DNA from: Yersinia alsatica | Lineage (GTDB): Bacteria; Pseudomonadota; Gammaproteobacteria; Enterobacterales; Enterobacteriaceae | Direction of reading: 5' to 3' | DNA: 64,000 bases | NCBI RefSeq assembly: GCF_902170305.1 | Contig: NZ_CABHWW010000023.1 | Location: forward strand, 186,001 to 250,000 | Shown here: positions 1-64,000 of the stretch, piece after piece | Layout of the letters: each line of letters opens with the position of its first letter | Numbering within the stretch: the stretch's first letter is position 1 | Notes under the pieces: generated by a model | What the model was told of the DNA's origin: nothing | Seen by the model: only the letters and a program-made list of their open reading frames with translations | Database searches by the model: none | Made by a program: the position numbers and the translations under genes

Positions 1-1124
1 AAAACGATAGCTTTAATAAGAAGGCCAATATGTATATCTGAATGGAGAGTTATTTAATGGGATGTGAGTTTTTATACTAAATTCACCCGTTTTAATTACG
101 TCGTTATCTATATAGGACGAATTCTAAGGTAGAATGACAGGACAATTCCTACGCTATTTCATCGTAATAGTCTTACCCTTCGCCAGACGTTTCGACAGAA
201 AACATCAGTCTTTCTAATACGAATGTGAGGAATAATAGATATTTTCTTTATTTAAATTAATTTGTTACGTTAGTTTTTTATGCTGCTGGTGTTGATTTTA
301 ATGAAATAAAGAACTGATAATTAATTTGATTGTGGTGCGAGTAAGTGATGGTTTGCCTTAGGGCGAATGTAACGATGGTTTCTTAACTTTATGATAACAA
401 ATGTAAATGAATTCTAAATAAAAGCTAAGTAATGCTTGTTCTATTGTCCGATTTATTGATTCTTCAGACAAAATTGACTAAGCGAACAGAATATAAAGAC
501 AGCACCGCACTCCTTTTTATAAAAAATGAAACGCAGTCTAAAACTATGCTAATCACCGGATGGTTACTGGCTATAAGGGGAGCAATATAAGGTGTTTGAG
601 GTAAAGAAATAGATAATTTTTATAAGATATGGACTATTTTTATTTGTAGTGCTTATAAATTACAACGTATTGAATTTAAAGAATAAATTTTTTTGTTTTT
701 TACTGGTTTAATCTTTAATACTAGACCATAGAATTATGGTGTGCAAGTGAGCATATGTTCTTATTCATTCCTGCTTTATTGAATGAGCTCACATACTGTA
801 ATTACCTTAAATGTCCTATTTAAGAAAAACAGATTTCTATGCTAACTGGGTGACTTTTAAGTAGTGAATTAAACTGGCAAATAGTTCGTTGAATATAGTA
901 AATGATGATTTCGATCACTATTACAAAATTCTGATGTATGTGATAATTTTTGCAACAATTTACACATTGTAAGATTTGGTCTACTTTCCCGACATTATGC
1001 AATAGTTTTAAAGGAAGCTATCATAACTATGTATTTATATTGATAAGTGGGTCCAGGTGAATCTGTTTGTAGGATAAGCAGAATCTACATTCAACTTAAT
1101 TTATCCAATGTCATTGAGAACATC
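1..1124. other. AT-rich intergenic region, no gene seen
   Basis: No reading frame here looks coding; the longest is a 60-codon minus-strand frame with unconvincing composition. A short perfect inverted repeat (accata-gaat-tatggt, about 726-741) is visible. The promoter of the downstream arginine genes presumably lies in the right half, but I could not pick convincing -35/-10 or ArgR boxes. Confidence 0.6.
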
Positions 1125-2633
1125 ATGGCCAATTCATCTACGAATAAATTATCTTTACCGGCCCTAACGTCATTAGTGGTCGGTTCAATGATCGGGGCCG
1201 GTATATTTTCATTACCAGCAACTTTCGGGCGGGCAACAGGTGGCTTTGGTGCACTTATTGCCTGGTGTATTGCTGGGGGTGGGATGTTAATGCTGGCTTT
1301 TGTTTTCCAAACATTAGCTCAGCGCAAACCTAATCTTGATTCCGGTGTATTCATTTACGCAAAAGAAGGCTTCGGGGATTATCTTGGTTTCGCTTCTGCA
1401 TTAGGTTTCTGGGCCGGTACTTGTATTGGTAACGTCTCTTACTTTGTACTTATCAAATCAACACTAGGGGCATTCTTCCCAATATTTGGTGACGGTAATA
1501 CCATTCCCGCTGTATTAGTGGCCTCCGTTATTTTATGGGGATTCCATATCCTGATATTGCGGGGCGTTAAAGAGGCGGCAGCGATTAATACTATTGCCAC
1601 CTTCGCTAAAATCATTCCCATTTTCATTTTCGTCATCGTGCTGATTTTTGCCTTTAAAGGTGATGTATTTGCACTGAACTTCTGGGGTACGCCGGATGTC
1701 GTTAAAAGCGTCGATTTATCCCACTTGAATGATTATGGCTATGTCGGTCATGCGGCGGCAGTTATGGCACCAGTGGTAGAGCCTGAGTCCTTATTCTCTC
1801 AAGTACGAAGCACGATGCTGGTCACCGTATTTGTGTTCTTAGGGATTGAAGGGGCGAGTGTTTATTCACGTTATGCCAAAGAACGTAGCCATGTTGGTAT
1901 TGCGACTGTCCTCGGCTTTATTGGGGTTCTATGTCTGTTAGTGCTGATCACCATGCTGTCTTACGGTGTGCTGTTGCGCCCAGATCTGGCGGCATTACGC
2001 CAACCATCAATGGCCGGTGTCTTGGAAGCTATCGTCGGGCGTTGGGGCGCAATCTTCATCAGCATAGGTCTAATTATTTCGGTATTAGGGGCTTATTTAT
2101 CTTGGTCACTGCTGGCAGCGGAAGTGCTGTTCTCGGCGGCTAAGAGTAAAAGCATGCCGAGAGTATTCGCCACTGAGAACAGCAATGCTGTGCCTTCAGC
2201 TGCGGTATGGCTGACCAATATCTTTATTCAAGTGTTCTTAATTCTGACACTGTTTACTGATTATGCTTTCCAATTGGCATTGGAATTAACCAGCTCGTTA
2301 ACCTTGATCCCTTATTTGTTAGTTGGGGCTTACGGATTAAAACTGGCCTGGACCGGTGAGACTTACGAAACCAATGCACGTGGTCACCGTAAAGATCTTA
2401 TTTTTGCCCTTATTGCGACTTTCTATTCCGCACTGATGATTTACGCGGGCGGTCTGAAATACTTGCTGCTGTCGGCCATTATCTATGGTCCCGGCACCAT
2501 CTTGTACTTGATTGCCAAACGTGAACAGCATCAAAAAGCCTTTAATACCTACGAAAGAATACTGTTTATCGTGCTTATTGTGGCGGCGGTTATTGCGCTT
2601 TACAGCATCTTCACCGGAATTATCACCATATAA
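1125..2633 (+). CDS. arcD: Arginine/ornithine antiporter, APC family
   Basis: Inner-membrane amino-acid antiporter of the APC superfamily, about 502 aa with 12-13 hydrophobic segments. The start at 1125 (MANSSTNKLSLPALTSLVVG) places the typical first helix SMIGAGIFSLP right at the N-terminus; the GTG at 1047 would add 26 unlikely residues. It lies 15 bp upstream of arginine deiminase in the same direction, which supports arginine import in exchange for ornithine (or citrulline) rather than another amino acid. ArcD exchange is established for the family; the precise substrate here is inferred from the neighbour. No arcB or arcC is in the window. Confidence 0.85.
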   Translation: MANSSTNKLSLPALTSLVVGSMIGAGIFSLPATFGRATGGFGALIAWCIAGGGMLMLAFVFQTLAQRKPNLDSGVFIYAKEGFGDYLGFASALGFWAGTCIGNVSYFVLIKSTLGAFFPIFGDGNTIPAVLVASVILWGFHILILRGVKEAAAINTIATFAKIIPIFIFVIVLIFAFKGDVFALNFWGTPDVVKSVDLSHLNDYGYVGHAAAVMAPVVEPESLFSQVRSTMLVTVFVFLGIEGASVYSRYAKERSHVGIATVLGFIGVLCLLVLITMLSYGVLLRPDLAALRQPSMAGVLEAIVGRWGAIFISIGLIISVLGAYLSWSLLAAEVLFSAAKSKSMPRVFATENSNAVPSAAVWLTNIFIQVFLILTLFTDYAFQLALELTSSLTLIPYLLVGAYGLKLAWTGETYETNARGHRKDLIFALIATFYSALMIYAGGLKYLLLSAIIYGPGTILYLIAKREQHQKAFNTYERILFIVLIVAAVIALYSIFTGIITI

Positions 2634-2648
2634 TTTATTGGAGTTCTT

Positions 2649-3932
2649 ATGTCAGATAAAGCTAAGAAAACTCACGCCAAAACTAAGTTTGGTGTTCACT
2701 CTGAAGTCGGGAAGTTGCATAAAGTGATGGTTTGCGCCCCCGGTCGCGCCCATAACCGCCTGACCCCAAGTAATTGCGATGAATTATTATTTGATGATGT
2801 TCTGTGGGTAGAAAGAGCAAAACGCGACCATTTTGATTTTATGACCAAAATGCGTGAGCGCGGTGTGGATGTGGTTGAAATGCATAATTTGCTGGCGGAA
2901 ACACTGGATAATCCAGTGGCGAAAAAGTGGATTCTGGACCAACAAATAGTGCCTAACGAAGTGTCATTAGGTATTTTGCACGAAACACGTAGTTATCTCG
3001 AAAGCCTGACATCACGCGTATTGGCTGAAGTACTGATCGGTGGGTTGTCTACCACTGAACTGCATAAAGACGGTAAATGTGACAAAGAAGAACTGAAGCT
3101 GATCCGCGAAGCGGTTGGCATCACGGAATATCTGTTGCCACCGCTGCCGAATACCCTTTATACCCGCGATACCACTTGCTGGATTTATGGCGGTGTGACA
3201 CTGAATCCACTGTATTGGCCAGCCCGTCATGAAGAGACCATTCTGACGACCGCCATCTATAAATTCCACCCAGATTTTGGCGATGCGAATGTGAAAGTTT
3301 GGTGGGGTGACCCAACACAGCACCACGGCACTGCGACACTGGAAGGCGGTGACGTCATGCCGATTGGCAATAAAACGGTGTTAATTGGCATGAGTGAGCG
3401 CACCTCTCATCAGGCCATTACTCAGTTGGCTCAATCACTGTTTAAAAATAGTGAAGGGCAAGTTGAGCGCGTCATGATTGCCGCAATGCCAAAACTGCGT
3501 GCCGCAATGCACTTGGACACGGTATTTACTTTCTGCGACCGCGATGTCGTCACTCTCTACCCGGCGATTGTGAATCAAATCCAAACCTTCTCACTGCGTC
3601 CAGATAAAGGCCCAACCGGCATTAAATTAAGTCGCGATAAAGGCACTTTTGTTGAAGCCGTCGCTGGGGCGTTGAACCTGAAAAAACTGCGTGTGGTTGA
3701 GACCGAAGGCAATGATTACGATACGGAACGCCAGCAATGGGACAGCGGTAATAACATGGTCGCCCTGTCACCTGGTGTGGTAATGGCTTATGACCGCAAT
3801 ACCAAAACCAACACCCAGTTGCGTAAAGAAGGGGTGGAAGTAATTGAAATTGTTGGCAGTGAATTAGGCCGTGGGCGCGGGGGCGGTCACTGCATGACAT
3901 GCCCGATTACCCGAGATGCCGTTGACTACTAA
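2649..3932 (+). CDS. arcA: Arginine deiminase
   Basis: Cytoplasmic enzyme hydrolysing arginine to citrulline and ammonia. The 427-aa length fits the family. The C-terminus carries the catalytic-cysteine motif [13 protein letters not shown], and the middle holds the guanidine-modifying fold signatures ([18 protein letters not shown]). The ATG follows the antiporter stop by 15 bp with a GGAG ribosome site, so the two genes form an operon. The usual partners, ornithine carbamoyltransferase and carbamate kinase, do not follow. The pathway therefore either continues elsewhere in the genome or serves mainly for ammonia release and acid resistance (inference). Confidence 0.95.
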
Positions 3933-4020
3933 TCCCCTCTGTACTTGAAGCCGCAGGGAGTTAGTTCGCTACCTGCCGCTCCAATGACTCTGAGGATAGA
4001 TAGAGTTGCTCTTAAAAAAA

Positions 4021-4067
4021 ATAGCCGATAGTGAATAGCAAAATAACGCTATTTTACTATCGGCTAT
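4021..4067. terminator. Long nested hairpin after arcA
   Basis: A 12-bp outer stem (atagccgatagt/actatcggctat) encloses a 6-bp inner stem (aatagc/gctatt). On the minus strand it is followed by a T-run (complement of aaaaaaa just left), so it would work best as a minus-strand terminator. On the plus strand the tail is only weakly T-rich. It probably ends or insulates the arcDA transcript. Confidence 0.55.
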
Positions 4068-4174
4068 CTGTGTCTATCCCCTATGTAATGGGTGGCGAGG
4101 GATGGTCGAAACAGGACGTTAACTTATTTTATTAATACTGAAATGTGGTGTGCTGAGATGAAAAGGACTGTCGA

Positions 4175-4408
4175 GTGAAATACGTTTATGCGGTGTGCTT
4201 CGTGCTTATTGTGGTTCTGACCACACTGTTCGCGTTCCAAAATAGTGGTGCGGTGAACTTATCTCTACTTTTCACGCAAATAACACTACCCATTTCTGTA
4301 CTAATTGTGCTGATCTATTTTTTAGGGATGTTTACAGGGGGATTATTAGTCACACTGATAAGAGCGCTGTTGCGCCGTATGTCACAGAAAACAGATAACA
4401 AAGTGTGA
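4175..4408 (+). CDS. Small LapA-domain (DUF1049) membrane protein
   Basis: A 77-aa protein with two transmembrane helices (residues about 4-21 and 38-65) and a basic C-terminus, matching LapA/YciS-type proteins in size and pattern (FAFQNSGAVNL between the helices). In E. coli, LapA acts with LapB in control of lipopolysaccharide synthesis; whether this extra copy does so is unknown. The start is GTG at 4175, with AAGGA about 8 bases upstream. It lies 50 bp before the efflux operon on the same strand and may be co-transcribed. Confidence 0.6.
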   Translation: MKYVYAVCFVLIVVLTTLFAFQNSGAVNLSLLFTQITLPISVLIVLIYFLGMFTGGLLVTLIRALLRRMSQKTDNKV

Positions 4409-4458
4409 ATAACTAATCTGCAATAATTTTTGAAAATCTGACTCAACGAGATCTTATA

Positions 4459-5541
4459 GTGAAGATAAAAACAGTAATCACTCTGCTATTAACGTTTCTT
4501 CTCGCTGCTTGCGACAGAACTCCCCCAGAAGTCGTGGAAAGTGTGCGTCCGGTAAAAATATTTACCGTCGAAGACGGTGGGCAAAATGGAACTCGTTATT
4601 TCCCGGCCCGGCTGCAAGCTGGCGATGAAACCCAGCTCTCCTTTAAACGCAGCGGGCAACTACAACAGTTGCTGGTTCGCGAAGGTGAGCAGGTCAAAAA
4701 AGGCCAGAGAATTGCCATGCTCAATGATACTGATCTGAATTTGCGGGTCAGGGATCGCCAGTCGAGCTTTAATCTGGCGCGGGATCAGTTTAACCGCTTC
4801 AATACATTGCAAGGGCAAAGAGCCGTTTCTCGTGCCGAGCTAGACGTGCGCCGCGCTGAGATGGAGTCTGCCCGTGCAGCGTTAGAAATTGCCCAAAAAG
4901 AACTCAGTGATGCCACCATTACCGCGCCTTTTGACGGCATTATTGCCAATGTTAATGTGCGCAACCATCAGGTTATGGCCCCAGGTCAGCCGGTGGCAAC
5001 CTTGAGCGCATTGGATACGCTGGATGTGGTATTCAGTGTGCCAGAGCGTCTGTTTACAACTTTGGACATCAGCAATCGTAATTACAAGCCAACGGTATTA
5101 CTTAACCATCTGCCGGGGCGTGAATTTATTGCTGAATATAAAGAACATACCACGTCAACAACCTCTGCTTCCCAGACCTTCCAGGTGACGTTGACCATGA
5201 AACGCCCACCGGATATGCCATTACTTTCAGGTATCAGTGGGCGGGTAAGAATCAATTCCGGCAATCTGTCTGGCACTGACCACCCGACCATCGTGGTGCC
5301 TGTGGAAGCGGTATTCAATCCTGACAGTACCCAGTTGAATGATGCACGGGTTTGGGTCATTAAAAATGATGATGGCCAGATGCATGTAGAAGAACGCAGC
5401 GTTCAGGTTGGTCAGCTCACCGCAAACGGCATTCAAATCACTTCCGGGTTGGCTGATGGCGAACAAATCGTCTCCGCAGGTACCGGCGAGCTTCGCCCAA
5501 ATCAAGTCGTTCGGGCTTGGGTACGTGAGCGGGGTCTCTAA
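4459..5541 (+). CDS. RND efflux periplasmic adaptor (membrane fusion lipoprotein)
   Basis: A 360-aa AcrA/MexA-type adaptor linking an RND pump to an outer-membrane channel. The N-terminal signal ends in the lipobox LAAC (residues about 15-18), predicting a lipoprotein. A biotinyl-lipoyl half-motif (QLLVREGEQVKKGQRIAMLN), a helical hairpin (about 90-140), the second half-motif (ATITAPFDGIIANVNV) and beta-barrel domains follow in the usual order. The start is GTG at 4459. The stop overlaps the pump ATG (TAATG), so translation is coupled. No outer-membrane factor gene follows, so TolC is the likely partner. Substrates cannot be read from sequence. Confidence 0.88.
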   Translation: MKIKTVITLLLTFLLAACDRTPPEVVESVRPVKIFTVEDGGQNGTRYFPARLQAGDETQLSFKRSGQLQQLLVREGEQVKKGQRIAMLNDTDLNLRVRDRQSSFNLARDQFNRFNTLQGQRAVSRAELDVRRAEMESARAALEIAQKELSDATITAPFDGIIANVNVRNHQVMAPGQPVATLSALDTLDVVFSVPERLFTTLDISNRNYKPTVLLNHLPGREFIAEYKEHTTSTTSASQTFQVTLTMKRPPDMPLLSGISGRVRINSGNLSGTDHPTIVVPVEAVFNPDSTQLNDARVWVIKNDDGQMHVEERSVQVGQLTANGIQITSGLADGEQIVSAGTGELRPNQVVRAWVRERGL

Positions 5542-8500
5542 TGAAGCTGACTGATAATTTCATCAATAATAATACCCGTATCTGGCTAACGATTCTGTTG
5601 CTGGGTATTGGTGGCATTATTGCCTATCTCAATATAGGCAGGCTGGAAGACCCGGCCTTTACCATCAAAACGGCGGTGGTTGTTACCCGCTATGATGGCG
5701 CTTCGGCGCAGCAAGTTGAGGAGGAAGTGACGTTACCCCTGGAAAATGCCATTCAGGAGCTCTCTTCTGTTGATGATGTCACTTCAATTTCTAGCGCAGG
5801 TTTATCGCAAATAACCATTAATATCCGCGCGCAGTATGGCGCGAATGAGTTACCGCAAATTTGGGATGAATTGCGGCGCAAGATAAATGACAACAGTGTG
5901 CGTCTGCCACCTGGAGCCAGTGCTCCGATGGTCAATGACGACTTTGGTGATGTGTACGGCTTCTTCTTCTCACTGACCGGTGATGGCTACAGTAATCAGG
6001 ATTTACGTAATTTCGCCGAGCAGCTGCGGCGTGAATTGGTTCTGGTGCCTGGGGTCGGTAAAGTGGGGATTGTCGGTATTCTGCCAGAAGAAGTTCAGGT
6101 AGAAATTTCCCGCGCCCAGATGACGGCAGCGGGTATTACGCCGCAACAGCTATCTGATTTGCTTAGCCGCCAGAATGTGGTGTCCGATGCCGGTCAGCTA
6201 CAGGTGGGCAGTGAGTCGATTCGTTTGCATCCCACCGGCGAATTCCAAAACGTACAAGAGCTGGGGAACTTACTGGTTAGCCAGCCCGGTAGCCCAAAAA
6301 GCGTCTATCTCCGTGATATCGCGACGGTGACACAAGGTTTTGGTCATTCTCCCACCAATATTTATCGCGCTAATGGTAAGCCTGCACTGGCTCTGGGCAT
6401 CTCCTTCGCCCCGAACGTCAACGTTGTTAATGTGGGTAATGCCATAAAAGCCCGGCTGGCACAGCTGGACGGTGAGCGCCCGTCAGGCATGCATATCAAT
6501 GTGTTCTATGACCAGTCCCATGAAGTTGAAGGGGCGGTAAATGGCTTTATTCTTAACTTCCTGCTGGCACTGCTCATTGTTGTTGTCACCCTGCTGATTT
6601 TTATGGGGGTACGCAGCGGTGTGGTGATTGCCATCTCGCTGGCACTTAACGTCCTCGGCACCTTGCTGATTATGTGGCTATTTAATATTGAGCTACAGCG
6701 AGTGTCATTAGGGGCATTAATTATTGCGCTCAGTATGTTGGTGGATAACGCCATTGTGGTGGTGGAAGGGATAGTTGTGGGCCGCCAGCGCGGCGAAAGC
6801 ATCTTTACTGCTATCAGCAATGTGGTGAAGCGCTCAATGATGCCACTATTGGGTGCCACTGTTATTGCCATTCTGGCCTTTGCACCTATCGGTCTGTCCA
6901 ATGATGCTACTGGCGAATACTGTAAATCATTATTCCAGGTGTTATTGATCTCGCTGATGCTGAGTTGGTTTACAGCATTGACGCTAACGCCCGTCTTTGC
7001 CAAGTGGGCATTCCAGAGCCAGAAACCCGCGCAGGAAGAGGCTGATAAGCCCGTCAAACAACCTTATGATGGTTGGCTGTTCCGCTATTATCGTGTGATT
7101 CTGAATAAGTTACTGCAACACCGCACTGTTACTTTGGTGCTGTTGGCGGCGTTGTTGGCGGCATCGGTAGTTGGGTTTGGCAATGTGCGCCAAAGCTTCT
7201 TCCCGCCATCCAACACGCCAATCTTCTTTGTTGATATCTGGCTGCCCTATGGTACGGACATTGGCTATACCGAAGAGGTGGCGAACAAAGTTGAGCAGTA
7301 TATCAAGCAGCAAAAAGGGGTGGCTGACACCATGGCGACGATTGGTCAGGGCGCGATGCGCTTTATGCTGACCTACAATGCCCAGCGTCACTATCCTAAC
7401 TATGCGCAGGTTATGGTTCGTACCGATCAACTCGACCAAATACCGGGTTTGATTGATGAAATTGAATCCTATATGCATGACGAATACCCACAAGTTGATG
7501 CGCAGATAAAACGCATCATGTTTGGGCCGTCAAACAACAGTTCCATTGAGGCCCGCTTTGTTGGCCCAGACCCAGAGGTTCTGCGCTCACTGGCTGCGCA
7601 AGCGGAGAAAGCGATCATTGCAGATCCCATGGCTGATGGTGCAAGGCATGACTGGCAGGATCGTAGCAAAATGATCCGGCCACAATTCTCCGACTATCTG
7701 GGCCGCGAGCTGGGGGTAGATAAACGCGAGGTTGATGGCACGTTGCGCATGAGCTTTGGTGGCTTGCCGGTGGGGCTATACCGTGATGGTACCCGCTTGA
7801 TACCGATTGTGCTGCGAACGCCTGATTCCGAGCGACTCAATGCTGAACGACTCAATGATGTGATGGTGTGGAGCCAGGCTCGTCAGGCCTTTATCCCAAT
7901 TGATAACGTCGTCACCAGCTTTGAAACCGAGTGGGAAGATCCGTTGATTATGCGCCTGGATCGCAAGCGCACACTGACAGTACAAACTGATCCGACCCAA
8001 CAGGGTGGAGAGACGTCGGCGGAGCTATTGCAGCGCATCAGACCGGGGGTCGAGGCGGTTAAGTTGCCGCGTGGCTATGAACTTGAATGGGGCGGCGACT
8101 ACGAAAGTACCAAGGAAGCTCAACGTGGGATCTTCATCAGTTTACCTATCGCATTCTTGATTATGTTTGTGGTGACTGTATTGATGTTCAGCTCCGTGCG
8201 TAATGCGCTGGCGATCTGGCTGACAGTCCCCTTGGCATTGATTGGTGTGACCGTGGGCTTCTTGCTTACCGGTATTCCATTCGGTTTTATGGCCTTGTTG
8301 GGGCTATTAAGTTTGAGTGGGATGTTGATTCGTAACGGTATTGTGTTGGTAGAAGAGATCGGCTTGCAGCGGCAGGAAAAACCGCTGCGCGAGGCGATTA
8401 TTGATGCATCTACCGCACGTCTGCGGCCAATCATGCTGACAGCATTTACCACTGTACTGGGGCTGGCACCGCTGCTGAGTGATGCCTTCTTCCAGAGTAT

Positions 8501-8627
8501 GGCGGTGGTTATTATGTTCGGCCTGGGCTTTGCAACCGTGCTGACATTGCTGGTGTTGCCAGTGATTTACAGCAGTATGAACCCAGAACCTAAAGAAAAA
8601 GTGCATGATGAGCCGGTGAGTGAATAA
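5541..8627 (+). CDS. RND efflux pump inner-membrane subunit
   Basis: A 1028-aa proton-driven transporter of the HAE-like RND family: helix 1, large periplasmic loop, helices 2-6, second loop and helices 8-12 are all recognisable, so it is full length. In helix 4 the usual Asp-Asp proton-relay pair reads Asp-Asn (MLVDNAIVVVEG). In helix 10 the usual Lys is replaced by Arg (GMLIRNGIVLVEE). This pattern occurs in a distinct RND subgroup and may change coupling. It is translationally coupled to the adaptor and followed by a strong terminator. The substrate is unknown. Confidence 0.88.
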   Translation: MKLTDNFINNNTRIWLTILLLGIGGIIAYLNIGRLEDPAFTIKTAVVVTRYDGASAQQVEEEVTLPLENAIQELSSVDDVTSISSAGLSQITINIRAQYGANELPQIWDELRRKINDNSVRLPPGASAPMVNDDFGDVYGFFFSLTGDGYSNQDLRNFAEQLRRELVLVPGVGKVGIVGILPEEVQVEISRAQMTAAGITPQQLSDLLSRQNVVSDAGQLQVGSESIRLHPTGEFQNVQELGNLLVSQPGSPKSVYLRDIATVTQGFGHSPTNIYRANGKPALALGISFAPNVNVVNVGNAIKARLAQLDGERPSGMHINVFYDQSHEVEGAVNGFILNFLLALLIVVVTLLIFMGVRSGVVIAISLALNVLGTLLIMWLFNIELQRVSLGALIIALSMLVDNAIVVVEGIVVGRQRGESIFTAISNVVKRSMMPLLGATVIAILAFAPIGLSNDATGEYCKSLFQVLLISLMLSWFTALTLTPVFAKWAFQSQKPAQEEADKPVKQPYDGWLFRYYRVILNKLLQHRTVTLVLLAALLAASVVGFGNVRQSFFPPSNTPIFFVDIWLPYGTDIGYTEEVANKVEQYIKQQKGVADTMATIGQGAMRFMLTYNAQRHYPNYAQVMVRTDQLDQIPGLIDEIESYMHDEYPQVDAQIKRIMFGPSNNSSIEARFVGPDPEVLRSLAAQAEKAIIADPMADGARHDWQDRSKMIRPQFSDYLGRELGVDKREVDGTLRMSFGGLPVGLYRDGTRLIPIVLRTPDSERLNAERLNDVMVWSQARQAFIPIDNVVTSFETEWEDPLIMRLDRKRTLTVQTDPTQQGGETSAELLQRIRPGVEAVKLPRGYELEWGGDYESTKEAQRGIFISLPIAFLIMFVVTVLMFSSVRNALAIWLTVPLALIGVTVGFLLTGIPFGFMALLGLLSLSGMLIRNGIVLVEEIGLQRQEKPLREAIIDASTARLRPIMLTAFTTVLGLAPLLSDAFFQSMAVVIMFGLGFATVLTLLVLPVIYSSMNPEPKEKVHDEPVSE

Positions 8628-8662
8628 CTCGCTCATCGTATCACTCAGTTTGCCGTGATCTC

Positions 8663-8692
8663 AGCAGCCCCAATTCTCGGGGCTGCTTTTTT
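8663..8692 (+). terminator. Rho-independent terminator of the RND operon
   Basis: A 9-bp perfect stem (agcagcccc/ggggctgct) with a short loop is followed by TTTTTT. It lies 36 bases after the pump stop codon. Confidence 0.9.
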
Positions 8693-8801
8693 ATTTGTGC
8701 TGCCGACAACGCCGTATGAAATAAAGCACCTTACGAAAACTTAAAACAGTAAAACCATTCTGTGCGTCACTTCTCTTCCTGCCCCTGAGAGTCAGTCTTA
8801 T

Positions 8802-8850
8802 CGTTCCAATATGAAACTTCATTCCGTTATTGATGTTTCATTATGGAACG
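8802..8850. promoter_or_regulatory. Long inverted repeat upstream of gldA-dhaKLM
   Basis: Two 16-bp arms, cgttccaatatgaaac (8802-8817) and gtttcattatggaacg (8835-8850), match as an inverted repeat except at two positions and are 17 bp apart. The repeat lies about 115 bp upstream of gldA in the 8693-8964 gap, which holds no gene. It is a candidate site for the activator DhaR (encoded at 23392-25311); that assignment is inference. Confidence 0.5.
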
Positions 8851-8964
8851 TTTTCGCTACCCATTTTCAGCTTGTTTTTTGCGCTTATAGTGGTTCCAGT
8901 TTCATCAAATTGACCCTAAAAATTATTCATTAGCACGTTATCTCTTACGCTACAGGAGCAAGGT

Positions 8965-10059
8965 ATGCTGAAAGTCATTCAATCTCCGTCTAAATATATT
9001 CAAGGTGCCAATGCACTACAGTCCATTGGCGAATTTTCTAAGTTACTGGCTAATAACTATTTTATCATCGCTGATGATTTTGTGATGAAGTTAACGGCTG
9101 ATACCGTAGGCTCAAGTCTGCAAGCCAGTGGGCTGGAAAGTCATTTCAGCCGCTTCAACGGCGAATGTTCTCGTCAGGAGATCGAGCGCCTGACCGTGGA
9201 GCTGAAAAAACACCATTGTAATGGGGTGGTGGGTATTGGTGGCGGCAAAACCCTCGATACAGCCAAAGCAATTGCTCACTATCAACACATCCCCGTGGTG
9301 GTGGTTCCGACGATTGCCTCGACTGATGCACCAACCAGCGCACTGTCAGTGATTTATACCGAACAGGGCGAATTTGCCGAATATCTGATTTACCCGAAAA
9401 ACCCAGATATCGTGCTGATGGATACTGCCATTATTGCTAAAGCACCGGTGCGTTTACTGATTGCCGGTATGGGTGATGCGCTCTCAACTTATTTTGAAGC
9501 ACAAGCCTGTTTTGATGCTAAAGCCATCAGCATGGCGGGTGGCGCATCAACTTTGGCGGCGGTCACTTTGGCGCGTTTATGCTACGAAACCTTGCTGGCA
9601 GAGGGTTATAAAGCCAAGCTGGCAGTAGAAGCCGGTGTGGTCACCGAAGCAGTTGAACGCATCATTGAAGCCAATACTTATCTAAGTGGTATTGGTTTTG
9701 AAAGTAGTGGTTTGGCGGCGGCTCATGCCATCCACAACGGCTTTACAGTTTTGGAAGAGTGCCATCACTTGTACCACGGTGAGAAGGTGGCCTTCGGCAC
9801 CTTGACGCAATTAGTGTTACAAAACAGCAGCATGGAAGAGATTGAAACGGTGCTCTCATTCTGCCAGCAATTAGGTTTACCAATTACATTGGCAGAAATG
9901 GGTGTCTCGCAGGATATCGAACGTAAAATTCGCGCGGTAGCCGAGGCCAGTTGCGCGGAAGGTGAAACCATCCACAACATGCCATTCACCGTCACGCCAG
10001 ACAGTGTTTATGCTGCAATTATTGTGGCTGACAGTTTAGGGCAGGCTTTCCTTAACTAA
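8965..10059 (+). CDS. gldA: Glycerol dehydrogenase
   Basis: NAD-dependent, metal-containing enzyme oxidising glycerol to dihydroxyacetone, 364 aa as usual for GldA. Visible signatures are the nucleotide-binding GGGKTLDTAKA motif and PTIASTDAPTSA. The metal ligands are an Asp in GMGDALSTYFEA and His residues in AAHAIHNGF and HLYHGEKVAFG. The ATG follows an AGGAG site. It is the first gene of a run leading into dhaKLM, whose kinase uses the dihydroxyacetone, so the four genes form a complete route from glycerol to dihydroxyacetone phosphate. Confidence 0.96.
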   Translation: MLKVIQSPSKYIQGANALQSIGEFSKLLANNYFIIADDFVMKLTADTVGSSLQASGLESHFSRFNGECSRQEIERLTVELKKHHCNGVVGIGGGKTLDTAKAIAHYQHIPVVVVPTIASTDAPTSALSVIYTEQGEFAEYLIYPKNPDIVLMDTAIIAKAPVRLLIAGMGDALSTYFEAQACFDAKAISMAGGASTLAAVTLARLCYETLLAEGYKAKLAVEAGVVTEAVERIIEANTYLSGIGFESSGLAAAHAIHNGFTVLEECHHLYHGEKVAFGTLTQLVLQNSSMEEIETVLSFCQQLGLPITLAEMGVSQDIERKIRAVAEASCAEGETIHNMPFTVTPDSVYAAIIVADSLGQAFLN

Positions 10060-10168
10060 TCTCGATAACAGACAAGCTGAGTGATAGATAAACTAACTGA
10101 CTGAGCTTGCCGGTGCCCCTCATCATCGGCAGCTCTATTTCCCGGCATTCCCGTTCGCGGAGCATAAA

Positions 10169-11239
10169 ATGAAAAAATTAATTAACAGCGTTGAGAGTGT
10201 ATTACAGGAACAAATTCAGGGGCTAGTTGAGGCCCATCCTGAGCTGGTATTGCATCAGGAACCGCTTTTTATCACTCGGATAGATGCTCCAGTGCAAGGC
10301 AAAGTGGCATTAATGTCTGGTGGCGGCAGTGGTCACGAGCCAATGCATTGCGGCTTTATCGGAGCAGGTATGCTGGACGGTGCTTGTCCCGGCGAGATTT
10401 TTACGTCACCAACCCCAGATCAAATGTATGAATGCGGCCAAGCCATTGATGGCGGGCAAGGGGTGCTGATGCTAATTAAGAATTACACCGGTGACATTCT
10501 TAATTTTGAAACGGCCGCAGAATTACTGCATGCCGATGGCACGGCTGTTGCAACCTTAGTCATTGACGATGATGTTGCCGTCAAAGATAGCCTATATACC
10601 GCCGGGCGGCGTGGGGTGGCGAATACCGTCATTATCGAAAAATTGCTGGGTGCCGCTGCGGCTCGGGGCGATTCACTGGATGAATGCGTCGCATTGGGCC
10701 AAAAAATTAATAATCAGGGGCATTCTATCGGCATCGCGTTGGGCGCTTGTACTGTGCCTGCGGCGGGCAAACCGTCATTTGTGCTGGCGGAAAATGAGAT
10801 GGAGTTTGGCGTGGGGATTCATGGTGAACCGGGCATCGAACGCCGTCCATTTACCTCGTTGAATGACACTGTCGATGCGATGTTCCAGACTCTGATTGAG
10901 CACGGTAGCTATCAGCGCACTTTACGCCATTGGGACCGACAAGCAGGAGATTGGCGCGAAACGCGCCAAGCTAAGCAACCACTGGCAAAAGGCGATCGAG
11001 TGATTGTGCTGGTCAATAATTTGGGGGCGACGCCTCTGTCGGAGCTTTATGGTGTTTGGCACCGCCTGGCAGTCTGCTGCGCCGAGTTTGGTTTAACCAT
11101 TGAACGCAAATTAATTGGCTCCTATTGCACCTCGCTGGATATGCAAGGCATGTCTATTACGATGCTAAAAGTGGATGATGAGCTGTTGTCGCTGTGGGAT
11201 GCGCCAGTCAACACTCCGGCATTACGCTGGGGTTGCTAA
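10169..11239 (+). CDS. dhaK: Dihydroxyacetone kinase, substrate-binding subunit
   Basis: Cytoplasmic subunit that binds dihydroxyacetone covalently through a histidine; here His218 in GVGIHGEPG, at the same position as in E. coli DhaK. The substrate-site motif SGGGSGHEPMH is at residues 50-60. The length of 356 aa is typical. It receives phosphate from DhaL-ADP, with phosphoenolpyruvate as the ultimate donor through DhaM. It lies 109 bp after gldA and 184 bp before the dhaL start. Confidence 0.97.
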   Translation: MKKLINSVESVLQEQIQGLVEAHPELVLHQEPLFITRIDAPVQGKVALMSGGGSGHEPMHCGFIGAGMLDGACPGEIFTSPTPDQMYECGQAIDGGQGVLMLIKNYTGDILNFETAAELLHADGTAVATLVIDDDVAVKDSLYTAGRRGVANTVIIEKLLGAAAARGDSLDECVALGQKINNQGHSIGIALGACTVPAAGKPSFVLAENEMEFGVGIHGEPGIERRPFTSLNDTVDAMFQTLIEHGSYQRTLRHWDRQAGDWRETRQAKQPLAKGDRVIVLVNNLGATPLSELYGVWHRLAVCCAEFGLTIERKLIGSYCTSLDMQGMSITMLKVDDELLSLWDAPVNTPALRWGC

Positions 11240-11423
11240 TACGCTGAATTTTTCAAATTACAGGTGTATTGGCGGCTGTTGCTGACCCGACTCACTGATT
11301 TTTGTCAGTTTATTGCGGTAGGCTGATTTACCGTCTTCCTGTCGTTTGAAATCTATTGGGTATGAATGAATTGGCTGTAACACAATAGATTACTTATAAA
11401 AAATAATGTGCCTGGAGAAAACC

Positions 11424-12056
11424 ATGGGACTTACCAAACAACAAATTGTCAGTTGGTTACAACTCTGCGCTGAGGTTTTCAGCGAACAACGCGATTTTCT
11501 GACGCAGTTGGATACCGAAATCGGCGATGGCGACCACGGCCTGAATATGAATCGCGGTTTTAATAAAGTGGTCGAGAAATTACCTTCATTTGCGGATAAA
11601 GACATCGGCTTCATCCTGAAAAATACCGGCATGACCCTGCTTTCAAGTGTTGGGGGGGCCAGCGGTCCTTTATTCGGCACATTCTTTATTCGTGCGGCGC
11701 AGAGCACCAATGCTAAGCAGAGCCTGGATTTACCCGCAGTTTGTCAGATGTTTAAAGATGGTGTTGAGGGCGTGGTGATGCGCGGCAAAGCGGAACCGGG
11801 CGATAAAACCATGTGTGATGTGTGGTGGGCGGTTGTCGCGCAGCTTGAACAAGCTAATCAACAGGGCGTTGCGCTGGTGGATGCTTTACAGCAAACCGTC
11901 GAACGCGCCCAACAGGCACTGGCTGCGACTATCACTATGCAAGCCCGCAAAGGCCGCGCCAGTTATCTTGGCGAGCGCAGCATTGGCCATCAAGACCCAG
12001 GAGCGACATCCGCGATGTTGATGATGCAAGCTCTATGGCAGGTTGCCAGCCGCTAA
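11424..12056 (+). CDS. dhaL: Dihydroxyacetone kinase, ADP-binding subunit
   Basis: 210 aa, the same length as E. coli DhaL when the start is taken at 11424 (GGAGA 7-11 bases upstream) rather than the in-frame ATG at 11406. The magnesium/ADP-binding motif DTEIGDGDHGLNMNRG is present, with SVGGASGPLFGTFF and GDKTMCDVW further on. It holds a tightly bound ADP that is rephosphorylated by DhaM and transfers phosphate to dihydroxyacetone on DhaK. The E. coli protein also activates DhaR. Confidence 0.96.
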   Translation: MGLTKQQIVSWLQLCAEVFSEQRDFLTQLDTEIGDGDHGLNMNRGFNKVVEKLPSFADKDIGFILKNTGMTLLSSVGGASGPLFGTFFIRAAQSTNAKQSLDLPAVCQMFKDGVEGVVMRGKAEPGDKTMCDVWWAVVAQLEQANQQGVALVDALQQTVERAQQALAATITMQARKGRASYLGERSIGHQDPGATSAMLMMQALWQVASR

Positions 12057-12090
12057 TACGGCTGAACCGACAAGATTATCAGGAGGAAAG

Positions 12091-13527
12091 ATGGTCAATC
12101 TGGTGGTAGTTTCTCATAGCGCGCTGCTGGCTCAGGGTGTGGCCGAACTGGCTCAGCAGATGGCACAAGGGGGTTGCCAGTTGGCGGTAGCCGCCGGTGT
12201 AGACGACCTGGATCATCCTATCGGTACGGATGCTATTAAAGTGATGGAAGCCATTGAGTCGGTTTATTCCCCATCAGGCGTACTGGTGTTGATGGATTTA
12301 GGCAGCGCTTTGCTTAGCGCCGAAACTGCGCTGGAGTTGCTGGATCCAGAAATGGCGCAAAACGTACAACTCAGTGCCGCGCCGCTGGTCGAAGGGACTC
12401 TGGCGGCGGTGGTGGCGGCATCCTCGGGGGCGTCACTGGCTGAGGTCAGTGCTGAGGCGATGGGGGCCATGGCGGCTAAAGCAGCTCAGCTAGGGGTTAG
12501 CACTGCAACCCCAGCACCCCATGATGCTGAGGCCGCTAAAGTTGCGCCAGATGCACAGAGTGTCAGTTGGGTGGTGCGCAACCCTAACGGGCTGCATGTC
12601 CGGCCGGCGGCCAAATTGGTTGAAGTTTTGGCACCTTTTGCGGCCGATTTAATGCTGGAAAAAAATGGTCAGTGCGTCAATCCGCGCAGCTTGAATCAGT
12701 TAGCGATTCTGCAAGTACGTAAGGGCGATACTATTCGCCTGCTAGCCAGTGGCGTGCAAGCTGGTGAGGCGCTGGATGCCTTTATGCAACTGGCTCATCA
12801 GCATTTTGGCGAATCAGTCACAACCACCAGTGACAGTGGATTTACTGGCGTAATGGTGCCACGCGGAGCTATTAGTGCTCCGGTATTACAGTGGTTGCCT
12901 GCGGTCCCGGTTTTTTTACCGCAAACCATTCACACCGAGCAAATTGCAAGTCAGCAACAGCGGCTACATCAGGCTCTGGCGCAAACTATGGCTGATTTAC
13001 AGCAATTGGCACAGCAGGCAGAACAGCAAATTAGCGCTGAGGCGGCGGCTATTTTCAATGCACATGCAATGCTGATCGATGATGAAGAGCTACATCTGGC
13101 GATGGATAAACGGATAGAGCAGCAGCTGGTTGGAGCCGAATCCGCATTACAAGATGAGCTGATGGCTATGGTGGCGGATTATCAGGCACTGGATGATGAT
13201 TACTTGCGTGTCCGGGAGCTGGATATTCGCGATCTTCTTAATCGTACATTAGGCCATTTGACAGGGTTGCCTCCTGTCCCGCTGTCAGTCAGCAGTGAGA
13301 TTTTATTATTAGCTGAAGAATTATTCCCTTCACAGATGGTTGGACTGAGTCATCAGCAAGTAAAAGGCATCTGTTTAAGCAAAGGGCATATTATGTCTCA
13401 CAGTGCCATTTTGGCGAAAGAGTTGGATATTCCGATGCTAGTGGGGGCTGTTGGTTGTCTTGAGGCCAGCCGTAATGGGCAAAAAGCGCTATTAGATACC
13501 GCAATCGGTGTTGTTAAACTTCAGTAA
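12091..13527 (+). CDS. dhaM: PTS-dependent dihydroxyacetone kinase phosphotransferase subunit
   Basis: A 478-aa fusion: mannose-type EIIA (His9 in VVSHSALLAQG), an HPr domain (about 155-245, His169 in NPNGLHVRPAAKL) and a truncated Enzyme I domain (about 250-478, His437 in IMSHSAILAKELDIP). All three phosphorylatable histidines are present. Phosphate passes from phosphoenolpyruvate/EI/HPr to DhaM and then to DhaL-ADP. The start at 12091 follows an AGGAGG site and gives MVNLVVVSHS, as in E. coli. It is the last gene of the gldA-dhaKLM run. Confidence 0.97.
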   Translation: MVNLVVVSHSALLAQGVAELAQQMAQGGCQLAVAAGVDDLDHPIGTDAIKVMEAIESVYSPSGVLVLMDLGSALLSAETALELLDPEMAQNVQLSAAPLVEGTLAAVVAASSGASLAEVSAEAMGAMAAKAAQLGVSTATPAPHDAEAAKVAPDAQSVSWVVRNPNGLHVRPAAKLVEVLAPFAADLMLEKNGQCVNPRSLNQLAILQVRKGDTIRLLASGVQAGEALDAFMQLAHQHFGESVTTTSDSGFTGVMVPRGAISAPVLQWLPAVPVFLPQTIHTEQIASQQQRLHQALAQTMADLQQLAQQAEQQISAEAAAIFNAHAMLIDDEELHLAMDKRIEQQLVGAESALQDELMAMVADYQALDDDYLRVRELDIRDLLNRTLGHLTGLPPVPLSVSSEILLLAEELFPSQMVGLSHQQVKGICLSKGHIMSHSAILAKELDIPMLVGAVGCLEASRNGQKALLDTAIGVVKLQ

Positions 13528-13536
13528 AATTCATGG

Positions 13537-13566
13537 AAATAGCAGCCTAACGCAGGGCTGCTATTT
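13537..13566. terminator. Bidirectional terminator between dhaM and the biosynthetic cluster
   Basis: A perfect 11-bp stem (aaatagcagcc 13537-13547 / ggctgctattt 13556-13566) with an 8-nt loop lies where dhaM (plus) and the glycosyltransferase gene (minus) converge. It overlaps the last codons of the latter. A and T runs on the two sides fit use in both directions. Confidence 0.7.
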
Positions 13567-14902
13567 GCGGAACTAAATAACCCAATGGCGTCAAAATTTG
13601 GTTTTTCCAGTTATATTGTTCTTTGATTAATGTGGCGCTGGCTTGCCTGATCTTATCTATTTCAAATGGGGTTAACTGGCACACTTGATGTATGACCTGC
13701 GCTAAATTGGCGGCATCCCCCGGATTATGCCGGAATCCATTAATACCATGCTCAACTTGCTCACTGAAACCACCTGAGTCGGCAACAACTAATAGTGCTC
13801 CCTGCTTTCTAGCCAACCAGCGTGACTCCATAGGAATCAATCCATTCGGCTCATTCTCAGCTGAAAGAACACATACCCGCGTATTACGCCATTGAATCAG
13901 GCATGCCATCAGTTCGCTATCAAACGAATGTACGATTGAGGATGGTATGTCGAGCAGGTCAGCTAATGCCGATAATTCCGGTAAAATAGGTTCACTCATA
14001 ATGACGGGATGGATTTCGCCATTCAGATAACTGCTAGCCTTAAGTAATAAGTCATGGCGTTTATAGCGCACTCCTCTTCCGAGCGTGATGGCCAGAGGAT
14101 ATTCCAGTGGTATTCCATGAGATGACAATGTGCGACTGATCTCGTGATCACTGCGTATTCGGAACCAAGGGTCATTGATATCGATTCCCGCAGGAACCGG
14201 TATCAATGTTTGTGGGGCCGCTCCGTATTGTGCCACTAAATGGTTGGCGAGAAAGTGGCTGATATGACCAATTTTAATAGTCGAATCATTCTTAGCCCAG
14301 TGGATGGGTAATGATTCAGCCATAAGACGTTCTGGATTAGGTAAAGGCATTTCATGATTAAATGCAGTGCCATGAGAAATATAAACAATCTTTAAATTAA
14401 CCCCTTCAAGAGCGGCGTGTAAGCTAGCAATTAAAGGGGTAAACGCGAATGACGGCTCATGACAGAATACTAAGGTAATATCATAGTTATCACTGATATC
14501 GATGACCTTTGCGGCCGCTGCAGCAGAGGATATTTTCCAATTTTGTAAGTCGCCAAGAAAAGTATCACCATATGGCCATAAACATCCCGCTCCTTTACCC
14601 AGAGTCATGTTTGGCACAGTGGAAAAGGTTCCCCGCATATGATGAATTTTATGTATATAACGAGCACGGCTGATCTTATCGAAGAATTCACTGTATTTAC
14701 TGCATGCAATTTCAATAAAGTGGGGTTCTAATTGAATGTTGTTATTAGATAAAAATTTAATCACTTCGGGTAAAACCTGAATTTGGCCTCTTATATAAGA
14801 GCCCACGCCACCGACAAAAATTTGAATGCCTTCGGTGGCTAAATGAATAATACCAATTTTTAGGCTGTTCCTACGGTGGTACTTAACTTTACGTCTTGGC
14901 AT
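13547..14902 (-). CDS. Glycosyltransferase, GT4-like (last gene of cluster)
   Basis: A 451-aa GT-B fold enzyme predicted to move a sugar from a nucleotide donor. The N-terminal acceptor half carries the usual glycine-rich loop (VGGVGSYIRGQ, about 31-41). The C-terminal half carries a donor-site motif of GT4 type (ENEPNGLIPMESRWLA), followed by GGFSEQVEHGINGF. There is no signal peptide or membrane helix, so it is cytosolic. GAGG precedes the ATG. It is the final gene of a six-gene minus-strand run. Donor and acceptor are unknown. It does not resemble the O-antigen polymerisation set (no wzx/wzy nearby). Confidence 0.75.
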   Translation of the reverse strand: MPRRKVKYHRRNSLKIGIIHLATEGIQIFVGGVGSYIRGQIQVLPEVIKFLSNNNIQLEPHFIEIACSKYSEFFDKISRARYIHKIHHMRGTFSTVPNMTLGKGAGCLWPYGDTFLGDLQNWKISSAAAAAKVIDISDNYDITLVFCHEPSFAFTPLIASLHAALEGVNLKIVYISHGTAFNHEMPLPNPERLMAESLPIHWAKNDSTIKIGHISHFLANHLVAQYGAAPQTLIPVPAGIDINDPWFRIRSDHEISRTLSSHGIPLEYPLAITLGRGVRYKRHDLLLKASSYLNGEIHPVIMSEPILPELSALADLLDIPSSIVHSFDSELMACLIQWRNTRVCVLSAENEPNGLIPMESRWLARKQGALLVVADSGGFSEQVEHGINGFRHNPGDAANLAQVIHQVCQLTPFEIDKIRQASATLIKEQYNWKNQILTPLGYLVPQIAALR

Positions 14903-14958
14903 AAAAACCTCGGTATTAACCAGAAAGTAAAATGATTATTGACTCAGATTATTACCTG

Positions 14959-16656
14959 TCATTTCTTAGAGATCTTATAGTTATTGATGAATAAGTAGTC
15001 TAAACCACAATTCAAAAATAAATGAATTGCATCAGCGGGTGTTTCCACTATTGGCATTCCTTTCGTATTCAACGACGTATTCAGTAATATAGGTATGCTG
15101 GTTTTCTCAAAGAAAGCAGTAATTAATGTATGGAATCTCTTATTGAGGTGTTGTTTGACGGTTTGAACCCGAGCACTGCCATCGACATGAACAATTGAAG
15201 GAAGGTCAGCCCGGTATTGTTCTTTTACATAAGCAATAAAGAGCATGTAATCACTGTCATGAGTTAGATTGAAATAGTCATGTGCTTCTTCATGTAAAAC
15301 CGCGGGTGCAAATGGGCGAAAATCTTCCCGGAACTTAACATTAATATTAATGTGATCTTTCATCTGGGGGTTACGAGGGTCAGCAAGAATGCTTCTATTG
15401 CCTAAAGCTCGTGGCCCAAATTCAGATTCTCCCTGAAACCAGGCAATAACGTGACCTGCCGCAATAGATTCTGCTGCCATGGTTTCAATATCATCATGAT
15501 GGCTGTACTCAATCTTATCCTCATGCTTTTCAAGTTCTGTTAGTACGCTAATATCATTATAATTTTTACCAAAGAATGTGGAGCCACAATGTCGAACTCG
15601 TTCTTTTTTAAGAACTTCCAGCCAGCCATAATAACAACAGCCAATAGAAAGCCCATTGTCGCCTGCCGCAGGCTGAATATAGAGGTGCTCAAACTCGCAA
15701 CTATTAATGAGTTTCTCGTTAGCTGTTGCATTTAAGGCTACACCGCCCGCGTAAGCAAAATTCTTCATAGGATGAAGTTGGTAGTAATAGCTAAATAGAT
15801 AGAATAGGGCTTCCTCAAGCTTGGTTTGTGCCCAGCAAGCCAGATCTGCATAGTATTGGAAGTTATCGCGAAAATGTGTCGGACGGCTATTCAGTAGTGG
15901 GTCGATATTTACCCACCAGTCATTACGTAATATCACTTTACCTGAATTGAAATAGAATGGTTGCCAGTCAATAATATTAGGCCTGCCATAGGGCGCTAGC
16001 CCCATTAATTTACCGGCACAATCAAGCTCACCAAAAATATACAGCGCAATTCCTTCATAAAATTCGCCAATAGAGTTTTCTATTTCCCATGTTGCTGCGG
16101 GGTATTCTTTCCTATTTTTACGATTAACCCAGCGGGAAAAATCTTTAAATATCGGTGTCATCCGGCCATTTTGATAAACGTAATAACTGCATGTCTCCCA
16201 GTAGCGATAGCGATTATTGATGTGGATATTGTTGGTGCCATGGATGTTTTCACTCAGATCATTACAGTTATCCAAGCTGCCGCCATGCCCATCAATAACC
16301 ACCACCCCCATATCATCAAAGGGTGATGTTCCTATTGCACTATAGGCATGTGCTAAATGATGAGAGAGTGTTACCACAGGAATCATGGGTGGCAATGTTC
16401 TATTCTTTCGATACTCTAATTGCTCACTAAATAATGGGCTATGCGAGTTTTGCTCGACGACCAGAGTGAGATCATTGTACTTAATACCTGCCGCATCTAA
16501 ACAATACTGAATAGTCGTATGATCATTAAATCCATCATGCTTTATTCTTGATACTCTTTCTTTTTCTACAGCGAATATAATCTCTCCATCTTTCATTAAA
16601 CACGTTGAACCATCATGAGAGAGTGCTGTGCCAAGAATATAAATAGGTTTTTGCAT
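14959..16656 (-). CDS. O-carbamoyltransferase, NodU/CmcH/TobZ family
   Basis: 565 aa, full length for the family that makes carbamoyl-adenylate from carbamoyl phosphate and ATP and passes the carbamoyl group to a hydroxyl. Visible signatures are the N-terminal fold ILGTALSHDGSTCLM, the LSHHLAHAYSA motif (His99, His100, His103), VVVIDGHGGS, and the C-terminal half with GESEFGPRALGNRSILADPR, RPFAPAVL and LLNTSLNTKGMPIVETP. Family members decorate Nod factors, cephalosporins and aminoglycosides. Beside two glycosyltransferases, the likely target here is a sugar hydroxyl (inference). It lies 56 bp upstream of the glycosyltransferase and 30 bp downstream of the GMC gene. Confidence 0.88.
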   Translation of the reverse strand: MQKPIYILGTALSHDGSTCLMKDGEIIFAVEKERVSRIKHDGFNDHTTIQYCLDAAGIKYNDLTLVVEQNSHSPLFSEQLEYRKNRTLPPMIPVVTLSHHLAHAYSAIGTSPFDDMGVVVIDGHGGSLDNCNDLSENIHGTNNIHINNRYRYWETCSYYVYQNGRMTPIFKDFSRWVNRKNRKEYPAATWEIENSIGEFYEGIALYIFGELDCAGKLMGLAPYGRPNIIDWQPFYFNSGKVILRNDWWVNIDPLLNSRPTHFRDNFQYYADLACWAQTKLEEALFYLFSYYYQLHPMKNFAYAGGVALNATANEKLINSCEFEHLYIQPAAGDNGLSIGCCYYGWLEVLKKERVRHCGSTFFGKNYNDISVLTELEKHEDKIEYSHHDDIETMAAESIAAGHVIAWFQGESEFGPRALGNRSILADPRNPQMKDHININVKFREDFRPFAPAVLHEEAHDYFNLTHDSDYMLFIAYVKEQYRADLPSIVHVDGSARVQTVKQHLNKRFHTLITAFFEKTSIPILLNTSLNTKGMPIVETPADAIHLFLNCGLDYLFINNYKISKK

Positions 16657-16686
16657 AATTAATATCCTTATTAATTTAGACTAAAC

Positions 16687-18189
16687 TCAATTGAGTAGGT
16701 ATGCGAGTCGGCGTGACAGCGCGAGTGTTGTTAGTGATGGATTAGCCGCGCCTGGCCGTGGGAAGGTACTCGGACCAACAGCAAATAGATTACTTATATG
16801 AGTAAACTCTTGGTTTTCGTCTAATATCTCACCCAGCGGCAGAGTACTGCTTTCGTGGTTTTCAGTACCAAGAGGACTGATCCATGTGATCGGTACATTA
16901 TAATTGACTATCCTTGATGAAGATCGAAACTGATTATGTACATCTCCCATGGTGCGGGCATGTGCAGTAAATTTAGTTTCAAAGGGCAAAGGTTCAAAAA
17001 GAATGTTGGTATCATTACAAATTTCGCACCAAAATATATTTAACTCATCTTTTTCTTTTTGTATTAATGTGTCTTCGGCATTACCTAAATCGCAAGAGAT
17101 AGATAATGGCATGGTTTTATTGTCGACTTCTGTGCTGATACAGCCATGAGCCGAAGGGATTTGTTCCCCCATGGTCCATACTTCTAATTCAATACCAAAA
17201 TCTGATGTGCTAATAGTAAAAAATAAATTAAATCGCTCACCACAGAGGCTGGGGCTAAAGAAGATAGCGTCGGGTTTCGCTTCAATGAGCTCTCTAAACT
17301 TACTGGGGATTTTATCTCGTTCAAAAGTTACATTAAATCCCTGCACAATATGGTCAACCAGGCCGGTTAATTTTTTTGCTATCAAATGCCCAGTATCGTG
17401 GAGTACTTGAGTGGCTAAACGTGAGTTTTCAATAGTACCTAGGGCAAGAACGCATTTATCAGCCCACACATGATGTATCTCATTAGTGCCCATATTTTTA
17501 AGTTTGGCACCAACGCATTTGCCATTCCTGATAATAAGCGCGATAGCTTCATATCCAGAAATAATGAGAGGGGGCATCCTCATTTGATTATTCTGTTTCC
17601 AGTAAGATAAAGGGGAGTAGGCTTCCCAGCGGCCCGATGAACCAATCATTCTGGTGACTTGAGGTGTGATCTTAAATTCGAAATTAGCAAATTTAAAAGA
17701 ATAGTCAGTTTCATGGCTCTTTCCTGCCCATGCCAACATTTCAGCCTGCACCCGAGTATAAAGTGCCGGACCTCCTAACCAACTTTCGGTGAGATCACGG
17801 ACAACGTTGGTGGGCCAGTATTTAAGAATGCTTGTTTCTATTGGCAGGATCACACCATGCCAATAAAGTGAGCGGCCACCCACCCTGCGGCGCAGGCAGG
17901 TTCCTTTCGAAAAATGAGGCTCACTTAATGAACGCCATGAGCGATAGGCATATTGATCGGCACTTTCATTTTTCCAAAATTCATCGGCGCGCAGGTAATC
18001 TTCTCCTGCATTAATATGATTGAAATCGTTAGCAGGACCGGCTTCAATAACAACAATATCTTCAACGTCTCTATTATTTAAATGCTTAGCTAACTCCAAA
18101 CCTGACATTCCGCCCCCTAATATAAGAACATTAATTTTGGCGGGGATATCGGGCGCTGTTTTTTGTATACAAGAATATCTGATATTCAT
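16687..18189 (-). CDS. GMC-family FAD-dependent oxidoreductase
   Basis: A 500-aa flavoprotein: dinucleotide-binding motif GGGMSGLELAKHL at about residues 25-37, GMC signature region GGRSLYWHGVILP, and the C-terminal FAD/active-site block VGPSTFPRPGAANPSLTTLALSRRLA. GMC enzymes oxidise primary or secondary alcohols of sugars and related compounds; some act in aminoglycoside biosynthesis as 6'-dehydrogenases. No signal peptide, so cytosolic. GAGGA precedes the ATG. The neighbours suggest oxidation of a glycosylated intermediate (inference). Confidence 0.82.
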   Translation of the reverse strand: MNIRYSCIQKTAPDIPAKINVLILGGGMSGLELAKHLNNRDVEDIVVIEAGPANDFNHINAGEDYLRADEFWKNESADQYAYRSWRSLSEPHFSKGTCLRRRVGGRSLYWHGVILPIETSILKYWPTNVVRDLTESWLGGPALYTRVQAEMLAWAGKSHETDYSFKFANFEFKITPQVTRMIGSSGRWEAYSPLSYWKQNNQMRMPPLIISGYEAIALIIRNGKCVGAKLKNMGTNEIHHVWADKCVLALGTIENSRLATQVLHDTGHLIAKKLTGLVDHIVQGFNVTFERDKIPSKFRELIEAKPDAIFFSPSLCGERFNLFFTISTSDFGIELEVWTMGEQIPSAHGCISTEVDNKTMPLSISCDLGNAEDTLIQKEKDELNIFWCEICNDTNILFEPLPFETKFTAHARTMGDVHNQFRSSSRIVNYNVPITWISPLGTENHESSTLPLGEILDENQEFTHISNLFAVGPSTFPRPGAANPSLTTLALSRRLAYLLN

Positions 18190-18250
18190 TCTATATCCTC
18201 TAATGGAAAATATTTAATTTAAAAAGATATTATTTAAAATTTTAATCATA

Positions 18251-19657
18251 TCATCCGTGTTGCAGTCGATGTGTAAACTCCTCCCAGGGTTCCTGAGGAA
18301 ATTTAGATTGAACAAGTCGTTTATTGCTGGCTAATCGGATTTTTATCTCTGCTTCTCCTGATGCATGCATTCGTATCCATTCAAATAGCTGCTGGGCCGC
18401 TTCTATAGGACAATCTGGAACCACTTTTATATGGTGATATTCTGATCCATAAAACTCGGTGAAAGCGGAATACTCTGTTACTGCACACGGAACTCCTGCA
18501 ATAGCCGCCAGAGCTGGCCCTAAACCGACACTTTCCACATTTTCTACGTTTGGGGTAAATAAAACTGCACCGGATAATGTATGGCAGATAATGAGCAAGT
18601 CAATTTCATCTAAATACCATTTATTATTTTTATTCTTATATGTCTGAAGTGGGACTTCATCCAAAAATATGATGTCCTCATTAAGGCCCAGTAAGTCAAC
18701 CTGTTCTTTTAGATAATAGGCATATTCGGGATCTTCATTCACATTACCAAATATAAGTAGTTTGGGGAGGGCTAAGTTATGCTCTTTATAAATAATTAAT
18801 AACGAATTAAATACACTGATTGATATCTCGATACCTTTGACTCTAAATATCCTGACCGGAACTATAATAATAGATGAATTTGTAGAGATATTATGTTGCT
18901 TTAAAAAATTAATATGAATGTTACTAAAATTTGAAACATCTACATCAGGTAATATATTCGGGATCACATCTGCCGTCAGTTTTGTTGGATAATTCTTGCT
19001 TTCATTGGCGAGTGCCTCTGACGCGACTATCCATTTAGTGTAGATATTATCCTGTGGTATTGGTGTTAAAATATTTGGGATTTCAGGGTACAATCTTTCC
19101 GCTTGTTCATAGATAGCATAGCTACTAAAGAGGTCGTGATCCCAGAAAATGACACCACCATAGCCTTTTCCATCCCAGTATTTTCTGGCTGCATTATGGA
19201 TGGCCAAATTGACCGGCACAGCATCCGAGAGTGTCATGTTTAAACAGAACAGCCAATCAATGGCATTGTCTTCAAGCCAGTGAGTGAAATAATTTTGGTA
19301 GCACTCAGACATTGAATCGATCTCTTTTTTAATCACGTTGATTTCTATTTTACTTAAGGTGTCATATTTTGCTACTTTACTTCTGATATTAATAAATTGG
19401 GCATTGAAATTTTCACTGTATGTTGAGTATTGGTGAATTGAATTTACTTTCATCCATGTTGGATAATGTGAATCTTGGCTACCATAAGGGAAAAAATTGA
19501 CTTTATCTGGTCGCCATGAAAAGCCTAAATCTGTCGGTATCTGATCAAAGATAATATTTTTTCTCATGGCTATTTCAACCACGTTTCTGAATATGGTTAG
19601 TAGGCCACTGGTAGGGAGACCATCTCCTGATATAAGAGCCCACTTCATTTTCTTCAT
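18251..19657 (-). CDS. Glycosyltransferase, GT-B fold
   Basis: 468 aa. I chose the start at 19657 (MKKMKWALISGDG) because AGGAGA lies 7 bases upstream; an upstream in-frame ATG at 19678 has no such site and would overlap the previous gene. The second Rossmann half is clear: IIIVPVRIFRVKGIEI, LLIFGNVNEDPEY, then a donor motif (ENVESVGLGPALAAIAGVP) and AFTEFYG. It is more divergent than the 13547 gene. AT-rich codon use (many ATA, AAT, TTA) is unlike the flanking dha and scr genes. Predicted to be the second sugar-adding step. Confidence 0.7.
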   Translation of the reverse strand: MKKMKWALISGDGLPTSGLLTIFRNVVEIAMRKNIIFDQIPTDLGFSWRPDKVNFFPYGSQDSHYPTWMKVNSIHQYSTYSENFNAQFINIRSKVAKYDTLSKIEINVIKKEIDSMSECYQNYFTHWLEDNAIDWLFCLNMTLSDAVPVNLAIHNAARKYWDGKGYGGVIFWDHDLFSSYAIYEQAERLYPEIPNILTPIPQDNIYTKWIVASEALANESKNYPTKLTADVIPNILPDVDVSNFSNIHINFLKQHNISTNSSIIIVPVRIFRVKGIEISISVFNSLLIIYKEHNLALPKLLIFGNVNEDPEYAYYLKEQVDLLGLNEDIIFLDEVPLQTYKNKNNKWYLDEIDLLIICHTLSGAVLFTPNVENVESVGLGPALAAIAGVPCAVTEYSAFTEFYGSEYHHIKVVPDCPIEAAQQLFEWIRMHASGEAEIKIRLASNKRLVQSKFPQEPWEEFTHRLQHG

Positions 19658-19667
19658 TATATATCTC

Positions 19668-20849
19668 CTAAGGTCCATTATTTAATTTAATCAATTTTGA
19701 TGATAATATATTTGTCAGCATTAGCATTACTAGGCAACTGATAAATATGGCTAAAAATGAAATTCTTAAAGATGTTTTATCTGCTAGCATACCTATTAAT
19801 GGCGGTGCGACTAGCAGGCCAACTCGTGACATCCAAGTGGCGAAGGTGATCCCACTGGTTGCATTTATATTTGGTAGTTGGCCAATAAATGATATTGCTA
19901 ACGGAAATACTACCGATATCCCTAAGCCAATTAACGAAAATCCCAGTATGGTAGAAACAAATGAGTTGATAGCTATGATTAACATTACACCTAGAGCTGA
20001 TAATGTAATCCCACATTTTAGAATGGTTATTCTGCCAAATCTATTAGTAAAATAATCACCAAAAATACGGCCAACAACCATTAATATTTGACATGCAAGA
20101 TACGGTAAACCTGAAACGGCAGATGAAACATCATATGAGTCCTTCATGTATATTGCTCCCCAGATACTTGCTGTTTCTTCTATTGCACATGTAAATACAA
20201 GTATAATTAAAGCGAGAGTAAATAGTTGTTTTTCTAGTCTTTTTATATCTTGCTGTGTATTTCTCTGTGGAATAAATTTATTATCTATCTTTGTACTGCG
20301 GAAATATATTATATAAATAATAAGCATGATTAAATTAATAGATAATACAGCAAGACTAAATTTTTCCATTGAAAGACCAAAACCAATAGCGGATACCGCG
20401 ATGAGCCCTCCCCATATAGTTCCAATACTGCCTGCACCATGGAGGCGATTGATCAAACTTCGCCCATATAGCTTTTGTATATTGATGGCCTGTACATTGA
20501 TGCAGGTATCACCCCAGGAGTCAAAAATACCGAATAGAAAAAGTAATAATACAATGGCATACCATGATGACGAAAATGAAACTATTGATGTGCTAATAAT
20601 TAAGCATAGAAAACTAATGCTAGTCGCCCAATATAATCCGATAAAATTAATAAATCTTTTAGAAAGTAATCCAAAAGTAATTGATCCAGCAGGTATTGCT
20701 GATACCATTACGCCAACCATATAATTATTAAGATTAAACTTTTCCTTTATGTCTGGAATCCATGGAACCAAACTGGCATATACAACCCCATGAATAAAAA
20801 ATAGTATTGCTAAAGTAAGGCTTTTTTTTCTTTGTGTTTTTATCGTCAT
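19668..20849 (-). CDS. Major facilitator superfamily transporter, putative exporter
   Basis: 393 aa with 12 predicted transmembrane helices; the loop between helices 2 and 3 (SKRFINFIGLYWATS) is of MFS type. Arrangement and length recall the YfmO/FucP-like and drug-efflux branches, but I do not recognise the subfamily. It lies inside the six-gene run, 25 bp after the dioxygenase and 10 bp before the next start. The simplest reading is export of, or self-protection from, the cluster product; uptake of a precursor is the alternative. Confidence 0.78.
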   Translation of the reverse strand: MTIKTQRKKSLTLAILFFIHGVVYASLVPWIPDIKEKFNLNNYMVGVMVSAIPAGSITFGLLSKRFINFIGLYWATSISFLCLIISTSIVSFSSSWYAIVLLLFLFGIFDSWGDTCINVQAINIQKLYGRSLINRLHGAGSIGTIWGGLIAVSAIGFGLSMEKFSLAVLSINLIMLIIYIIYFRSTKIDNKFIPQRNTQQDIKRLEKQLFTLALIILVFTCAIEETASIWGAIYMKDSYDVSSAVSGLPYLACQILMVVGRIFGDYFTNRFGRITILKCGITLSALGVMLIIAINSFVSTILGFSLIGLGISVVFPLAISFIGQLPNINATSGITFATWMSRVGLLVAPPLIGMLADKTSLRISFLAIFISCLVMLMLTNILSSKLIKLNNGP

Positions 20850-20874
20850 TATGATTTTTTCGTTATTTTTATAG

Positions 20875-21741
20875 TTAGGATATAAAGTTGAAATCGAAAC
20901 CTAATATATTTCTATAGCCTATACCTAAAGATATATTTTTTAATTTTATTGGGGTCACCTTATGCCATATAGTTGAGTGCTTATCTATATGAAATAATCC
21001 CTCGCCGCGCTCTAAAGTATGTGATTTAATGATTTCTTTTTTTTCAACACAATAGAGTTCGCTGGTGCCGCCTTCAATATTGTATTTATCAATAACTAAT
21101 GCGGATACAATATAGTTGCTCCCATCTTGATGCAGACCTTCGGGTGAGTTACACACTGAAGGTATTGAGCTATCAATAATTAAAGACATTTGATGGCAAG
21201 TCACTTCTATTTTTTTTAGTTTTACCTGAGGTTCGCATTCACAAAGCATTTCTATACATTTTTTAATAAGAATTCTCAGCAGAATTGACTGGGTTGTTGT
21301 CTTGTCCATCGGTGGAAATCTACGTATTAATTTCCGCAAATCTAACGGATGGTCTGCACGTTGAGCAAAATCTGTTAGTTCTGGGAGGGTAACATGATTG
21401 ACTTCCCATTGTTTGTTGACGTATTCAACCATAAATTGGCTAATACCTCTTTTTCTAAAAGGTTTATAGGCGTGAAATTTCCGCTGATCTTCTATGGACA
21501 AGCTTGATATTAATTCTTGAATGCTATTGGGGACTATTCTCCCGTCAAGAAAACATTGAGCCTCTTGTAAAATTACTTTTTTATCATTGATATATTTAGT
21601 TATCAAGAATCTCAACTGAGACAGTTTTATGTCATTTTTATCCCATCCTAATGATTTAAATGATATCTCTTTTTTTAATTCAATTATATTTACGCCAAAT
21701 TCATTTATATTAAATTGAATTATTTTATATTTAATACCCAT
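20875..21741 (-). CDS. 2-oxoglutarate/Fe(II) dioxygenase (PF10014-like), first gene of cluster
   Basis: A 288-aa protein. The C-terminal half has the facial triad of Fe(II)/2OG enzymes: His204 and Asp206 in PEGLHQDG and His260 in IWHKVTPI, with the NIEGGTSELY block typical of the 2OG-Fe dioxygenase family PF10014. Characterised members (isoleucine dioxygenase, BsmA type) hydroxylate free amino acids. The N-terminal 120 residues are divergent. It is the first gene of the cluster, with the promoter presumably in 21742-22255. The substrate may be an amino acid, or a residue in the cluster product (inference). Confidence 0.75.
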   Translation of the reverse strand: MGIKYKIIQFNINEFGVNIIELKKEISFKSLGWDKNDIKLSQLRFLITKYINDKKVILQEAQCFLDGRIVPNSIQELISSLSIEDQRKFHAYKPFRKRGISQFMVEYVNKQWEVNHVTLPELTDFAQRADHPLDLRKLIRRFPPMDKTTTQSILLRILIKKCIEMLCECEPQVKLKKIEVTCHQMSLIIDSSIPSVCNSPEGLHQDGSNYIVSALVIDKYNIEGGTSELYCVEKKEIIKSHTLERGEGLFHIDKHSTIWHKVTPIKLKNISLGIGYRNILGFDFNFIS

Positions 21742-22255
21742 GATTAAAATATCCTATTTTACTAAGAGTTATTGATTTTTTATATTGATATAAATAAAAC
21801 ATACAAATTTAATTATATTAAAACGCTCAATTTCTGAGTTATGTTTTAATCTTTTTTTAATTTCTTTATTTTTATATATCAAAGATTGTCCTGCGGCAAG
21901 TTTTATAAAAACACATTTATATGTATATTTTTCAAATTATATTTAACGAATTTGTTTTTATTTACTGTTTTGTATGAGTCTATTTTTCTTATTATTTTTA
22001 TAAATAATTTATTCAGGTAACTCTTTTTCGTTACTTCTTTATTCTACAGTGTGAGATGTTTTTCATTTAAAGTGGAATGAATAAAATCTCATATGATCGG
22101 GTCTGGAGATAATGTTAGAAATGTGATCTGCATAAGTGGAATGGCGTTTCATTTTGTGTATTGTGTATTTTCACTACTAAAGTCATCCTTCAATTAATCA
22201 ATAATAACGTAAGGTGAGTTTAATCTGGCGAGTATTAGTCACTAAGGAATATGAG
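21742..22255. other. AT-rich divergent intergenic region
   Basis: About 510 bp of very AT-rich DNA between the minus-strand cluster and the plus-strand pectinesterase gene. It must hold both promoters. I see no coding frame. A candidate KdgR-like site is listed separately. Confidence 0.6.
22134..22155. promoter_or_regulatory. Candidate KdgR-like operator upstream of pectinesterase
   Basis: aagtggaatggcgtttcatt resembles the pectin-regulator KdgR box (TGAAA, short spacer, TTTCAT) with an imperfect left half. It lies about 100 bp before the pectinesterase start. Low-confidence match by eye. Confidence 0.3.
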
Positions 22256-23338
22256 ATGCCAATTAATTTTCTGGGTAAAACACTATTGTTAGGGTTAATG
22301 TCATTTGCTGTATTGGGTGAGGTAAGTGCACAGTACAATGCTGTGGTTTCTATGGCCCCTCAGGGAAATGAGTTTTCCTCGATTAATGCAGCGTTGCAGT
22401 CAGCTCCAGTGGATACCTCTCCTTTTGTTATTTTCCTTAAAAATGGCGTTTATACCGAAAGGCTTGAGATAGTGCGGGCGAATGTTACGTTGAAGGGAGA
22501 AAGCCGGGATAGCACGGTGATTGGTGCTGATACTGCCGCGGGTATGCTTAATCCACAAGGTGAAAAATGGGGGACTTCAGGCAGCAGCACGGTATTAGTG
22601 AATGCACCAAACTTTACCGCTGAAGATCTCACCATTCGTAATGATTTTGATTTTCCAGCCAATAAGAAAAAAGCCGATACCGACCCGACAAAATTAAAAG
22701 ATACCCAAGCCGTGGCACTATTATTGGCTGAAAAAAGTGATAAAGCACGTTTCAAGAAAGTGAAACTTGAGGGCTATCAGGATACGCTTTATAGCAAAAC
22801 AGGTAGCCGAAGCTATTTCACTGATTGTGAAATCAGTGGTCATGTTGATTTTATTTTTGGCTCTGGTGTCACCGTATTTGATAATTGCGATATTGTGGCC
22901 CGCGATCGCAGTGATATTGAGCCACCTTATGGCTATATCACGGCTCCCAGCACATTAAAAACGTCGCCCTATGGTTTGATATTTATGAATAGCCGTTTGA
23001 CGAAAGAACCTGGCGTCCCAGCCAAAAGTTTTGCTTTGGGCCGTCCATGGCATCCAACCACCACCTTCGATGATGGTCGTTATGCCGATCCGGCGGCTAT
23101 TGGTCAGGCTGTATTTATAAATACGACGATGGATGACCATATTTATGGTTGGGATAAAATGTCCGGTAAAGATAAGCAAGGTGAGAAAATTTGGTTCTAT
23201 CCGCAAGATTCGCGCTTCTTTGAGGCAAACAGTCGGGGTGCAGGGGCTGAAATCAATGCAGAGCGCCGCCAGCTATCAACCGAACAGCTAAAAGCTTTTA
23301 CTTTGCCTATGATTTTCCCTGACTGGATTGTTTATTAA
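22256..23338 (+). CDS. Pectin methylesterase, CE8 family
   Basis: A 360-aa secreted enzyme removing methyl esters from pectin galacturonates. Starting at 22256 (AAGGA 8-12 bases upstream) gives a typical signal peptide (MPINFLGKTLLLGLMSFAVL) cut near VSA-QYN. CE8 motifs are all present: GYQDTLY (Gln/Asp), HVDFIFGSG (catalytic Asp) and LGRPWHPT. It resembles PemA/PmeA of pectinolytic enterobacteria. It stands alone between the cluster and dhaR, with no pectate lyase gene here. Confidence 0.92.
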   Translation: MPINFLGKTLLLGLMSFAVLGEVSAQYNAVVSMAPQGNEFSSINAALQSAPVDTSPFVIFLKNGVYTERLEIVRANVTLKGESRDSTVIGADTAAGMLNPQGEKWGTSGSSTVLVNAPNFTAEDLTIRNDFDFPANKKKADTDPTKLKDTQAVALLLAEKSDKARFKKVKLEGYQDTLYSKTGSRSYFTDCEISGHVDFIFGSGVTVFDNCDIVARDRSDIEPPYGYITAPSTLKTSPYGLIFMNSRLTKEPGVPAKSFALGRPWHPTTTFDDGRYADPAAIGQAVFINTTMDDHIYGWDKMSGKDKQGEKIWFYPQDSRFFEANSRGAGAEINAERRQLSTEQLKAFTLPMIFPDWIVY

Positions 23339-23391
23339 GGATAAATGCTGATTAAGGATCAATGTTTATTAAGGGCAAGCTAGTATTGAGT

Positions 23392-25311
23392 CTAAACCGG
23401 CAGTGATTCGCCACCTTTAAACTGATGGATATCCAGCCGGTGGAGTTTCACTTTTCGCCATAATGTGGTGCGGCCTATACCTAATAAGGCCGCCATTTCA
23501 TTCAGCTGGCCTTGGCATACCAGTGCCGCGCGAATAATAGCCTGCCGTTCTAATTCTTGTAGTGATAGAACTGGTTGGGGTTGCGGCATATCGGGCTCCA
23601 GCAGTAATTTCTCCCCCAATAAATGTTCCGGTAGATCATTGAGATTAATACGATTATTACGGCACGCCATGGCGGCGCGCTCTACCACACTTTTCAGTTC
23701 CTGATCATTGCCAGGCCAAGGGTATTGGCATAACTGGCGGATGACACTTTCATCTGGCTGATACTGGCAGTGGAAATGTTGCCCCAAGCTGGCCAATGTA
23801 TGCTGAACCAGCAGTGGGATATCTTGTTGGCGCTGGCGCAGTGGGGGAATATGCAGCTCGAAAGATTGCAGGGTATAGAACAGTTGGCGGCGAAAACGCC
23901 CCTGTTTCACCAGCAGTGGCAGGTCTGCACCGGTGGCGGTAATAATCCGCACATCCACCGGGATCACCCGATTAGAGTTCACCCGCATCACCATACCGGT
24001 TTTGACGATTTGCAGTAGCGCCGACTGCATCTCTGGCGACAGGTATTCAACTTGCTCCAGATAGAGCGTACCGCCATTAGCCAACTCAAATTTGCTGGGT
24101 TGGCCGGATTCCCCCTCGCTGGCGTCGCTACCCAGAAACTCTCGCGCCATGAGATTTTGCGGTAATGCTTGGCAATTCAACACGATATATGGGCCATCGG
24201 CGCGGGTACTGGCATTATGAATGGCTTGCCCTAATTGCTGCTTACCGACGCCTTCTTCCCCGTGTAATAAAATGGGGTGTCGGCCTTTTGCCGCCTGTTT
24301 GCCATAACGCACCAGACGGCGCATCTCCAGAGATGCCACGGGCATATCGTCAAAAGTATAACTGGCTCGCCCTAATTGGTTGTGAACCATTTGGCGCAGT
24401 AATTCTTGTGGATGCAGCAATGCAATAAAACCACAGCGATCGCCATCAGGAATCGGCTTAAGGGTTAATAGCGCGGGGATAAATTGCTGTTGATTTTCAA
24501 AGGTCACTTCCACATGGCTGAGGGAATTACGCTGCAAAATAGCCTGGGTCAGTAAAGCGGGCAGGGTGAGCAAATCCGTGACTGGCTTGCCAAGGCTACT
24601 GGTTTCATCGAGTTGCAAAATAGCCGCAGCACGACGATTAAGATACAACAGACAGCCACGTTGATCCCACGCCATGACACCATCTTCCACTCCATCAAGC
24701 AGGGCATTTAACTCATTGAGATGGCGGTTAGTTTCCGCCAATAAGGTATCGGCATGGAGATAATTGCCAATTTCACGGGCAATCGCCAGTGTTAGTGGCA
24801 AATCACTGGCGGCGTTATCGGCCAGTAAACTGCCCAAGACAATGACCGCGCGCTGGCGGCCACTGTTGTCATACACCGGAGTGGCGCAAAAACGCCATGG
24901 ATGCAGAGCTTGCTTGAAATGCTGCTTGCCGCTGACTTGTACCGGATGCCCTTCAGCGATTGCCAGAGCCGGGGCATTAGTCCCAATTAATCCCTCGGTC
25001 CAATAGCTGCCACAATCAATGCCTAACTCTCGTAACTGGCCCATGGTTTGCGGATGGCCGCATTGCCACAGGGTGCAGCCGCTTTCATCGAGAATTAATA
25101 GCACGCAGTGGCGTGATTCCATGTATTCGTAAGCATCTTCCAATGCCGCCTGGCCTAACACCAATAAGTCATTCTTTCGCTGACAAATTGATTGGAACGT
25201 TGCTCCGGCGGCGCGGTGTGGCACCCGCCATTGCTGAGCTTGCATCAGCTTTTGGCAGCGCAGCCATGAACCAATCAGCGCGGGTGTCGCGGCCGGCTCA
25301 GTGTGACTCAT
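23392..25311 (-). CDS. dhaR: Dihydroxyacetone kinase operon activator
   Basis: 639 aa, equal in length to E. coli DhaR and clearly similar from end to end (N-terminal GAF-like region, PAS domain about 190-300, AAA+ region about 325-560 with degenerate Walker motifs such as [19 protein letters not shown], and a Fis-type helix-turn-helix [19 protein letters not shown]). In E. coli, DhaL-ADP activates and DhaK represses DhaR. Here the gene is not beside dhaKLM: it is about 10 kb downstream, behind scrR, with its ATG overlapping the 3' end of scrR by 14 bp. This suggests co-transcription with the sucrose operon. Confidence 0.94.
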
Positions 25312-26332
25312 TGAGCGCCTTAGAACCCGGATGACGCCAATGAATCTGGCCTGGCAGAATCAGCTGATTTTGCGCCAGCGGCGTTTCGGCAATTAGTGCG
25401 GTGATCATCTCAAAACTATGGCGCGCCAGCCCTTGGCAATCCTGCGCAATGGTGTCAATTTTTAGCGGCAAGCAATCAAAAAGATAGTGATCATCAAAGC
25501 TGCAAAGATGAATATCGCTATCCATTAACTGATGCTGATTGAGATAGCGCAGCACCCCTTCGAGCAAGCCACAAGCCGCAGTAAATACCGCTTTGGGCGG
25601 GCGACCTAATTGTGCGCACAGCTGGGCAATCATTTCATAGCCCGAGCTGGGCAGGTAATGCCCATTAAGCAGCCATTCCGGGCGGCATTCGACCCCAGCT
25701 TGCTGTAACCCTTGCTGAAAACCGGCTAAACGATCGCGGGTTGGCGAGATGCGTGGCTGACCGCCGAGGAAGTAAAATTCATCTGGATGTTGGCGGGCGA
25801 CATTTTCAACCAGTGCGGCAGTCGAGGTCACGGAATCGGTAATCACTAGCGGCAAATCTGACTCGCCAATTAATCTGTCCATCTGCACCACCGGCAGACG
25901 AGCATTAATTTTTTGGTATTCACCATCATTGAGCTGGCTGGAGGCCACAATCAAGCCATCAACCTGGCGCTGCACCAGACTGTTGACGGCCATCATTTCC
26001 TGACCGGGATTTTCATCGGTACAGGCGATAAGCAGCTGTAACCCTGCTTCGCGGCATAACATTTCCAACTCACGAGAAATCAGTGCAAAACCGTGGTTGG
26101 TCATCTCCGGCACCACTAGCCCTATGGTATGGCTGCGGGTTGAGCGCAGTGAGCGGGCGTGAAAACTGGGTTGATAGTTATGTTCGCTGGCCAAGGCAAT
26201 AATACGATCCCGCGTTTCATCCGAAACACGATATTCCTTGCTGCGTCCATTGAGCACCAGACTGGTGGTCGACTTCGACACACCCGCCATCTTGGCGATA
26301 TCGTTGATGGTAATACGTTTGTTATTTTTCAC
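25298..26332 (-). CDS. scrR: Sucrose operon repressor, LacI family
   Basis: A 344-aa LacI/GalR repressor. The helix-turn-helix is at the very N-terminus ([23 protein letters not shown]), followed by a periplasmic-binding-like sugar domain. ScrR is induced by fructose or fructose-1-phosphate and controls scrK and scrYAB. It lies 46 bp downstream of scrB on the same strand, as in scrYABR operons, and its end overlaps the start of dhaR. The operators it likely binds are at 30871-30886, 30932-30947 and 32063-32077. Confidence 0.93.
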
Positions 26333-26378
26333 CGGTTATTGTTTTTCACTGAGTGAATCTGTCGCCTTGAAAGATAAC

Positions 26379-27788
26379 TCATTCTAACATGGGCGAAGAC
26401 AACAGCCAGTGTTGCAGGCACAGTTCGGCACATCCATTGAAGATTGCCTGCGCTGGCTCTGCCGGGAAGTAGCTCGAGGTCATGACGGCTTCCCCTTGAT
26501 TAATAAAAATTTCTATACTGCAACGGTCGCAAAGCAACTGTAATTGATGCAGTTGACCCCGCCAGTAACGGAACTCCCGCAACCCGGTGCGCAGGTTATT
26601 GCGACTCAATGTTATGCGCGCGCCATCCCATTCCAGCATCAGTTTATGACCCAATTCGAGAGTAAAAGGCGCACTGACGTCGATGATCATTTCAGCGCTG
26701 CTGATGGGAAAATGCGGCGCATCTTGAGCTCGACCTTGCCACTGGCGCTGTTCGCGACGTAGTGCGGTTAACTCGCGGGCGGGTTGCTGAATCAGCCTGT
26801 CTCCCTGCAAGCTCAATTCACGCGGGCAGGTCATGGTGTGGATCCAGCCATAGGAGACAGTTGGCTGATACAGCTCATCTTCATCGGGAATTCCCATCCA
26901 GCCAAATAGCAGCCGACGGCCATCAGCGGCTGCTGTAGTTTGTGGCGCATAGAATTCAAAACCGGCATCCAGCTCATGGAAATCCTGATGGCTGAAGCTC
27001 GCGTCGGTATAATCCAATTGACCGAGCAAATAGCCAGCCTGGAAAGTATTACGATAACGTTCGGCTTCAGCAGGGATACCCTGTGGGCAGACAATTAAAA
27101 TATCCTGCTCGGCTAACCTAAATAAGTCCGGGCACTCCCACATATAACCAAAAGGCCCAAGCCCGCCGAGATTCGAGCCAGCAATCTCACCTAAATTCTG
27201 CCATTGGTGCAAATCATCTGAACGTAACAGCAGAACTTTGCCTTGTAGTTGCAGGTCTTGCGCCCCTAGCACCATGTACCATTGGCCATGGTGCTGCCAG
27301 ACTTTTGGGTCACGTACATGGCCGGTATAGCCCGCCGGCAGTGGGAGTACCGGCCCCAGTTTATCGAACTCCCCTCGGTCATTCTCCTGCGCCAGACATT
27401 GGAAAGCAGTGCGCGAACCATCAGGATATTTCACATTGCCAGTATAAATCAGGGTGATAAGGTCATCAGCAATGACGGCAGAACCAGAGTAACAGCCATG
27501 ACTTTCGTAGGCCTCACTGGGCACTAAGGCCACCGGCTGATGTTCCCAATGAACCAGATCAGTGCTGCGCCAGTGGCCCCAATATTTACTGCCGTGGCGG
27601 CAATCCAGCGGGTTCCATTGATAGAACAGATGATAATAGCCAGCATGGTAAATAAATCCATTGGGATCATTCAGCAACCCGACACAGGGGGCCAGATGCC
27701 AGCCCGGCCGATGTGGGTCTTGCGATGCGCGGATCTGACCGCGCATCACTGCCAGCGTAAGATGTTTGAGTAAACTGGCTTCTTGCAT
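26379..27788 (-). CDS. scrB: Sucrose-6-phosphate hydrolase, GH32
   Basis: 469 aa, cytoplasmic, cleaves sucrose-6-phosphate from ScrA into glucose-6-phosphate and fructose. GH32 motifs are clear: the nucleophile Asp in GLLNDPNGF, FYQWNP, the transition-state stabiliser in HVRDPKVW and the acid/base Glu in MWECPDLF. Its start codon overlaps the scrA stop by one base (position 27788), so the two are translationally coupled. Confidence 0.95.
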   Translation of the reverse strand: MQEASLLKHLTLAVMRGQIRASQDPHRPGWHLAPCVGLLNDPNGFIYHAGYYHLFYQWNPLDCRHGSKYWGHWRSTDLVHWEHQPVALVPSEAYESHGCYSGSAVIADDLITLIYTGNVKYPDGSRTAFQCLAQENDRGEFDKLGPVLPLPAGYTGHVRDPKVWQHHGQWYMVLGAQDLQLQGKVLLLRSDDLHQWQNLGEIAGSNLGGLGPFGYMWECPDLFRLAEQDILIVCPQGIPAEAERYRNTFQAGYLLGQLDYTDASFSHQDFHELDAGFEFYAPQTTAAADGRRLLFGWMGIPDEDELYQPTVSYGWIHTMTCPRELSLQGDRLIQQPARELTALRREQRQWQGRAQDAPHFPISSAEMIIDVSAPFTLELGHKLMLEWDGARITLSRNNLRTGLREFRYWRGQLHQLQLLCDRCSIEIFINQGEAVMTSSYFPAEPAQAIFNGCAELCLQHWLLSSPMLE

Positions 27789-29158
27789 TATTCGCTGTCC
27801 GTTTTGTATTTAAGGAGCAAAGAAATAACGAAGGCGGCGCCAAAGGCAATCACCAAACCAATCAGATAGTTAACAATGGAGTTACCTTGCACAATGGCAA
27901 TGCCCGGAATACCGGTTAAGCCGACAGCCGTCATATTGACATGATTAGCTACCACCCATGCGCCACCTAATGCTCCGCCTGCCAGTGCAGCTAAAAACGG
28001 CTTAATAAAGCGCAGGTTAATCCCGAAAATGGCGGCTTCGGTAATCCCTAGCATGGCGGAAAATGCTGATGGAATAGCAATCGCCTTAATCTTGGCATCA
28101 CGGGTTTTAAAGTAGACCGCCAGACAAGCTCCACCTTGAGCAACGTTCGCCATCGACCAGATAGGTAGCAGGAAGTTAACGCCAATATTCGGGTTGCCCA
28201 GCAAACCCGCTTCGATAGCATGGAAACTATGATGGATACCGGTTATCACGATTACTGAATAAAGCCCGCCAAACAGCAAGCCAGCCAACCAACCGGCATG
28301 CGTAATTAATGTGCTGAGTACCAGCGAAATCCCATCCCCCAGCACTCGCCCGGCAGGGCCGATAAACAGCAAGGCGACGAAACCGGTAATAATCACAGTG
28401 AGGAATGGCGTAAGGATCAAATCCAGCGCATCCGGGATCACTTTGCGCAGGCGTTTTTCCAGCATGCTCATAAACCACACGGCCAGCAGCACCGGGAATA
28501 CCGTGCCCTGATAGCCAATCATCGCCACCTCCATACCAAAGAAATTCATGGTATGGAATCCGCCCGCAACCCCCCAAGCATTGGTGAGTGCCGGGTGGGT
28601 TAAAATACCGCCTAACGTTGCCCCCAGATAGGGGTTACCACCAAACTCTTTCGCCGCAGTAAAACCAATCAAAATAGGCAGAATGATAAAGGCGGCGGAG
28701 CTGAACATATCCAGCATGATGAACAGTGCGCTGTTGGCATCAGCCCAGCCATAGGTTTTCACCATACCGAGCAGGCCCATTAATAGGCCAGAGGCGACAA
28801 TCGCTGGAATGATGGGCACAAAAATATTGGATAGCAGGCGAGCAATACGTTGGAACGGATTCAACTTGCGGGCGGCGGCATCGGCGGCTTCAGATTTACT
28901 GGATTCGTTAACGCCCGCGACTTTGATAAATTCGGCATAAACTTTATTCACCAGCCCGGTGCCGAAAATAATCTGTAACTGCCCGGCATTACTAAAACAG
29001 CCTTTAACCCCCTCCAGCTTTTCTACGGCGGATTTCTGTACCAGAGTGTCATCAGCCAATACCAAACGCAGGCGGGTGGCGCAATGTGCCGCACTCACAA
29101 TATTTTCTTTGCCGCCAAGCAATGGGAGCAGAGCCTTTGCGGTCTCATTAATATTCAT
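27788..29158 (-). CDS. scrA: Sucrose-specific PTS permease, EIIBC
   Basis: A 456-aa inner-membrane permease that imports and phosphorylates sucrose. The start at 29158 (MNINETAKALLPLLGG, GAGGGA upstream) fits known ScrA; a longer open frame runs back into scrY but is not coding. The EIIB cysteine is Cys26 in AAHCATRLRLVL. The EIIC domain has about 10 hydrophobic segments, including the IHHSFHAIEAGLL region. It lacks EIIA and so must borrow the glucose EIIA (Crr), as ScrA proteins do. Confidence 0.95.
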   Translation of the reverse strand: MNINETAKALLPLLGGKENIVSAAHCATRLRLVLADDTLVQKSAVEKLEGVKGCFSNAGQLQIIFGTGLVNKVYAEFIKVAGVNESSKSEAADAAARKLNPFQRIARLLSNIFVPIIPAIVASGLLMGLLGMVKTYGWADANSALFIMLDMFSSAAFIILPILIGFTAAKEFGGNPYLGATLGGILTHPALTNAWGVAGGFHTMNFFGMEVAMIGYQGTVFPVLLAVWFMSMLEKRLRKVIPDALDLILTPFLTVIITGFVALLFIGPAGRVLGDGISLVLSTLITHAGWLAGLLFGGLYSVIVITGIHHSFHAIEAGLLGNPNIGVNFLLPIWSMANVAQGGACLAVYFKTRDAKIKAIAIPSAFSAMLGITEAAIFGINLRFIKPFLAALAGGALGGAWVVANHVNMTAVGLTGIPGIAIVQGNSIVNYLIGLVIAFGAAFVISLLLKYKTDSE

Positions 29159-29285
29159 TATATCCCTCGCATATCCATTCCGAATGTTGTGCCGCGGCAT
29201 TATCAATGCTGGCAGCGTATCGTCATGGATGGTCATAAAATAGGTTCCCGCCGCCGCAGCCAATCCCCTGCGCGGCGGGGGATTA

Positions 29286-30886
<1,601 letters not shown>

Positions 30887-30931
30887 CATGGCTAACATAA
30901 AGGCGATCCTTGGGGATTAGCAAAACATTTT

Positions 30932-30947
30932 GCTAACCCGATTCAGC
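30932..30947. promoter_or_regulatory. Second ScrR operator-like site upstream of scrY
   Basis: gctaacccgattcagc is an imperfect LacI-type palindrome centred on CG, similar to the 30871 and 32063 sites. Two sites in front of scrY would allow looping or cooperative repression (inference). Confidence 0.5.
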
Positions 30948-31042
30948 TATTGTGATCTGGGCTGCAAATCGAGGGATATGACGTGAGAAATAAGGCGATG
31001 AAAGGGGGATAGAGCGCATCAGAAATCGTACGTAGGGGGAAA

Positions 31043-31068
31043 ACCGGATGCTTACGCGGGCATCCGGT
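31043..31068 (-). terminator. Terminator of scrK
   Basis: A perfect 9-bp stem (accggatgc/gcatccggt) is followed on the minus strand by TTTTCC. It lies 15 bases beyond the scrK stop, separating scrK from scrY. Confidence 0.8.
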
Positions 31069-31082
31069 GGCTCTTTAAAAGG

Positions 31083-32018
31083 TTAGTGATGGCGCTGTAG
31101 AAACTGTGCCAGTTCCTGCGCATTCGGTAAGGCGGTCATAGCACCTTTGGCGCTGGTGGCTAAAGCACCACAAGCTTGCGCTTGGTCGATAGCGGCTGTC
31201 AGATCTGTACCAAGGTACCAATCTGGCTTTTGTGCCAGTGCTGCCAGTAACCCGGAAACAAAGGCATCTCCTGCTCCGGTGGTGTCTATTGGCGTTATTT
31301 TCCGGCTTGGATACTTTTGCAAACCGCGGCGGTTATGCACCCAAACTCCCTCTGCCCCCAATGTCACTAGCAGTAATTTGCAGGAGTAGTCAGCCATCAG
31401 CTGCTCCATGGCGGTAGCGATATCTTGCTGTGGGTAGATAAAATGCAGCTCTTCCAATGACAGTTTCACCACATCAGCCAACTGCAATGCCTGTTGTAAG
31501 CAGGGCAGTAATTCTTGCGGCTGTCGCCAGATATCGGCCCGAATATTAGGATCAAAACTGACCCAGCCACCATCAGTTTTAATACGGCGCATGGCTTCAA
31601 ATGCGGTACTGCGGCTGGGTTCCTGACTTAGAGCGATTGAGCACAAATGCAGCCATTGATTTTCTTTAAATTCAGGTAAGTCAGCAGATTGCAGGAACAG
31701 ATCGGCGCTGGGGGTCACCATAAAAGTGAAGGTACGCTCGCCATGCTCATCTAAATCTACCACCACCGTCGAGGTGTGGTGCTCTGGATCCAGTTTCATT
31801 GCGCGCGTATCAACATTTTCCTGCTGCAATACCTGCTGCATAAAGCGGCCAAAACTGTCTTGCCCAACTCGACCAATAAACGCACTTTTACTCCCCAATC
31901 TGGCGATACCGACTGCAACATTGGCCGGTGCCCCACCGGGGCATTTAAGGTAACTATTTGAATTTTCAGGGACTAGATCAATAACTGCATCGCCTAAAAC
32001 CCAAATGGTATTTTCCAT
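31083..32018 (-). CDS. scrK: Fructokinase, PfkB family
   Basis: 311 aa, phosphorylates the fructose released by ScrB using ATP. PfkB signatures: substrate loop GGAPANVAVGIARLG near residue 29, and the catalytic-base motif DTTGAGDAFVSG near the C-terminus. It lies upstream of scrYABR on the same strand with its own operator (32063-32077) and terminator, so it is a separate transcription unit of the scr regulon. Confidence 0.95.
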   Translation of the reverse strand: MENTIWVLGDAVIDLVPENSNSYLKCPGGAPANVAVGIARLGSKSAFIGRVGQDSFGRFMQQVLQQENVDTRAMKLDPEHHTSTVVVDLDEHGERTFTFMVTPSADLFLQSADLPEFKENQWLHLCSIALSQEPSRSTAFEAMRRIKTDGGWVSFDPNIRADIWRQPQELLPCLQQALQLADVVKLSLEELHFIYPQQDIATAMEQLMADYSCKLLLVTLGAEGVWVHNRRGLQKYPSRKITPIDTTGAGDAFVSGLLAALAQKPDWYLGTDLTAAIDQAQACGALATSAKGAMTALPNAQELAQFLQRHH

Positions 32019-32062
32019 GATAAACCCCTATTTTCTTCAATCCTATTTGTTGCTAAAAGTAG

Positions 32063-32077
32063 AAGAATCGGTTTAGC
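32063..32077. promoter_or_regulatory. ScrR operator-like site upstream of scrK
   Basis: aagaatcggtttagc is the reverse complement of gctaaaccgattctt and shares gctaaaccg with the scrY operator. It lies 45 bp before scrK. The rest of the 32019-32340 gap holds a Fur-like box and no gene. Confidence 0.55.
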
Positions 32078-32174
32078 AAAGCAACAAAATAATCTGCAAT
32101 AGAGAAAAACAGCCAATAACGCTATTAAAAAGAATTTATCGCCACACCGCAGACAATGATTCAAGTTCTGAAAC

Positions 32175-32193
32175 GATATGGATTATCATTCAA
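32175..32193. promoter_or_regulatory. Possible Fur box upstream of the iron-binding protein gene
   Basis: gatatggattatcattcaa matches the 19-bp Fur consensus at 13 positions by my count, with the right half (ATCATT) perfect. It lies about 150 bp before the binding-protein gene. Iron repression would fit that gene. Confidence 0.4.
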
Positions 32194-32340
32194 CCCGCCC
32201 TATTTCAAAATGCAGGGTTGTTGGTGGACGTCATTAAGCCAACTTATTGAGTTATCTCAACTCATGGGTTCACTCAGTTGCTATCTACCCGCAACTCGAA
32301 ATCTATTGGGTAAAGCATTTAATTTTTCAAAGGACATTTC

Positions 32341-33483
32341 ATGCTCGGTCATACTGTCAGCCGGTTTTTACTATCAGTCGTTATGTTTTTCACGATAACG
32401 GCCTCATTTTCTGTTTTAGCCGCGCCCATTGTGGTGACCGATGTTGCAGGTCGACAGGTGACATTAGCTCAACCCGCCTCGCGAGTGATCTTGGCGGATG
32501 CCAGGGCATTGATGGCGCTGAATATTCTGCACCCTCAAACCCCCTTAAAAGGCATTATTGCCTGGGATAATTCACTGAAAGTGAAAGCCGCCGATTTGGT
32601 CGAGGCTTATGCCAAAAAATTCCCCGAAGTGAATGATATTCCTATGTTTGATAACCCTTACGTGACTGATTTCAGTGTCGAAAGGGCCGTCTCATTGCAA
32701 CCCGATCTCATCATTTTTGATACCGGACTGTTGGCAAAACTTAAAGCCAGTGGTGTATTGGCGCAGTTGGATAAATCTGCGATCCCGGTGCTGTTCATTG
32801 ATTTTCGTCAGCAGCCATTGACCAATACAGTTCCCAGTATGCAGCTGCTTGGCAAAGTGTTTGGTGAGGAAAAGAATGCTGAGGATTTCGTGCAATTCTA
32901 CCAGCAACGTCTCGATTTGATTCGCCAACGGGTCGCAACCCTTAAGCCAGAACAGCGGCCAAGTGTTTTCATTGAGCGCCATGCGGGTATGACGGGCGAA
33001 GAGTGTTGCTCTACTTTCGGTAAAGGCAGTTTTGGCCAATTTATTGCTGAAGCGGGGGGGAATAATATCGGTAGCGAGTTGTTCCCAGAAATGGGCGGTG
33101 AGATTAACGTCGAGCAACTGATTGCCAGCAACCCAGATTTCTATCTGATGACCGGGGCCGACTGGAGCCGTGGTCACAAAGGTTCGGTCGCTGTGCCTCT
33201 GGGCTATAACACCGATGCCGCAACAACACAGAAAAGATTGGCGCATTTGATGGGGCGCACTGGAGTCAGTGTATTGAAATCAGTGCAGGATAAGAAAGTC
33301 ATGGCGGTTTATCACCAGTTCTATGACAGCCCACTCAATGTGGTTGCCGTGGAGGCGATCGCTAAATTCCTCCATCCACAACTGTTCGCTGATCTGGACC
33401 CACAGGCGGATTTGGAAATGATTCACCAGAAATATACCGCGATTGATTACTCCGGTGTATTTTGGGTGGCCTCTCATCCTTAA
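32341..33483 (+). CDS. Periplasmic iron-chelate binding protein (FecB/FepB-like)
   Basis: A 380-aa class III substrate-binding protein. The signal peptide (residues 1-27, ending SVLAAP) is followed by two PF01497 lobes: IVVTDVAGRQVTLAQPASRVIL in the first half, then a long helix and a second lobe (FGQFIAEAGGNNIGSEL, INVEQLIASNPDFYLM). These proteins hand ferric siderophores, haem or cobalamin to an ABC importer. The permease and ATPase genes are not in the window. It is followed by a TonB receptor 212 bp downstream on the same strand, so a shared ferric-chelate substrate is likely. AAGGA precedes the ATG. Confidence 0.82.
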   Translation: MLGHTVSRFLLSVVMFFTITASFSVLAAPIVVTDVAGRQVTLAQPASRVILADARALMALNILHPQTPLKGIIAWDNSLKVKAADLVEAYAKKFPEVNDIPMFDNPYVTDFSVERAVSLQPDLIIFDTGLLAKLKASGVLAQLDKSAIPVLFIDFRQQPLTNTVPSMQLLGKVFGEEKNAEDFVQFYQQRLDLIRQRVATLKPEQRPSVFIERHAGMTGEECCSTFGKGSFGQFIAEAGGNNIGSELFPEMGGEINVEQLIASNPDFYLMTGADWSRGHKGSVAVPLGYNTDAATTQKRLAHLMGRTGVSVLKSVQDKKVMAVYHQFYDSPLNVVAVEAIAKFLHPQLFADLDPQADLEMIHQKYTAIDYSGVFWVASHP

Positions 33484-33511
33484 GGGCAAGTTTAACCATT
33501 TTCATATCTGT

Positions 33512-33566
33512 GACGGCCCGCAATCTATAACCATTTAATTTTTAATGGTTATTACTTTTGGCCGTC
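33512..33566 (+). other. Two-level hairpin between the iron-uptake genes
   Basis: An outer stem gacggcc (33512-33518)/ggccgtc (33560-33566) encloses an inner stem ataaccatt (33527-33535)/aatggttat (33544-33552) with a T-rich loop. It could be a terminator, a processing site, or a regulatory RNA fold setting the ratio of binding protein to receptor. Confidence 0.5.
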
Positions 33567-33694
33567 ATCTTAGGATGGCGACAAATAATCTTCCTATCGG
33601 CGACAAAATTGATTTACTTGGTAAGCGTAATCATTAAGATTAGCGTTTCCAAAAAAAAACAATTAGACACAGTTCCTTTCGCAATAGGCTCAAA

Positions 33695-35851
33695 ATGTTA
33701 ACGTTTGCCCGTCTGTCCCTGCTGGCCGCCTCTGTCGCGCTGGCATTACCTGTTTTTGCCGCAGAGAAGTCCTCCCAACCAGTGACTGCTCAACCCTCTG
33801 AATCCCAAACAGATAAAAACGACCAGCTATCAGTGGTCGGTAACTGGTTGGATAATACTGATAACAGCACGGTTGTTCTGAATCACCCGGGAGCCCGTAC
33901 TATCGTTACCCAGCAACGCATTCACGAAAAGGGTGCTCAAACGGTTGGCGATTCATTACGTGGTATTCCCGGAGTACAGGTGCGCGAAAGCAATGGTACT
34001 GGTGGCAGCGACATTTCACTCAATGTTGGAGTGCGTGGGTTGACCTCTCGTTTGTCGCCTCGCTCGACCATTTTGATGGATGGCATCCCACTGGCGGTCG
34101 CCCCTTATGGCCAGCCGCAGCTCTCTATGGCCCCATTGTCGATTGGTAATTTACAGTCGATTGATGTGATTCGCGGTGGCGGCGCAGTGCGCTATGGGCC
34201 GCAAAATGTGGGCGGGATCATCAACTTTAATACCAAAGCTATTCCGCAAGATTTCAGTGGTGCGGTGAGTGCACAGACGCAGGGTGCCAATCACGGTGGG
34301 TTAAAAACGCTGAGCAGCGCCTCATTAGGCGGTACCGCAGATAATGGCTTTGGCGCGGCATTGCTCTATTCTGGCCTGCATGGTCAGGGGTATCGTGATA
34401 ATAACGACAATACTGATATCGATGACTTTATGCTGAAAACGCGCTATCAGTTAACTGAACATGACGTGTTGCAGGCAAACTTCCACTATTACGAAGCGCA
34501 TGCTGGCATGCCGGGCGGGTTGACCAGCGCGCAATATGCCGAGAATCCTTTCCAGTCTACCCGACCTTATGATCAGTTTGATGGCCGTCGCCGTGATATG
34601 TCATTCAAATATACTCATCAGGAAGATGATAAACAGTTTGAATTGCTGACCTATTTCACCAAAAGTTTCCGTGGCAGTAATATTGAATCTGAAGGCACAG
34701 GGGCCAGCCTTGGTCAGAAACGGATGGTGGCTTACCCACGTAATTACACCACCTATGCGATTGAACCGAGTTATTCACAGTTATTCAGAATGGGCAGCAG
34801 TTCCCATGAGGTGACTCTGGGTTATCGCTACCTGAATGAAACCATGGATGAGAAAGCCTACCGCTCCCCTTGGTATAACCCGGCCACCGTAACGTCAACA
34901 CCCGCCACACCACAATATTATCAGCACACTTCGGGCGGCACTGAAGCCCATGCGGTGTATATCGATGATGCTATCAATATCTCCGACTGGACGATCACAC
35001 CGGGTCTACGCTATGAGAATATCCGCACCAATGTGGATGACTCTTTTGCTAATACCCGACGAGAAAAGCAATACAGCGAGCCGCTACCATCACTTAACGT
35101 GATGTACCATGTGTCTGATGAATGGAAATTGTTCGCCAATGCCAACACTTCATTCGGCAGCATGCAGTATTTCCAGCTCAGTAAAGGCGGAAATGGTAAT
35201 GCACCCGCTCCGGGGCTGACGGCAGAAAAAGCCCATAGTTATGAAATTGGTACCCGCTTCGATGACACGGTCATGACCGGCGAATTGACTCTGTTCTACA
35301 TCGATTTTGATAATCAGCTGCAATACATCAGCAATGATATTGGCTGGACAAATCTGGGGGCGACTTCTCACGAAGGCGTGGAGTTGGCATTTAGCTATGA
35401 TTTGAGCGAATTTAATCCGCTACTGAATGGGGTTAGTGTTTACTCCAGCTACACCTACACCAAAGCAACCACCAAAAGCGGTGATTTCGCCGGTAAAGAT
35501 TTGCCGTTCTATTCACGCGAGGTCTATACCCTAGGCACTCGTTATGAAACCGGTAACTGGGTTTGGAATCTGGATAGCTATGCACAATCTCAGCAGCAAT
35601 CCCCTGGGTCTGGCCCACAATATATTACGGCCGAAAGTGCTGATGGTCAGTTTGGCCGAATTCCCGGATATATGGTGTGGAATACCCGTGCTGAATATAA
35701 TTTCGGACCAGCTTGGTCTAATTTGACGGTGGGTGCAGGGGTGAAAAACCTGTTTGATCAGCGCTATTTTACACGCTCCAATGATAATAACTCCGGCAAG
35801 TATGTTGGCGAGCCAAGAACCTTCTTTGTCCAAGGGTCGGTTGCTTTCTGA
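33695..35851 (+). CDS. TonB-dependent outer-membrane receptor, FecA-like
   Basis: 718 aa. A signal peptide (cut after VFAAE) is followed by a plug domain with GIPGVQVRES, VRGLTSRLSPRSTILMDGIP and VIRGGGAVRYGPQNVGG, then a 22-strand-type barrel ending in Phe (FFVQGSVAF). The LSPRSTILMDGIP and APYGQPQLS region is close to ferric-citrate receptor FecA. There is no N-terminal signalling domain of the FecA type and no fecIR genes here, so control is more likely through Fur. The chelate is unknown; a citrate-like or other hydroxycarboxylate chelate is a reasonable guess. Confidence 0.87.
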   Translation: MLTFARLSLLAASVALALPVFAAEKSSQPVTAQPSESQTDKNDQLSVVGNWLDNTDNSTVVLNHPGARTIVTQQRIHEKGAQTVGDSLRGIPGVQVRESNGTGGSDISLNVGVRGLTSRLSPRSTILMDGIPLAVAPYGQPQLSMAPLSIGNLQSIDVIRGGGAVRYGPQNVGGIINFNTKAIPQDFSGAVSAQTQGANHGGLKTLSSASLGGTADNGFGAALLYSGLHGQGYRDNNDNTDIDDFMLKTRYQLTEHDVLQANFHYYEAHAGMPGGLTSAQYAENPFQSTRPYDQFDGRRRDMSFKYTHQEDDKQFELLTYFTKSFRGSNIESEGTGASLGQKRMVAYPRNYTTYAIEPSYSQLFRMGSSSHEVTLGYRYLNETMDEKAYRSPWYNPATVTSTPATPQYYQHTSGGTEAHAVYIDDAINISDWTITPGLRYENIRTNVDDSFANTRREKQYSEPLPSLNVMYHVSDEWKLFANANTSFGSMQYFQLSKGGNGNAPAPGLTAEKAHSYEIGTRFDDTVMTGELTLFYIDFDNQLQYISNDIGWTNLGATSHEGVELAFSYDLSEFNPLLNGVSVYSSYTYTKATTKSGDFAGKDLPFYSREVYTLGTRYETGNWVWNLDSYAQSQQQSPGSGPQYITAESADGQFGRIPGYMVWNTRAEYNFGPAWSNLTVGAGVKNLFDQRYFTRSNDNNSGKYVGEPRTFFVQGSVAF

Positions 35852-35859
35852 TAGTAGCG

Positions 35860-35935
35860 CCGTCAGCGGTTGTTGATAGATTCGCTGACGGTAAGCCCGG
35901 TGGGTTAAACATCTGCTGGGCTTATGTATTTTTCT
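35860..35935 (+). terminator. Double hairpin after the TonB receptor gene
   Basis: A perfect stem ccgtcagcg (35860-35868)/cgctgacgg (35883-35891) is followed at once by a second stem taagccc (35892-35898)/gggctta (35918-35924) with a T-rich tail. It likely ends the receptor transcript. Confidence 0.6.
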
Positions 35936-35982
35936 CGTGCTACCACCGTATCCCCCTTCCTGTCTGAATTGTCTCTTTTAAT

Positions 35983-36001
35983 ATAAATGAGAATCATTAT
36001 T
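35983..36001. promoter_or_regulatory. Fur box with no recognised gene behind it
   Basis: ataaatgagaatcattatt contains the Fur core AATGAnAATCATTAT and matches the 19-bp consensus at 14 positions by my count. The neighbouring annotated genes both end towards it, so it controls none of them. A 25-codon frame starts 15 bp downstream. Confidence 0.6.
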
Positions 36002-36015
36002 CTGATTTACATAAT

Positions 36016-36093
36016 ATGAATATTATTCACGCCATGAATTGGTGCATAACGCTGCATTATCTGGCCGCTAGGTGGGAATTTAAATGGGAATAA
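36016..36093 (+). CDS. Possible 25-aa small protein behind a Fur box
   Basis: MNIIHAMNWCITLHYLAARW plus five more residues, rich in Trp, His and aromatic residues. It starts 15 bp after the Fur box core, with no clear ribosome site. The 35936-36327 gap otherwise holds only an 18-bp imperfect tandem repeat (36141-36176). It may be a real iron-regulated micropeptide, the marker of a small RNA, or chance. Confidence 0.25.
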   Translation: MNIIHAMNWCITLHYLAARWEFKWE

Positions 36094-36327
36094 TAGAGCA
36101 TATTATGATTTAAGAACTAATAATGTTCTGATCTACGGGCGTAGAATGACTGGCTTAAGTAGAATGATTAACTTAAATAGATGCTATCTACCAACAGATT
36201 AACCAGCGATTTATTTTTTTATATGTGATGACACGGTTTAATAACGGAGTGAAAGAGAAATATAATAGTATTAAACTCAACTATTCGGCGCTCAAATAAT
36301 AGTTGAGCATTATGTTCAGTGATTTTA

Positions 36328-37428
36328 TCAAGGCGAAGGCTCGGCACTTGATAGTTTTTCCTCGGCAAAGGCAACGTTATTACGCCCATTTTTCTTGGCG
36401 CGATAAAGTGCTTCATCTGCGGCCTTAAGAGAAGAGGCCAGATCATAGGATTGTAATGGGGAAATCCCCGCACTCAAGGTAACAGTCGTGGAGACTTTAT
36501 GATTAAAAACATGTGGAATATCAAGACCTAAAACACGTTGACGCACTCGCTCAGCTAACTGACTAGCGTACTCTTCACTCACATGTGTCAATAACACCAA
36601 AAACTCTTCACCCCCATAGCGCACCACGATGTCCCGCGAACGTACGGCATCACGAATAGCAGCCGCAACTCGCACCAATGCTTGATCTCCCATGGTATGA
36701 CCATAGTTATCGTTGTAGGCCTTAAAATGGTCGATATCGAGCAGCAGCACATAGTGATTGCCGGGGGACTGGGCTAAGAGGGTTTCGAGTTTATTCTCCA
36801 ATCCACGGCGGTTATATAAGCCGGTTAGAGGGTCTATCATACTTAAATCACTGAATTTTTCTCGCTCATTGTACAGATGGGCTACAAGTTTTCGGGTGAA
36901 TTCATCACTGCGCCGCATCAGCAAATGATGTAAAGAAAAACCAATCAGAGGCAGCATTAATGTGAATATAATGCGGAAAATATTCTGGAAATCATCCAGC
37001 CAAATAACGGTGAATGCAGAGGGGGCGGTATGCAAACAAAAGGCGAGAAAGTTATCAGACAGCGCAATAGTGCTGATGAAGAAAATGGTAAACAAACTGA
37101 GTAATAAGTAATTATTTTCATTAGTACCCAGATATTCGTATTTAAGAATGATTTGCCAGGCCCAGAGCAGCCCCATCATAATTGAAAATAAATTCAATTT
37201 ATCGACATAATTCTTCGAAATAAAAATCAAATAAGCGGCCGCACTGAGACTTATAACCGTGATCATAACAATCGGCAATGTCACCGCTGGCGTTTCAGGT
37301 GATGGTAATATCATACTGAAAATAGCTGACGCTGCATTAAGAAATAGAAAAAGCAGTAAAGAGAGCCGATGCTTACTTTTCAGTAGCTGATCGTAGGAAT
37401 GGCTATTCATATTCAATTCACTCTGCAT
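36328..37428 (-). CDS. Membrane-bound diguanylate cyclase, GGDEF domain
   Basis: 366 aa. The first 175 residues hold about six hydrophobic segments (MASE-like sensor region of unknown ligand). The C-terminal GGDEF domain starts near SMIDPLTGLYNRRGLENKL. The active-site motif reads GGEEF (272-276), a functional variant, and an inhibitory RxxD site (R263-D266) lies exactly five residues upstream. It therefore looks like an active, feedback-inhibited cyclic-di-GMP synthase in the inner membrane. Monocistronic. Confidence 0.9.
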   Translation of the reverse strand: MQSELNMNSHSYDQLLKSKHRLSLLLFLFLNAASAIFSMILPSPETPAVTLPIVMITVISLSAAAYLIFISKNYVDKLNLFSIMMGLLWAWQIILKYEYLGTNENNYLLLSLFTIFFISTIALSDNFLAFCLHTAPSAFTVIWLDDFQNIFRIIFTLMLPLIGFSLHHLLMRRSDEFTRKLVAHLYNEREKFSDLSMIDPLTGLYNRRGLENKLETLLAQSPGNHYVLLLDIDHFKAYNDNYGHTMGDQALVRVAAAIRDAVRSRDIVVRYGGEEFLVLLTHVSEEYASQLAERVRQRVLGLDIPHVFNHKVSTTVTLSAGISPLQSYDLASSLKAADEALYRAKKNGRNNVAFAEEKLSSAEPSP

Positions 37429-37724
37429 AATGGCGCGCTGTCAGTAGACAAATAAACAATATCCTCATGAGGCCATTTTATTCAGGCATCACGATAAATG
37501 GTTCTTCTAAGTGATTATTTTTGTTTGAAGCTTTTTATATTGTTTTAGGAATTTTCTTAATCAAAATTACCATTTTTGTTTCGACCTGTCATCATGATGT
37601 CGATCAACTAATCAATTTACTCCTCTAAATCTTATCTTTAGGCTGCATCAACCGAGCTATTCCTGGCAAATCAGTCGTTTTCTACCAACAACTTCCTAGT
37701 GCAGATTTTTCTGTAGTGTTATAT

Positions 37725-37743
37725 GATAGTGGTTATCATTATC
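37725..37743. promoter_or_regulatory. Strong Fur box upstream of the DUF1435-like gene
   Basis: gatagtggttatcattatc matches the 19-bp Fur consensus at 16 positions by my count. It ends 18 bp before the ATG of the small membrane protein. The rest of the 37429-37761 gap shows no gene. Confidence 0.8.
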
Positions 37744-37761
37744 ACTTAGGTGGCCATCATT

Positions 37762-38046
37762 ATGATTACAGCCAGACTAGCAGCTTACCGTTCATGGGGG
37801 ATAAGTGGCTTATTGAGTCGGACGATGTCCAGCGGGTGGGGAATTTTACTGCCTTTTGCTTTGCTACCGGTGTTGGGCTGGGCTGATATCACGGTGGGTG
37901 AGTTACGAGTGCTGATCATCGTTGCGATGCTGGCAACCGTCAGCATGCTATATCATGCTCGATTGCGGCATTTCCTGTTATTACCATCTTGTCTGGCACT
38001 ATTAGGCGGCATGGCTGCAATACTGATGCATAACGGAATACATTGA
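37762..38046 (+). CDS. Small membrane protein, YjjZ/DUF1435-like, iron-regulated
   Basis: 94 aa from the ATG at 37762 (an in-frame GTG at 37750 is the alternative), with two or three hydrophobic helices (about 28-44, 52-66, 73-90). Size, Fur box and position next to the tRNA-Leu cluster and rsmC match E. coli yjjZ, an iron-limitation-induced gene of unknown function. The family name is from memory of context rather than a strong sequence match. Confidence 0.55.
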   Translation: MITARLAAYRSWGISGLLSRTMSSGWGILLPFALLPVLGWADITVGELRVLIIVAMLATVSMLYHARLRHFLLLPSCLALLGGMAAILMHNGIH

Positions 38047-38151
38047 TAGATAGGATTTTTTTGCCTGAAAGGGCGGTGGAATTTGATTATTACAGTGAAT
38101 AATAATTTATGGTGGCAATAACTATAGCGGCAACAATAACTGAAATCATCG

Positions 38152-38238
38152 TGGTGCGAAGGGAGGGACTTGAACCCTCACGTCCGTAAGAACACTAACA
38201 CCTGAAGCTAGCGCGTCTACCAATTCCGCCACCATCGC
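38152..38238 (-). tRNA. tRNA-Leu (CAG)
   Basis: 87 nt including encoded CCA. The minus strand reads GCGATGGTGGCGGAATTGGT at its start, with a long variable arm and anticodon CAG within GCTTCAGGTG. The acceptor stem has a U5-U68 mismatch. It is the last of three tandem copies in transcription order. Confidence 0.97.
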
Positions 38239-38295
38239 ATGTGCTGTGCAATATAAATCTTTACTGCTGAAGTTGCTCATTGAGAAAGAAATGTT

Positions 38296-38382
38296 TGGTG
38301 CGAAGGGAGGGACTTGAACCCTCACGTCCGTAAGAACACTAACACCTGAAGCTAGCGCGTCTACCAATTCCGCCACCATCGC
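38296..38382 (-). tRNA. tRNA-Leu (CAG)
   Basis: Middle copy, identical in sequence to the other two, with CCA encoded. It is separated from both neighbours by the same 57-bp spacer, giving an exact 144-bp repeat unit. Confidence 0.97.
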
Positions 38383-38439
38383 ATGTGCTGTGCAATATAA
38401 ATCTTTACTGCTGAAGTTGCTCATTGAGAAAGAAATGTT

Positions 38440-38526
38440 TGGTGCGAAGGGAGGGACTTGAACCCTCACGTCCGTAAGAACACTAACACCTGAAGCTAGC
38501 GCGTCTACCAATTCCGCCACCATCGC
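38440..38526 (-). tRNA. tRNA-Leu (CAG)
   Basis: First copy in transcription order, equivalent to the E. coli leuQPV cluster beside rsmC. The promoter should lie in 38527-38680 on the minus strand. Confidence 0.97.
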
Positions 38527-38679
38527 GTACCGGAAACATGACTTTTTTGATGCAACCACGGGGGCGAATTCTAGAGATTTTCACGTTCAGGTCAATACTT
38601 ATTTCCCCTAAGCGGGACGTTTGCTGTAAAAAGCATCATATGTTGAGCAATTGCTTTGATTACTCAAGTATTTGAAATT

Positions 38680-39606
38680 TTAAGCTCTGTTCTCTGTCTC
38701 GGGGGTTTCAAGTGGATAATGGGCAAATAACTCGATTAGCCAATCAATTAGGACTCTGACTCTGGGGGCCAAAAAACGCCCTGGCGGGAACATAATAAAC
38801 AGTGGCATTGCCGGTGGCGGCATAGCGGGTAATACCTCAATCAGCTCACCTTGTGCTAATTGGTGGTGAATTCCAGGTGTGGGTGCTTGAATCAGCCCTA
38901 AGCCCGCCACACCGGCCGCGATATAGGCATCTGCGCCACTGACACTCAAAATACTGGGCAATACGCGGCTTTCAATTTTCCCCTGATAAACAAATTCCAA
39001 CGGGTAATCGCGGCTATTTAACTGTGAGAAATAGCCCACAGCCTGATGGCCCGTCAAATCGTCGAGTGAAGTCGGGACGCCATATTTGGCGAGATAAGCT
39101 GGAGAGGCACAGGTTATTTGTGGCTGTTGGCCAATATTACGCGCCGCGAGTTGTTCATCATGGGGCAGCCAAGCCCGCAACACACAATCCACGCCTTCAC
39201 GCAGCAAATCAATGGTGCTGTCATTTGCTCCGAGAATCAGTGTGATATGCGGATAGCGCCGATAAAAATCACTCAGTGCCGGGATAACCACATTGCGCGC
39301 TAACGAATGTGGCATATCAATACGCACTTTTCCTTCCGGTTGCAGCCGCTGATGGCTAAATAGCGAGTCGGCCTCTTCAAAGGCTGACAGTAATTGCAGG
39401 CAGCGCTGGTAATAGAGGGTGCCTTCGGCGGTAATATTCACCTGACGGGTGGTGCGAATCAGCAGGCGGACGCCCAACCGGTGTTCAAGCCGCTTTAGCG
39501 TATGGCTGACGGTGGCGCGAGGCAATTGCAGTTTTTCTGAGGCACGACTGAAACTGCCCAACTCAACAATGCGGACAAAAATCCGCATGGCTTGTATCTG
39601 GTCCAT
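38680..39606 (-). CDS. LysR-family transcriptional regulator
   Basis: A 308-aa regulator with an N-terminal winged helix-turn-helix (FVRIVELGSFSRASEKLQLPRATVSHTLKRLE) and a C-terminal effector-binding domain. The subtype starting MDQIQAMRIFVRIVE is common among regulators of oxidoreductases. It is divergent from the aldo-keto reductase gene with 133 bp between starts, so it probably controls that gene in response to an unknown small molecule. Confidence 0.9.
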   Translation of the reverse strand: MDQIQAMRIFVRIVELGSFSRASEKLQLPRATVSHTLKRLEHRLGVRLLIRTTRQVNITAEGTLYYQRCLQLLSAFEEADSLFSHQRLQPEGKVRIDMPHSLARNVVIPALSDFYRRYPHITLILGANDSTIDLLREGVDCVLRAWLPHDEQLAARNIGQQPQITCASPAYLAKYGVPTSLDDLTGHQAVGYFSQLNSRDYPLEFVYQGKIESRVLPSILSVSGADAYIAAGVAGLGLIQAPTPGIHHQLAQGELIEVLPAMPPPAMPLFIMFPPGRFLAPRVRVLIDWLIELFAHYPLETPETENRA

Positions 39607-39739
39607 AACTATACCTGCTTATTAACTATACCTGCCCATTGTTGGCGTTTTTTGAACAGTGGTGAGCTATCTGCATTATTTATCTTTCTCAGCGAAACAA
39701 CCACACTTTATTCCGACATCACTAATGGGGAATATCACA

Positions 39740-40732
39740 ATGCAACAACGTCAATTAGGCTCAAATGGTCCGCTGGTTTCTGCTCTCGGTCTTGGTTGCA
39801 TGGGAATGAGTGATTTTTACTCCACCAATCAAGACGCCAATGAATCCATCGCCACCTTGCATCGTGCGCTGGAACTGGGCGTCACTCTGCTGGATACTGC
39901 TGATATGTATGGTCCATTTACCAATGAAGAGTTGGTGGGACGGGCAATTAAGGGAAAACGTGATCAAGTCTTCTTAGCTACTAAGTTTGGTATTGTACGT
40001 GACCCGGCAAATCCGGCCGTTCGGGGAGTGAGCAGTCATCCCGATTATATCCGTAAATCTATTGATGGCAGCCTGAAGCGACTGGGGGTCGATGTTATTG
40101 ACCTTTATTACCAGCATCGTGGTGACCCAAGTGTGCCAGTGGAAGAGGTTATTGGTACGTTGGCTGATTTGGTCACTGCCGGAAAAATTCGCTATATCGG
40201 CCTGAGTGAAGTCTCAGCGGCAACATTAGAAAAAGCCCATCAGATACACCCGATTACCGCAGTACAGAGTGAATACTCACTATGGACGCGCGATGTCGAA
40301 ACATCGGTCTTGGCAACCTGTGAACGTTTAGGTGTCGGGTTTGTGGCTTATAGTCCATTGGGGCGGGGTTTCCTCACTGGAGCGATTCGTAGCCCGGATG
40401 ATTTGGCTGCTGATGATTTTCGCCGTAATAATCCACGTTTTCAGGGAGACAACTTTGCCCTGAATCTGACGTTGGCCGATACAGTGACGAAAATGGCGCA
40501 AGAGAAAGGTATTAAACCGTCGCAATTGGCATTGGCTTGGGTGCTGGCGCAGAGAAGTTTCATTGTGCCAATTCCTGGAACCAAACGCCGAACTTATTTG
40601 GAAGAGAATTTAGCTGCAGTTGATGTGGTGCTCAGCCCGCAAGAGTTGGCGGCGCTTGATGCAGTATTCCCCTTCCATGCCGCAGCGGGTGAGCGCTACG
40701 GCGCAGAAGGGATGGTCTATCTTAATGCCTAA
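39740..40732 (+). CDS. Aldo-keto reductase
   Basis: A 330-aa NADPH-dependent (alpha/beta)8-barrel oxidoreductase. The catalytic tetrad is visible: Asp and Tyr in [10 protein letters not shown], Lys in FLATKFG and His in LYYQHRGD; the cofactor end has [13 protein letters not shown]. The start at 39740 gives [20 protein letters not shown], the usual family N-terminus; an ATG at 39725 adds five residues. It is close to YakC/Tas-like enzymes reducing aldehydes. Divergent from a LysR gene. The natural substrate is unknown. Confidence 0.9.
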
Positions 40733-40735
40733 TTA

Positions 40736-41779
40736 TTAACGTTTTTTCTTAGGGTCACGTGGCGGGCGCCCGACAGTTGCCTGATACACCTTAAACCGGC
40801 CATTCTGTGCCAATACTTCGTGGCTGCCAAATGCGGCATCCAGCAGCGCAGGATAAGGCAAGAAGGAGTTCGCCACGATACGTAATTTACCGCCCACATG
40901 CAGGTGTGCGGTCGCCCCGCGGATCAGCATTTCAGCCGCAGTCAGGCTGGTTTGAATCCCATCATGGAACGGCGGATTTGAAATAATCATCTCGAAACGG
41001 CCTTTAATGTCAGAGTAGACATTGCTGGCAATCACTTGCGCTTCAATATTATTCGCCGCCAATGTAGCTCGGCTGGATTCAATGGCTGCTGCGCTCACAT
41101 CACTTAGTGTCCATTTGATTTTGGGTGATTGCTGCGCCAGAACCGATGCTAATACCCCGGCACCACACCCGACATCCAACACGCTGCCTTTAAACGGCTC
41201 GCTGAATGTTGACAGCAGCAGGTGACTACCCGAATCCAGTGAATCGCGGCTGAATACCCCGGGCAATGTTTTCACTGTCACATCACCGACCTGATAACTC
41301 TCCCACCAGGCATCGGCATCAAATTCTGGCTGTTTATCCAGGCGGCCATGATAAAGACCACAACGCCGAGCACTGTCAATCTTGGTCAGTTGTGCGAAAT
41401 CGGACAGCATTTCTTCTGCGCTGCGCACGCCACTGCGGTTCTCACCCACCACAAAAATATCACTGCCGACTGGCAATAAAGAGAGCAGGTTAGCCAGTTG
41501 GAACTGGGCTTCTTGTTTGCTTTTTGGCCAGTAATAAACCAGCGTGTCGCAGGTGGCGACGGTTTCAGCTGTCGCCAAAAGACCGAATTGAACATTCTCT
41601 TCCAGCGTATTGCTCAGTAATTGCCAGTGGTGATATTGATTGGTGTGAACCCGTACCCCGGCGGCATCAAATTGCGCTGGCAGCGCATCCTGTAAATCAC
41701 CGGCAAACAACACGTGGCGGGCTATAAATTCATCACTATGGCGCAGTATCACTTCACTGGCTGGGGTTAATGCTGACAT
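40736..41779 (-). CDS. rsmC: 16S rRNA m2G1207 methyltransferase
   Basis: Methylates G1207 of 16S rRNA in the 30S subunit. 347 aa from the start at 41779 ([18 protein letters not shown]), which matches E. coli RsmC; six more codons upstream are open but not expected. The tandem methyltransferase fold ends with the SAM motif [15 protein letters not shown] and the catalytic ISNPPFH. In enterobacteria it sits beside the tRNA-Leu cluster and holD, as here. Confidence 0.96.
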
Positions 41780-41814
41780 CAGTCTTTGGCTCCTCAATAA
41801 TATAATCGGGGATT

Positions 41815-41841
41815 ATAGAGGTTTGTTGGCCCAACCTCTAT
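41815..41841. repeat. Hairpin and first copy of a 16-bp direct repeat
   Basis: atagaggtttgttggc (41815-41830) recurs exactly at 42572-42587, so the toxin-antitoxin pair is bracketed by direct repeats 757 bp apart. This copy also folds with aacctctat (41833-41841), a 9-bp stem followed by T-rich DNA. Confidence 0.75.
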
Positions 41842-42012
41842 TTTTGTATTTTTTAGACTCATAACTGATAGCTTGCTTGCGACAATTTGTTGCATTTTGT
41901 GGACTGTTGTCGCATTATCTGGTGGTGTGTAATCTGTTCGCTAAGCAGGGCGTTTTACACCACGAAAAGTGCAGCTACGCACGTTAAAAATTGCGCAAAG
42001 AGGAGTAAAGCA

Positions 42013-42249
42013 ATGGCCATCAGTATTCGTCTTGATGAGAATTTTGTCGCTGACGTTAAAATTCACGCAGAAGCATCGAGCCGCAGCGTGCCAAAGCAGA
42101 TCGAGCACTGGGCAAAGATTGGTCGTATCGCTGAGGATAATCCTGATTTGCCTTACAGCTTTATTCTGGAGACCTTACTGGCAAAAAGCGAAATCGAAAA
42201 TAAGAAGGTGTCACGTTATGTCAGAAGAACCAAGCGGGCAGACGATTGA
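42013..42249 (+). CDS. ParD-like antitoxin
   Basis: A 78-aa protein starting MAISIRLDENFVADVKIHAE, the N-terminal strand and helix of a ribbon-helix-helix DNA-binding antitoxin (ParD-like family). I chose 42013 because AGGAG lies 9-13 bases upstream. It overlaps the toxin gene by 32 bp, typical for type II pairs. It is expected to bind and silence the toxin and to repress its own promoter. Confidence 0.8.
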   Translation: MAISIRLDENFVADVKIHAEASSRSVPKQIEHWAKIGRIAEDNPDLPYSFILETLLAKSEIENKKVSRYVRRTKRADD

Positions 42250-42547
42250 TGTTTATGAAAGTGGCCGTTTCGCTAAAGCGTTGAGTCGGCTGTCTGAACA
42301 GCAACTGACTGTTGTTGAAGATCAAATCGAGCAAATTATTGCTAACCCGGAAATGGGGGAGCTAAAGAAAGGCGACCTGAGCTACCTTCGCGTGCATAAG
42401 TTTCAACTCAATCATCAGTTGACGCTGTTGGGCTACAGTTGGGTTGAACAGAAAATTGAATTGTATCTTTTAAGTCTCAGTTCCCATGAGAATTTTTATC
42501 AGGAACAAAAGCGCTTACGTAAAACAGATCTGAAACTGATTAGCTAA
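42218..42547 (+). CDS. RelE/ParE-superfamily toxin
   Basis: 109 aa: VYESGRFAKALSRLSEQQLTVVEDQIEQI, then LRVHKFQLNHQLTLLGYSW and IELYLLSLSSHENFYQE, the ordered helix-hairpin-sheet pattern of RelE/ParE toxins. AGAAGG lies upstream of the ATG at 42218. Whether it cuts mRNA (RelE) or poisons gyrase (ParE) cannot be told from sequence. It sits between rsmC and holD, which are closer together in E. coli, so the pair looks inserted. Confidence 0.75.
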   Translation: MSEEPSGQTIDVYESGRFAKALSRLSEQQLTVVEDQIEQIIANPEMGELKKGDLSYLRVHKFQLNHQLTLLGYSWVEQKIELYLLSLSSHENFYQEQKRLRKTDLKLIS

Positions 42548-42571
42548 ATATGACCTGCTGATATCCCTTAA

Positions 42572-42587
42572 ATAGAGGTTTGTTGGC
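42572..42587. repeat. Second copy of the 16-bp direct repeat
   Basis: Exact copy of 41815-41830. It lies between the toxin stop and holD. Confidence 0.75.
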
Positions 42588-42648
42588 GCATGTTCGATGG
42601 GTTTGCTAGCATAGCGTCGAAATAGGGGTTGCTTTGACAGGAAAGGGC

Positions 42649-43086
42649 ATGGCATCAAGACGAGACTTACTGTTACAACAGCTTGGCATCACGCAGTGGA
42701 CATTGCGCCGCCCAGCCGTCTTGCAGGGTGAAATTGCGATACACTTACCCGAAGATACCCGCCTGTTAATTGTGGCAGACCCGCTTCCTGAACGCGATGA
42801 CCCGCTGTTGTGCGATGTGTTGCGCAGCTTGGGGCTTACTCCAGGTCAGGCTTATGTGCTGACACCGGACCAGGTGGCGATGTTACCCGAAAAAACACAG
42901 TGCAATAGTTGGCGATTGGGCATCAGTGAACCACTTACCGTTGCGGGTGCACAATTACACAGCCCGGCACTGGCCGGACTTTATCAAGACGCGAGCGCTA
43001 AGCGCGCACTTTGGCAGCAGATTTGTCATCATGAAGCAGATTTCTATCCTGACGCCAGCCGATCTGGCCACAGCGTATCAAATTGA
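42649..43086 (+). CDS. holD: DNA polymerase III psi subunit
   Basis: 145 aa; binds chi (HolC) and links the clamp loader to SSB. The N-terminal MASRRDLLLQQLGITQWTLRRP is nearly that of E. coli HolD, and CNSWRLG and ALWQQIC near the end also match. The start at 42649 gives the standard N-terminus. It overlaps rimI by 56 bp. Confidence 0.94.
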   Translation: MASRRDLLLQQLGITQWTLRRPAVLQGEIAIHLPEDTRLLIVADPLPERDDPLLCDVLRSLGLTPGQAYVLTPDQVAMLPEKTQCNSWRLGISEPLTVAGAQLHSPALAGLYQDASAKRALWQQICHHEADFYPDASRSGHSVSN

Positions 43087-43474
43087 GCAAGCCAGCCACG
43101 CTTTTCCGTGGACGGAAAAAACCTTAGCCAGTAATCAAGGTGAGCGCTATCTCAATTTCAAGTTGACTGTTGATCAGCACATGGTCGGCTTCGCTATTAC
43201 CCAAATGGTATTGGATGAAGCCACGCTGTTTAATATTGCCATTGACCCACAGCATCAGCGCCAGGGTTATGGTCGTTTGCTGCTTGAACATGTGATTGCG
43301 CAGTTGGAAACACGTAATACCTTCACACTTTGGCTTGAAGTTCGGGCCTCAAATGCAGGCGCGATAGCCTTGTATGAAAGCCTCGGGTTTAACGAGGTTT
43401 CCGTGCGCCGCAACTATTATCCCAGTGTCAATGGGCGCGAAGATGCCATTATGATGGCGTTACCTATGGGGTAG
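43031..43474 (+). CDS. rimI: Ribosomal protein S18 N-terminal acetyltransferase
   Basis: A 147-aa GNAT-fold enzyme that acetylates the N-terminal alanine of ribosomal protein S18. The acetyl-CoA loop is HQRQGYGRLLLEHV, with IEQASHAFPWTEKTLASNQGERYLNF and RRNYYPSVNGREDAIMM as in E. coli. It starts inside holD, so the two are translationally linked. Confidence 0.95.
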   Translation: MKQISILTPADLATAYQIEQASHAFPWTEKTLASNQGERYLNFKLTVDQHMVGFAITQMVLDEATLFNIAIDPQHQRQGYGRLLLEHVIAQLETRNTFTLWLEVRASNAGAIALYESLGFNEVSVRRNYYPSVNGREDAIMMALPMG

Positions 43475-43619
43475 CGCCGTTTTACGGATAATAAATTGTC
43501 TATCCCGGTTAAATCAGGGAAAATACCGCGCTATAACACCGATTCCCGCTTTCCTGAATCACGCATTACACCCGATGTAATGCCAGAGCAGGGCGGCCTA
43601 AAAGTAGAAAATTCAAACT

Positions 43620-43712
43620 ATGTCTCCAAGTGAATATGCACAGGAAGTCGCGAAAAGACGTACTTTCGCGATCATTTCTCACCCTGATGCCGCCCAGCCT
43701 TTCAACGCTTAA
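43620..43712 (+). pseudogene. prfC: 5' end of prfC, cut by ICE insertion
   Basis: The first 24 residues of peptide chain release factor 3 ([20 protein letters not shown], then HPDA) are intact. The frame then leaves prfC just before the GTP-binding P-loop and stops after six foreign codons at 43712. This is the known insertion site of SXT/R391-family elements. In those, the right end of the element supplies a new start to the rest of prfC, so release factor 3 is probably still made from beyond the window. Confidence 0.95.
43676..43692. other. Left attachment site (attL) in prfC
   Basis: The sequence follows prfC up to gatgccg (ending 43692), after which it diverges. The recombination core of SXT-type integrases lies in this stretch. 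The exact 17-bp core cannot be fixed without attR. Confidence 0.7.
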
Positions 43713-44476
43713 AATCACCTTTCATTGCACACCACAATCACATCTCTACGTACTGAATTTAAAGGCTTTTTGTCTTTTTCTCGTTTATTTGCTTTTCAAT
43801 GATGTTCAAGCGTAACCTCAGAAAGTGTGTACAAACTTGAGTACAAATTCCGTTTTAGAGGCCTTTGGCGAAAATTCCATGACACAAACCTGTCTGTAGG
43901 CCTTGTGGTTACTGGGTTTGACGTAAAAAGTACTACCGTTAAAAAGAGTCTCTTTTTTGGTAAATGTTTTCTTCTGTACCAAATTACAAAATTTAATGAG
44001 GGAGTTTATTGTTGGTGTAATTTTTGCTTTAGTGTTTGTTTTTGAAGATGCTTGAAGCGAACCAATACGGTTATTTCTAATTGAGATATCAGACTTACCT
44101 TCAAATTTAGTTGCTGTTTACACCATCATTTTGCACTTGTTTTTCGACTTGTGTGTACAAAATTTCCTGTAACTGTGTACAAACTTCCTCTTTGTTGCAC
44201 TTATCTTCTGGCGATTTGACGCGAGTTCTTCTGTAGCCCTTGCTGTATAAGGGCTGAGCGACAAAAGTACTTAGGGAGTTTGATGCGTCAGTTCGCGATT
44301 ATCAGGGAGAGTATCGCTCTTTTGTCGATGACAAAAATCTCCTTCTACTTATATGTAATTATGTATCAGGTCATGGCTTTTGATATGTAATGGCTAATCA
44401 AATTTGTGTTATTTGAGTTGCTGTGATATGTTTTTGTATATAATTATTCTTAAGTGATGCATTAAGGCGTATCGAA
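43713..44476. other. ICE left-end leader with repeated tgtgtacaaa motifs
   Basis: No convincing gene. The motif tgtgtacaaa occurs at about 43826-43835, 44152-44161 and 44173-44182, with a shorter gtacaaa at 43841-43847. Repeats at this distance from attL are good candidates for integrase arm-type or excisionase sites. A hipB promoter should lie near 44430-44470. Confidence 0.5.
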
Positions 44477-44797
44477 ATGAGCTATGTAACAGAGCAGATA
44501 CTAGAAAGTCTTCGAGAAGCTCGGGTACGAAAGGGGTTTAGCCAGAGAGAGTTAAGTGCTCGTTCGGGTGTGCCTCAAAGCCATATTTCGAAAATCGAGT
44601 CTGGCAGTGTTGATTTAAGAATATCCAGTTTGATTGCACTTGCCCGTGTACTGGACCTAGAGTTATTTGTTGCGCCAAAAAAATCTGTACCTGCCATCAA
44701 GTCGATCATTCGAAGTGGCCAAGGTGTTAACGGCATCAGCGACGAGGGTGAGCCAATGTCGCCCGCATATCAGTTAGAGGAAGACGACAATGACTAA
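44477..44797 (+). CDS. hipB: HipB-like antitoxin, XRE family
   Basis: A 106-aa helix-turn-helix protein (LREARVRKGFSQRELSARSG, VPQSHISKIESG). It overlaps hipA by 8 bp and precedes it, as in hipBA operons. It should bind HipA and repress the operon. Confidence 0.85.
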   Translation: MSYVTEQILESLREARVRKGFSQRELSARSGVPQSHISKIESGSVDLRISSLIALARVLDLELFVAPKKSVPAIKSIIRSGQGVNGISDEGEPMSPAYQLEEDDND

Positions 44798-46004
44798 CCA
44801 TGTCTCTACGCTCAACGTTTTGCTTTACGGTGAACCCATTGCAACGATCACCAACGTGGGCAATGACAGAACGCTTTTTGCCTTTATGGATTCGTACATT
44901 CATGACGAATCGCGTCCTGTGTTAGGACTTGGCTTTAAAGATTCGCTCGGTGGCCTGCTGACTCACTTCAAACCGACCCAAACCAAGTTAACTCCGTTTT
45001 TCTCTAACCTTTTGCCAGAAGAAACCATGCGTCATTACCTGGCTGAGCGTGCCGGTGTTAATCCAGCGCGGGAGTTTTTTCTATTGTGGGTACTTGGACA
45101 GGATTTGGCTGGCGCAATCACGGTTGAGCCTGCGAATGGTGAAGCCTTACCACCTAATGTGCATCAAGACATAGAAGATGAAACGAAGACAGATGGACCA
45201 ATGCGTTTTTCATTGGCGGGAGTGCAATTGAAGTTTTCAGCTGTGCAGCAAGCAAATGGCGGTTTAACGATCCCAGCAACCGGTCAAGGTGGCTCTTGGA
45301 TTGTAAAATTACCGTCGTCTCGATTTGACGCTGTGCCAGAAAATGAATATTCAATGATGGAACTGGCTCGGATGTTGGGAATGGACGTGCCAGAAACGCA
45401 GCTACTGCCTATTAATCGGATTGCTAATATCCCAAATGGCATTGGCAAATTTGGTGACAGTGCGTTTGTGATCAAACGTTTTGACCGTGCAGATGGTCAA
45501 ACTGTGCACATTGAGGACTTTGCGCAAGTGTTTGGCGTTTATCCTCAAGATAAATACAAAAAAGCCAGTATGCGCAATATTGCTCAGGTTATCGGCATCG
45601 AAGGCCAAGACGAAGACATCGCAGAGTTTACGCGCAGATTGGTGTTCAATACCCTGATTGGTAATGCCGATATGCATTTGAAGAATTGGTCTTTGATCTA
45701 CAAAGATAAGCGCACAGCGTCTATTGCACCTGCTTATGACTTTGTTTCAACCATTCCTTATATCCCAGATGATAGTGCGTCGCTGAAGGTGAGCCGTAGC
45801 AAGAAATTCAGCGATTTCGCGCTGGATGAGCTATCACACTTAGCGGCCAAAGCCATGTTGCCAGAAAAATTGGTGTTAGATACCGCAAAGCAAACCGTAG
45901 CAGGCTTCCATGAGGTATGGGCGAAAGAAAAAGCGCATTTACCACTTACTAAATCAGTGATTGAAGCCATCGAAACGCACTTACGAAGCATACCGCTACG
46001 CTGA
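44790..46004 (+). CDS. hipA: HipA-like serine/threonine kinase toxin
   Basis: 404 aa, full length. The N-terminal couple_hipA domain covers about 1-110. The kinase core has the activation-loop region RFSLAGVQLKFS (139-150), the catalytic motif GNADMHLKNWSL (Asp294) and the metal-binding APAYDF (Asp317). E. coli HipA phosphorylates glutamyl-tRNA synthetase and causes persistence; the target here is not predictable. Catalytic residues are intact, so it should be active. The IS630 element begins 6 bp after the stop and does not damage the gene. Confidence 0.88.
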   Translation: MTNHVSTLNVLLYGEPIATITNVGNDRTLFAFMDSYIHDESRPVLGLGFKDSLGGLLTHFKPTQTKLTPFFSNLLPEETMRHYLAERAGVNPAREFFLLWVLGQDLAGAITVEPANGEALPPNVHQDIEDETKTDGPMRFSLAGVQLKFSAVQQANGGLTIPATGQGGSWIVKLPSSRFDAVPENEYSMMELARMLGMDVPETQLLPINRIANIPNGIGKFGDSAFVIKRFDRADGQTVHIEDFAQVFGVYPQDKYKKASMRNIAQVIGIEGQDEDIAEFTRRLVFNTLIGNADMHLKNWSLIYKDKRTASIAPAYDFVSTIPYIPDDSASLKVSRSKKFSDFALDELSHLAAKAMLPEKLVLDTAKQTVAGFHEVWAKEKAHLPLTKSVIEAIETHLRSIPLR

Positions 46005-46009
46005 ACACC

Positions 46010-47167
46010 TAAATAACTGTTCCGAAGTGTAGATCACCCGAGAAGGGAACTCAGTGTGAAATGAGCGATCAGATCAGTCGCCAAACGGTCACTAATACAC
46101 ATCCACACTGAGTATGAACAGAATAACATTGATTGATCGTGCCGAGCGACGCCGATTAGAGAAAATCGTCCAGCGAAGCAAAGATAAACGTTTCAGCCGT
46201 CGCGCAAATGCCGTGTTACTTGTGCATCAAGGACTATCCCGACAGAAAGTCGCTAGCTTGCTTAGCGCTGCTCGTTCTTCCGTAAATCGCTGGTGTCGCA
46301 AGTATAGCGAACTGGGGATAAACGGATTGAAAGATGCCGAGTTGGGTAAACCTCCATACTTACCCGGCGATGCCATAGTGAAGCTGCTGCATTTTTTAAT
46401 CCCTTGGTCACCACAAGATTTAGGCTACCAGCGCAGTCGTTGGAGTACAGAGTTGCTCGCCAAAGTATTACAAAAACATGCAGGAATTCATATTCATAGT
46501 TCGACGTTACGCCGATGGATGCCCGAACTCGGGATAGTATGGCGTCGGGCCGCTCCGACACTCAGAATTCGTGACCCACATAAGGACGAAAAGTTAGCGG
46601 CGATTAAAGCTGCGTTGGATAACTGTAATGCCGATAATCCCGTCTTCTATGAAGACGAAGTGGATATCCATTTAAATCCGAAGATAGGGGCAGACTGGGG
46701 CTTTCGCGGGAAACAACGGTTAGTGGCAACACCTGGCCAGAACGAAAAATATTATCTTGCGGGTGCCTTACATGCTGGCACTGGCACAGTGAAATATGTC
46801 GGCAGCGACTCAAAATGTTCGGCGTTGTTTATTAAGCTGATGGAATTGCTTCGGAAGTGCTATCGCAAAGCAAAAACTATCACATTAATCGTGGATAATT
46901 ACATCATTCACAAGAGCAAAAAAGTGCAGGCTTGGCTAAGTAACAATCCCAAGTTCACGCTATTGTTTCAGCCTGTTTATAGCCCTTGGGTGAATAAGAT
47001 TGAGAAGCTGTGGCATGCACTTCATGAAACGGTGACACGCAATCATAAGTGTTCGCAGATGTGGCAGTTACTGCAAAGGGTGAAGCGATTTATGGAAACC
47101 GCTTCACCCTATCCCGGGAACCAACATGGACTGGCAGAGCTGTAGCAGAATTAGGATCAGTTATTTA
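46010..47167. mobile_element. IS630-family insertion sequence
   Basis: Ends are inverted repeats: left aataactgttcc and right complement aataactgatcc, each bordered by TA (46010-46011 and 47166-47167), the TA duplication expected of IS630/Tc1-like transposition. About 1.16 kb with a single transposase gene. It inserted directly behind hipA. Confidence 0.88.
46114..47145 (+). CDS. IS630-family transposase
   Basis: 343 aa: N-terminal helix-turn-helix (GLSRQKVASLLSAARSSVNRW), then the DDE core with Asp in VFYEDEVDIHLNP, Asp in LIVDNYIIHKSK and Glu in VNKIEKLWHALH. All three catalytic residues are present and the frame is intact, so the element may be active. Confidence 0.93.
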   Translation: MNRITLIDRAERRRLEKIVQRSKDKRFSRRANAVLLVHQGLSRQKVASLLSAARSSVNRWCRKYSELGINGLKDAELGKPPYLPGDAIVKLLHFLIPWSPQDLGYQRSRWSTELLAKVLQKHAGIHIHSSTLRRWMPELGIVWRRAAPTLRIRDPHKDEKLAAIKAALDNCNADNPVFYEDEVDIHLNPKIGADWGFRGKQRLVATPGQNEKYYLAGALHAGTGTVKYVGSDSKCSALFIKLMELLRKCYRKAKTITLIVDNYIIHKSKKVQAWLSNNPKFTLLFQPVYSPWVNKIEKLWHALHETVTRNHKCSQMWQLLQRVKRFMETASPYPGNQHGLAEL

Positions 47168-47214
47168 GTTGCTAGAGCGTGCATATCGATAAAGATGGTT
47201 TAACTTCACGCGAT

Positions 47215-47237
47215 TTTACGGCGCTTAGCGCCGTAAA
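47215..47237. terminator. Hairpin upstream of xis
   Basis: A perfect 10-bp stem (tttacggcgc/gcgccgtaaa) with a 3-nt loop and no long T-run. It lies between the IS630 element and xis and may insulate xis from hipBA or IS transcription. Confidence 0.5.
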
Positions 47238-47376
47238 CTAGAAATTTTGTAAACTGCACAATGATACCGGTGTTTTGATAAGGCTGATCTTCTGAACAAA
47301 TCATGCATCTTTCTGACCATCAACTAGTGATGAATCAGGCGATGATAGCTTTACATTGATTTTCAGGAGAATGCAG

Positions 47377-47571
47377 ATGACAGCAGTAGCGCACCAGGTA
47401 ACCCCTTTTCTAACGTCTTACGAAGTGATGGCTCGTTACCACATTAGCTATACGACGCTCTGGCGAAGAATAAAAGATGGCAGCTTGCCGCAACCTCGTA
47501 TCAACCGAAATACGCGAAACAAACTCTGGCACATTGAAGACTTGGAAGAGTATGAGAAGAAAGAGGACTGA
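47377..47571 (+). CDS. xis: Excisionase/recombination directionality factor
   Basis: 64 aa from the ATG at 47377, which has AGGAGA six bases upstream (an ATG at 47371 abuts it). AlpA/MerR-like winged helix: SYEVMARYHISYTTLWRRIKDGSLP followed by PRINRNTRNKLWHIEDLEEYE. It is convergent with int, leaving 11 bp between stops, as in SXT. It bends att DNA to favour excision. Confidence 0.88.
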   Translation: MTAVAHQVTPFLTSYEVMARYHISYTTLWRRIKDGSLPQPRINRNTRNKLWHIEDLEEYEKKED

Positions 47572-47582
47572 GCCTCTTTCTT

Positions 47583-48824
47583 TTATTGTCCGAAACGCCA
47601 GTTGAATGGAAAGCCTGTCGGCTCGATGATGGTTTCTAGTTTTTGATACCAAACGTCGTAAGCATGACGCATTTCATCCAGGTACTGATATTGGTTGTAG
47701 ATAGCATCCAACCCTTTTTTGCTGTGGCCAATCATCAACTCGGCAACTTCTTGCGTCGTGATGGCAGACATTCGCGTTCGCATCGTTCTGCGAAGATCAT
47801 GCATAGACCAGTGTTCCATCTCAATACCAAGCGACCTGCGAGCCCAGATTTTCACATTGTTAGGAATAGTGGTATCAAAGCCATTTGTGGCAAGCTCTTC
47901 TTGTCCGTTCGCGGGAAACAAGTAAGTTGATTTGCTCATCTGCATCGCCAGTTCAATCAGCTCGATAGCTGGTTTAATTAATGGCCGCATGATCGGCGCT
48001 CCAATTTTCTCACCTTGTTTGCGGATCTCTATAGGCACTGTCCACATTGCAGATTGCAAGTCAAAGTGATGCTTTTCAGCTTGAATGAGTTCGCCCTTGC
48101 GACCGCCCAATAGCAGAAGCAATTTTATGTAGATGCGGTTCTTCTCAGTAATTTTTGACTCGTGCAAATAGCGCCAAAGTATCCTGATCTCGTTGTCATT
48201 TAGCACCCGAGTTCGTTTGCCTTTCTTACCGCCAACCTTTTTTGCTGTGATCCCAGCGGCAGCGTTAATTTCCAAGATCTGTTCATCAATCAGCCAGTCA
48301 TAGAACTTATGCAGTACAGACACTAGGCGCTCTGTGTTTGACGGAGACGATTCCGAAACCTCACGAAGACAGTTTCGCAAGGACAATTCAGTGATGTCAG
48401 TTAATGGATACTTGCCAAGTCGGGGCAGCAAATATATTTCACTGCTGCGTTTTTGGTAGTGCCACGTTTTCTCCTTTAGCCCTTGCTTACCGGCAGAGTC
48501 TATCCAGTCTCGAAAAATCGATTCGAAGCTTTGGTTGGCAGAATACTTAGCCCGTTCCTGCTGAAGGTAGAGCTTAGGGTTTCGGCCTTGATCAAGTATA
48601 GCCCTTAACCTATCCAGCTCATTCCTGGCTTCAGCAAGCTTCATAAGTGGGTAAGTACCTATGTCTACCCGCTGTTGCTTGCCATCGAAACGATAACGAA
48701 ACTGAAAGACAATTTTGCCCTTGGGCGATACCCGAGCACTTAGCCCATCTCGGTCGGCTTTTACTACGGTTTCTTTTGCTTCCTTATTTAACCTGGCATC
48801 GAGCCAGCTAACTGATAACGCCAT
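47583..48824 (-). CDS. int: ICE tyrosine integrase
   Basis: 413 aa, the length of SXT integrase. N-terminal DUF4102-like arm-binding domain (about 1-90), core-binding domain, then the catalytic domain with Arg242 (LLGGRKGEL), His342 and Arg345 (MHDLRRT), His367 (IGHSKKG) and Tyr376 (AIYNQY). Catalytic set complete. It integrates the element in prfC. It starts one base after the srpR stop, so it can be read from the srpMR transcript. Confidence 0.95.
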   Translation of the reverse strand: MALSVSWLDARLNKEAKETVVKADRDGLSARVSPKGKIVFQFRYRFDGKQQRVDIGTYPLMKLAEARNELDRLRAILDQGRNPKLYLQQERAKYSANQSFESIFRDWIDSAGKQGLKEKTWHYQKRSSEIYLLPRLGKYPLTDITELSLRNCLREVSESSPSNTERLVSVLHKFYDWLIDEQILEINAAAGITAKKVGGKKGKRTRVLNDNEIRILWRYLHESKITEKNRIYIKLLLLLGGRKGELIQAEKHHFDLQSAMWTVPIEIRKQGEKIGAPIMRPLIKPAIELIELAMQMSKSTYLFPANGQEELATNGFDTTIPNNVKIWARRSLGIEMEHWSMHDLRRTMRTRMSAITTQEVAELMIGHSKKGLDAIYNQYQYLDEMRHAYDVWYQKLETIIEPTGFPFNWRFGQ

Positions 48825-48825
48825 G

Positions 48826-49095
48826 TTATAAGCCCAGCCCTAGTTTTGATTTTAAAGATTGTTTACGTGATTCTGCTTTGGGTTCTGGCGCTGTACTCAT
48901 AGAAGGCACTTTACCATCTGGTGCATGGCCATCCACCGGTGCAGATGACGTGGATAGATTGGGTTGGCTCATGTGAATTAACCCAAAGGTGGCCAGCATC
49001 CGCAGACGCTCAGCGCGTTCCCGTGGCGGCGTCTTTTCTAATTCTTTTAGCAGTTCAGGGTGGCTCCCTGGGGGAATGTTGACGACAACTCTCAT
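48826..49095 (-). CDS. srpR: SrpR-like partition adaptor
   Basis: 89 aa, basic and low-complexity at the C-terminus (SRKQSLKSKLGLGL). It follows srpM by 2 bp and precedes int. In SXT/R391 elements the corresponding gene encodes the DNA-binding partner of an actin-like partition ATPase. The identification rests on position and length plus the MRVVVNIPPGSHPELL start. Confidence 0.75.
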   Translation of the reverse strand: MRVVVNIPPGSHPELLKELEKTPPRERAERLRMLATFGLIHMSQPNLSTSSAPVDGHAPDGKVPSMSTAPEPKAESRKQSLKSKLGLGL

Positions 49096-49097
49096 GA

Positions 49098-50072
49098 TCA
49101 GGCCCCATAAAACCAGAAGCCTCGGACGTTCGCCAAAACAGACTGTTCCGGCACGATGATCTTGCTTCGTGAAAAAATCTCTTTGGCCGCTTCCTTATAA
49201 GCCAAGGCTCCCCCTCCGGCGATCAAAACCAAGTCCGCATTGATGCTTTCGTCACGCATGGATTGGCGCATGGCTGTAAGAGCGACAGGCGCTACCTTTT
49301 TCATGGCAGCATTCAGATAAGGTGAAATATCGACTTTTTCTCCAAATAGCAGCACCTGCAAGTCGCCGGTTCTCATGGCTTTTTCAAGTCGATCCATACC
49401 CACTTTGGCACCATGATCTTCCGAAATCAGCTTATCAATGGTTTCCAGTAGCACGGACATTGCCTGAAGACTGGTTCCTGATGAGCTGTAGCGAATTTCT
49501 CCGGCCTCAAGGGCAACCCAGTCAACAGAAAAAAAGCCGGGATCTATGACGACGACGCGACCTTCTTCAATCAAGCCCAAATCTCCACCTGTTTGAACCA
49601 GATCCATATAGGCACCGGCAGGCTGCGGCAGCACTTTGACGTCATGAACGGTGATGCTGCGCTTAGGCGTTACTTGATGGACACCTTTTAAACGCTTCAC
49701 AAGGTCTGACTTACGTTGTGGTTCATTAAACTGGGAAACCGGTAATCCAGTAACAACCAAATCGATGGATTCTGTTTCAGCCATTAACAAGGCGGCATGA
49801 AAAAGTGCCTTATAGGTTTTTGTGGTGGGATATTCCGGGTGAAGCTCTCGTTCCCAGCCTTGAAGGCGTCCAGCAGAAACACCAGCGGCCCAACGCTCAT
49901 TATCGACTGACACATACAAACAAGTTTCATCATCGCCTCCACCGATACGCTCCGGCATACGATCCGCTGGACCGGCACCCGCAGGTAGAATAATGGTTTT
50001 CGGTTCACTGCCTGATTGGCCAATTGCCAGCTTCAGGTTTGAGTAACCGATATCTACGCCTAGTACAAACAT
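49098..50072 (-). CDS. srpM: ParM-like actin-fold ATPase, partition protein
   Basis: 324 aa from the ATG at 50072, which has AGGAGA upstream. Actin-fold signatures: phosphate-1 loop VLGVDIGYSNLKLAIG, phosphate-2 VVIDPGFFSVDWV and the adenosine motif LVLIAGGGALAYKEA. SrpM with SrpR stabilises the excised, replicating circular form of SXT-type ICEs. The repeat-rich DNA upstream is the likely centromere. Confidence 0.88.
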   Translation of the reverse strand: MFVLGVDIGYSNLKLAIGQSGSEPKTIILPAGAGPADRMPERIGGGDDETCLYVSVDNERWAAGVSAGRLQGWERELHPEYPTTKTYKALFHAALLMAETESIDLVVTGLPVSQFNEPQRKSDLVKRLKGVHQVTPKRSITVHDVKVLPQPAGAYMDLVQTGGDLGLIEEGRVVVIDPGFFSVDWVALEAGEIRYSSSGTSLQAMSVLLETIDKLISEDHGAKVGMDRLEKAMRTGDLQVLLFGEKVDISPYLNAAMKKVAPVALTAMRQSMRDESINADLVLIAGGGALAYKEAAKEIFSRSKIIVPEQSVLANVRGFWFYGA

Positions 50073-50079
50073 ACTTATC

Positions 50080-50536
50080 TCCTGTGCACTCAAAGTGCTC
50101 TAACGGTTTTCAATCAACCGCGCTGTTCACGCTTGGGCATTTCCATGTGCTCTGGCGGTTTACTCAAATGTCATTATCAGGATTCGGTGCACTGGCGGTG
50201 GGCAGAAAGGTGACAAATCCTTTCATCTATCTGCCTATTGCATTTTCGCAAAAGTATGAGAATAGGCGCTGTTTGGCGGCGGATGACTGAGCCAAAAAAA
50301 TCGAGACGCCAAACGTCGTTTGCATTCTGGCCTGAACTCGCCAAACGGTTTGCATCTTCATGACGATACGTCTTTTTAAGCGTTTTTAAGTGAAATCGGG
50401 CTGTATCGCCTGTCAGGTATGGGATTGCGCGAGTTGATTTATATCGAGACGCCAAACAGTGATTGTTACGGCAGTTTTACGTTTGGCGTTTCGATCCAAA
50501 AGCCAAACGGATAGTGGTTTTGGCTTTTGGGGTTAA
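50080..50536. other. oriT/srpC region with GCCAAAC repeats
   Basis: The non-coding gap between srpM and mobI is where SXT-family oriT has been mapped, and where the srpC centromere lies. The core gccaaac occurs about six times in both orientations: 50271-50278 (-), 50301-50314, 50339-50346, 50444-50457, 50481-50494 (-) and 50502-50508. Three copies share the longer form tcgaNacgccaaac. I cannot place the nick site. Confidence 0.7.
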
Positions 50537-50980
50537 TTGGATGGGGAAATTGGTTTGGTAGAAATCGTCAATGAACAATGGAAAGCAGAGGTATCAGATT
50601 TACTTCAGCAAGAAACGGACAGGCTAAAAGCACTGGCACGAGCTGAAGTTGATGACTTTTGGGTTACCCATTACAAGGTTCGCGAGAATGCGCCCTTTAA
50701 AGACTGGGGGCTGCTTGGTGTCCGTATCAGAGACTTTAAGTATGGCTTTGGCATAGAGTGGTACATCAACAGCTTTCACGGTCAACGAGGCAAGCGCGTG
50801 GTCTTTAGCAAGGGACTGCGTATTTCAAAGACGAAGCTGAGATACTCATTTTTGGACTGCCAAGGTCTAGCCAAAGAATGGGAGTTAGCGCTGGCCATGG
50901 AGAAAGAAGAATTCTTCAGTGATATTCGACGCCAGGTTGATAAGCTCAACATGCTTCGTCGAAGAGTCAATGCATATTGA
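50537..50980 (+). CDS. mobI: MobI-like auxiliary mobilization protein
   Basis: 147 aa, without membrane segments or signal peptide. Position directly right of oriT and left of rumB, and size, match SXT mobI, which is needed for mobilization together with TraI and oriT. The start is uncertain: TTG at 50537 gives the longest frame; a GTG or another codon further in is possible. It is rich in charged helix at the C-terminus (MEKEEFFSDIRRQVDKLNML). Confidence 0.75.
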   Translation: MDGEIGLVEIVNEQWKAEVSDLLQQETDRLKALARAEVDDFWVTHYKVRENAPFKDWGLLGVRIRDFKYGFGIEWYINSFHGQRGKRVVFSKGLRISKTKLRYSFLDCQGLAKEWELALAMEKEEFFSDIRRQVDKLNMLRRRVNAY

Positions 50981-51053
50981 CGTATTTGATTTTCTAAAGC
51001 AGCAAAAAAACAGAAATGGCGTATATGATTTCCTTAAAAATCAAGGAGACTAG
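50970..51053 (+). CDS. Possible 27-aa protein overlapping the mobI stop
   Basis: MHIDVFDFLKQQKNRNGVYD followed by FLKNQGD. It overlaps the mobI stop by 11 bp and contains an internal repeat (VFDFLKQQ/VYDFLKNQ), which chance frames rarely show. It may be a coupled small protein or the relic of a C-terminal extension of mobI. Confidence 0.35.
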   Translation: MHIDVFDFLKQQKNRNGVYDFLKNQGD

Positions 51054-51103
51054 GTTCTCCTGTTGTATAGTTGTTTGAAAATTTAGGCTTAACAGGAAGA
51101 GTT

Positions 51104-51769
51104 ATGGCAAGGAACAAAAAAAATAATCGATATAGTTATGTGCAAAAGCAGGCAGAGCACACTAAATTTTACAACAAAAACTTCAATAAAACTTCGAGTT
51201 TTAGCTCCGTATTTAGCGGGTCACATTTCAAAAATACATCTCTGGTTGGTGCAAAGTTCAAATATTGCAATCTCAATAATGTGAGATTTGAAAACTGTTT
51301 TTTACAGGGAACTCATTTTAAAAAGTGTACACATGACGGCCTTAAGTTTGAAAGATGCATTTTGATTTCAACTTCCTTTGAGCGAATGCAGTTACATGGT
51401 GTCGAATTTGTTGATTGTTATATTTTAAGTACTAACACTCATGCATGTAAGCAGTTTCAAAACAGCAAGGTATATAACAGTTTTCCTGATGGTGCTCAGT
51501 ATCCTTCTGATTTAATGAGTATTGTTGATGTTTTGAGAGAGAATCCTTGTATAAGAAAATCCGGGGTGCTTCATAGGAAGGGCGGCAAAGTAAATACAAT
51601 TGCACTGGATTTTTTGCTTGATGAATTCGGCGTTAACTACCTAATCAATAACTTGTCGAAGCTAAACACACTAGAGTCCGATTTCTATACATTGAGTTAT
51701 ATTTCGGCATTCTTGCGGAGGATTGGAAATCCTGATAGCTTAGACATTACCCGGCCCACAGCAACATAG
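51104..51769 (+). CDS. Pentapeptide-repeat protein
   Basis: 221 aa from 51104 (AGGAAGAG upstream). Residues about 30-105 form pentapeptide repeats (SFSSVFSGSHFKNTSLVGAK, then FKYCNLNNVRFENC and so on), predicting a right-handed quadrilateral beta-helix. The C-terminal 80 residues are non-repetitive. Some such proteins mimic DNA and protect gyrase; others are effectors or have no known role. AT-rich relative to the ICE backbone and located between mobI and rumB, so it is cargo. Confidence 0.7.
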   Translation: MARNKKNNRYSYVQKQAEHTKFYNKNFNKTSSFSSVFSGSHFKNTSLVGAKFKYCNLNNVRFENCFLQGTHFKKCTHDGLKFERCILISTSFERMQLHGVEFVDCYILSTNTHACKQFQNSKVYNSFPDGAQYPSDLMSIVDVLRENPCIRKSGVLHRKGGKVNTIALDFLLDEFGVNYLINNLSKLNTLESDFYTLSYISAFLRRIGNPDSLDITRPTAT

Positions 51770-51859
51770 AAAATACCTACGATAACGGACGGATACCAGT
51801 CTACGGACCGATGCGGGTTGAAAGTTGAAGTCGTTAAAACGTTAGTGGAGGTGATGCCT

Positions 51860-52009
51860 ATGGTGTTGGATTTTATGACAGTGACAGCATTTTTTGTTCT
51901 TTGTGCCTATAAACTTTTAGTAAAGCTCCTTTCTATGTCTAGCTGTGTGGTTAATTTACATTTTTTTCATTATTTCACTCGCGGTAACTGGTCCCAGCGT
52001 GTTGTATAA
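51860..52009 (+). CDS. Possible 49-aa single-pass membrane protein
   Basis: The ATG at 51860 has GGAGG 8 bases upstream. Residues about 2-23 (VLDFMTVTAFFVLCAYKLLV) form one membrane helix. The end runs 40 bp into the rumB 3' end on the opposite strand. The upstream pentapeptide gene ends 90 bp before. Could be real, could be chance. Confidence 0.3.
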   Translation: MVLDFMTVTAFFVLCAYKLLVKLLSMSSCVVNLHFFHYFTRGNWSQRVV

Positions 52010-53238
52010 GCGGGAGACAAATGCTCTCGCTTCATCGACCAATCTTTCTTCGTACCTTGTCCAGCAAAGAAAACCTTTCCGGCACCGCTTTGGTTAATGG
52101 TGTCCAATACAGACATTAACTGTTGGCTATTGGAGCGGGTCGATACGTCATCGAATAGTCCTGGTTGAAACATGCCAGGATCGTAAAAGTCAGACAGCAT
52201 GACGCCCGCTTTGGCGTAACGAAAACCATCCTTCCAAATCCGCTTGAGTAAGTGATTGGCCAGCTCGATAAAATCACGCGTATCGCAACTGGGGATCAAC
52301 AACTCGCCCGATGCGGAATTGCTGTATTGCGGCTCGTTGTCCTTAAAGGGGCTGGTACGTATGAACACGGTCATCACTTTGGCTTGCTGCTGTTCTTTGC
52401 GTAGCTTCTCAGTGGCGCGGGTTGCGTATTCGCATACGGCCTCACGTAACAATTCAAATTGCGTTACTTTTACGCCAAATGAACGGCTACAGACGATTTG
52501 CTTCTTAGTTGGCGGGATCTCTTCAAGTTCAATGCACGACTCACCATTGAGCTCTCTGACGGTTCTCTCTAAAACTACTGAAAACTGGTCTCTGATGGCT
52601 CTAGGAGAGGCATTGGCGAGGTCTAAGGCTGTGGTGATACCCAACGTATTTAAACGCTTAGAAAGCCGTTTACCAACGCCCCAAACATCATCAACCGGGA
52701 CTAATGCGAGCAATCGACGTTGCCGATCTGGATTGGTCAGGTCTACAACCCCCTGAGTGGCCGGATACTTTTTGGCGGCATGGTTAGCCAGCTTGGCGAG
52801 TGTTTTAGTCGGTGCAATGCCTACACAAACGGTGATCCCAATCCAGTGGCCTATGCGCTCTCGCACTTGTTGTCCGAACTCGACAAGGGATATGGCCGAC
52901 TCAATACCGGTTAAATCCAAAAACGCTTCGTCAATGGAGTAAACCTCTACTCGTGGTGCCATCTCCTCCAAAGTGCGCATCACTCGACTGCTCAAATCTG
53001 CGTACAGCGCGTAATTGGACGAGAATGCCAAAATACCATGACGCTGCATTTCAGCTTTGATTTGAAAGACGGGTACGCCCATTTTAATACCGAGTGACTT
53101 GGCTTCACGCGAGCGTGCAACCACGCAACCGTCATTGTTGGACAGCACCACAACCGGCGTATCTTTTAAATCAGGACGAAACAGCTTCTCACAACTGGCG
53201 TAAAAGTTGTTGCAGTCCACCAAGGCAAATACAGGCAT
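51970..53238 (-). CDS. rumB: UmuC-like Y-family DNA polymerase
   Basis: 422 aa, the length of UmuC, from the start at 53238 (MPVFALVDCNNFYASCEKLF). Catalytic carboxylates are in FALVDCNNF and YSIDEAFLDLTG, with the helix-hairpin-helix and little-finger domains following. With cleaved RumA it forms an error-prone translesion polymerase. In several SXT-type elements rumB is broken by an antibiotic-resistance insertion; here it is intact. Confidence 0.96.
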   Translation of the reverse strand: MPVFALVDCNNFYASCEKLFRPDLKDTPVVVLSNNDGCVVARSREAKSLGIKMGVPVFQIKAEMQRHGILAFSSNYALYADLSSRVMRTLEEMAPRVEVYSIDEAFLDLTGIESAISLVEFGQQVRERIGHWIGITVCVGIAPTKTLAKLANHAAKKYPATQGVVDLTNPDRQRRLLALVPVDDVWGVGKRLSKRLNTLGITTALDLANASPRAIRDQFSVVLERTVRELNGESCIELEEIPPTKKQIVCSRSFGVKVTQFELLREAVCEYATRATEKLRKEQQQAKVMTVFIRTSPFKDNEPQYSNSASGELLIPSCDTRDFIELANHLLKRIWKDGFRYAKAGVMLSDFYDPGMFQPGLFDDVSTRSNSQQLMSVLDTINQSGAGKVFFAGQGTKKDWSMKREHLSPAYTTRWDQLPRVK

Positions 53239-53245
53239 GGGATAG

Positions 53246-53695
53246 TCACGACTTGCGGCGCATGTTTCGCACCACATTGGTGACCACACCAAATATCTCT
53301 AACTCTGTCCCTTCAGGAATATGAATAGGCTCATACGCCCGGTTTCTTGGGATCAGCTTTACGCATGGCCTCAGCTGAAGCTCCTTTACCGTGAGTTCAC
53401 CATGGATGCCAGCGATGACAATGTCACCGTGTTCGGCTTGAACAGAGCGATCAACCACCAAAATATCATCTGGGTGAATCCCGGCATCAATCATTGAATC
53501 ACCTTCAACACGCACAAAGAAGGTTGCAGCCGGTCGCTTGATGCACAGCTCGTTAAGGTCGAGCGTTTGCTCAACATAATCCTGCGCTGGTGAGGGAAAA
53601 CCAGCAGAAACACGTTCCATGAACAATGGAATACGAAGGCGCTTGGCTTTGATGAAGGCAAGTGCGCCGCTACGGCCTATCAGCGAGACACTCAT
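53246..53695 (-). CDS. rumA: UmuD-like SOS mutagenesis peptidase
   Basis: 149 aa. The self-cleavage site Ala31-Gly32 (SAGFPSP) and the catalytic pair Ser67 (EGDSMIDAG) and Lys104 (ELTVKEL) are present. RecA-stimulated cleavage activates it as the partner of RumB. It ends 7 bp before the rumB start. A LexA box lies upstream. Confidence 0.96.
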   Translation of the reverse strand: MSVSLIGRSGALAFIKAKRLRIPLFMERVSAGFPSPAQDYVEQTLDLNELCIKRPAATFFVRVEGDSMIDAGIHPDDILVVDRSVQAEHGDIVIAGIHGELTVKELQLRPCVKLIPRNRAYEPIHIPEGTELEIFGVVTNVVRNMRRKS

Positions 53696-53722
53696 GACGA
53701 ACCTCGAAAAATTACAATTGAT

Positions 53723-53742
53723 ACTGTTTGTTTATACAGTAT
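53723..53742 (-). promoter_or_regulatory. LexA box of rumAB
   Basis: tactgtttgtttatacagta is a perfect CTGT-N8-ACAG SOS box, 28 bp upstream of the rumA start. Damage induction of the rum genes follows. Confidence 0.92.
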
Positions 53743-54333
53743 CTAATGCTATGCTGATTTCTACAAGTAAAATTGTAGGTAAAACTGGTGTTGTTCGAGT
53801 AAGACGTTGTGTCGTGGGTGATTTCTTTTTTGTGATGAAAAACTAGATGTGGGGGATTGCTCGCCCTCGTCAAAGCCTGCAAGGCTTGGACAATACTGCT
53901 TCTGCCTACTGCTCTTGTTTCTGTTACTGATCCTGTTACTGCTACTGGTTAACGCATGGGTCAAGTAACCGTCAGACAAGGCTTGTTGAACCCTTTTCAA
54001 AGGGTTTAAAAACAGTTAGTAAAATTCTGCTTCGTATTGAATTTACTGGCTTAAAGCGAAGTCAGGAGCATCATTAAAATGCTCAGTCGAACTCAGTTCA
54101 AGCCTTTTTCAACTGTTTGAAAAGGGGTTGGCTAAGCCATACGTAAAGGGTATCGGTAAGGGTTACCTAAACGGTTTAGCTAAGGCTTTCTGAAAGGCTT
54201 AGCCAAAGCCTTCATACATGGGTTCACCCAGTAGAAAGATTAAAAAAACGCTGAGGTATCCAAGGTGCATTTAGAGAAACCTGTGGCACAGTGATAACCC
54301 AAAGCGAACAATAGAAGTGAAGAGGAACCATCA
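53743..54333. other. Palindrome-rich gap right of rumA
   Basis: No gene seen. Several inverted repeats: aaccctttTCaaagggtt (about 53989-54006), gagcat/atgctc (54066-54084), cctttttcaa/ttgaaaagg (54103-54125) and gctaaggcttt/aaaggcttagc with one mismatch (54179-54203). Around these are short variants of aaggg/ggctaag. This is the junction from ICE backbone to cargo. Confidence 0.5.
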
Positions 54334-55239
54334 ATGACAAGAGCCCCTGCGCCATTTCCGCTAGAGCGCCTCGCAGATATCCCAGAAAGACCAGAAGATT
54401 TTAGATTGCTGGAACGGATTCCATTAACGCGTGAACCGCAGTCCTGGCCACTTGAACTTTCTCCTGTGGTCGGTGATGAACAGCCAATGGTGCTGCTCGA
54501 TACAGAGACAACCGGACTGTCTGCCGATGATGAGTCCATTATTGAGCTTGGTATGGTTAAGGTGCTTTACAGCCCATCTGCTCAGCGGATTGTGTCGATT
54601 GTTGATGTGATCAGCTTGTATGAAGATCCCGGCAAGCCAATCCCCGAGCTGATTACCGAGTTAACCGGTATCACCGATGATATGGTGCAAGGCCAGCATA
54701 TTGATGATGCAGTGGTAGCGAGTTGGTTATCCGATGATCCGCTGGTGGTTGCACACAATGCACAGTTTGATCGTCCTTTCTTTGAAAAGCGTTTTGCTGC
54801 ATTAGGACATCTATCTTGGGCCTGTTCAGCCAGTGGCATAGATTGGAAGGCTCTGGGTTTTGAAAGTCGAAAACTTGAGTACCTGCTGCTTCGATTAGGT
54901 TGGTTCTATGAAGGACACCGAGCTGCAACCGATTGTTTGGCGATGGCCTGGTTGTTTCATTTGTTGCCCGAGTCCGTTGCAAACTTGTTGTCTGAAGCAG
55001 ACAGGCGAACTGTGTTAGTTCGTGCGTTTGGTGCGCCGTTTGACGTAAAGGACTATTTAAAAGAGCGTGGTTACCGCTGGCATGACGGTGTTAAAGGTGC
55101 CAATAAACATTGGTGGCGCGAAATCAGCGAAGACGAGTTGCCGCAGGAACAAACTTACCTGGATGATTTGTATCATCGTGGCTCAGAACATGCCCACTAT
55201 GACTACAAAGATGCCCGCAATCGATTTAAAGCTTTGTAG
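54334..55239 (+). CDS. 3'-5' exonuclease, DnaQ-like DEDD family
   Basis: 301 aa. ExoI/II/III motifs are at LLDTETTGLSADDESIIELG (Asp-x-Glu), VVAHNAQFDRPFFE and HRAATDCLAM. The C-terminal 80 residues (ending in YLDDLYHRGSEHAHYDYKDA) form an extra domain with WHDGVKGANKHWW, seen in stand-alone exonucleases of mobile elements. GAGGA lies before the ATG. Likely acts on DNA ends in repair, transfer or defence; the exact role is unknown. Confidence 0.8.
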   Translation: MTRAPAPFPLERLADIPERPEDFRLLERIPLTREPQSWPLELSPVVGDEQPMVLLDTETTGLSADDESIIELGMVKVLYSPSAQRIVSIVDVISLYEDPGKPIPELITELTGITDDMVQGQHIDDAVVASWLSDDPLVVAHNAQFDRPFFEKRFAALGHLSWACSASGIDWKALGFESRKLEYLLLRLGWFYEGHRAATDCLAMAWLFHLLPESVANLLSEADRRTVLVRAFGAPFDVKDYLKERGYRWHDGVKGANKHWWREISEDELPQEQTYLDDLYHRGSEHAHYDYKDARNRFKAL

Positions 55240-55326
55240 CTCTCTACAAGGTAAGCCTTGCATATTTGAAAACCTCTGGAAAATGGAAAGTGAACTCATG
55301 GTTTAACCAACAAGAGGAATCTTTCC

Positions 55327-55443
55327 ATGTACCAAGACACCTACATTGAACATTATGCTTGCGCAATCTCGCCCTTTCAAGGGCGAGTCAAGCAAGAGGT
55401 AACTAGCTGCAAGGCAGCAACTTGCAAACGTCAAGAAGTATGA
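55327..55443 (+). other. Short frame spanning the IS605-type left end
   Basis: A 38-codon frame starts MYQDTYIEHYACAISPF with GAGGA upstream, then crosses the left-end hairpin and stops before the LexA box half. It may be the beginning of a cargo gene cut by the IS605-type insertion, or chance. Confidence 0.2.
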
Positions 55444-55450
55444 TAAAATA

Positions 55451-55462
55451 CTGTATATCCAT
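55451..55462 (+). promoter_or_regulatory. Left part of a LexA box split by ISL3
   Basis: CTGT (55451-55454) plus the 8-bp target duplication atatccat (55455-55462). The other part, atatccat plus ACAG, is at 56763-56774. Removing the ISL3 element and one duplication gives ctgtatatccatacag, a perfect CTGT-N8-ACAG box ending 8 bp before the tnpB ATG. Confidence 0.8.
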
Positions 55463-56762
55463 GGCTCTTCACTGAATGTGGTGGAACAGTTAAAGTTCAC
55501 CCACAACATACTCTCAAAATTCAGTGATGAGCGAAGCTGCCTTATATCAACAAATCTTGGGATTAACCCCTCCCTGGAACGTCTCTAATGTTCATCTTGA
55601 TGAACAACATCAGCGTATTATTGTCATTGTTGAATATGCTGCATCATCAAGCATTCAATGCCCAATATGCGAGGCTCCCAGTCGTCACTATGACTCCCGT
55701 CAGAGAACATGGCGGCACTTAGATACTTGCCAGTATCAAACACTTATTCAGGCTAATGTTCCGCGTATTCACTGTCCGACACATGGTTACCAGACCCTTC
55801 AGGTTCCCTGGGCAAATGAAAGTAGCCGCTATACCGAATTATTTGAAATGCGTGTCCTTACGCTGTTGTCGATGAGTACCCTTAATGCTGTCAGCCGATT
55901 TTTCAAACTCAGTTGGGGGGCAATTGATAGGATCATGGAGCGAGCGGTTAATCGTGGTTTGGCAAAACGCAGTGCGGTGAATACCCAGCATTTATTAGTA
56001 GATGAGACGGCTCTTAAAAAGGGACATGAATATGTCACCTTACTTTCAAACCACGAAGGGCAAGTACTGGCGGTATCAGAAGGGCGTTCAGCGACCAGTT
56101 TTGCTGATTGTTTGGCACAACTCCCTGCAAATTCAGTAAGTCATACTCAGTCGGTGTGTATGGACATGAGCCCTGCCTACATTAAGGCGGCAAGACGACA
56201 CATACCAAATGCCGAAAGGAAAATAGCCTTTGACCATTTCCATATCGCTAAATTACTGACTGAAGCGGTCAATAAGATCCGTAAAGCAGACCTCTTCGGA
56301 TTGGCACCATCAATGAGACAAGAAGCACATAGGACTCGTTTTAGCTGGTTAAAGCGGCAAGAAAATCTGTGCGATACAGACAAAGAAAGGGTTAATAAGC
56401 TTGTTCCCGCCATGATGAATACTGCACTGGCTTGGTATTTTAAAGAACTCGCAAGAAATATCTGGTACAGCAACCGAGTGAGAGGAGCTAAACAACGCTG
56501 GAGCAACTGGATAGCGTTGGCCAAAGCCACAGAGTTAAAACCGTTAATCGCAGTGGCAGACACAATAGAGAATAAGCTCTGGGGGATCCTTAACGCTATG
56601 CGTTTTGGTCTATCAAATGGACTAGCGGAAGCGATAAATAGCCAAGTTAGGCAACTAAGAGTAAAAGCGATGGGATATCGGAATTCGGCACGATTTCGAC
56701 GTGCGATATTGTTTCATTTCGGAAAGCTGGATATGGGATTCCACCAATAACGGCGAAGAGCC
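55463..56762. mobile_element. ISL3-family insertion sequence, 1300 bp
   Basis: The ends are inverted repeats starting ggctcttc, matching at 16 of 22 positions. They are flanked by a perfect 8-bp target duplication atatccat (55455-55462 and 56763-56770). One transposase gene. The 8-bp duplication and GGCTCTT ends are typical of ISL3. Confidence 0.93.
55527..56750 (+). CDS. ISL3-family transposase
   Basis: 407 aa. An N-terminal zinc finger (IQCPICEAPSRHYD, HCPTHGYQT) and helix-turn-helix are followed by the DDE core: Asp in LLVDETALKKGH, Asp in VCMDMSPAYIK and Glu in LAEAINSQVRQLR. Frame intact. Confidence 0.94.
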   Translation: MSEAALYQQILGLTPPWNVSNVHLDEQHQRIIVIVEYAASSSIQCPICEAPSRHYDSRQRTWRHLDTCQYQTLIQANVPRIHCPTHGYQTLQVPWANESSRYTELFEMRVLTLLSMSTLNAVSRFFKLSWGAIDRIMERAVNRGLAKRSAVNTQHLLVDETALKKGHEYVTLLSNHEGQVLAVSEGRSATSFADCLAQLPANSVSHTQSVCMDMSPAYIKAARRHIPNAERKIAFDHFHIAKLLTEAVNKIRKADLFGLAPSMRQEAHRTRFSWLKRQENLCDTDKERVNKLVPAMMNTALAWYFKELARNIWYSNRVRGAKQRWSNWIALAKATELKPLIAVADTIENKLWGILNAMRFGLSNGLAEAINSQVRQLRVKAMGYRNSARFRRAILFHFGKLDMGFHQ

Positions 56763-56774
56763 ATATCCATACAG
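56763..56774 (+). promoter_or_regulatory. Right part of the split LexA box, just before tnpB
   Basis: atatccat (second copy of the target duplication) and acag. The tnpB ATG at 56782 begins 8 bases later, so a promoter controlled by the intact box would have driven tnpB. Confidence 0.75.
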
Positions 56775-56781
56775 GTCATTG

Positions 56782-58173
56782 ATGGGGTACTCTTTGCTCA
56801 CTGGTATCAAGCTCCGCGCTAACCCTACATCCAATCAAAAACTGGTATTAAGCCAGTGGATGGGCTGTGCGCGTAGCATTTGGAATGCCAAAGTGGATGA
56901 GGAAAGGTATTACCGCACTTTTGCAAGGAAGTATTACCCGATTGGTACTTACGCGCCGCTTGATCAAAAGACATCGCAGTTTAAATCGAAAGAACTATCT
57001 CCTTGGCTATACCAGTGTCCTAGCCAAATACTCCGCAATAGTGCTGTTAACTGGTATCAAACCTATCAAAAGTTCATGAAAGGCGCATGTGGACGGCCAA
57101 AGCGCAAGCCAAAAACCGACAAGGGAAGCATTTATCTTACCCGTGAAGTATTCCATTTCGACCGTTGTGAAGATGGTAATTTACGCCTGTTTATTGGCAC
57201 TAAGACTAATAATATTGGTTATTTATCGTTTAAAGCGCATCGTAAGTTTGAGATCCCTAATTCGCTGTATGTGCGTAAAGAGCGCGGTCAATACACGGTG
57301 TCTTTCTGTTATGAGAATGGAAAGAATGAAGTTGAGCTATCGAGCAATGCTGAACACTTGGCGTTTCTGCAAGGCTCAACAAAAGAGTATCTGGAAGAAA
57401 GCGTTATCGGTGTAGACAGTGGTGTTGCCATCCCTGCTCATGCTGGCTCAATGACGTTCGACTTCTGTGACAATCAGAAAAAGAAGATGACCAAAGTTGA
57501 TCGCTACATTAAGCGACTACAACGCAAGTTGGCGCGTCAAACTAAAGGCTCAAACCGCAGGAACAAAACTAAGCACCGTATTGCTACGCATCACGCTAAA
57601 AAGGCGAACATACGTAATGACTTTGCGCATAAAACAAGTCGTTCATTAGTCGATAGTCAAGCTAAGGTTATTGTGTTCGAGGCGCTAAGTACCTCACGCA
57701 TGACGCGCAAGCCAAAGGCAAAACAAAACGAGCAAGGCCGATATGTGTCAAATAAAGCCAAACAAAAGGCAGGGCTAAACAAGTCTATTCTGAACGTTGG
57801 TTGGCACATCATAGAAACCTACACCAAATACAAGGCTTACCAAGCGGGTAAAGCCGTATTCAAAATCCCTGCTCCGTATACCAGTCAGGAGTGCGCTCAG
57901 TGCGATCACACTCACCCCGACAACCGAAAATCACAAGAACTCTTTGTGTGCGGCAATTGTGGCAATACTGACAATGCAGACAACAACGCATCATTGGTCA
58001 TTAAGAAACGGGCAATTAATCTAATATTAGACACTGGAACGGTGTTGTCTGACGATGGAGTTCTAAGAACTCAGTCAGATAGTGGACGTGGAGGCAATCG
58101 TAAGACTAGCCGAGCCAAAAGCTCGACTAGCGGTGTCCAACGAAGCGTCAAAAAAGAAAAGCTAGCGGCTTAG
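56782..58173 (+). CDS. tnpB: TnpB-type RNA-guided nuclease
   Basis: 463 aa. RuvC-like acids are at Asp212 (VIGVDSGVAIP), Glu300 (VIVFEAL) and Asp400 (DNADNNAS). The zinc knuckle is at Cys371/374 and Cys390/393, and the N-terminal wedge helix is present. All active-site residues are intact. TnpB proteins cut DNA guided by an omega RNA transcribed from the element's right end, helping the element persist. The C-terminal tail after 410 is basic. The original promoter region is interrupted by ISL3, so expression may now depend on transcripts from ISL3. Confidence 0.88.
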   Translation: MGYSLLTGIKLRANPTSNQKLVLSQWMGCARSIWNAKVDEERYYRTFARKYYPIGTYAPLDQKTSQFKSKELSPWLYQCPSQILRNSAVNWYQTYQKFMKGACGRPKRKPKTDKGSIYLTREVFHFDRCEDGNLRLFIGTKTNNIGYLSFKAHRKFEIPNSLYVRKERGQYTVSFCYENGKNEVELSSNAEHLAFLQGSTKEYLEESVIGVDSGVAIPAHAGSMTFDFCDNQKKKMTKVDRYIKRLQRKLARQTKGSNRRNKTKHRIATHHAKKANIRNDFAHKTSRSLVDSQAKVIVFEALSTSRMTRKPKAKQNEQGRYVSNKAKQKAGLNKSILNVGWHIIETYTKYKAYQAGKAVFKIPAPYTSQECAQCDHTHPDNRKSQELFVCGNCGNTDNADNNASLVIKKRAINLILDTGTVLSDDGVLRTQSDSGRGGNRKTSRAKSSTSGVQRSVKKEKLAA

Positions 58174-58189
58174 GCGGTTATCTTGGAAG

Positions 58190-58217
58190 CTCGCTGCTTT
58201 AGCTGCGAGTAGTTCAC
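58190..58217 (+). ncRNA. IS605 right-end hairpin, probable 3' end of omega-RNA scaffold
   Basis: Stem ctcgctgc/gctgcgag with one T-T mismatch, loop ttta, then tagttcac. In TnpB elements the scaffold RNA ends here and the next 15-20 bases (from 58218) serve as guide. The 5' end of the RNA is not visible. Confidence 0.5.
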
Positions 58218-58493
58218 TACTGGGGCGAAATCTTCGTCTCTGCCCGCATCATTGAATTTGGCATCACGTTCGAGCGCTTTCTTAAAGATCCATGGAAGCA
58301 CTTGATGTCCTGTGGCCAAGAGTCTGCCCCAGACGCGATTGCTGAAGGGATGCTGCCATTGCTACCAGCCCAGGCAGAAGTTGCTAGGCGCATTCGGGAA
58401 AGTGAGCAACGAGTCCCGATGTCTACAGAGTCGGACAAAGGGGGATCTCATCGCGGTAACATCGTGGTGCCACTGGTTCGGGTAGCGCATTGA
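58218..58493 (+). pseudogene. 3' remnant of an unidentified gene cut at the IS605 right end
   Basis: A frame opens at the exact right border of the element and runs 91 codons to TGA: YWGEIFVSARIIEFGITFER, then FLKDPWKHLMSCGQESAPDA and AEGMLPLLPAQAEVARRIRE. The composition looks coding and a stop lies just upstream inside the element. It has lost its start. I do not recognise the family. Confidence 0.6.
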
Positions 58494-58810
58494 TAGCGGC
58501 TATCAGCATTGGCACGAAACAAGGTCTTCACGCTCATGACTCAGCGGCAATTGTAATCCAGATCAAAAAGTTGCCGCTTACTCTTCCCTACAAAACAATT
58601 TGTGATAGGATGACACCTAATAAAATTAATTAGGTTGAAGCCTATTCAGTGTTTTATGGTCATCTGTTCAGCTTCAACCGGTAGAGACTGCTAAGTCATT
58701 GCGGATAAAGAGCAGCATTGAGTGACACTATTCAATGTGATTACGCGATGTCTGACCGTACTTTATAAACAGAGTTTTAAGAAACTGGTTGAATTGGATA
58801 AACAAGACGC
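58494..58810. promoter_or_regulatory. Regulatory gap upstream of the WYL gene with inverted repeats
   Basis: acctaat-N7-attaggt (58615-58635) and ggttgaagc (58633-58641)/gcttcaacc (58671-58679) are perfect inverted repeats. WYL regulators of defence loci bind such repeats in their own promoters. No gene seen. Confidence 0.55.
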
Positions 58811-59734
58811 ATGACAAATGATGGTCTGAAACAAACAGTAGTGGCGAAGTCAGATCGGCTTTCGCAGATAGCGCAGTTGCCACAAGCAACAAGGGATCGC
58901 ATTGCCCATATCGATTTCACCTTATTGTTTAAGGGAGAAGCGGTACGGGCAGACTTAGTAGATCGGTTCAGCATAGCTGCTGCACAAGCAACGAAAGACT
59001 TCACAATGTACCGAGAGCTTGCGCCAGGCAACATTGAGTATGACCAAAAGCTCAAATTGCATAAGCGTGGTGAAGCTTTTGAGCCCTTGTTCGACTACGA
59101 CGTTGTGAGAACACTGGCAACCATTAGCCAAGGGTACGGAGATGGCTTTACTGGAAAGGTAAAACCACCCCTTGCTTGTGAGGCGCCTTATCACCTTAAC
59201 AAGCCAAGTTTATCGATAGTAGCGAAGGTCACCGAGGCCATACACAAAGGCAAAGCCTTGAGTATCACCTATGTGTCGTTATCGAGTGGTGAAACAACGC
59301 GTGAAATTGTGCCGCATACGCTGGTGGACAATGGCCTGCGTTGGCATGTTCGTGGTTTTGACCGCAAGCATAATGAGTTCCGTGACTTTGTGTTGACCCG
59401 AATTAAAGCAGCGGGTGTGCTTGAGGATTCCACTTTGTCTGAAACGGAGCTCGAAAGCCAGGACAGGCAATGGAACCGATTTGTGGAGCTTGAGTTAGTA
59501 CCACACCCACGCATAGAGCACAGCGAAGCGATTGAACTGGATTATGGTATGACGGGCGGCGTTCTAAAGCTTGAGATTAGAGCTGCAACTGCTGGGTATT
59601 TGCTTCGCCAATGGCATGTGGATTGTTCCAAAGCACACAGCCTTCAAGGCACTGAATACCAACTTTGGTTAAAGAATACTCCGACACTCTACGGGGTCGG
59701 AAATTTGAATTTAGCTCCAGGATTTAACGAATGA
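58811..59734 (+). CDS. WYL-domain transcriptional regulator (BrxR/CapW-like)
   Basis: 307 aa: winged helix-turn-helix (about 30-90, with FKGEAVRADLVDRFSIAAAQAT), WYL domain (about 140-215, ALSITYVSLSSGETTREIVPHTLV and LRWHVRGFDRKHNEF) and a WCX-like C-terminal domain. Proteins of this layout stand at the start of BREX, CBASS and restriction loci and repress them until a nucleic-acid or nucleotide signal appears. It precedes hsdM by 69 bp and reads in the same direction. Confidence 0.85.
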   Translation: MTNDGLKQTVVAKSDRLSQIAQLPQATRDRIAHIDFTLLFKGEAVRADLVDRFSIAAAQATKDFTMYRELAPGNIEYDQKLKLHKRGEAFEPLFDYDVVRTLATISQGYGDGFTGKVKPPLACEAPYHLNKPSLSIVAKVTEAIHKGKALSITYVSLSSGETTREIVPHTLVDNGLRWHVRGFDRKHNEFRDFVLTRIKAAGVLEDSTLSETELESQDRQWNRFVELELVPHPRIEHSEAIELDYGMTGGVLKLEIRAATAGYLLRQWHVDCSKAHSLQGTEYQLWLKNTPTLYGVGNLNLAPGFNE

Positions 59735-59803
59735 TGTTCGACGACAGTGAACATTGTGTAACCCATAAACGAATTATGACGAATTAAAAGCAGGAATTAA
59801 CAA

Positions 59804-61363
59804 ATGACAAGTTTACAACAACGTGCCGAACTTCAACGCCAAATATGGGCGATTGCCAACGATGTAAGAGGCTCAGTGGATGGTTGGGATTTTAAACAAT
59901 ATGTACTGGGTACGCTGTTCTACCGTTTTATCAGTGAAAACTTTGTCAACTACATCACAGGCGGAGATGAGAGCGTTAATTATGCTGCCATGTCTGACGA
60001 TGATGAAAACATCAAGTTTGCGAAAGAAGATGCCATTAAAACCAAAGGCTATTTTCTTTACCCTAGCCAGTTGTTTAGCAATGTGGCGGCTAATGCACAC
60101 AAAAACGAAAATTTAAATACGGATTTGGCAGCAATTTTTGCTGCAATCGAAAACTCAGCCAATGGCTACGATTCAGAAAAAGACATCAAAGGCTTGTTTG
60201 CGGATTTTGATACCACCAGTAATCGTCTGGGTAATACGGTAGAAGCAAAAAACAAACGCCTGGCAGCCGTGTTAAAAGGCGTGGCAGGTTTAACCTTTGG
60301 TAATTTTGAAGACAACCAAATTGATTTATTCGGTGATGCCTACGAGTTCCTGATTTCAAACTATGCCGCCAACGCGGGTAAATCCGGTGGCGAATTTTTC
60401 ACCCCTCAGCACGTTTCAAAATTGATCGCGCAGCTGGCCATGCACGGCCAAACCAGTGTGAATAAAATTTATGACCCGGCGGCGGGTTCGGGCTCGTTGC
60501 TTTTACAAGCTAAAAAGCACTTTGATGCGCATATCATTGAAGATGGTTTTTTTGGCCAAGAGCTCAACCACACCACTTACAACTTAGCGCGTATGAATAT
60601 GTTTTTGCACAACATTAACTACGACAAGTTTAATATTCAGTTGGGTGATACCTTAACAGAGCCACATTTTTTGGATGACAAGCCGTTTGATGCCATTGTC
60701 TCTAACCCCCCTTATTCGGTGAAATGGATTGGTAGCGACGACCCCACCCTAATCAACGACGACCGCTTTGCGCCCGCAGGTGTACTCGCCCCAAAATCAA
60801 AAGCAGACTTTGCTTTTGTATTACATGCGCTCAGTTACCTATCAAGCAAAGGCCGTGCAGCGATTGTTTGCTTCCCCGGTATTTTTTACCGTGGTGGTGC
60901 TGAGCAAAAAATTCGCCAGTACCTAGTAGATAACAACTACGTTGAAACCGTGATTTCACTGGCACCAAACCTGTTTTTTGGCACCACCATTGCGGTGAAT
61001 ATTTTGGTGCTGTCTAAACACAAAACCGACACCACCACCCAGTTTATTGATGCCAGCGGTTTGTTTAAAAAAGAAACCAATAACAACGTACTGACTGAGC
61101 AGCACATCGAAGACATCATGAAAGTGTTTGCCAGCAAAGAGGACGTGGATCACTTTGCCAAATCCGTTGATTTGGATGTTATCGCAGGCAATAGCTACAA
61201 CCTATCGGTGAGCAGTTATGTGGAAGCCAAAGACAACCGCGAGCTAGTGGACATTACAGAGCTTAATGCAGAGCTTAAAACCACTGTCGCTAAAATTGAT
61301 GCACTTCGCAGTGATATTGACGCCATTGTGGCGGAAATTGAAGGTGAGGAGGTTGAGTCATGA
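59804..61363 (+). CDS. hsdM: Type I restriction-modification DNA methyltransferase
   Basis: 519 aa. The SAM-binding motif [10 protein letters not shown] is at 224-233 and the adenine-methyltransferase motif NPPY at 301-304, preceded by the HsdM N-terminal helical domain. With HsdS it methylates adenine in a bipartite site. It overlaps hsdS by 4 bp (ATGA). Confidence 0.96.
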
Positions 61364-62637
61364 GTCAGTTGAACTATTTAGAGAAACTCTTGGATGGGGT
61401 TGAGGTTGAATGGAAGCCAGTCGGCGAAATATTTGATCTAAAAAATGGATACACACCTTCTAAAGCAAACTCTGCGTATTGGGCTAATGGGGAAGTTCCG
61501 TGGTTCAGAATGGAGGATATTCGTACGAATGGTAGAGTTCTTAAGTCTGCTATCCAAAGCGTTTCAAAATTAGCGGTAAAGGGGAAATTAATTCCTGCCA
61601 ACTCACTAATAATGTCTACAACCGCAACACTTGGTGAACACGCTCTTATTGAAGTGCCATTTCTAACTAATCAACAAATAACGAGCTTTTCATTTAATGA
61701 CGAATATAGAGAAAAAGTTGATGTTAAGTTTATGTTTCACTATTTCTTCAAGTTCGGTAAGTGGTGTGCTGAAAATGCCAATAAAAATGGTGGTATGGGA
61801 ATCATTAGCCTAGGTAAACTGAAACAGTTTCAAATCCCCATCCCATGCCCAAACAACCCAGAAAAATCGCTGGCAATACAAGCTGAAATAGTGCGCATTC
61901 TGGACGCATTTACCGCCATGACCGCCGAGCTGACAGCCGAGCTTAACATGCGGAAAAAACAATACAACTACTACCGCGACCAGTTGTTGAGTTTTGAAGA
62001 GGGTGACGTTGAGTGGAAGGCGTTGGGGGAGATTGGTCACATCGTGACTGGCCGCACTCCAAAGTCGTCAGATAAGTCTGCATGGGGTAATGATGTTGAT
62101 TTTGTAACCCCCAGCGATATCAAGAACGGGATGCGAAACATCGCATTTCCAAGTCGTCGTTTATCAGCTGAAGGAGCAGCTTCGATGTCAAAAGTTCTGC
62201 TCCCTAGTGGCTCATTGCTAGTCACGTGTATCGGCGCTGATATGGGTAAGACAGTAATTAATGCTAACGACTGCATCCCCAATCAACAAATCAACGCAAT
62301 TACATTGACCGATGATAGCGTTCAAGTCGGCTACCTATTCCACGTTCTGACTGCTATGCGTGAGGCACTGCGTCGGCAAGGGGAGTTGGGCGGAGGAACA
62401 ATGCCACTCATAAATAAAAGCGACTTTTCAAAGATTGTTGTTCCGATTCCTTCGCATGAAGAACAGAACCGAATAGCTACAATCCTCGATAAATTCGACG
62501 CTCTCACCAACTCAATCACCGAAGGTCTGCCCCGCGAAATAGAACTCCGCCAAAAGCAATACGAGTATTATCGTGACCTATTGTTAAGCTTCCCTGCTTG
62601 TCCGGCAGGCGGGCCGAAACCTGAAGAGGCAGCTTAA
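61360..62637 (+). CDS. hsdS: Type I restriction-modification specificity subunit
   Basis: 425 aa with two target-recognition domains (about 15-165 and 225-375). Each ends in a conserved helix block ([18 protein letters not shown] and [16 protein letters not shown]), and each is opened by a similar strand ([17 protein letters not shown] and [17 protein letters not shown]). The recognised sequence cannot be read from this. Overlaps fic by one base. Confidence 0.94.
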
Positions 62638-63638
62638 TGGCCTATCAACCACCGTTTACCATCACCAGCGATATTTTGAACTTGGTGGCACAAATCAGCC
62701 AGCAGGTGGGTGAATTAAACGCCAGCCAGCTCAATGCCTCGCCGCAACTGCGCAAGCAAAACCGCATTAAAACCATTACTGGCACGCTGGCCATTGAAGG
62801 CAATAGCTTAACTGAAGAACAAATCACCGCCATTGTTGAGGGTAAACCTGTGCTGGGCAGCGTGCGTGAGCTAGCCGAGGTAAAAGGCGCGATTGCCGCT
62901 TATGATGCACTGCCTACCTTTACACCTAGCGCCATTGACGATTTACTCACAGCTCACGGTTTAATGCTGTCAGATATTCTTGTAAATGCCGGTGAGTTTC
63001 GCAGTAAAGGCGTGGGTATCCATAAAGCTGGTGTGGTGCACCATGTTGCGCCGCCTGCCCATCAAGTATCTGGTTTAATGGCCGATTTGATCCAATGGCT
63101 TAAGCAAACAAAAGATCACCCATTGATCGCCAGTTGTGTATTCCATTACGAATTTGAGTTTATTCACCCCTTTGCCGATGGTAACGGTCGTATGGGGCGG
63201 TTATGGCAAACGCTGATTTTATCCAAGTGGCATCCGTTGTTTTTATCTTTGCCGCTAGAAAGTGTGATTAAAGACCATCAGCAAGCCTATTATCACGCCC
63301 TTGAGCAGGCCGATAACCAAGCAGACAGTACGCCGTTTATTCATTTTATGTTGTCGGTTATTCAGCAAACGCTGGCGCAAAACGCCTCTGTAAGCGCCCC
63401 TCTAAAAGAAGGTAAAAACGCCCCTGTAAATACCCTTATCAATGTAACGGGTCTTAAAACGCCTGAGGCTATTTTAGCATTGCTCAGTAACACGCCCGAG
63501 CTGACCCGACAACAACTCGCTGATACCTTGAATAAAGACGTTAGAACCATTGGTCGCGCCATTAGCAAACTACAAAAAGAAGGCAGGTTAACTCGGGTAG
63601 GTTCAGATAAAACCGGCCATTGGCAAGTAATTGAATAA
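62637..63638 (+). CDS. Fic-domain protein inside the hsd operon
   Basis: 333 aa. The catalytic Fic motif HPFADGNGRMGR (His177) is complete. An N-terminal inhibitory helix motif (TLAIEG, 50-55) marks a class II, self-inhibited Fic. A winged-helix domain follows at about 265-330. Such proteins transfer AMP to target hydroxyls. The start overlaps the hsdS stop (TAATG), so it is made together with HsdS. Its role in restriction loci is unknown; toxin, regulator or back-up defence are possible. Confidence 0.9.
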   Translation: MAYQPPFTITSDILNLVAQISQQVGELNASQLNASPQLRKQNRIKTITGTLAIEGNSLTEEQITAIVEGKPVLGSVRELAEVKGAIAAYDALPTFTPSAIDDLLTAHGLMLSDILVNAGEFRSKGVGIHKAGVVHHVAPPAHQVSGLMADLIQWLKQTKDHPLIASCVFHYEFEFIHPFADGNGRMGRLWQTLILSKWHPLFLSLPLESVIKDHQQAYYHALEQADNQADSTPFIHFMLSVIQQTLAQNASVSAPLKEGKNAPVNTLINVTGLKTPEAILALLSNTPELTRQQLADTLNKDVRTIGRAISKLQKEGRLTRVGSDKTGHWQVIE

Positions 63639-63701
63639 TGCGATGCAGTGGCTGGTTCCATTTTGGAAAACACCACGGCTAACAAAAAAGGATGTAAACG
63701 A

Positions 63702-64000
63702 ATGACGACTTATAAAGCGGTGGCAGAATCGAACAACTTTATTGTGTTAGATAAATACACCAAAGACTGGAAAGTTGCAGAAAACTTTCAAAGCGAAGGT
63801 GATTTAGAACGTGAGCTGATTCAGGACCTAAGCAACCAGGGCTATGAGTATTTATCGGCACTAACCACGCCCGATGCCATGCTGGCGAATGTGCGCAAGC
63901 AGCTACAAGCCCTTAATAAGGTCGAATTTACCGATGCCGAGTGGGCTCGCTTTTGCGAGCAATACCTGAACACACCAAGCGACAATATTCTTGATAAAAC
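63702..64000 (+). CDS. hsdR: Type IC restriction endonuclease subunit, 5' part only
   Basis: The first 99 codons run off the window. [20 protein letters not shown], then [17 protein letters not shown] and [10 protein letters not shown], match the N-terminus of EcoR124I/EcoprrI-type (type IC) HsdR subunits. The full protein should be about 1000 aa with a nuclease and helicase motor. It lies 63 bp after fic. Confidence 0.88.

Follow-up and report, generated by a model that had tools for sequence, protein, structure and literature searches.

A cluster of six minus-strand genes in Yersinia alsatica, spanning positions 13547-21741 of the window (the whole 64,000-nucleotide stretch analysed here), is conserved in content, order and position in most Yersinia species, evolves under purifying selection, carries a shared promoter-like element and encodes members of recognisable families with intact motifs. 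We somewhat favour the interpretation that it is the operon of an old specialised-metabolite pathway, so far confined to Yersinia, by which a small glycosylated, carbamoylated and oxidised molecule would be made and transported. More tentatively, the product may be an exported and as yet undescribed glycoside or pseudo-oligosaccharide, carbamoylated, C-hydroxylated and keto-oxidised by six genes that include no NRPS, PKS or dedicated scaffold synthase. Yersinia is well studied, yet the locus is seemingly undescribed: we found no paper on it in the open-access literature on Yersinia with carbamoyltransferase or GMC oxidoreductase. The absence of PKS, NRPS and scaffold enzyme may hide such a cluster from standard cluster finders, and conservation of such a pathway under selection in 19 of 25 species would imply that its metabolite plays an enduring role in these bacteria.

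Architecture, composition and upstream region

The initial annotation had assigned the six families to this locus. All six open reading frames are present with the coordinates and strand first given (Table 1), and Pfam agrees with the families, the GMC enzyme being recognised by its 38% full-length match and motif residues. In transcription order they encode a PF10014 dioxygenase, an MFS transporter, a GT-B glycosyltransferase, a GMC oxidoreductase, a carbamoyltransferase and a GT4 glycosyltransferase, separated by 25, -11, 61, 30 and 56 bp. The 11-bp overlap between the MFS and GT-B genes becomes a 10-bp gap if the latter starts at Met8 (19657), which is the likely start because aligned homologues have stops upstream of that codon. 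The operon-like layout proposed at the outset is thereby borne out (gaps of 25, 10, 61, 30 and 56 bp), and a single transcript would span all six genes. No resistance or regulatory gene was found in the operon.

The cluster is, as first noticed, more AT-rich than the dha and scr genes on both sides (GC 32-43% vs 48-53%), with third-position GC of the six genes as low as 25-39%. The adjoining pectinesterase gene (GC 44%) is likewise somewhat AT-rich; this PemA-like gene is variably present or missing among Yersinia species, with or without the cluster. Farther along the window lie three tandem tRNA-Leu genes.

Upstream of the first gene, a 29-bp block (TTGCcGAAaAGagATCTTTGAgATATAAA) is conserved in all 17 readable upstream regions, with a mean column identity of 0.92 vs 0.63 for the whole upstream region across these 17 Yersinia species. 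The block reads as a -35/-10 pair with 17-bp spacing, that is, a predicted promoter, and its spacer is unusually conserved, which suggests a putative regulator site within it. The element at 21871-21899 is the only perfect match in both window and genome, and the exact pattern derived from the block matches most related loci. A general promoter scan gave no excess over shuffled sequences and skipped the conserved block, whose -10 hexamer ends in a base that the scan's rules do not admit.

Table 1. Features of the cluster and its surroundings (window coordinates)
Feature	Position	Strand	Basis or remark
Promoter-like element TTGCCG-N17-TATAAA upstream of gene 1	21871..21899	-	conserved block; predicted
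PF10014 2OG-Fe(II) dioxygenase, operon gene 1, 288 aa	20875..21741	-	Pfam 2e-23
MFS transporter, 393 aa	19668..20849	-	Pfam MFS_1 1.5e-32
GT-B (GT4-like) glycosyltransferase	18251..19678	-	Glycos_transf_1 weak, 1.8e-5
GMC-type FAD oxidoreductase, 500 aa	16687..18189	-	38% full-length match to Streptomyces GMC; H445, N483 invariant
NodU/TobZ-type O-carbamoyltransferase, 565 aa	14959..16656	-	Carbam_trans_N/C
GT4 glycosyltransferase, LmbT-like, 451 aa	13547..14902	-	Glycos_transf_1 7.9e-10; E351-x7-E359 motif
PemA-like pectinesterase	22214..23338		beside cluster
Tandem tRNA-Leu(CAG) x3	38152..38526		57-bp spacers

Distribution, descent and loss

Each of three cluster genes (carbamoyltransferase, GT-B and GT4) occurs in 19 of 25 Yersinia species, the window's included; for the carbamoyltransferase the identity is 78-91%. 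All carriers that we read share gene order and site: the cluster is flanked by dhaM and, at its other end, by pemA or dhaR. Two draft assemblies break off within the cluster, and order was judged wherever the contig allowed. Because the identical order recurs at one site in other Yersinia genomes, the arrangement is not due to chance. Contigs related to the window's are named Yersinia frederiksenii, proxima, pekkanenii, massiliensis, aleksiciae and aldovae. In a pattern-based scan of 84,980 species, which misses distant relatives, the GT-B gene was found only in Yersinia. Setting aside the window's own genome, we found no relative of the GT-B protein among 369 sampled Gammaproteobacteria and no full-length relative of the GMC protein among 399 sampled Pseudomonadota, and the GT-B gene was absent from all plasmid records searched. 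Carbamoyltransferases of other Enterobacterales (G052, G054, G027 and Moellerella) were considered as members of the same system and set aside, their genomic settings being unrelated.

Ratios of dN/dS are 0.05-0.17 for the six cluster genes and 0.00-0.12 for their neighbours, and dS in the cluster ranges from values similar to those of the neighbours to about two and a half times as high. The cluster proteins evolve faster than the neighbouring proteins. Their distances track those of the dha genes (Mantel rho 0.81, a value reached in 0 of 999 permutations), and on this ground we conclude that the cluster has been inherited mostly by descent, under purifying selection. The low GC content is no sign of recent acquisition, as 18 of the 24 other Yersinia species carry the cluster, mostly by descent; a recent horizontal island is ruled out by this descent together with the fixed position in 19 species.

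Six of the 25 species lack the cluster. In one of them (G014) 33 residues in the gap between pemA and dhaM still match the final part of the GT4 gene; the E-value is just 0.13, but the position is as expected, and from this remnant G014 has probably lost the cluster. In three others (G001, G009 and G012) dhaM abuts dhaR and is only 66-67% identical to that of the window; judging from this junction and the divergence of dhaM, these may have branched off early, without ever having held the cluster. Decay is also visible among carriers: the GMC gene of Y. aldovae (G010) is interrupted by stops and a frame break, its GT-B gene by a frame break, and the MFS gene of G021 may be broken. Elsewhere, in most carrier species, the cluster genes are intact. 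The neighbourhood search that the initial annotation had proposed therefore finds the six genes together in other genomes, all of them Yersinia, and the contrary outcomes named there (no co-occurrence elsewhere, a capsule or O-antigen setting, inactivation of several genes) are not what the genomes hold.

Encoded families and candidate chemistry

The first gene product carries a PF10014 domain (83.5 bits vs a Pfam cut-off of 23.1) and an HxD...H triad (H204, D206, H260) that, together with R277, is invariant in the alignment, which places it among the PF10014 2OG-Fe(II) dioxygenases; its closest relatives with structures are 9dqp and BsmA-domain proteins. No solved relative of the MFS protein was found by sequence. 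The GT-B protein matches Glycos_transf_1 just under the Pfam cut-off and, weakly, mannosylglucosylglycerate synthase. Its predicted structure matches the GT-B fold on a low-confidence model (pLDDT 58), used for the fold call only, and a GT4-like fold is accordingly a prediction. The GMC protein is borderline in Pfam (24.5 vs a cut-off of 24.6 bits) and its predicted model (pLDDT 39) was too poor and was set aside; we assign it because of the 38% full-length match to an annotated GMC oxidoreductase and the invariant His445 and Asn483 in GMC-like motifs. The carbamoyltransferase has both domains of the TobZ/NodU family (Carbam_trans_N 1.2e-30, Carbam_trans_C 5.1e-70), with invariant HHxxHA and PRALGNRS motifs.

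These families and their layout support the earlier idea of a small-molecule tailoring pathway. In one possible order of reactions, two cytosolic GT-B transferases would add sugars to a small acceptor supplied by primary metabolism or by the environment, a secondary alcohol on the ring of a sugar or cyclitol would be oxidised to a ketone by the GMC enzyme, the dioxygenase would hydroxylate a carbon, and the carbamoyltransferase would cap a hydroxyl using carbamoyl phosphate and ATP. The MFS protein would carry the product or a precursor across the inner membrane, and the product might serve competition, signalling or interaction with plants or soil. Because homologies outside the genus are all 22-38%, substrates are not readable from homology.

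Two glycosyltransferases beside a NodU/NolO-type carbamoyltransferase, whose family includes enzymes that decorate oligosaccharides, would suit a different end: a cell-surface glycan (lipopolysaccharide or capsule) decorated with a carbamoylated sugar. We regard this as quite improbable because no flippase, polymerase or initiating transferase was found in or beside the cluster, which does not read as a capsule or O-antigen locus, and because its neighbours in the loci read are dha, scr and pemA. The same neighbours could point to uptake and modification of a plant-derived glycoside, whether catabolic or detoxifying, with the MFS protein as importer, since sequence does not fix the direction of transport. 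That too seems a slim prospect: the operon has no glycoside hydrolase or kinase, glycosylation and carbamoylation are biosynthetic in character, and several species have no pemA next to the cluster, while G014 has pemA but no cluster.

Other carbamoyltransferase genes occur in these genomes. In some Yersinia a second NodU-type cassette, consisting of a SagB-like nitroreductase-family dehydrogenase, a carbamoyltransferase and an MFS protein, lies between acrB and dhaD (L013:1909-5791, L014, L015 and L018; decayed in L016), about 9 kb from the main cluster; it is absent from the window. The window's own genome (G000) has, on contig C34 (L017:6303-10995), another carbamoyltransferase gene by a DXD glycosyltransferase and a GT25-GH16 fusion, in a stretch that holds several transposase and resolvase genes.

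Comparison with known systems

The dioxygenase shares the PF10014 domain and the candidate metal-binding triad with the HilB/IDO amino-acid hydroxylases, but it scores 26.7 bits against the HilB model, far under the cut-off of 350, and differs by an additional N-terminal segment of about 90 residues. The carbamoyltransferase has the two-domain architecture and motifs of TobZ, NovN and GdmN (1e-68 to 1e-74 against the NovN, GdmN and TobZ structures) and is about 35-37% identical to the nearest plasmid-borne relatives found.

The one strong solved relative of the GT4 protein is LmbT (8il0/8ila, 3e-34), the profile match covering nearly its whole length. Structure 8ILA is LmbT of lincomycin biosynthesis, whose nucleotide- and ergothioneine-contact residues are Trp258, Arg260, Thr289 and Arg290 (PMC12945683). 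As read from the alignment, the GT4 protein retains only the diphosphate-binding Arg260 of these four, a departure from the LmbT type, and its sugar donor is probably different because the base-contact residues are not kept. As LmbT is the only strong solved relative, the GT4 enzyme might form a thioglycoside with ergothioneine or a related thiol as acceptor, giving a sulfur-containing product. With Trp258 and Arg290 replaced and no EgtD found in the genome, we give this very little credence; no lincosamide or ergothioneine genes were found here. A distant GT4 relative lies on Agrobacterium plasmid pAt1D1460 (L049:3984-9326), in a separate uncharacterised cluster with an EgtB-like gene, several glycosyl- and methyltransferases, and LuxR/LuxI-type genes nearby.

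The closest GMC relative found (38% over full length) is encoded at an aminocyclitol-type locus (L043) on a plasmid of Streptomyces sp. NBC_00853, where it adjoins an AroB-like cyclase, a DegT aminotransferase and an annotated inosamine-phosphate amidinotransferase; an annotated 'streptomycin biosynthesis protein' there matches only helix-turn-helix models and is regulator-like. Both enzymes belong to one GMC subfamily, with the motifs GLRRRxGGRSLYW and LGTExHExxT in common, and by this subfamily match the Yersinia enzyme may act on a ring as in aminoglycoside clusters. Another relative (34%) comes from a Roseibium plasmid; its neighbours there are phytanoyl-CoA-type dioxygenases, a DegT gene and a radical SAM gene. 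The Yersinia cluster differs from L043 in having no AroB-like cyclase, DegT aminotransferase, amidinotransferase or kinase.

A narrower form of our main interpretation would have the product be a carbamoylated cyclitol glycoside (a pseudo-di- or trisaccharide) whose core is scavenged myo-inositol or an inosose from the iol pathway, with oxidation by the GMC enzyme. Besides the aminocyclitol setting of the GMC relative, iolD scores above its cut-off in 17 of 19 cluster-bearing vs 3 of 6 cluster-free species, an association that is weak, cluster-bearing G005 and G022 lacking iolD, and that we reject as proof of an inositol scaffold. The genome encodes no cyclitol synthase: the absence of an inositol synthase noted for the locus extends to the whole genome, which has no inositol-phosphate synthase (PF01658) and no spare AroB-like cyclase, its single PF01761 gene being presumably aroB. 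Neither the six genes nor the genes next to them include an aminocyclitol-forming aminotransferase, and the cluster has no amidinotransferase. We therefore consider this specific product unlikely.

Because neither a ring-forming gene in the genome nor an amination gene in the cluster was found, we do not class the locus as an aminoglycoside or aminocyclitol cluster. The analogy with aminoglycoside tailoring drawn in the initial annotation nonetheless gains from the two nearest relatives, a GMC enzyme from a cyclitol/amidinotransferase cluster and, for the GT4 protein, LmbT: it is the tailoring part of aminoglycoside and aminocyclitol clusters, or that of a pseudo-oligosaccharide pathway, that the Yersinia gene set resembles.

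Follow-up and report, generated by a model that had tools for sequence, protein, structure and literature searches.

An ISL3 clade that very probably takes LexA (SOS) operators as its insertion sites

An ISL3 element inside a LexA-boxed tnpB element

The DNA analysed here (the window) is a stretch of 64,000 nucleotides from Yersinia alsatica, in which an insertion sequence separates the two halves of a LexA box in front of a tnpB gene (Table 1). The element, with the termini GGCTCTTC...GAAGAGCC, has the hallmarks of the ISL3 family: a transposase with a DDE_Tnp_ISL3 domain (Pfam, E 2.3e-58) together with HTH_Tnp_ISL3 and Zn_ribbon_ISL3 domains, terminal inverted repeats starting with GG, and an 8-bp target duplication. 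An end-finder blind to the flanks returned the same element ends as direct reading. With the element removed, the site reads TACTGTATATCCATACAGGT, a perfect CTGT-N8-ACAG, which is the beta/gamma LexA consensus given in PMC13393415. A preliminary description had stated that the duplication coincides with the N8 spacer of this box, and both direct reading and the end-finder bear this out. It had also placed the box 8 bp before the tnpB start; the box does lie just upstream, but the gap is 7 bases (ATG at 56782). Judged as an operator, that is, as CTGT-N8-ACAG overlapping a promoter, the box itself is perfect, while the promoter-like match directly upstream is weak by itself and not above chance (2 found vs 2.8 expected in shuffles).

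Table 1. Features of the landing site and its surroundings (positions in the window).
Feature	Position	Strand	Basis
umuD-umuC, beside the intact LexA box	51970..53695	-	
Second LexA box of the window, intact, upstream of umuDC	53724..53739	.	
tnpB element (IS200/IS605 kind), in the backbone, now holding the ISL3 element	55351..58217	+	Empty sites, TnpB domains
Promoter-like TTGCAA-16-TAAAAT, candidate original tnpB promoter	55422..55449	+	Motif match
CTGT, left LexA half-box	55451..55454	.	Read directly
Left copy of the 8-bp target duplication atatccat (former LexA spacer)	55455..55462	.	Read directly, end-finder
ISL3 element, 1300 bp	55463..56762	+	Terminal repeats, exact duplication, Pfam ISL3 domains
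ISL3 transposase gene	55524..56750	+	ORF, Pfam
Right copy of the 8-bp target duplication atatccat	56763..56770	.	Read directly, end-finder
ACAG, right LexA half-box	56771..56774	.	Read directly
tnpB (OrfB_IS605, Cas12f1-like TNB domain)	56782..58173	+	ORF, Pfam

The preliminary description had proposed aligning empty-site homologues, and this comparison places the LexA box within the tnpB element rather than in the surrounding backbone. Two annotated replicons, pR997 and pPN3F2_1, align with the window on both sides and lack 55351-58217; the backbone common to both includes a 3'-5' exonuclease and a WYL protein, and umuD is annotated on pPN3F2_1. The missing stretch is the tnpB element that the ISL3 element entered, so the box belonged to it. 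Its TnpB domains and the ends defined from the empty site identify it as IS200/IS605-type; inverted repeats can be seen close to each end, and no tnpA lies inside. About 1.7 kb away, the window holds a second perfect LexA box (TACTGTTTGTTTATACAGTA, before umuDC), intact and unused by the ISL3 element.

An origin of the box in tnpB homologues was considered and rejected: the nearest ones, which are plasmid-borne (84%, 72% and 66% identity), lack CTGT-N8-ACAG immediately ahead of tnpB and have no upstream sequence in common, and a search of viral contigs found no tnpB relatives. A second tnpB, of another lineage (locus L047, genome G325), has a LexA box of its own, whose spacer lies 7 bp from the start codon; this box too has been invaded, by an ISL3 element 99% identical to the window copy. 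The upstream regions of the two tnpB genes are unrelated, and one of 295 genomes has a match to the L047 gene. SOS-controlled tnpB elements may be a wider theme; we found no report of a LexA-boxed tnpB in the open-access literature searched for tnpB with LexA. It is plausible that the insertion has cut the tnpB of the window from SOS control, with the box in two pieces and its CTGT displaced to a distance of 1.3 kb from the gene. Read-through from the ISL3 element may transcribe tnpB instead, and the candidate former tnpB promoter would now point into the ISL3 transposase gene, which has the same orientation as tnpB.

Target sites within the clade and across the family

To collect insertion sites, the ends of relatives were located by their terminal repeats and 8-bp duplication, with the flanks ignored. 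This gave 52 distinct sites, and 50 after removal of two outgroup rows without the motif (L161 and L282). CTGT-N8-ACAG is complete at 38 of the 50, one half-site is present at 9 and neither at 3; the sbmC operator accounts for four of the sites through its alleles and orientations, and collapsing these by hand count leaves 35/47 perfect. The count leaves out loci that lack the combination of terminal-repeat pair and 8-bp duplication (interrupted by contig ends, truncated or recombined), including several single ends without CTGT, such as L051, L082, L087 and L091. Copies read after the count also stay outside it, among them L295 (CTGT/CCAG, with a single mismatch in the duplication), L296, which has no pair, and both fimB copies. 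ISKpn25 at mgrB was left out as well, its insertion positions being given without flanks in the accessible part of the published text. A scan of genome contigs for close relatives gave five loci, few of them useful. At one locus, L020, the LexA spacing is 7 bp instead of 8.

The symmetrised logo of the clade reads T-A-C-T-G-T-A-T-A-T, with TG at 99%, the first C at 90% and the last T of CTGT at 92%, and agrees with the LexA consensus including the spacer and the outer TA. CTGT-N8-ACAG occurs 58 times in the 5.0 Mb of the Y. alsatica genome, against 39 occurrences of the reversed pattern, and a random landing at such a site has a chance of about 1e-5 per position. The preliminary description had weighed a preference for LexA boxes, as palindromic targets, against a chance hit, and had named relatives lacking CTGT/ACAG flanks as the observation that would speak against a preference. 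The 50 sites give the opposite outcome, and the preference holds. That an unselective element hit the box by chance in the window alone is scarcely credible: the genome does hold a single copy, which would fit, but relatives land at CTGT-N8-ACAG repeatedly, among them both G325 copies of the 99% identical element and an 80% relative on the Shewanella plasmid pSA70-3.

The preference is not a general property of ISL3, an idea that the control elements rule out. Other ISL3 elements with a repeat pair and duplication, from 26 loci that give 25 distinct sites, match at 0 of 50 half-sites, and a further 21 copies from four genomes, read by eye and including some loci also in the tree, show no CTGT/ACAG pair. 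In a tree of 47 transposases, all positives fall in one clade of 28 rows with support 97/99, and the nearest group (L161, L162, L189 and L190; 37-43% identity to the window transposase) is negative for the preference. The label 'no half-site' requires 4 changes on this tree, vs 15.9 in shuffles, with 0 of 500 as low; one row, L173, has a very long branch and is probably in the wrong frame. The window transposase lies within the supported clade and its duplication is a LexA spacer, placing the element among the box-targeting members, which also comprise relatives in Shewanella- and Vibrio-type hosts, ISKox3, and ISEc53-type elements of Enterobacteriaceae. All clade members seen came from hosts of the same order, from named plasmids of gamma-proteobacteria or from viral contigs whose host is not stated.

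Near-random insertion, followed by survival of those copies that are harmless or useful at SOS operators, is a highly improbable account of the pattern. Most sites do lie between genes, next to dispensable ones, and selection against insertions within genes surely acts; selective loss of these could sharpen the apparent preference. Yet at 38 of 50 sites the duplication equals the spacer base for base, and no selection acting on expression could set that register; the other ISL3 elements, exposed to the same selection, match at none of their 50 half-sites. A test for intragenic sites based on stop-free frames separates poorly, since unrelated joins also reach a median of 30 codons.

The other ISL3 clades, with the terminal repeat GGTTCATCGC or GGCGCTTC, share the family and the 8-bp duplication with the window element but insert in T-rich stretches without CTGT/ACAG flanks. 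Elements with the GGTTCATCGC repeat land in T-runs (L023, L025, L027, L028, L029, L199, L207, L208, L210, L212 and L228-L230), several directly after a G+C-rich stem. Intrinsic terminators are thus possible targets of these elements, as a second target specialisation in the family.

SOS genes, Escherichia coli and degenerate sites

The genes beside clade copies include a Y-family polymerase (presumably DinB, judging by its N-terminus), S24/UmuD-like proteins, DinI, phage integrases and the second LexA-boxed tnpB; the pSA70-3 copy adjoins umuDC. Several small neighbouring ORFs have no Pfam match. Two copies, L019 (G058) and L020 (G033), lie 17-18 bp before a tyrosine recombinase that matches Pfam Phage_integrase and resembles integron integrase, and which we take to be of that kind. 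In the Y. alsatica genome we read 40 of the 58 CTGT-N8-ACAG sites. Twenty have A/T-rich spacers, and about 12 of these precede genes that their N-termini mark as SOS- or phage-type (recN, sbmC, umuD-like, dinB, sulA, dinI, yebG and others); the remaining 20 fall mostly within long open frames. CTGT-(A/T)8-ACAG is therefore close to a synonym for an SOS operator.

From E. coli chromosomes we fetched 19 loci, two of them truncated remnants, leaving 17 intact copies: ten at sbmC, two each at tisB, dinD and fimB, and one at umuD. The genes sbmC, tisB, dinD and umuD belong to the LexA regulon, and all 15 copies at these genes have both half-sites perfect. The sbmC operator has been hit independently at least four times, by ISKox3 and by an ISEc53-type element, each in both orientations, and dinD has likewise been entered in both orientations. 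Of 5426 complete E. coli genomes, 1632 contain DNA that matches ISKox3, and in 1272 the match spans at least 80% of the query. Among all 5426, junction queries were at least 80% covered in 160 and 73 genomes for the two sbmC junctions, 190 for tisB and 406 for fimB. Clonal relatives are included in all these counts. As element-matching DNA is present in 1632 of the 5426 genomes, SOS control of sbmC, tisB, dinD and umuDC should be altered in circulating strains.

Both fimB copies (L289 and L294) are ISEc53-type elements within the coding sequence, and other strains have fimB intact. The half-sites are GTGT and CCAT, a poor LexA box with a TG/CA core, and one duplication copy is short. An element called ISEc55 is reported in fimB of clade C ST131 (PMC7671891), and judging by gene and element type, the copies seen here are probably that insertion. 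The fimB insertion of ST131 clade C can then be read as an SOS-box-seeking element at a degenerate site. In the ISEc53-type elements, which are 1885 bp long, a ClbS/DfsB-family gene precedes the transposase in the same direction (L098, L099, L103, L289-L291 and L294). We take this family name to recall colibactin self-protection.

Many sites are degenerate in two genomes of the same family, G434 and G702, which carry numerous clade copies (L109-L156; 31 and 22 ends for the pattern). Of the 29 distinct ends in G434, 15 have CTGT and 28 the TG core; in G702, CTGT is found at 16 of 41 ends and TG at 28, leaving 13 without even the TG core. Many G702 copies lack matching duplications, as if recombined with each other. 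The degenerate sites mostly retain the spacing and the TG/CA core, and those of the kind CTGG-N8-CCAG, found in G434, are predicted to be unlikely to bind LexA well.

These sites bear on what reads the target. The transposase might be drawn to DNA-bound LexA, or to an operator just vacated during SOS, so that the motif preference would be that of LexA. The logo fits LexA over the spacer and outer bases as well as at CTGT/ACAG, and copies lie at genuine SOS genes, as such guidance would have it. We nevertheless consider it unlikely: poor LexA boxes, such as the CTGG-N8-CCAG of G434 and the GTGT/CCAT in the fimB coding sequence, keep the geometry, and the cut follows the edges of the half-sites precisely, a position that a LexA dimer on the operator should obstruct. 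The degenerate sites and the fimB copies favour recognition of the DNA by the transposase, as far as target sequences can tell.

Proposed targeting and its relation to known systems

We conclude, from target sites and phylogeny, that one ISL3 clade very probably inserts site-selectively into LexA operators and that its transposase itself probably reads the target. As the duplications show, the cut is an 8-bp stagger at both inner edges of CTGT...ACAG, in either orientation, and leaves the operator as two half-boxes. The transposase would read the palindromic half-sites itself, probably as a symmetric dimer, with the core TG...CA weighing most, then the C and outer T of CTGT, the A/T-rich spacer and the outer TA. 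Since CTGT-(A/T)8-ACAG in these genomes is mostly a LexA operator, the SOS regulon would be targeted on chromosomes, plasmids, phages and other mobile elements; in the window the target was a tnpB element carrying its own box. With the operator left as two half-boxes, the downstream gene should lose LexA repression and its native promoter spacing, the promoter being displaced, and a flanking SOS promoter could read into the element. Against this explanation stand the 3 sites of 50 without a half-site, the 9 with one, the G702 sites, the 7-bp spacing at L020 and the fimB copies in coding sequence.

More tentatively, the SOS operator may act as a portable target that gamma-proteobacterial hosts share with their plasmids, ICEs and phages. 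In healthy cells LexA would shield the operators and so gate insertion to DNA damage, each landing would rewire an SOS gene, and the transposase and any cargo (ClbS-like in ISEc53) would be set beside an SOS promoter. This reading is a speculative one. Since the sister group lacks the preference, the clade also offers a clean system for how a transposase gains target specificity.

ISKox3, ISEc53 and the ISEc53-type 'ISEc55' (fimB, ST131) share transposase domains, terminal repeats, 8-bp duplications and LexA-box targets with the window element; the ISKox3- and ISEc53-type transposases are 44-45% identical to that of the window, and the ISEc53-type elements differ in carrying the ClbS/DfsB gene. 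Open-access papers naming ISKox3, ISEc53 or ISEc55 make, in their accessible parts, no mention of LexA-box targeting, and we found no report linking ISL3 to LexA, an SOS box or such target specificity in the accessible portion of the open-access literature. A short conserved regulatory or recombination site likewise serves as the address of the ISAjo2/IS1202 group (dif and pdif sites), REP-targeting elements and Tn5053-type res hunters, according to their abstracts, which do not name a transcriptional repressor operator as a target (PMC10132070, PMC1525189, PMC7765201). ISCR1, ISCR2 and ISCR8 also link LexA boxes (CTGT-N8-ACAG) to insertion sequences; there, however, the box is internal to the element and governs its transposase (PMC13393415), whereas for the ISL3 element of the window it is the insertion target. 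As far as the literature searched shows, this would be the first insertion sequence known to have a repressor operator as its address: site-selective insertion sequences are already known, and what is new is an ISL3 clade that appears to be addressed to such an operator.
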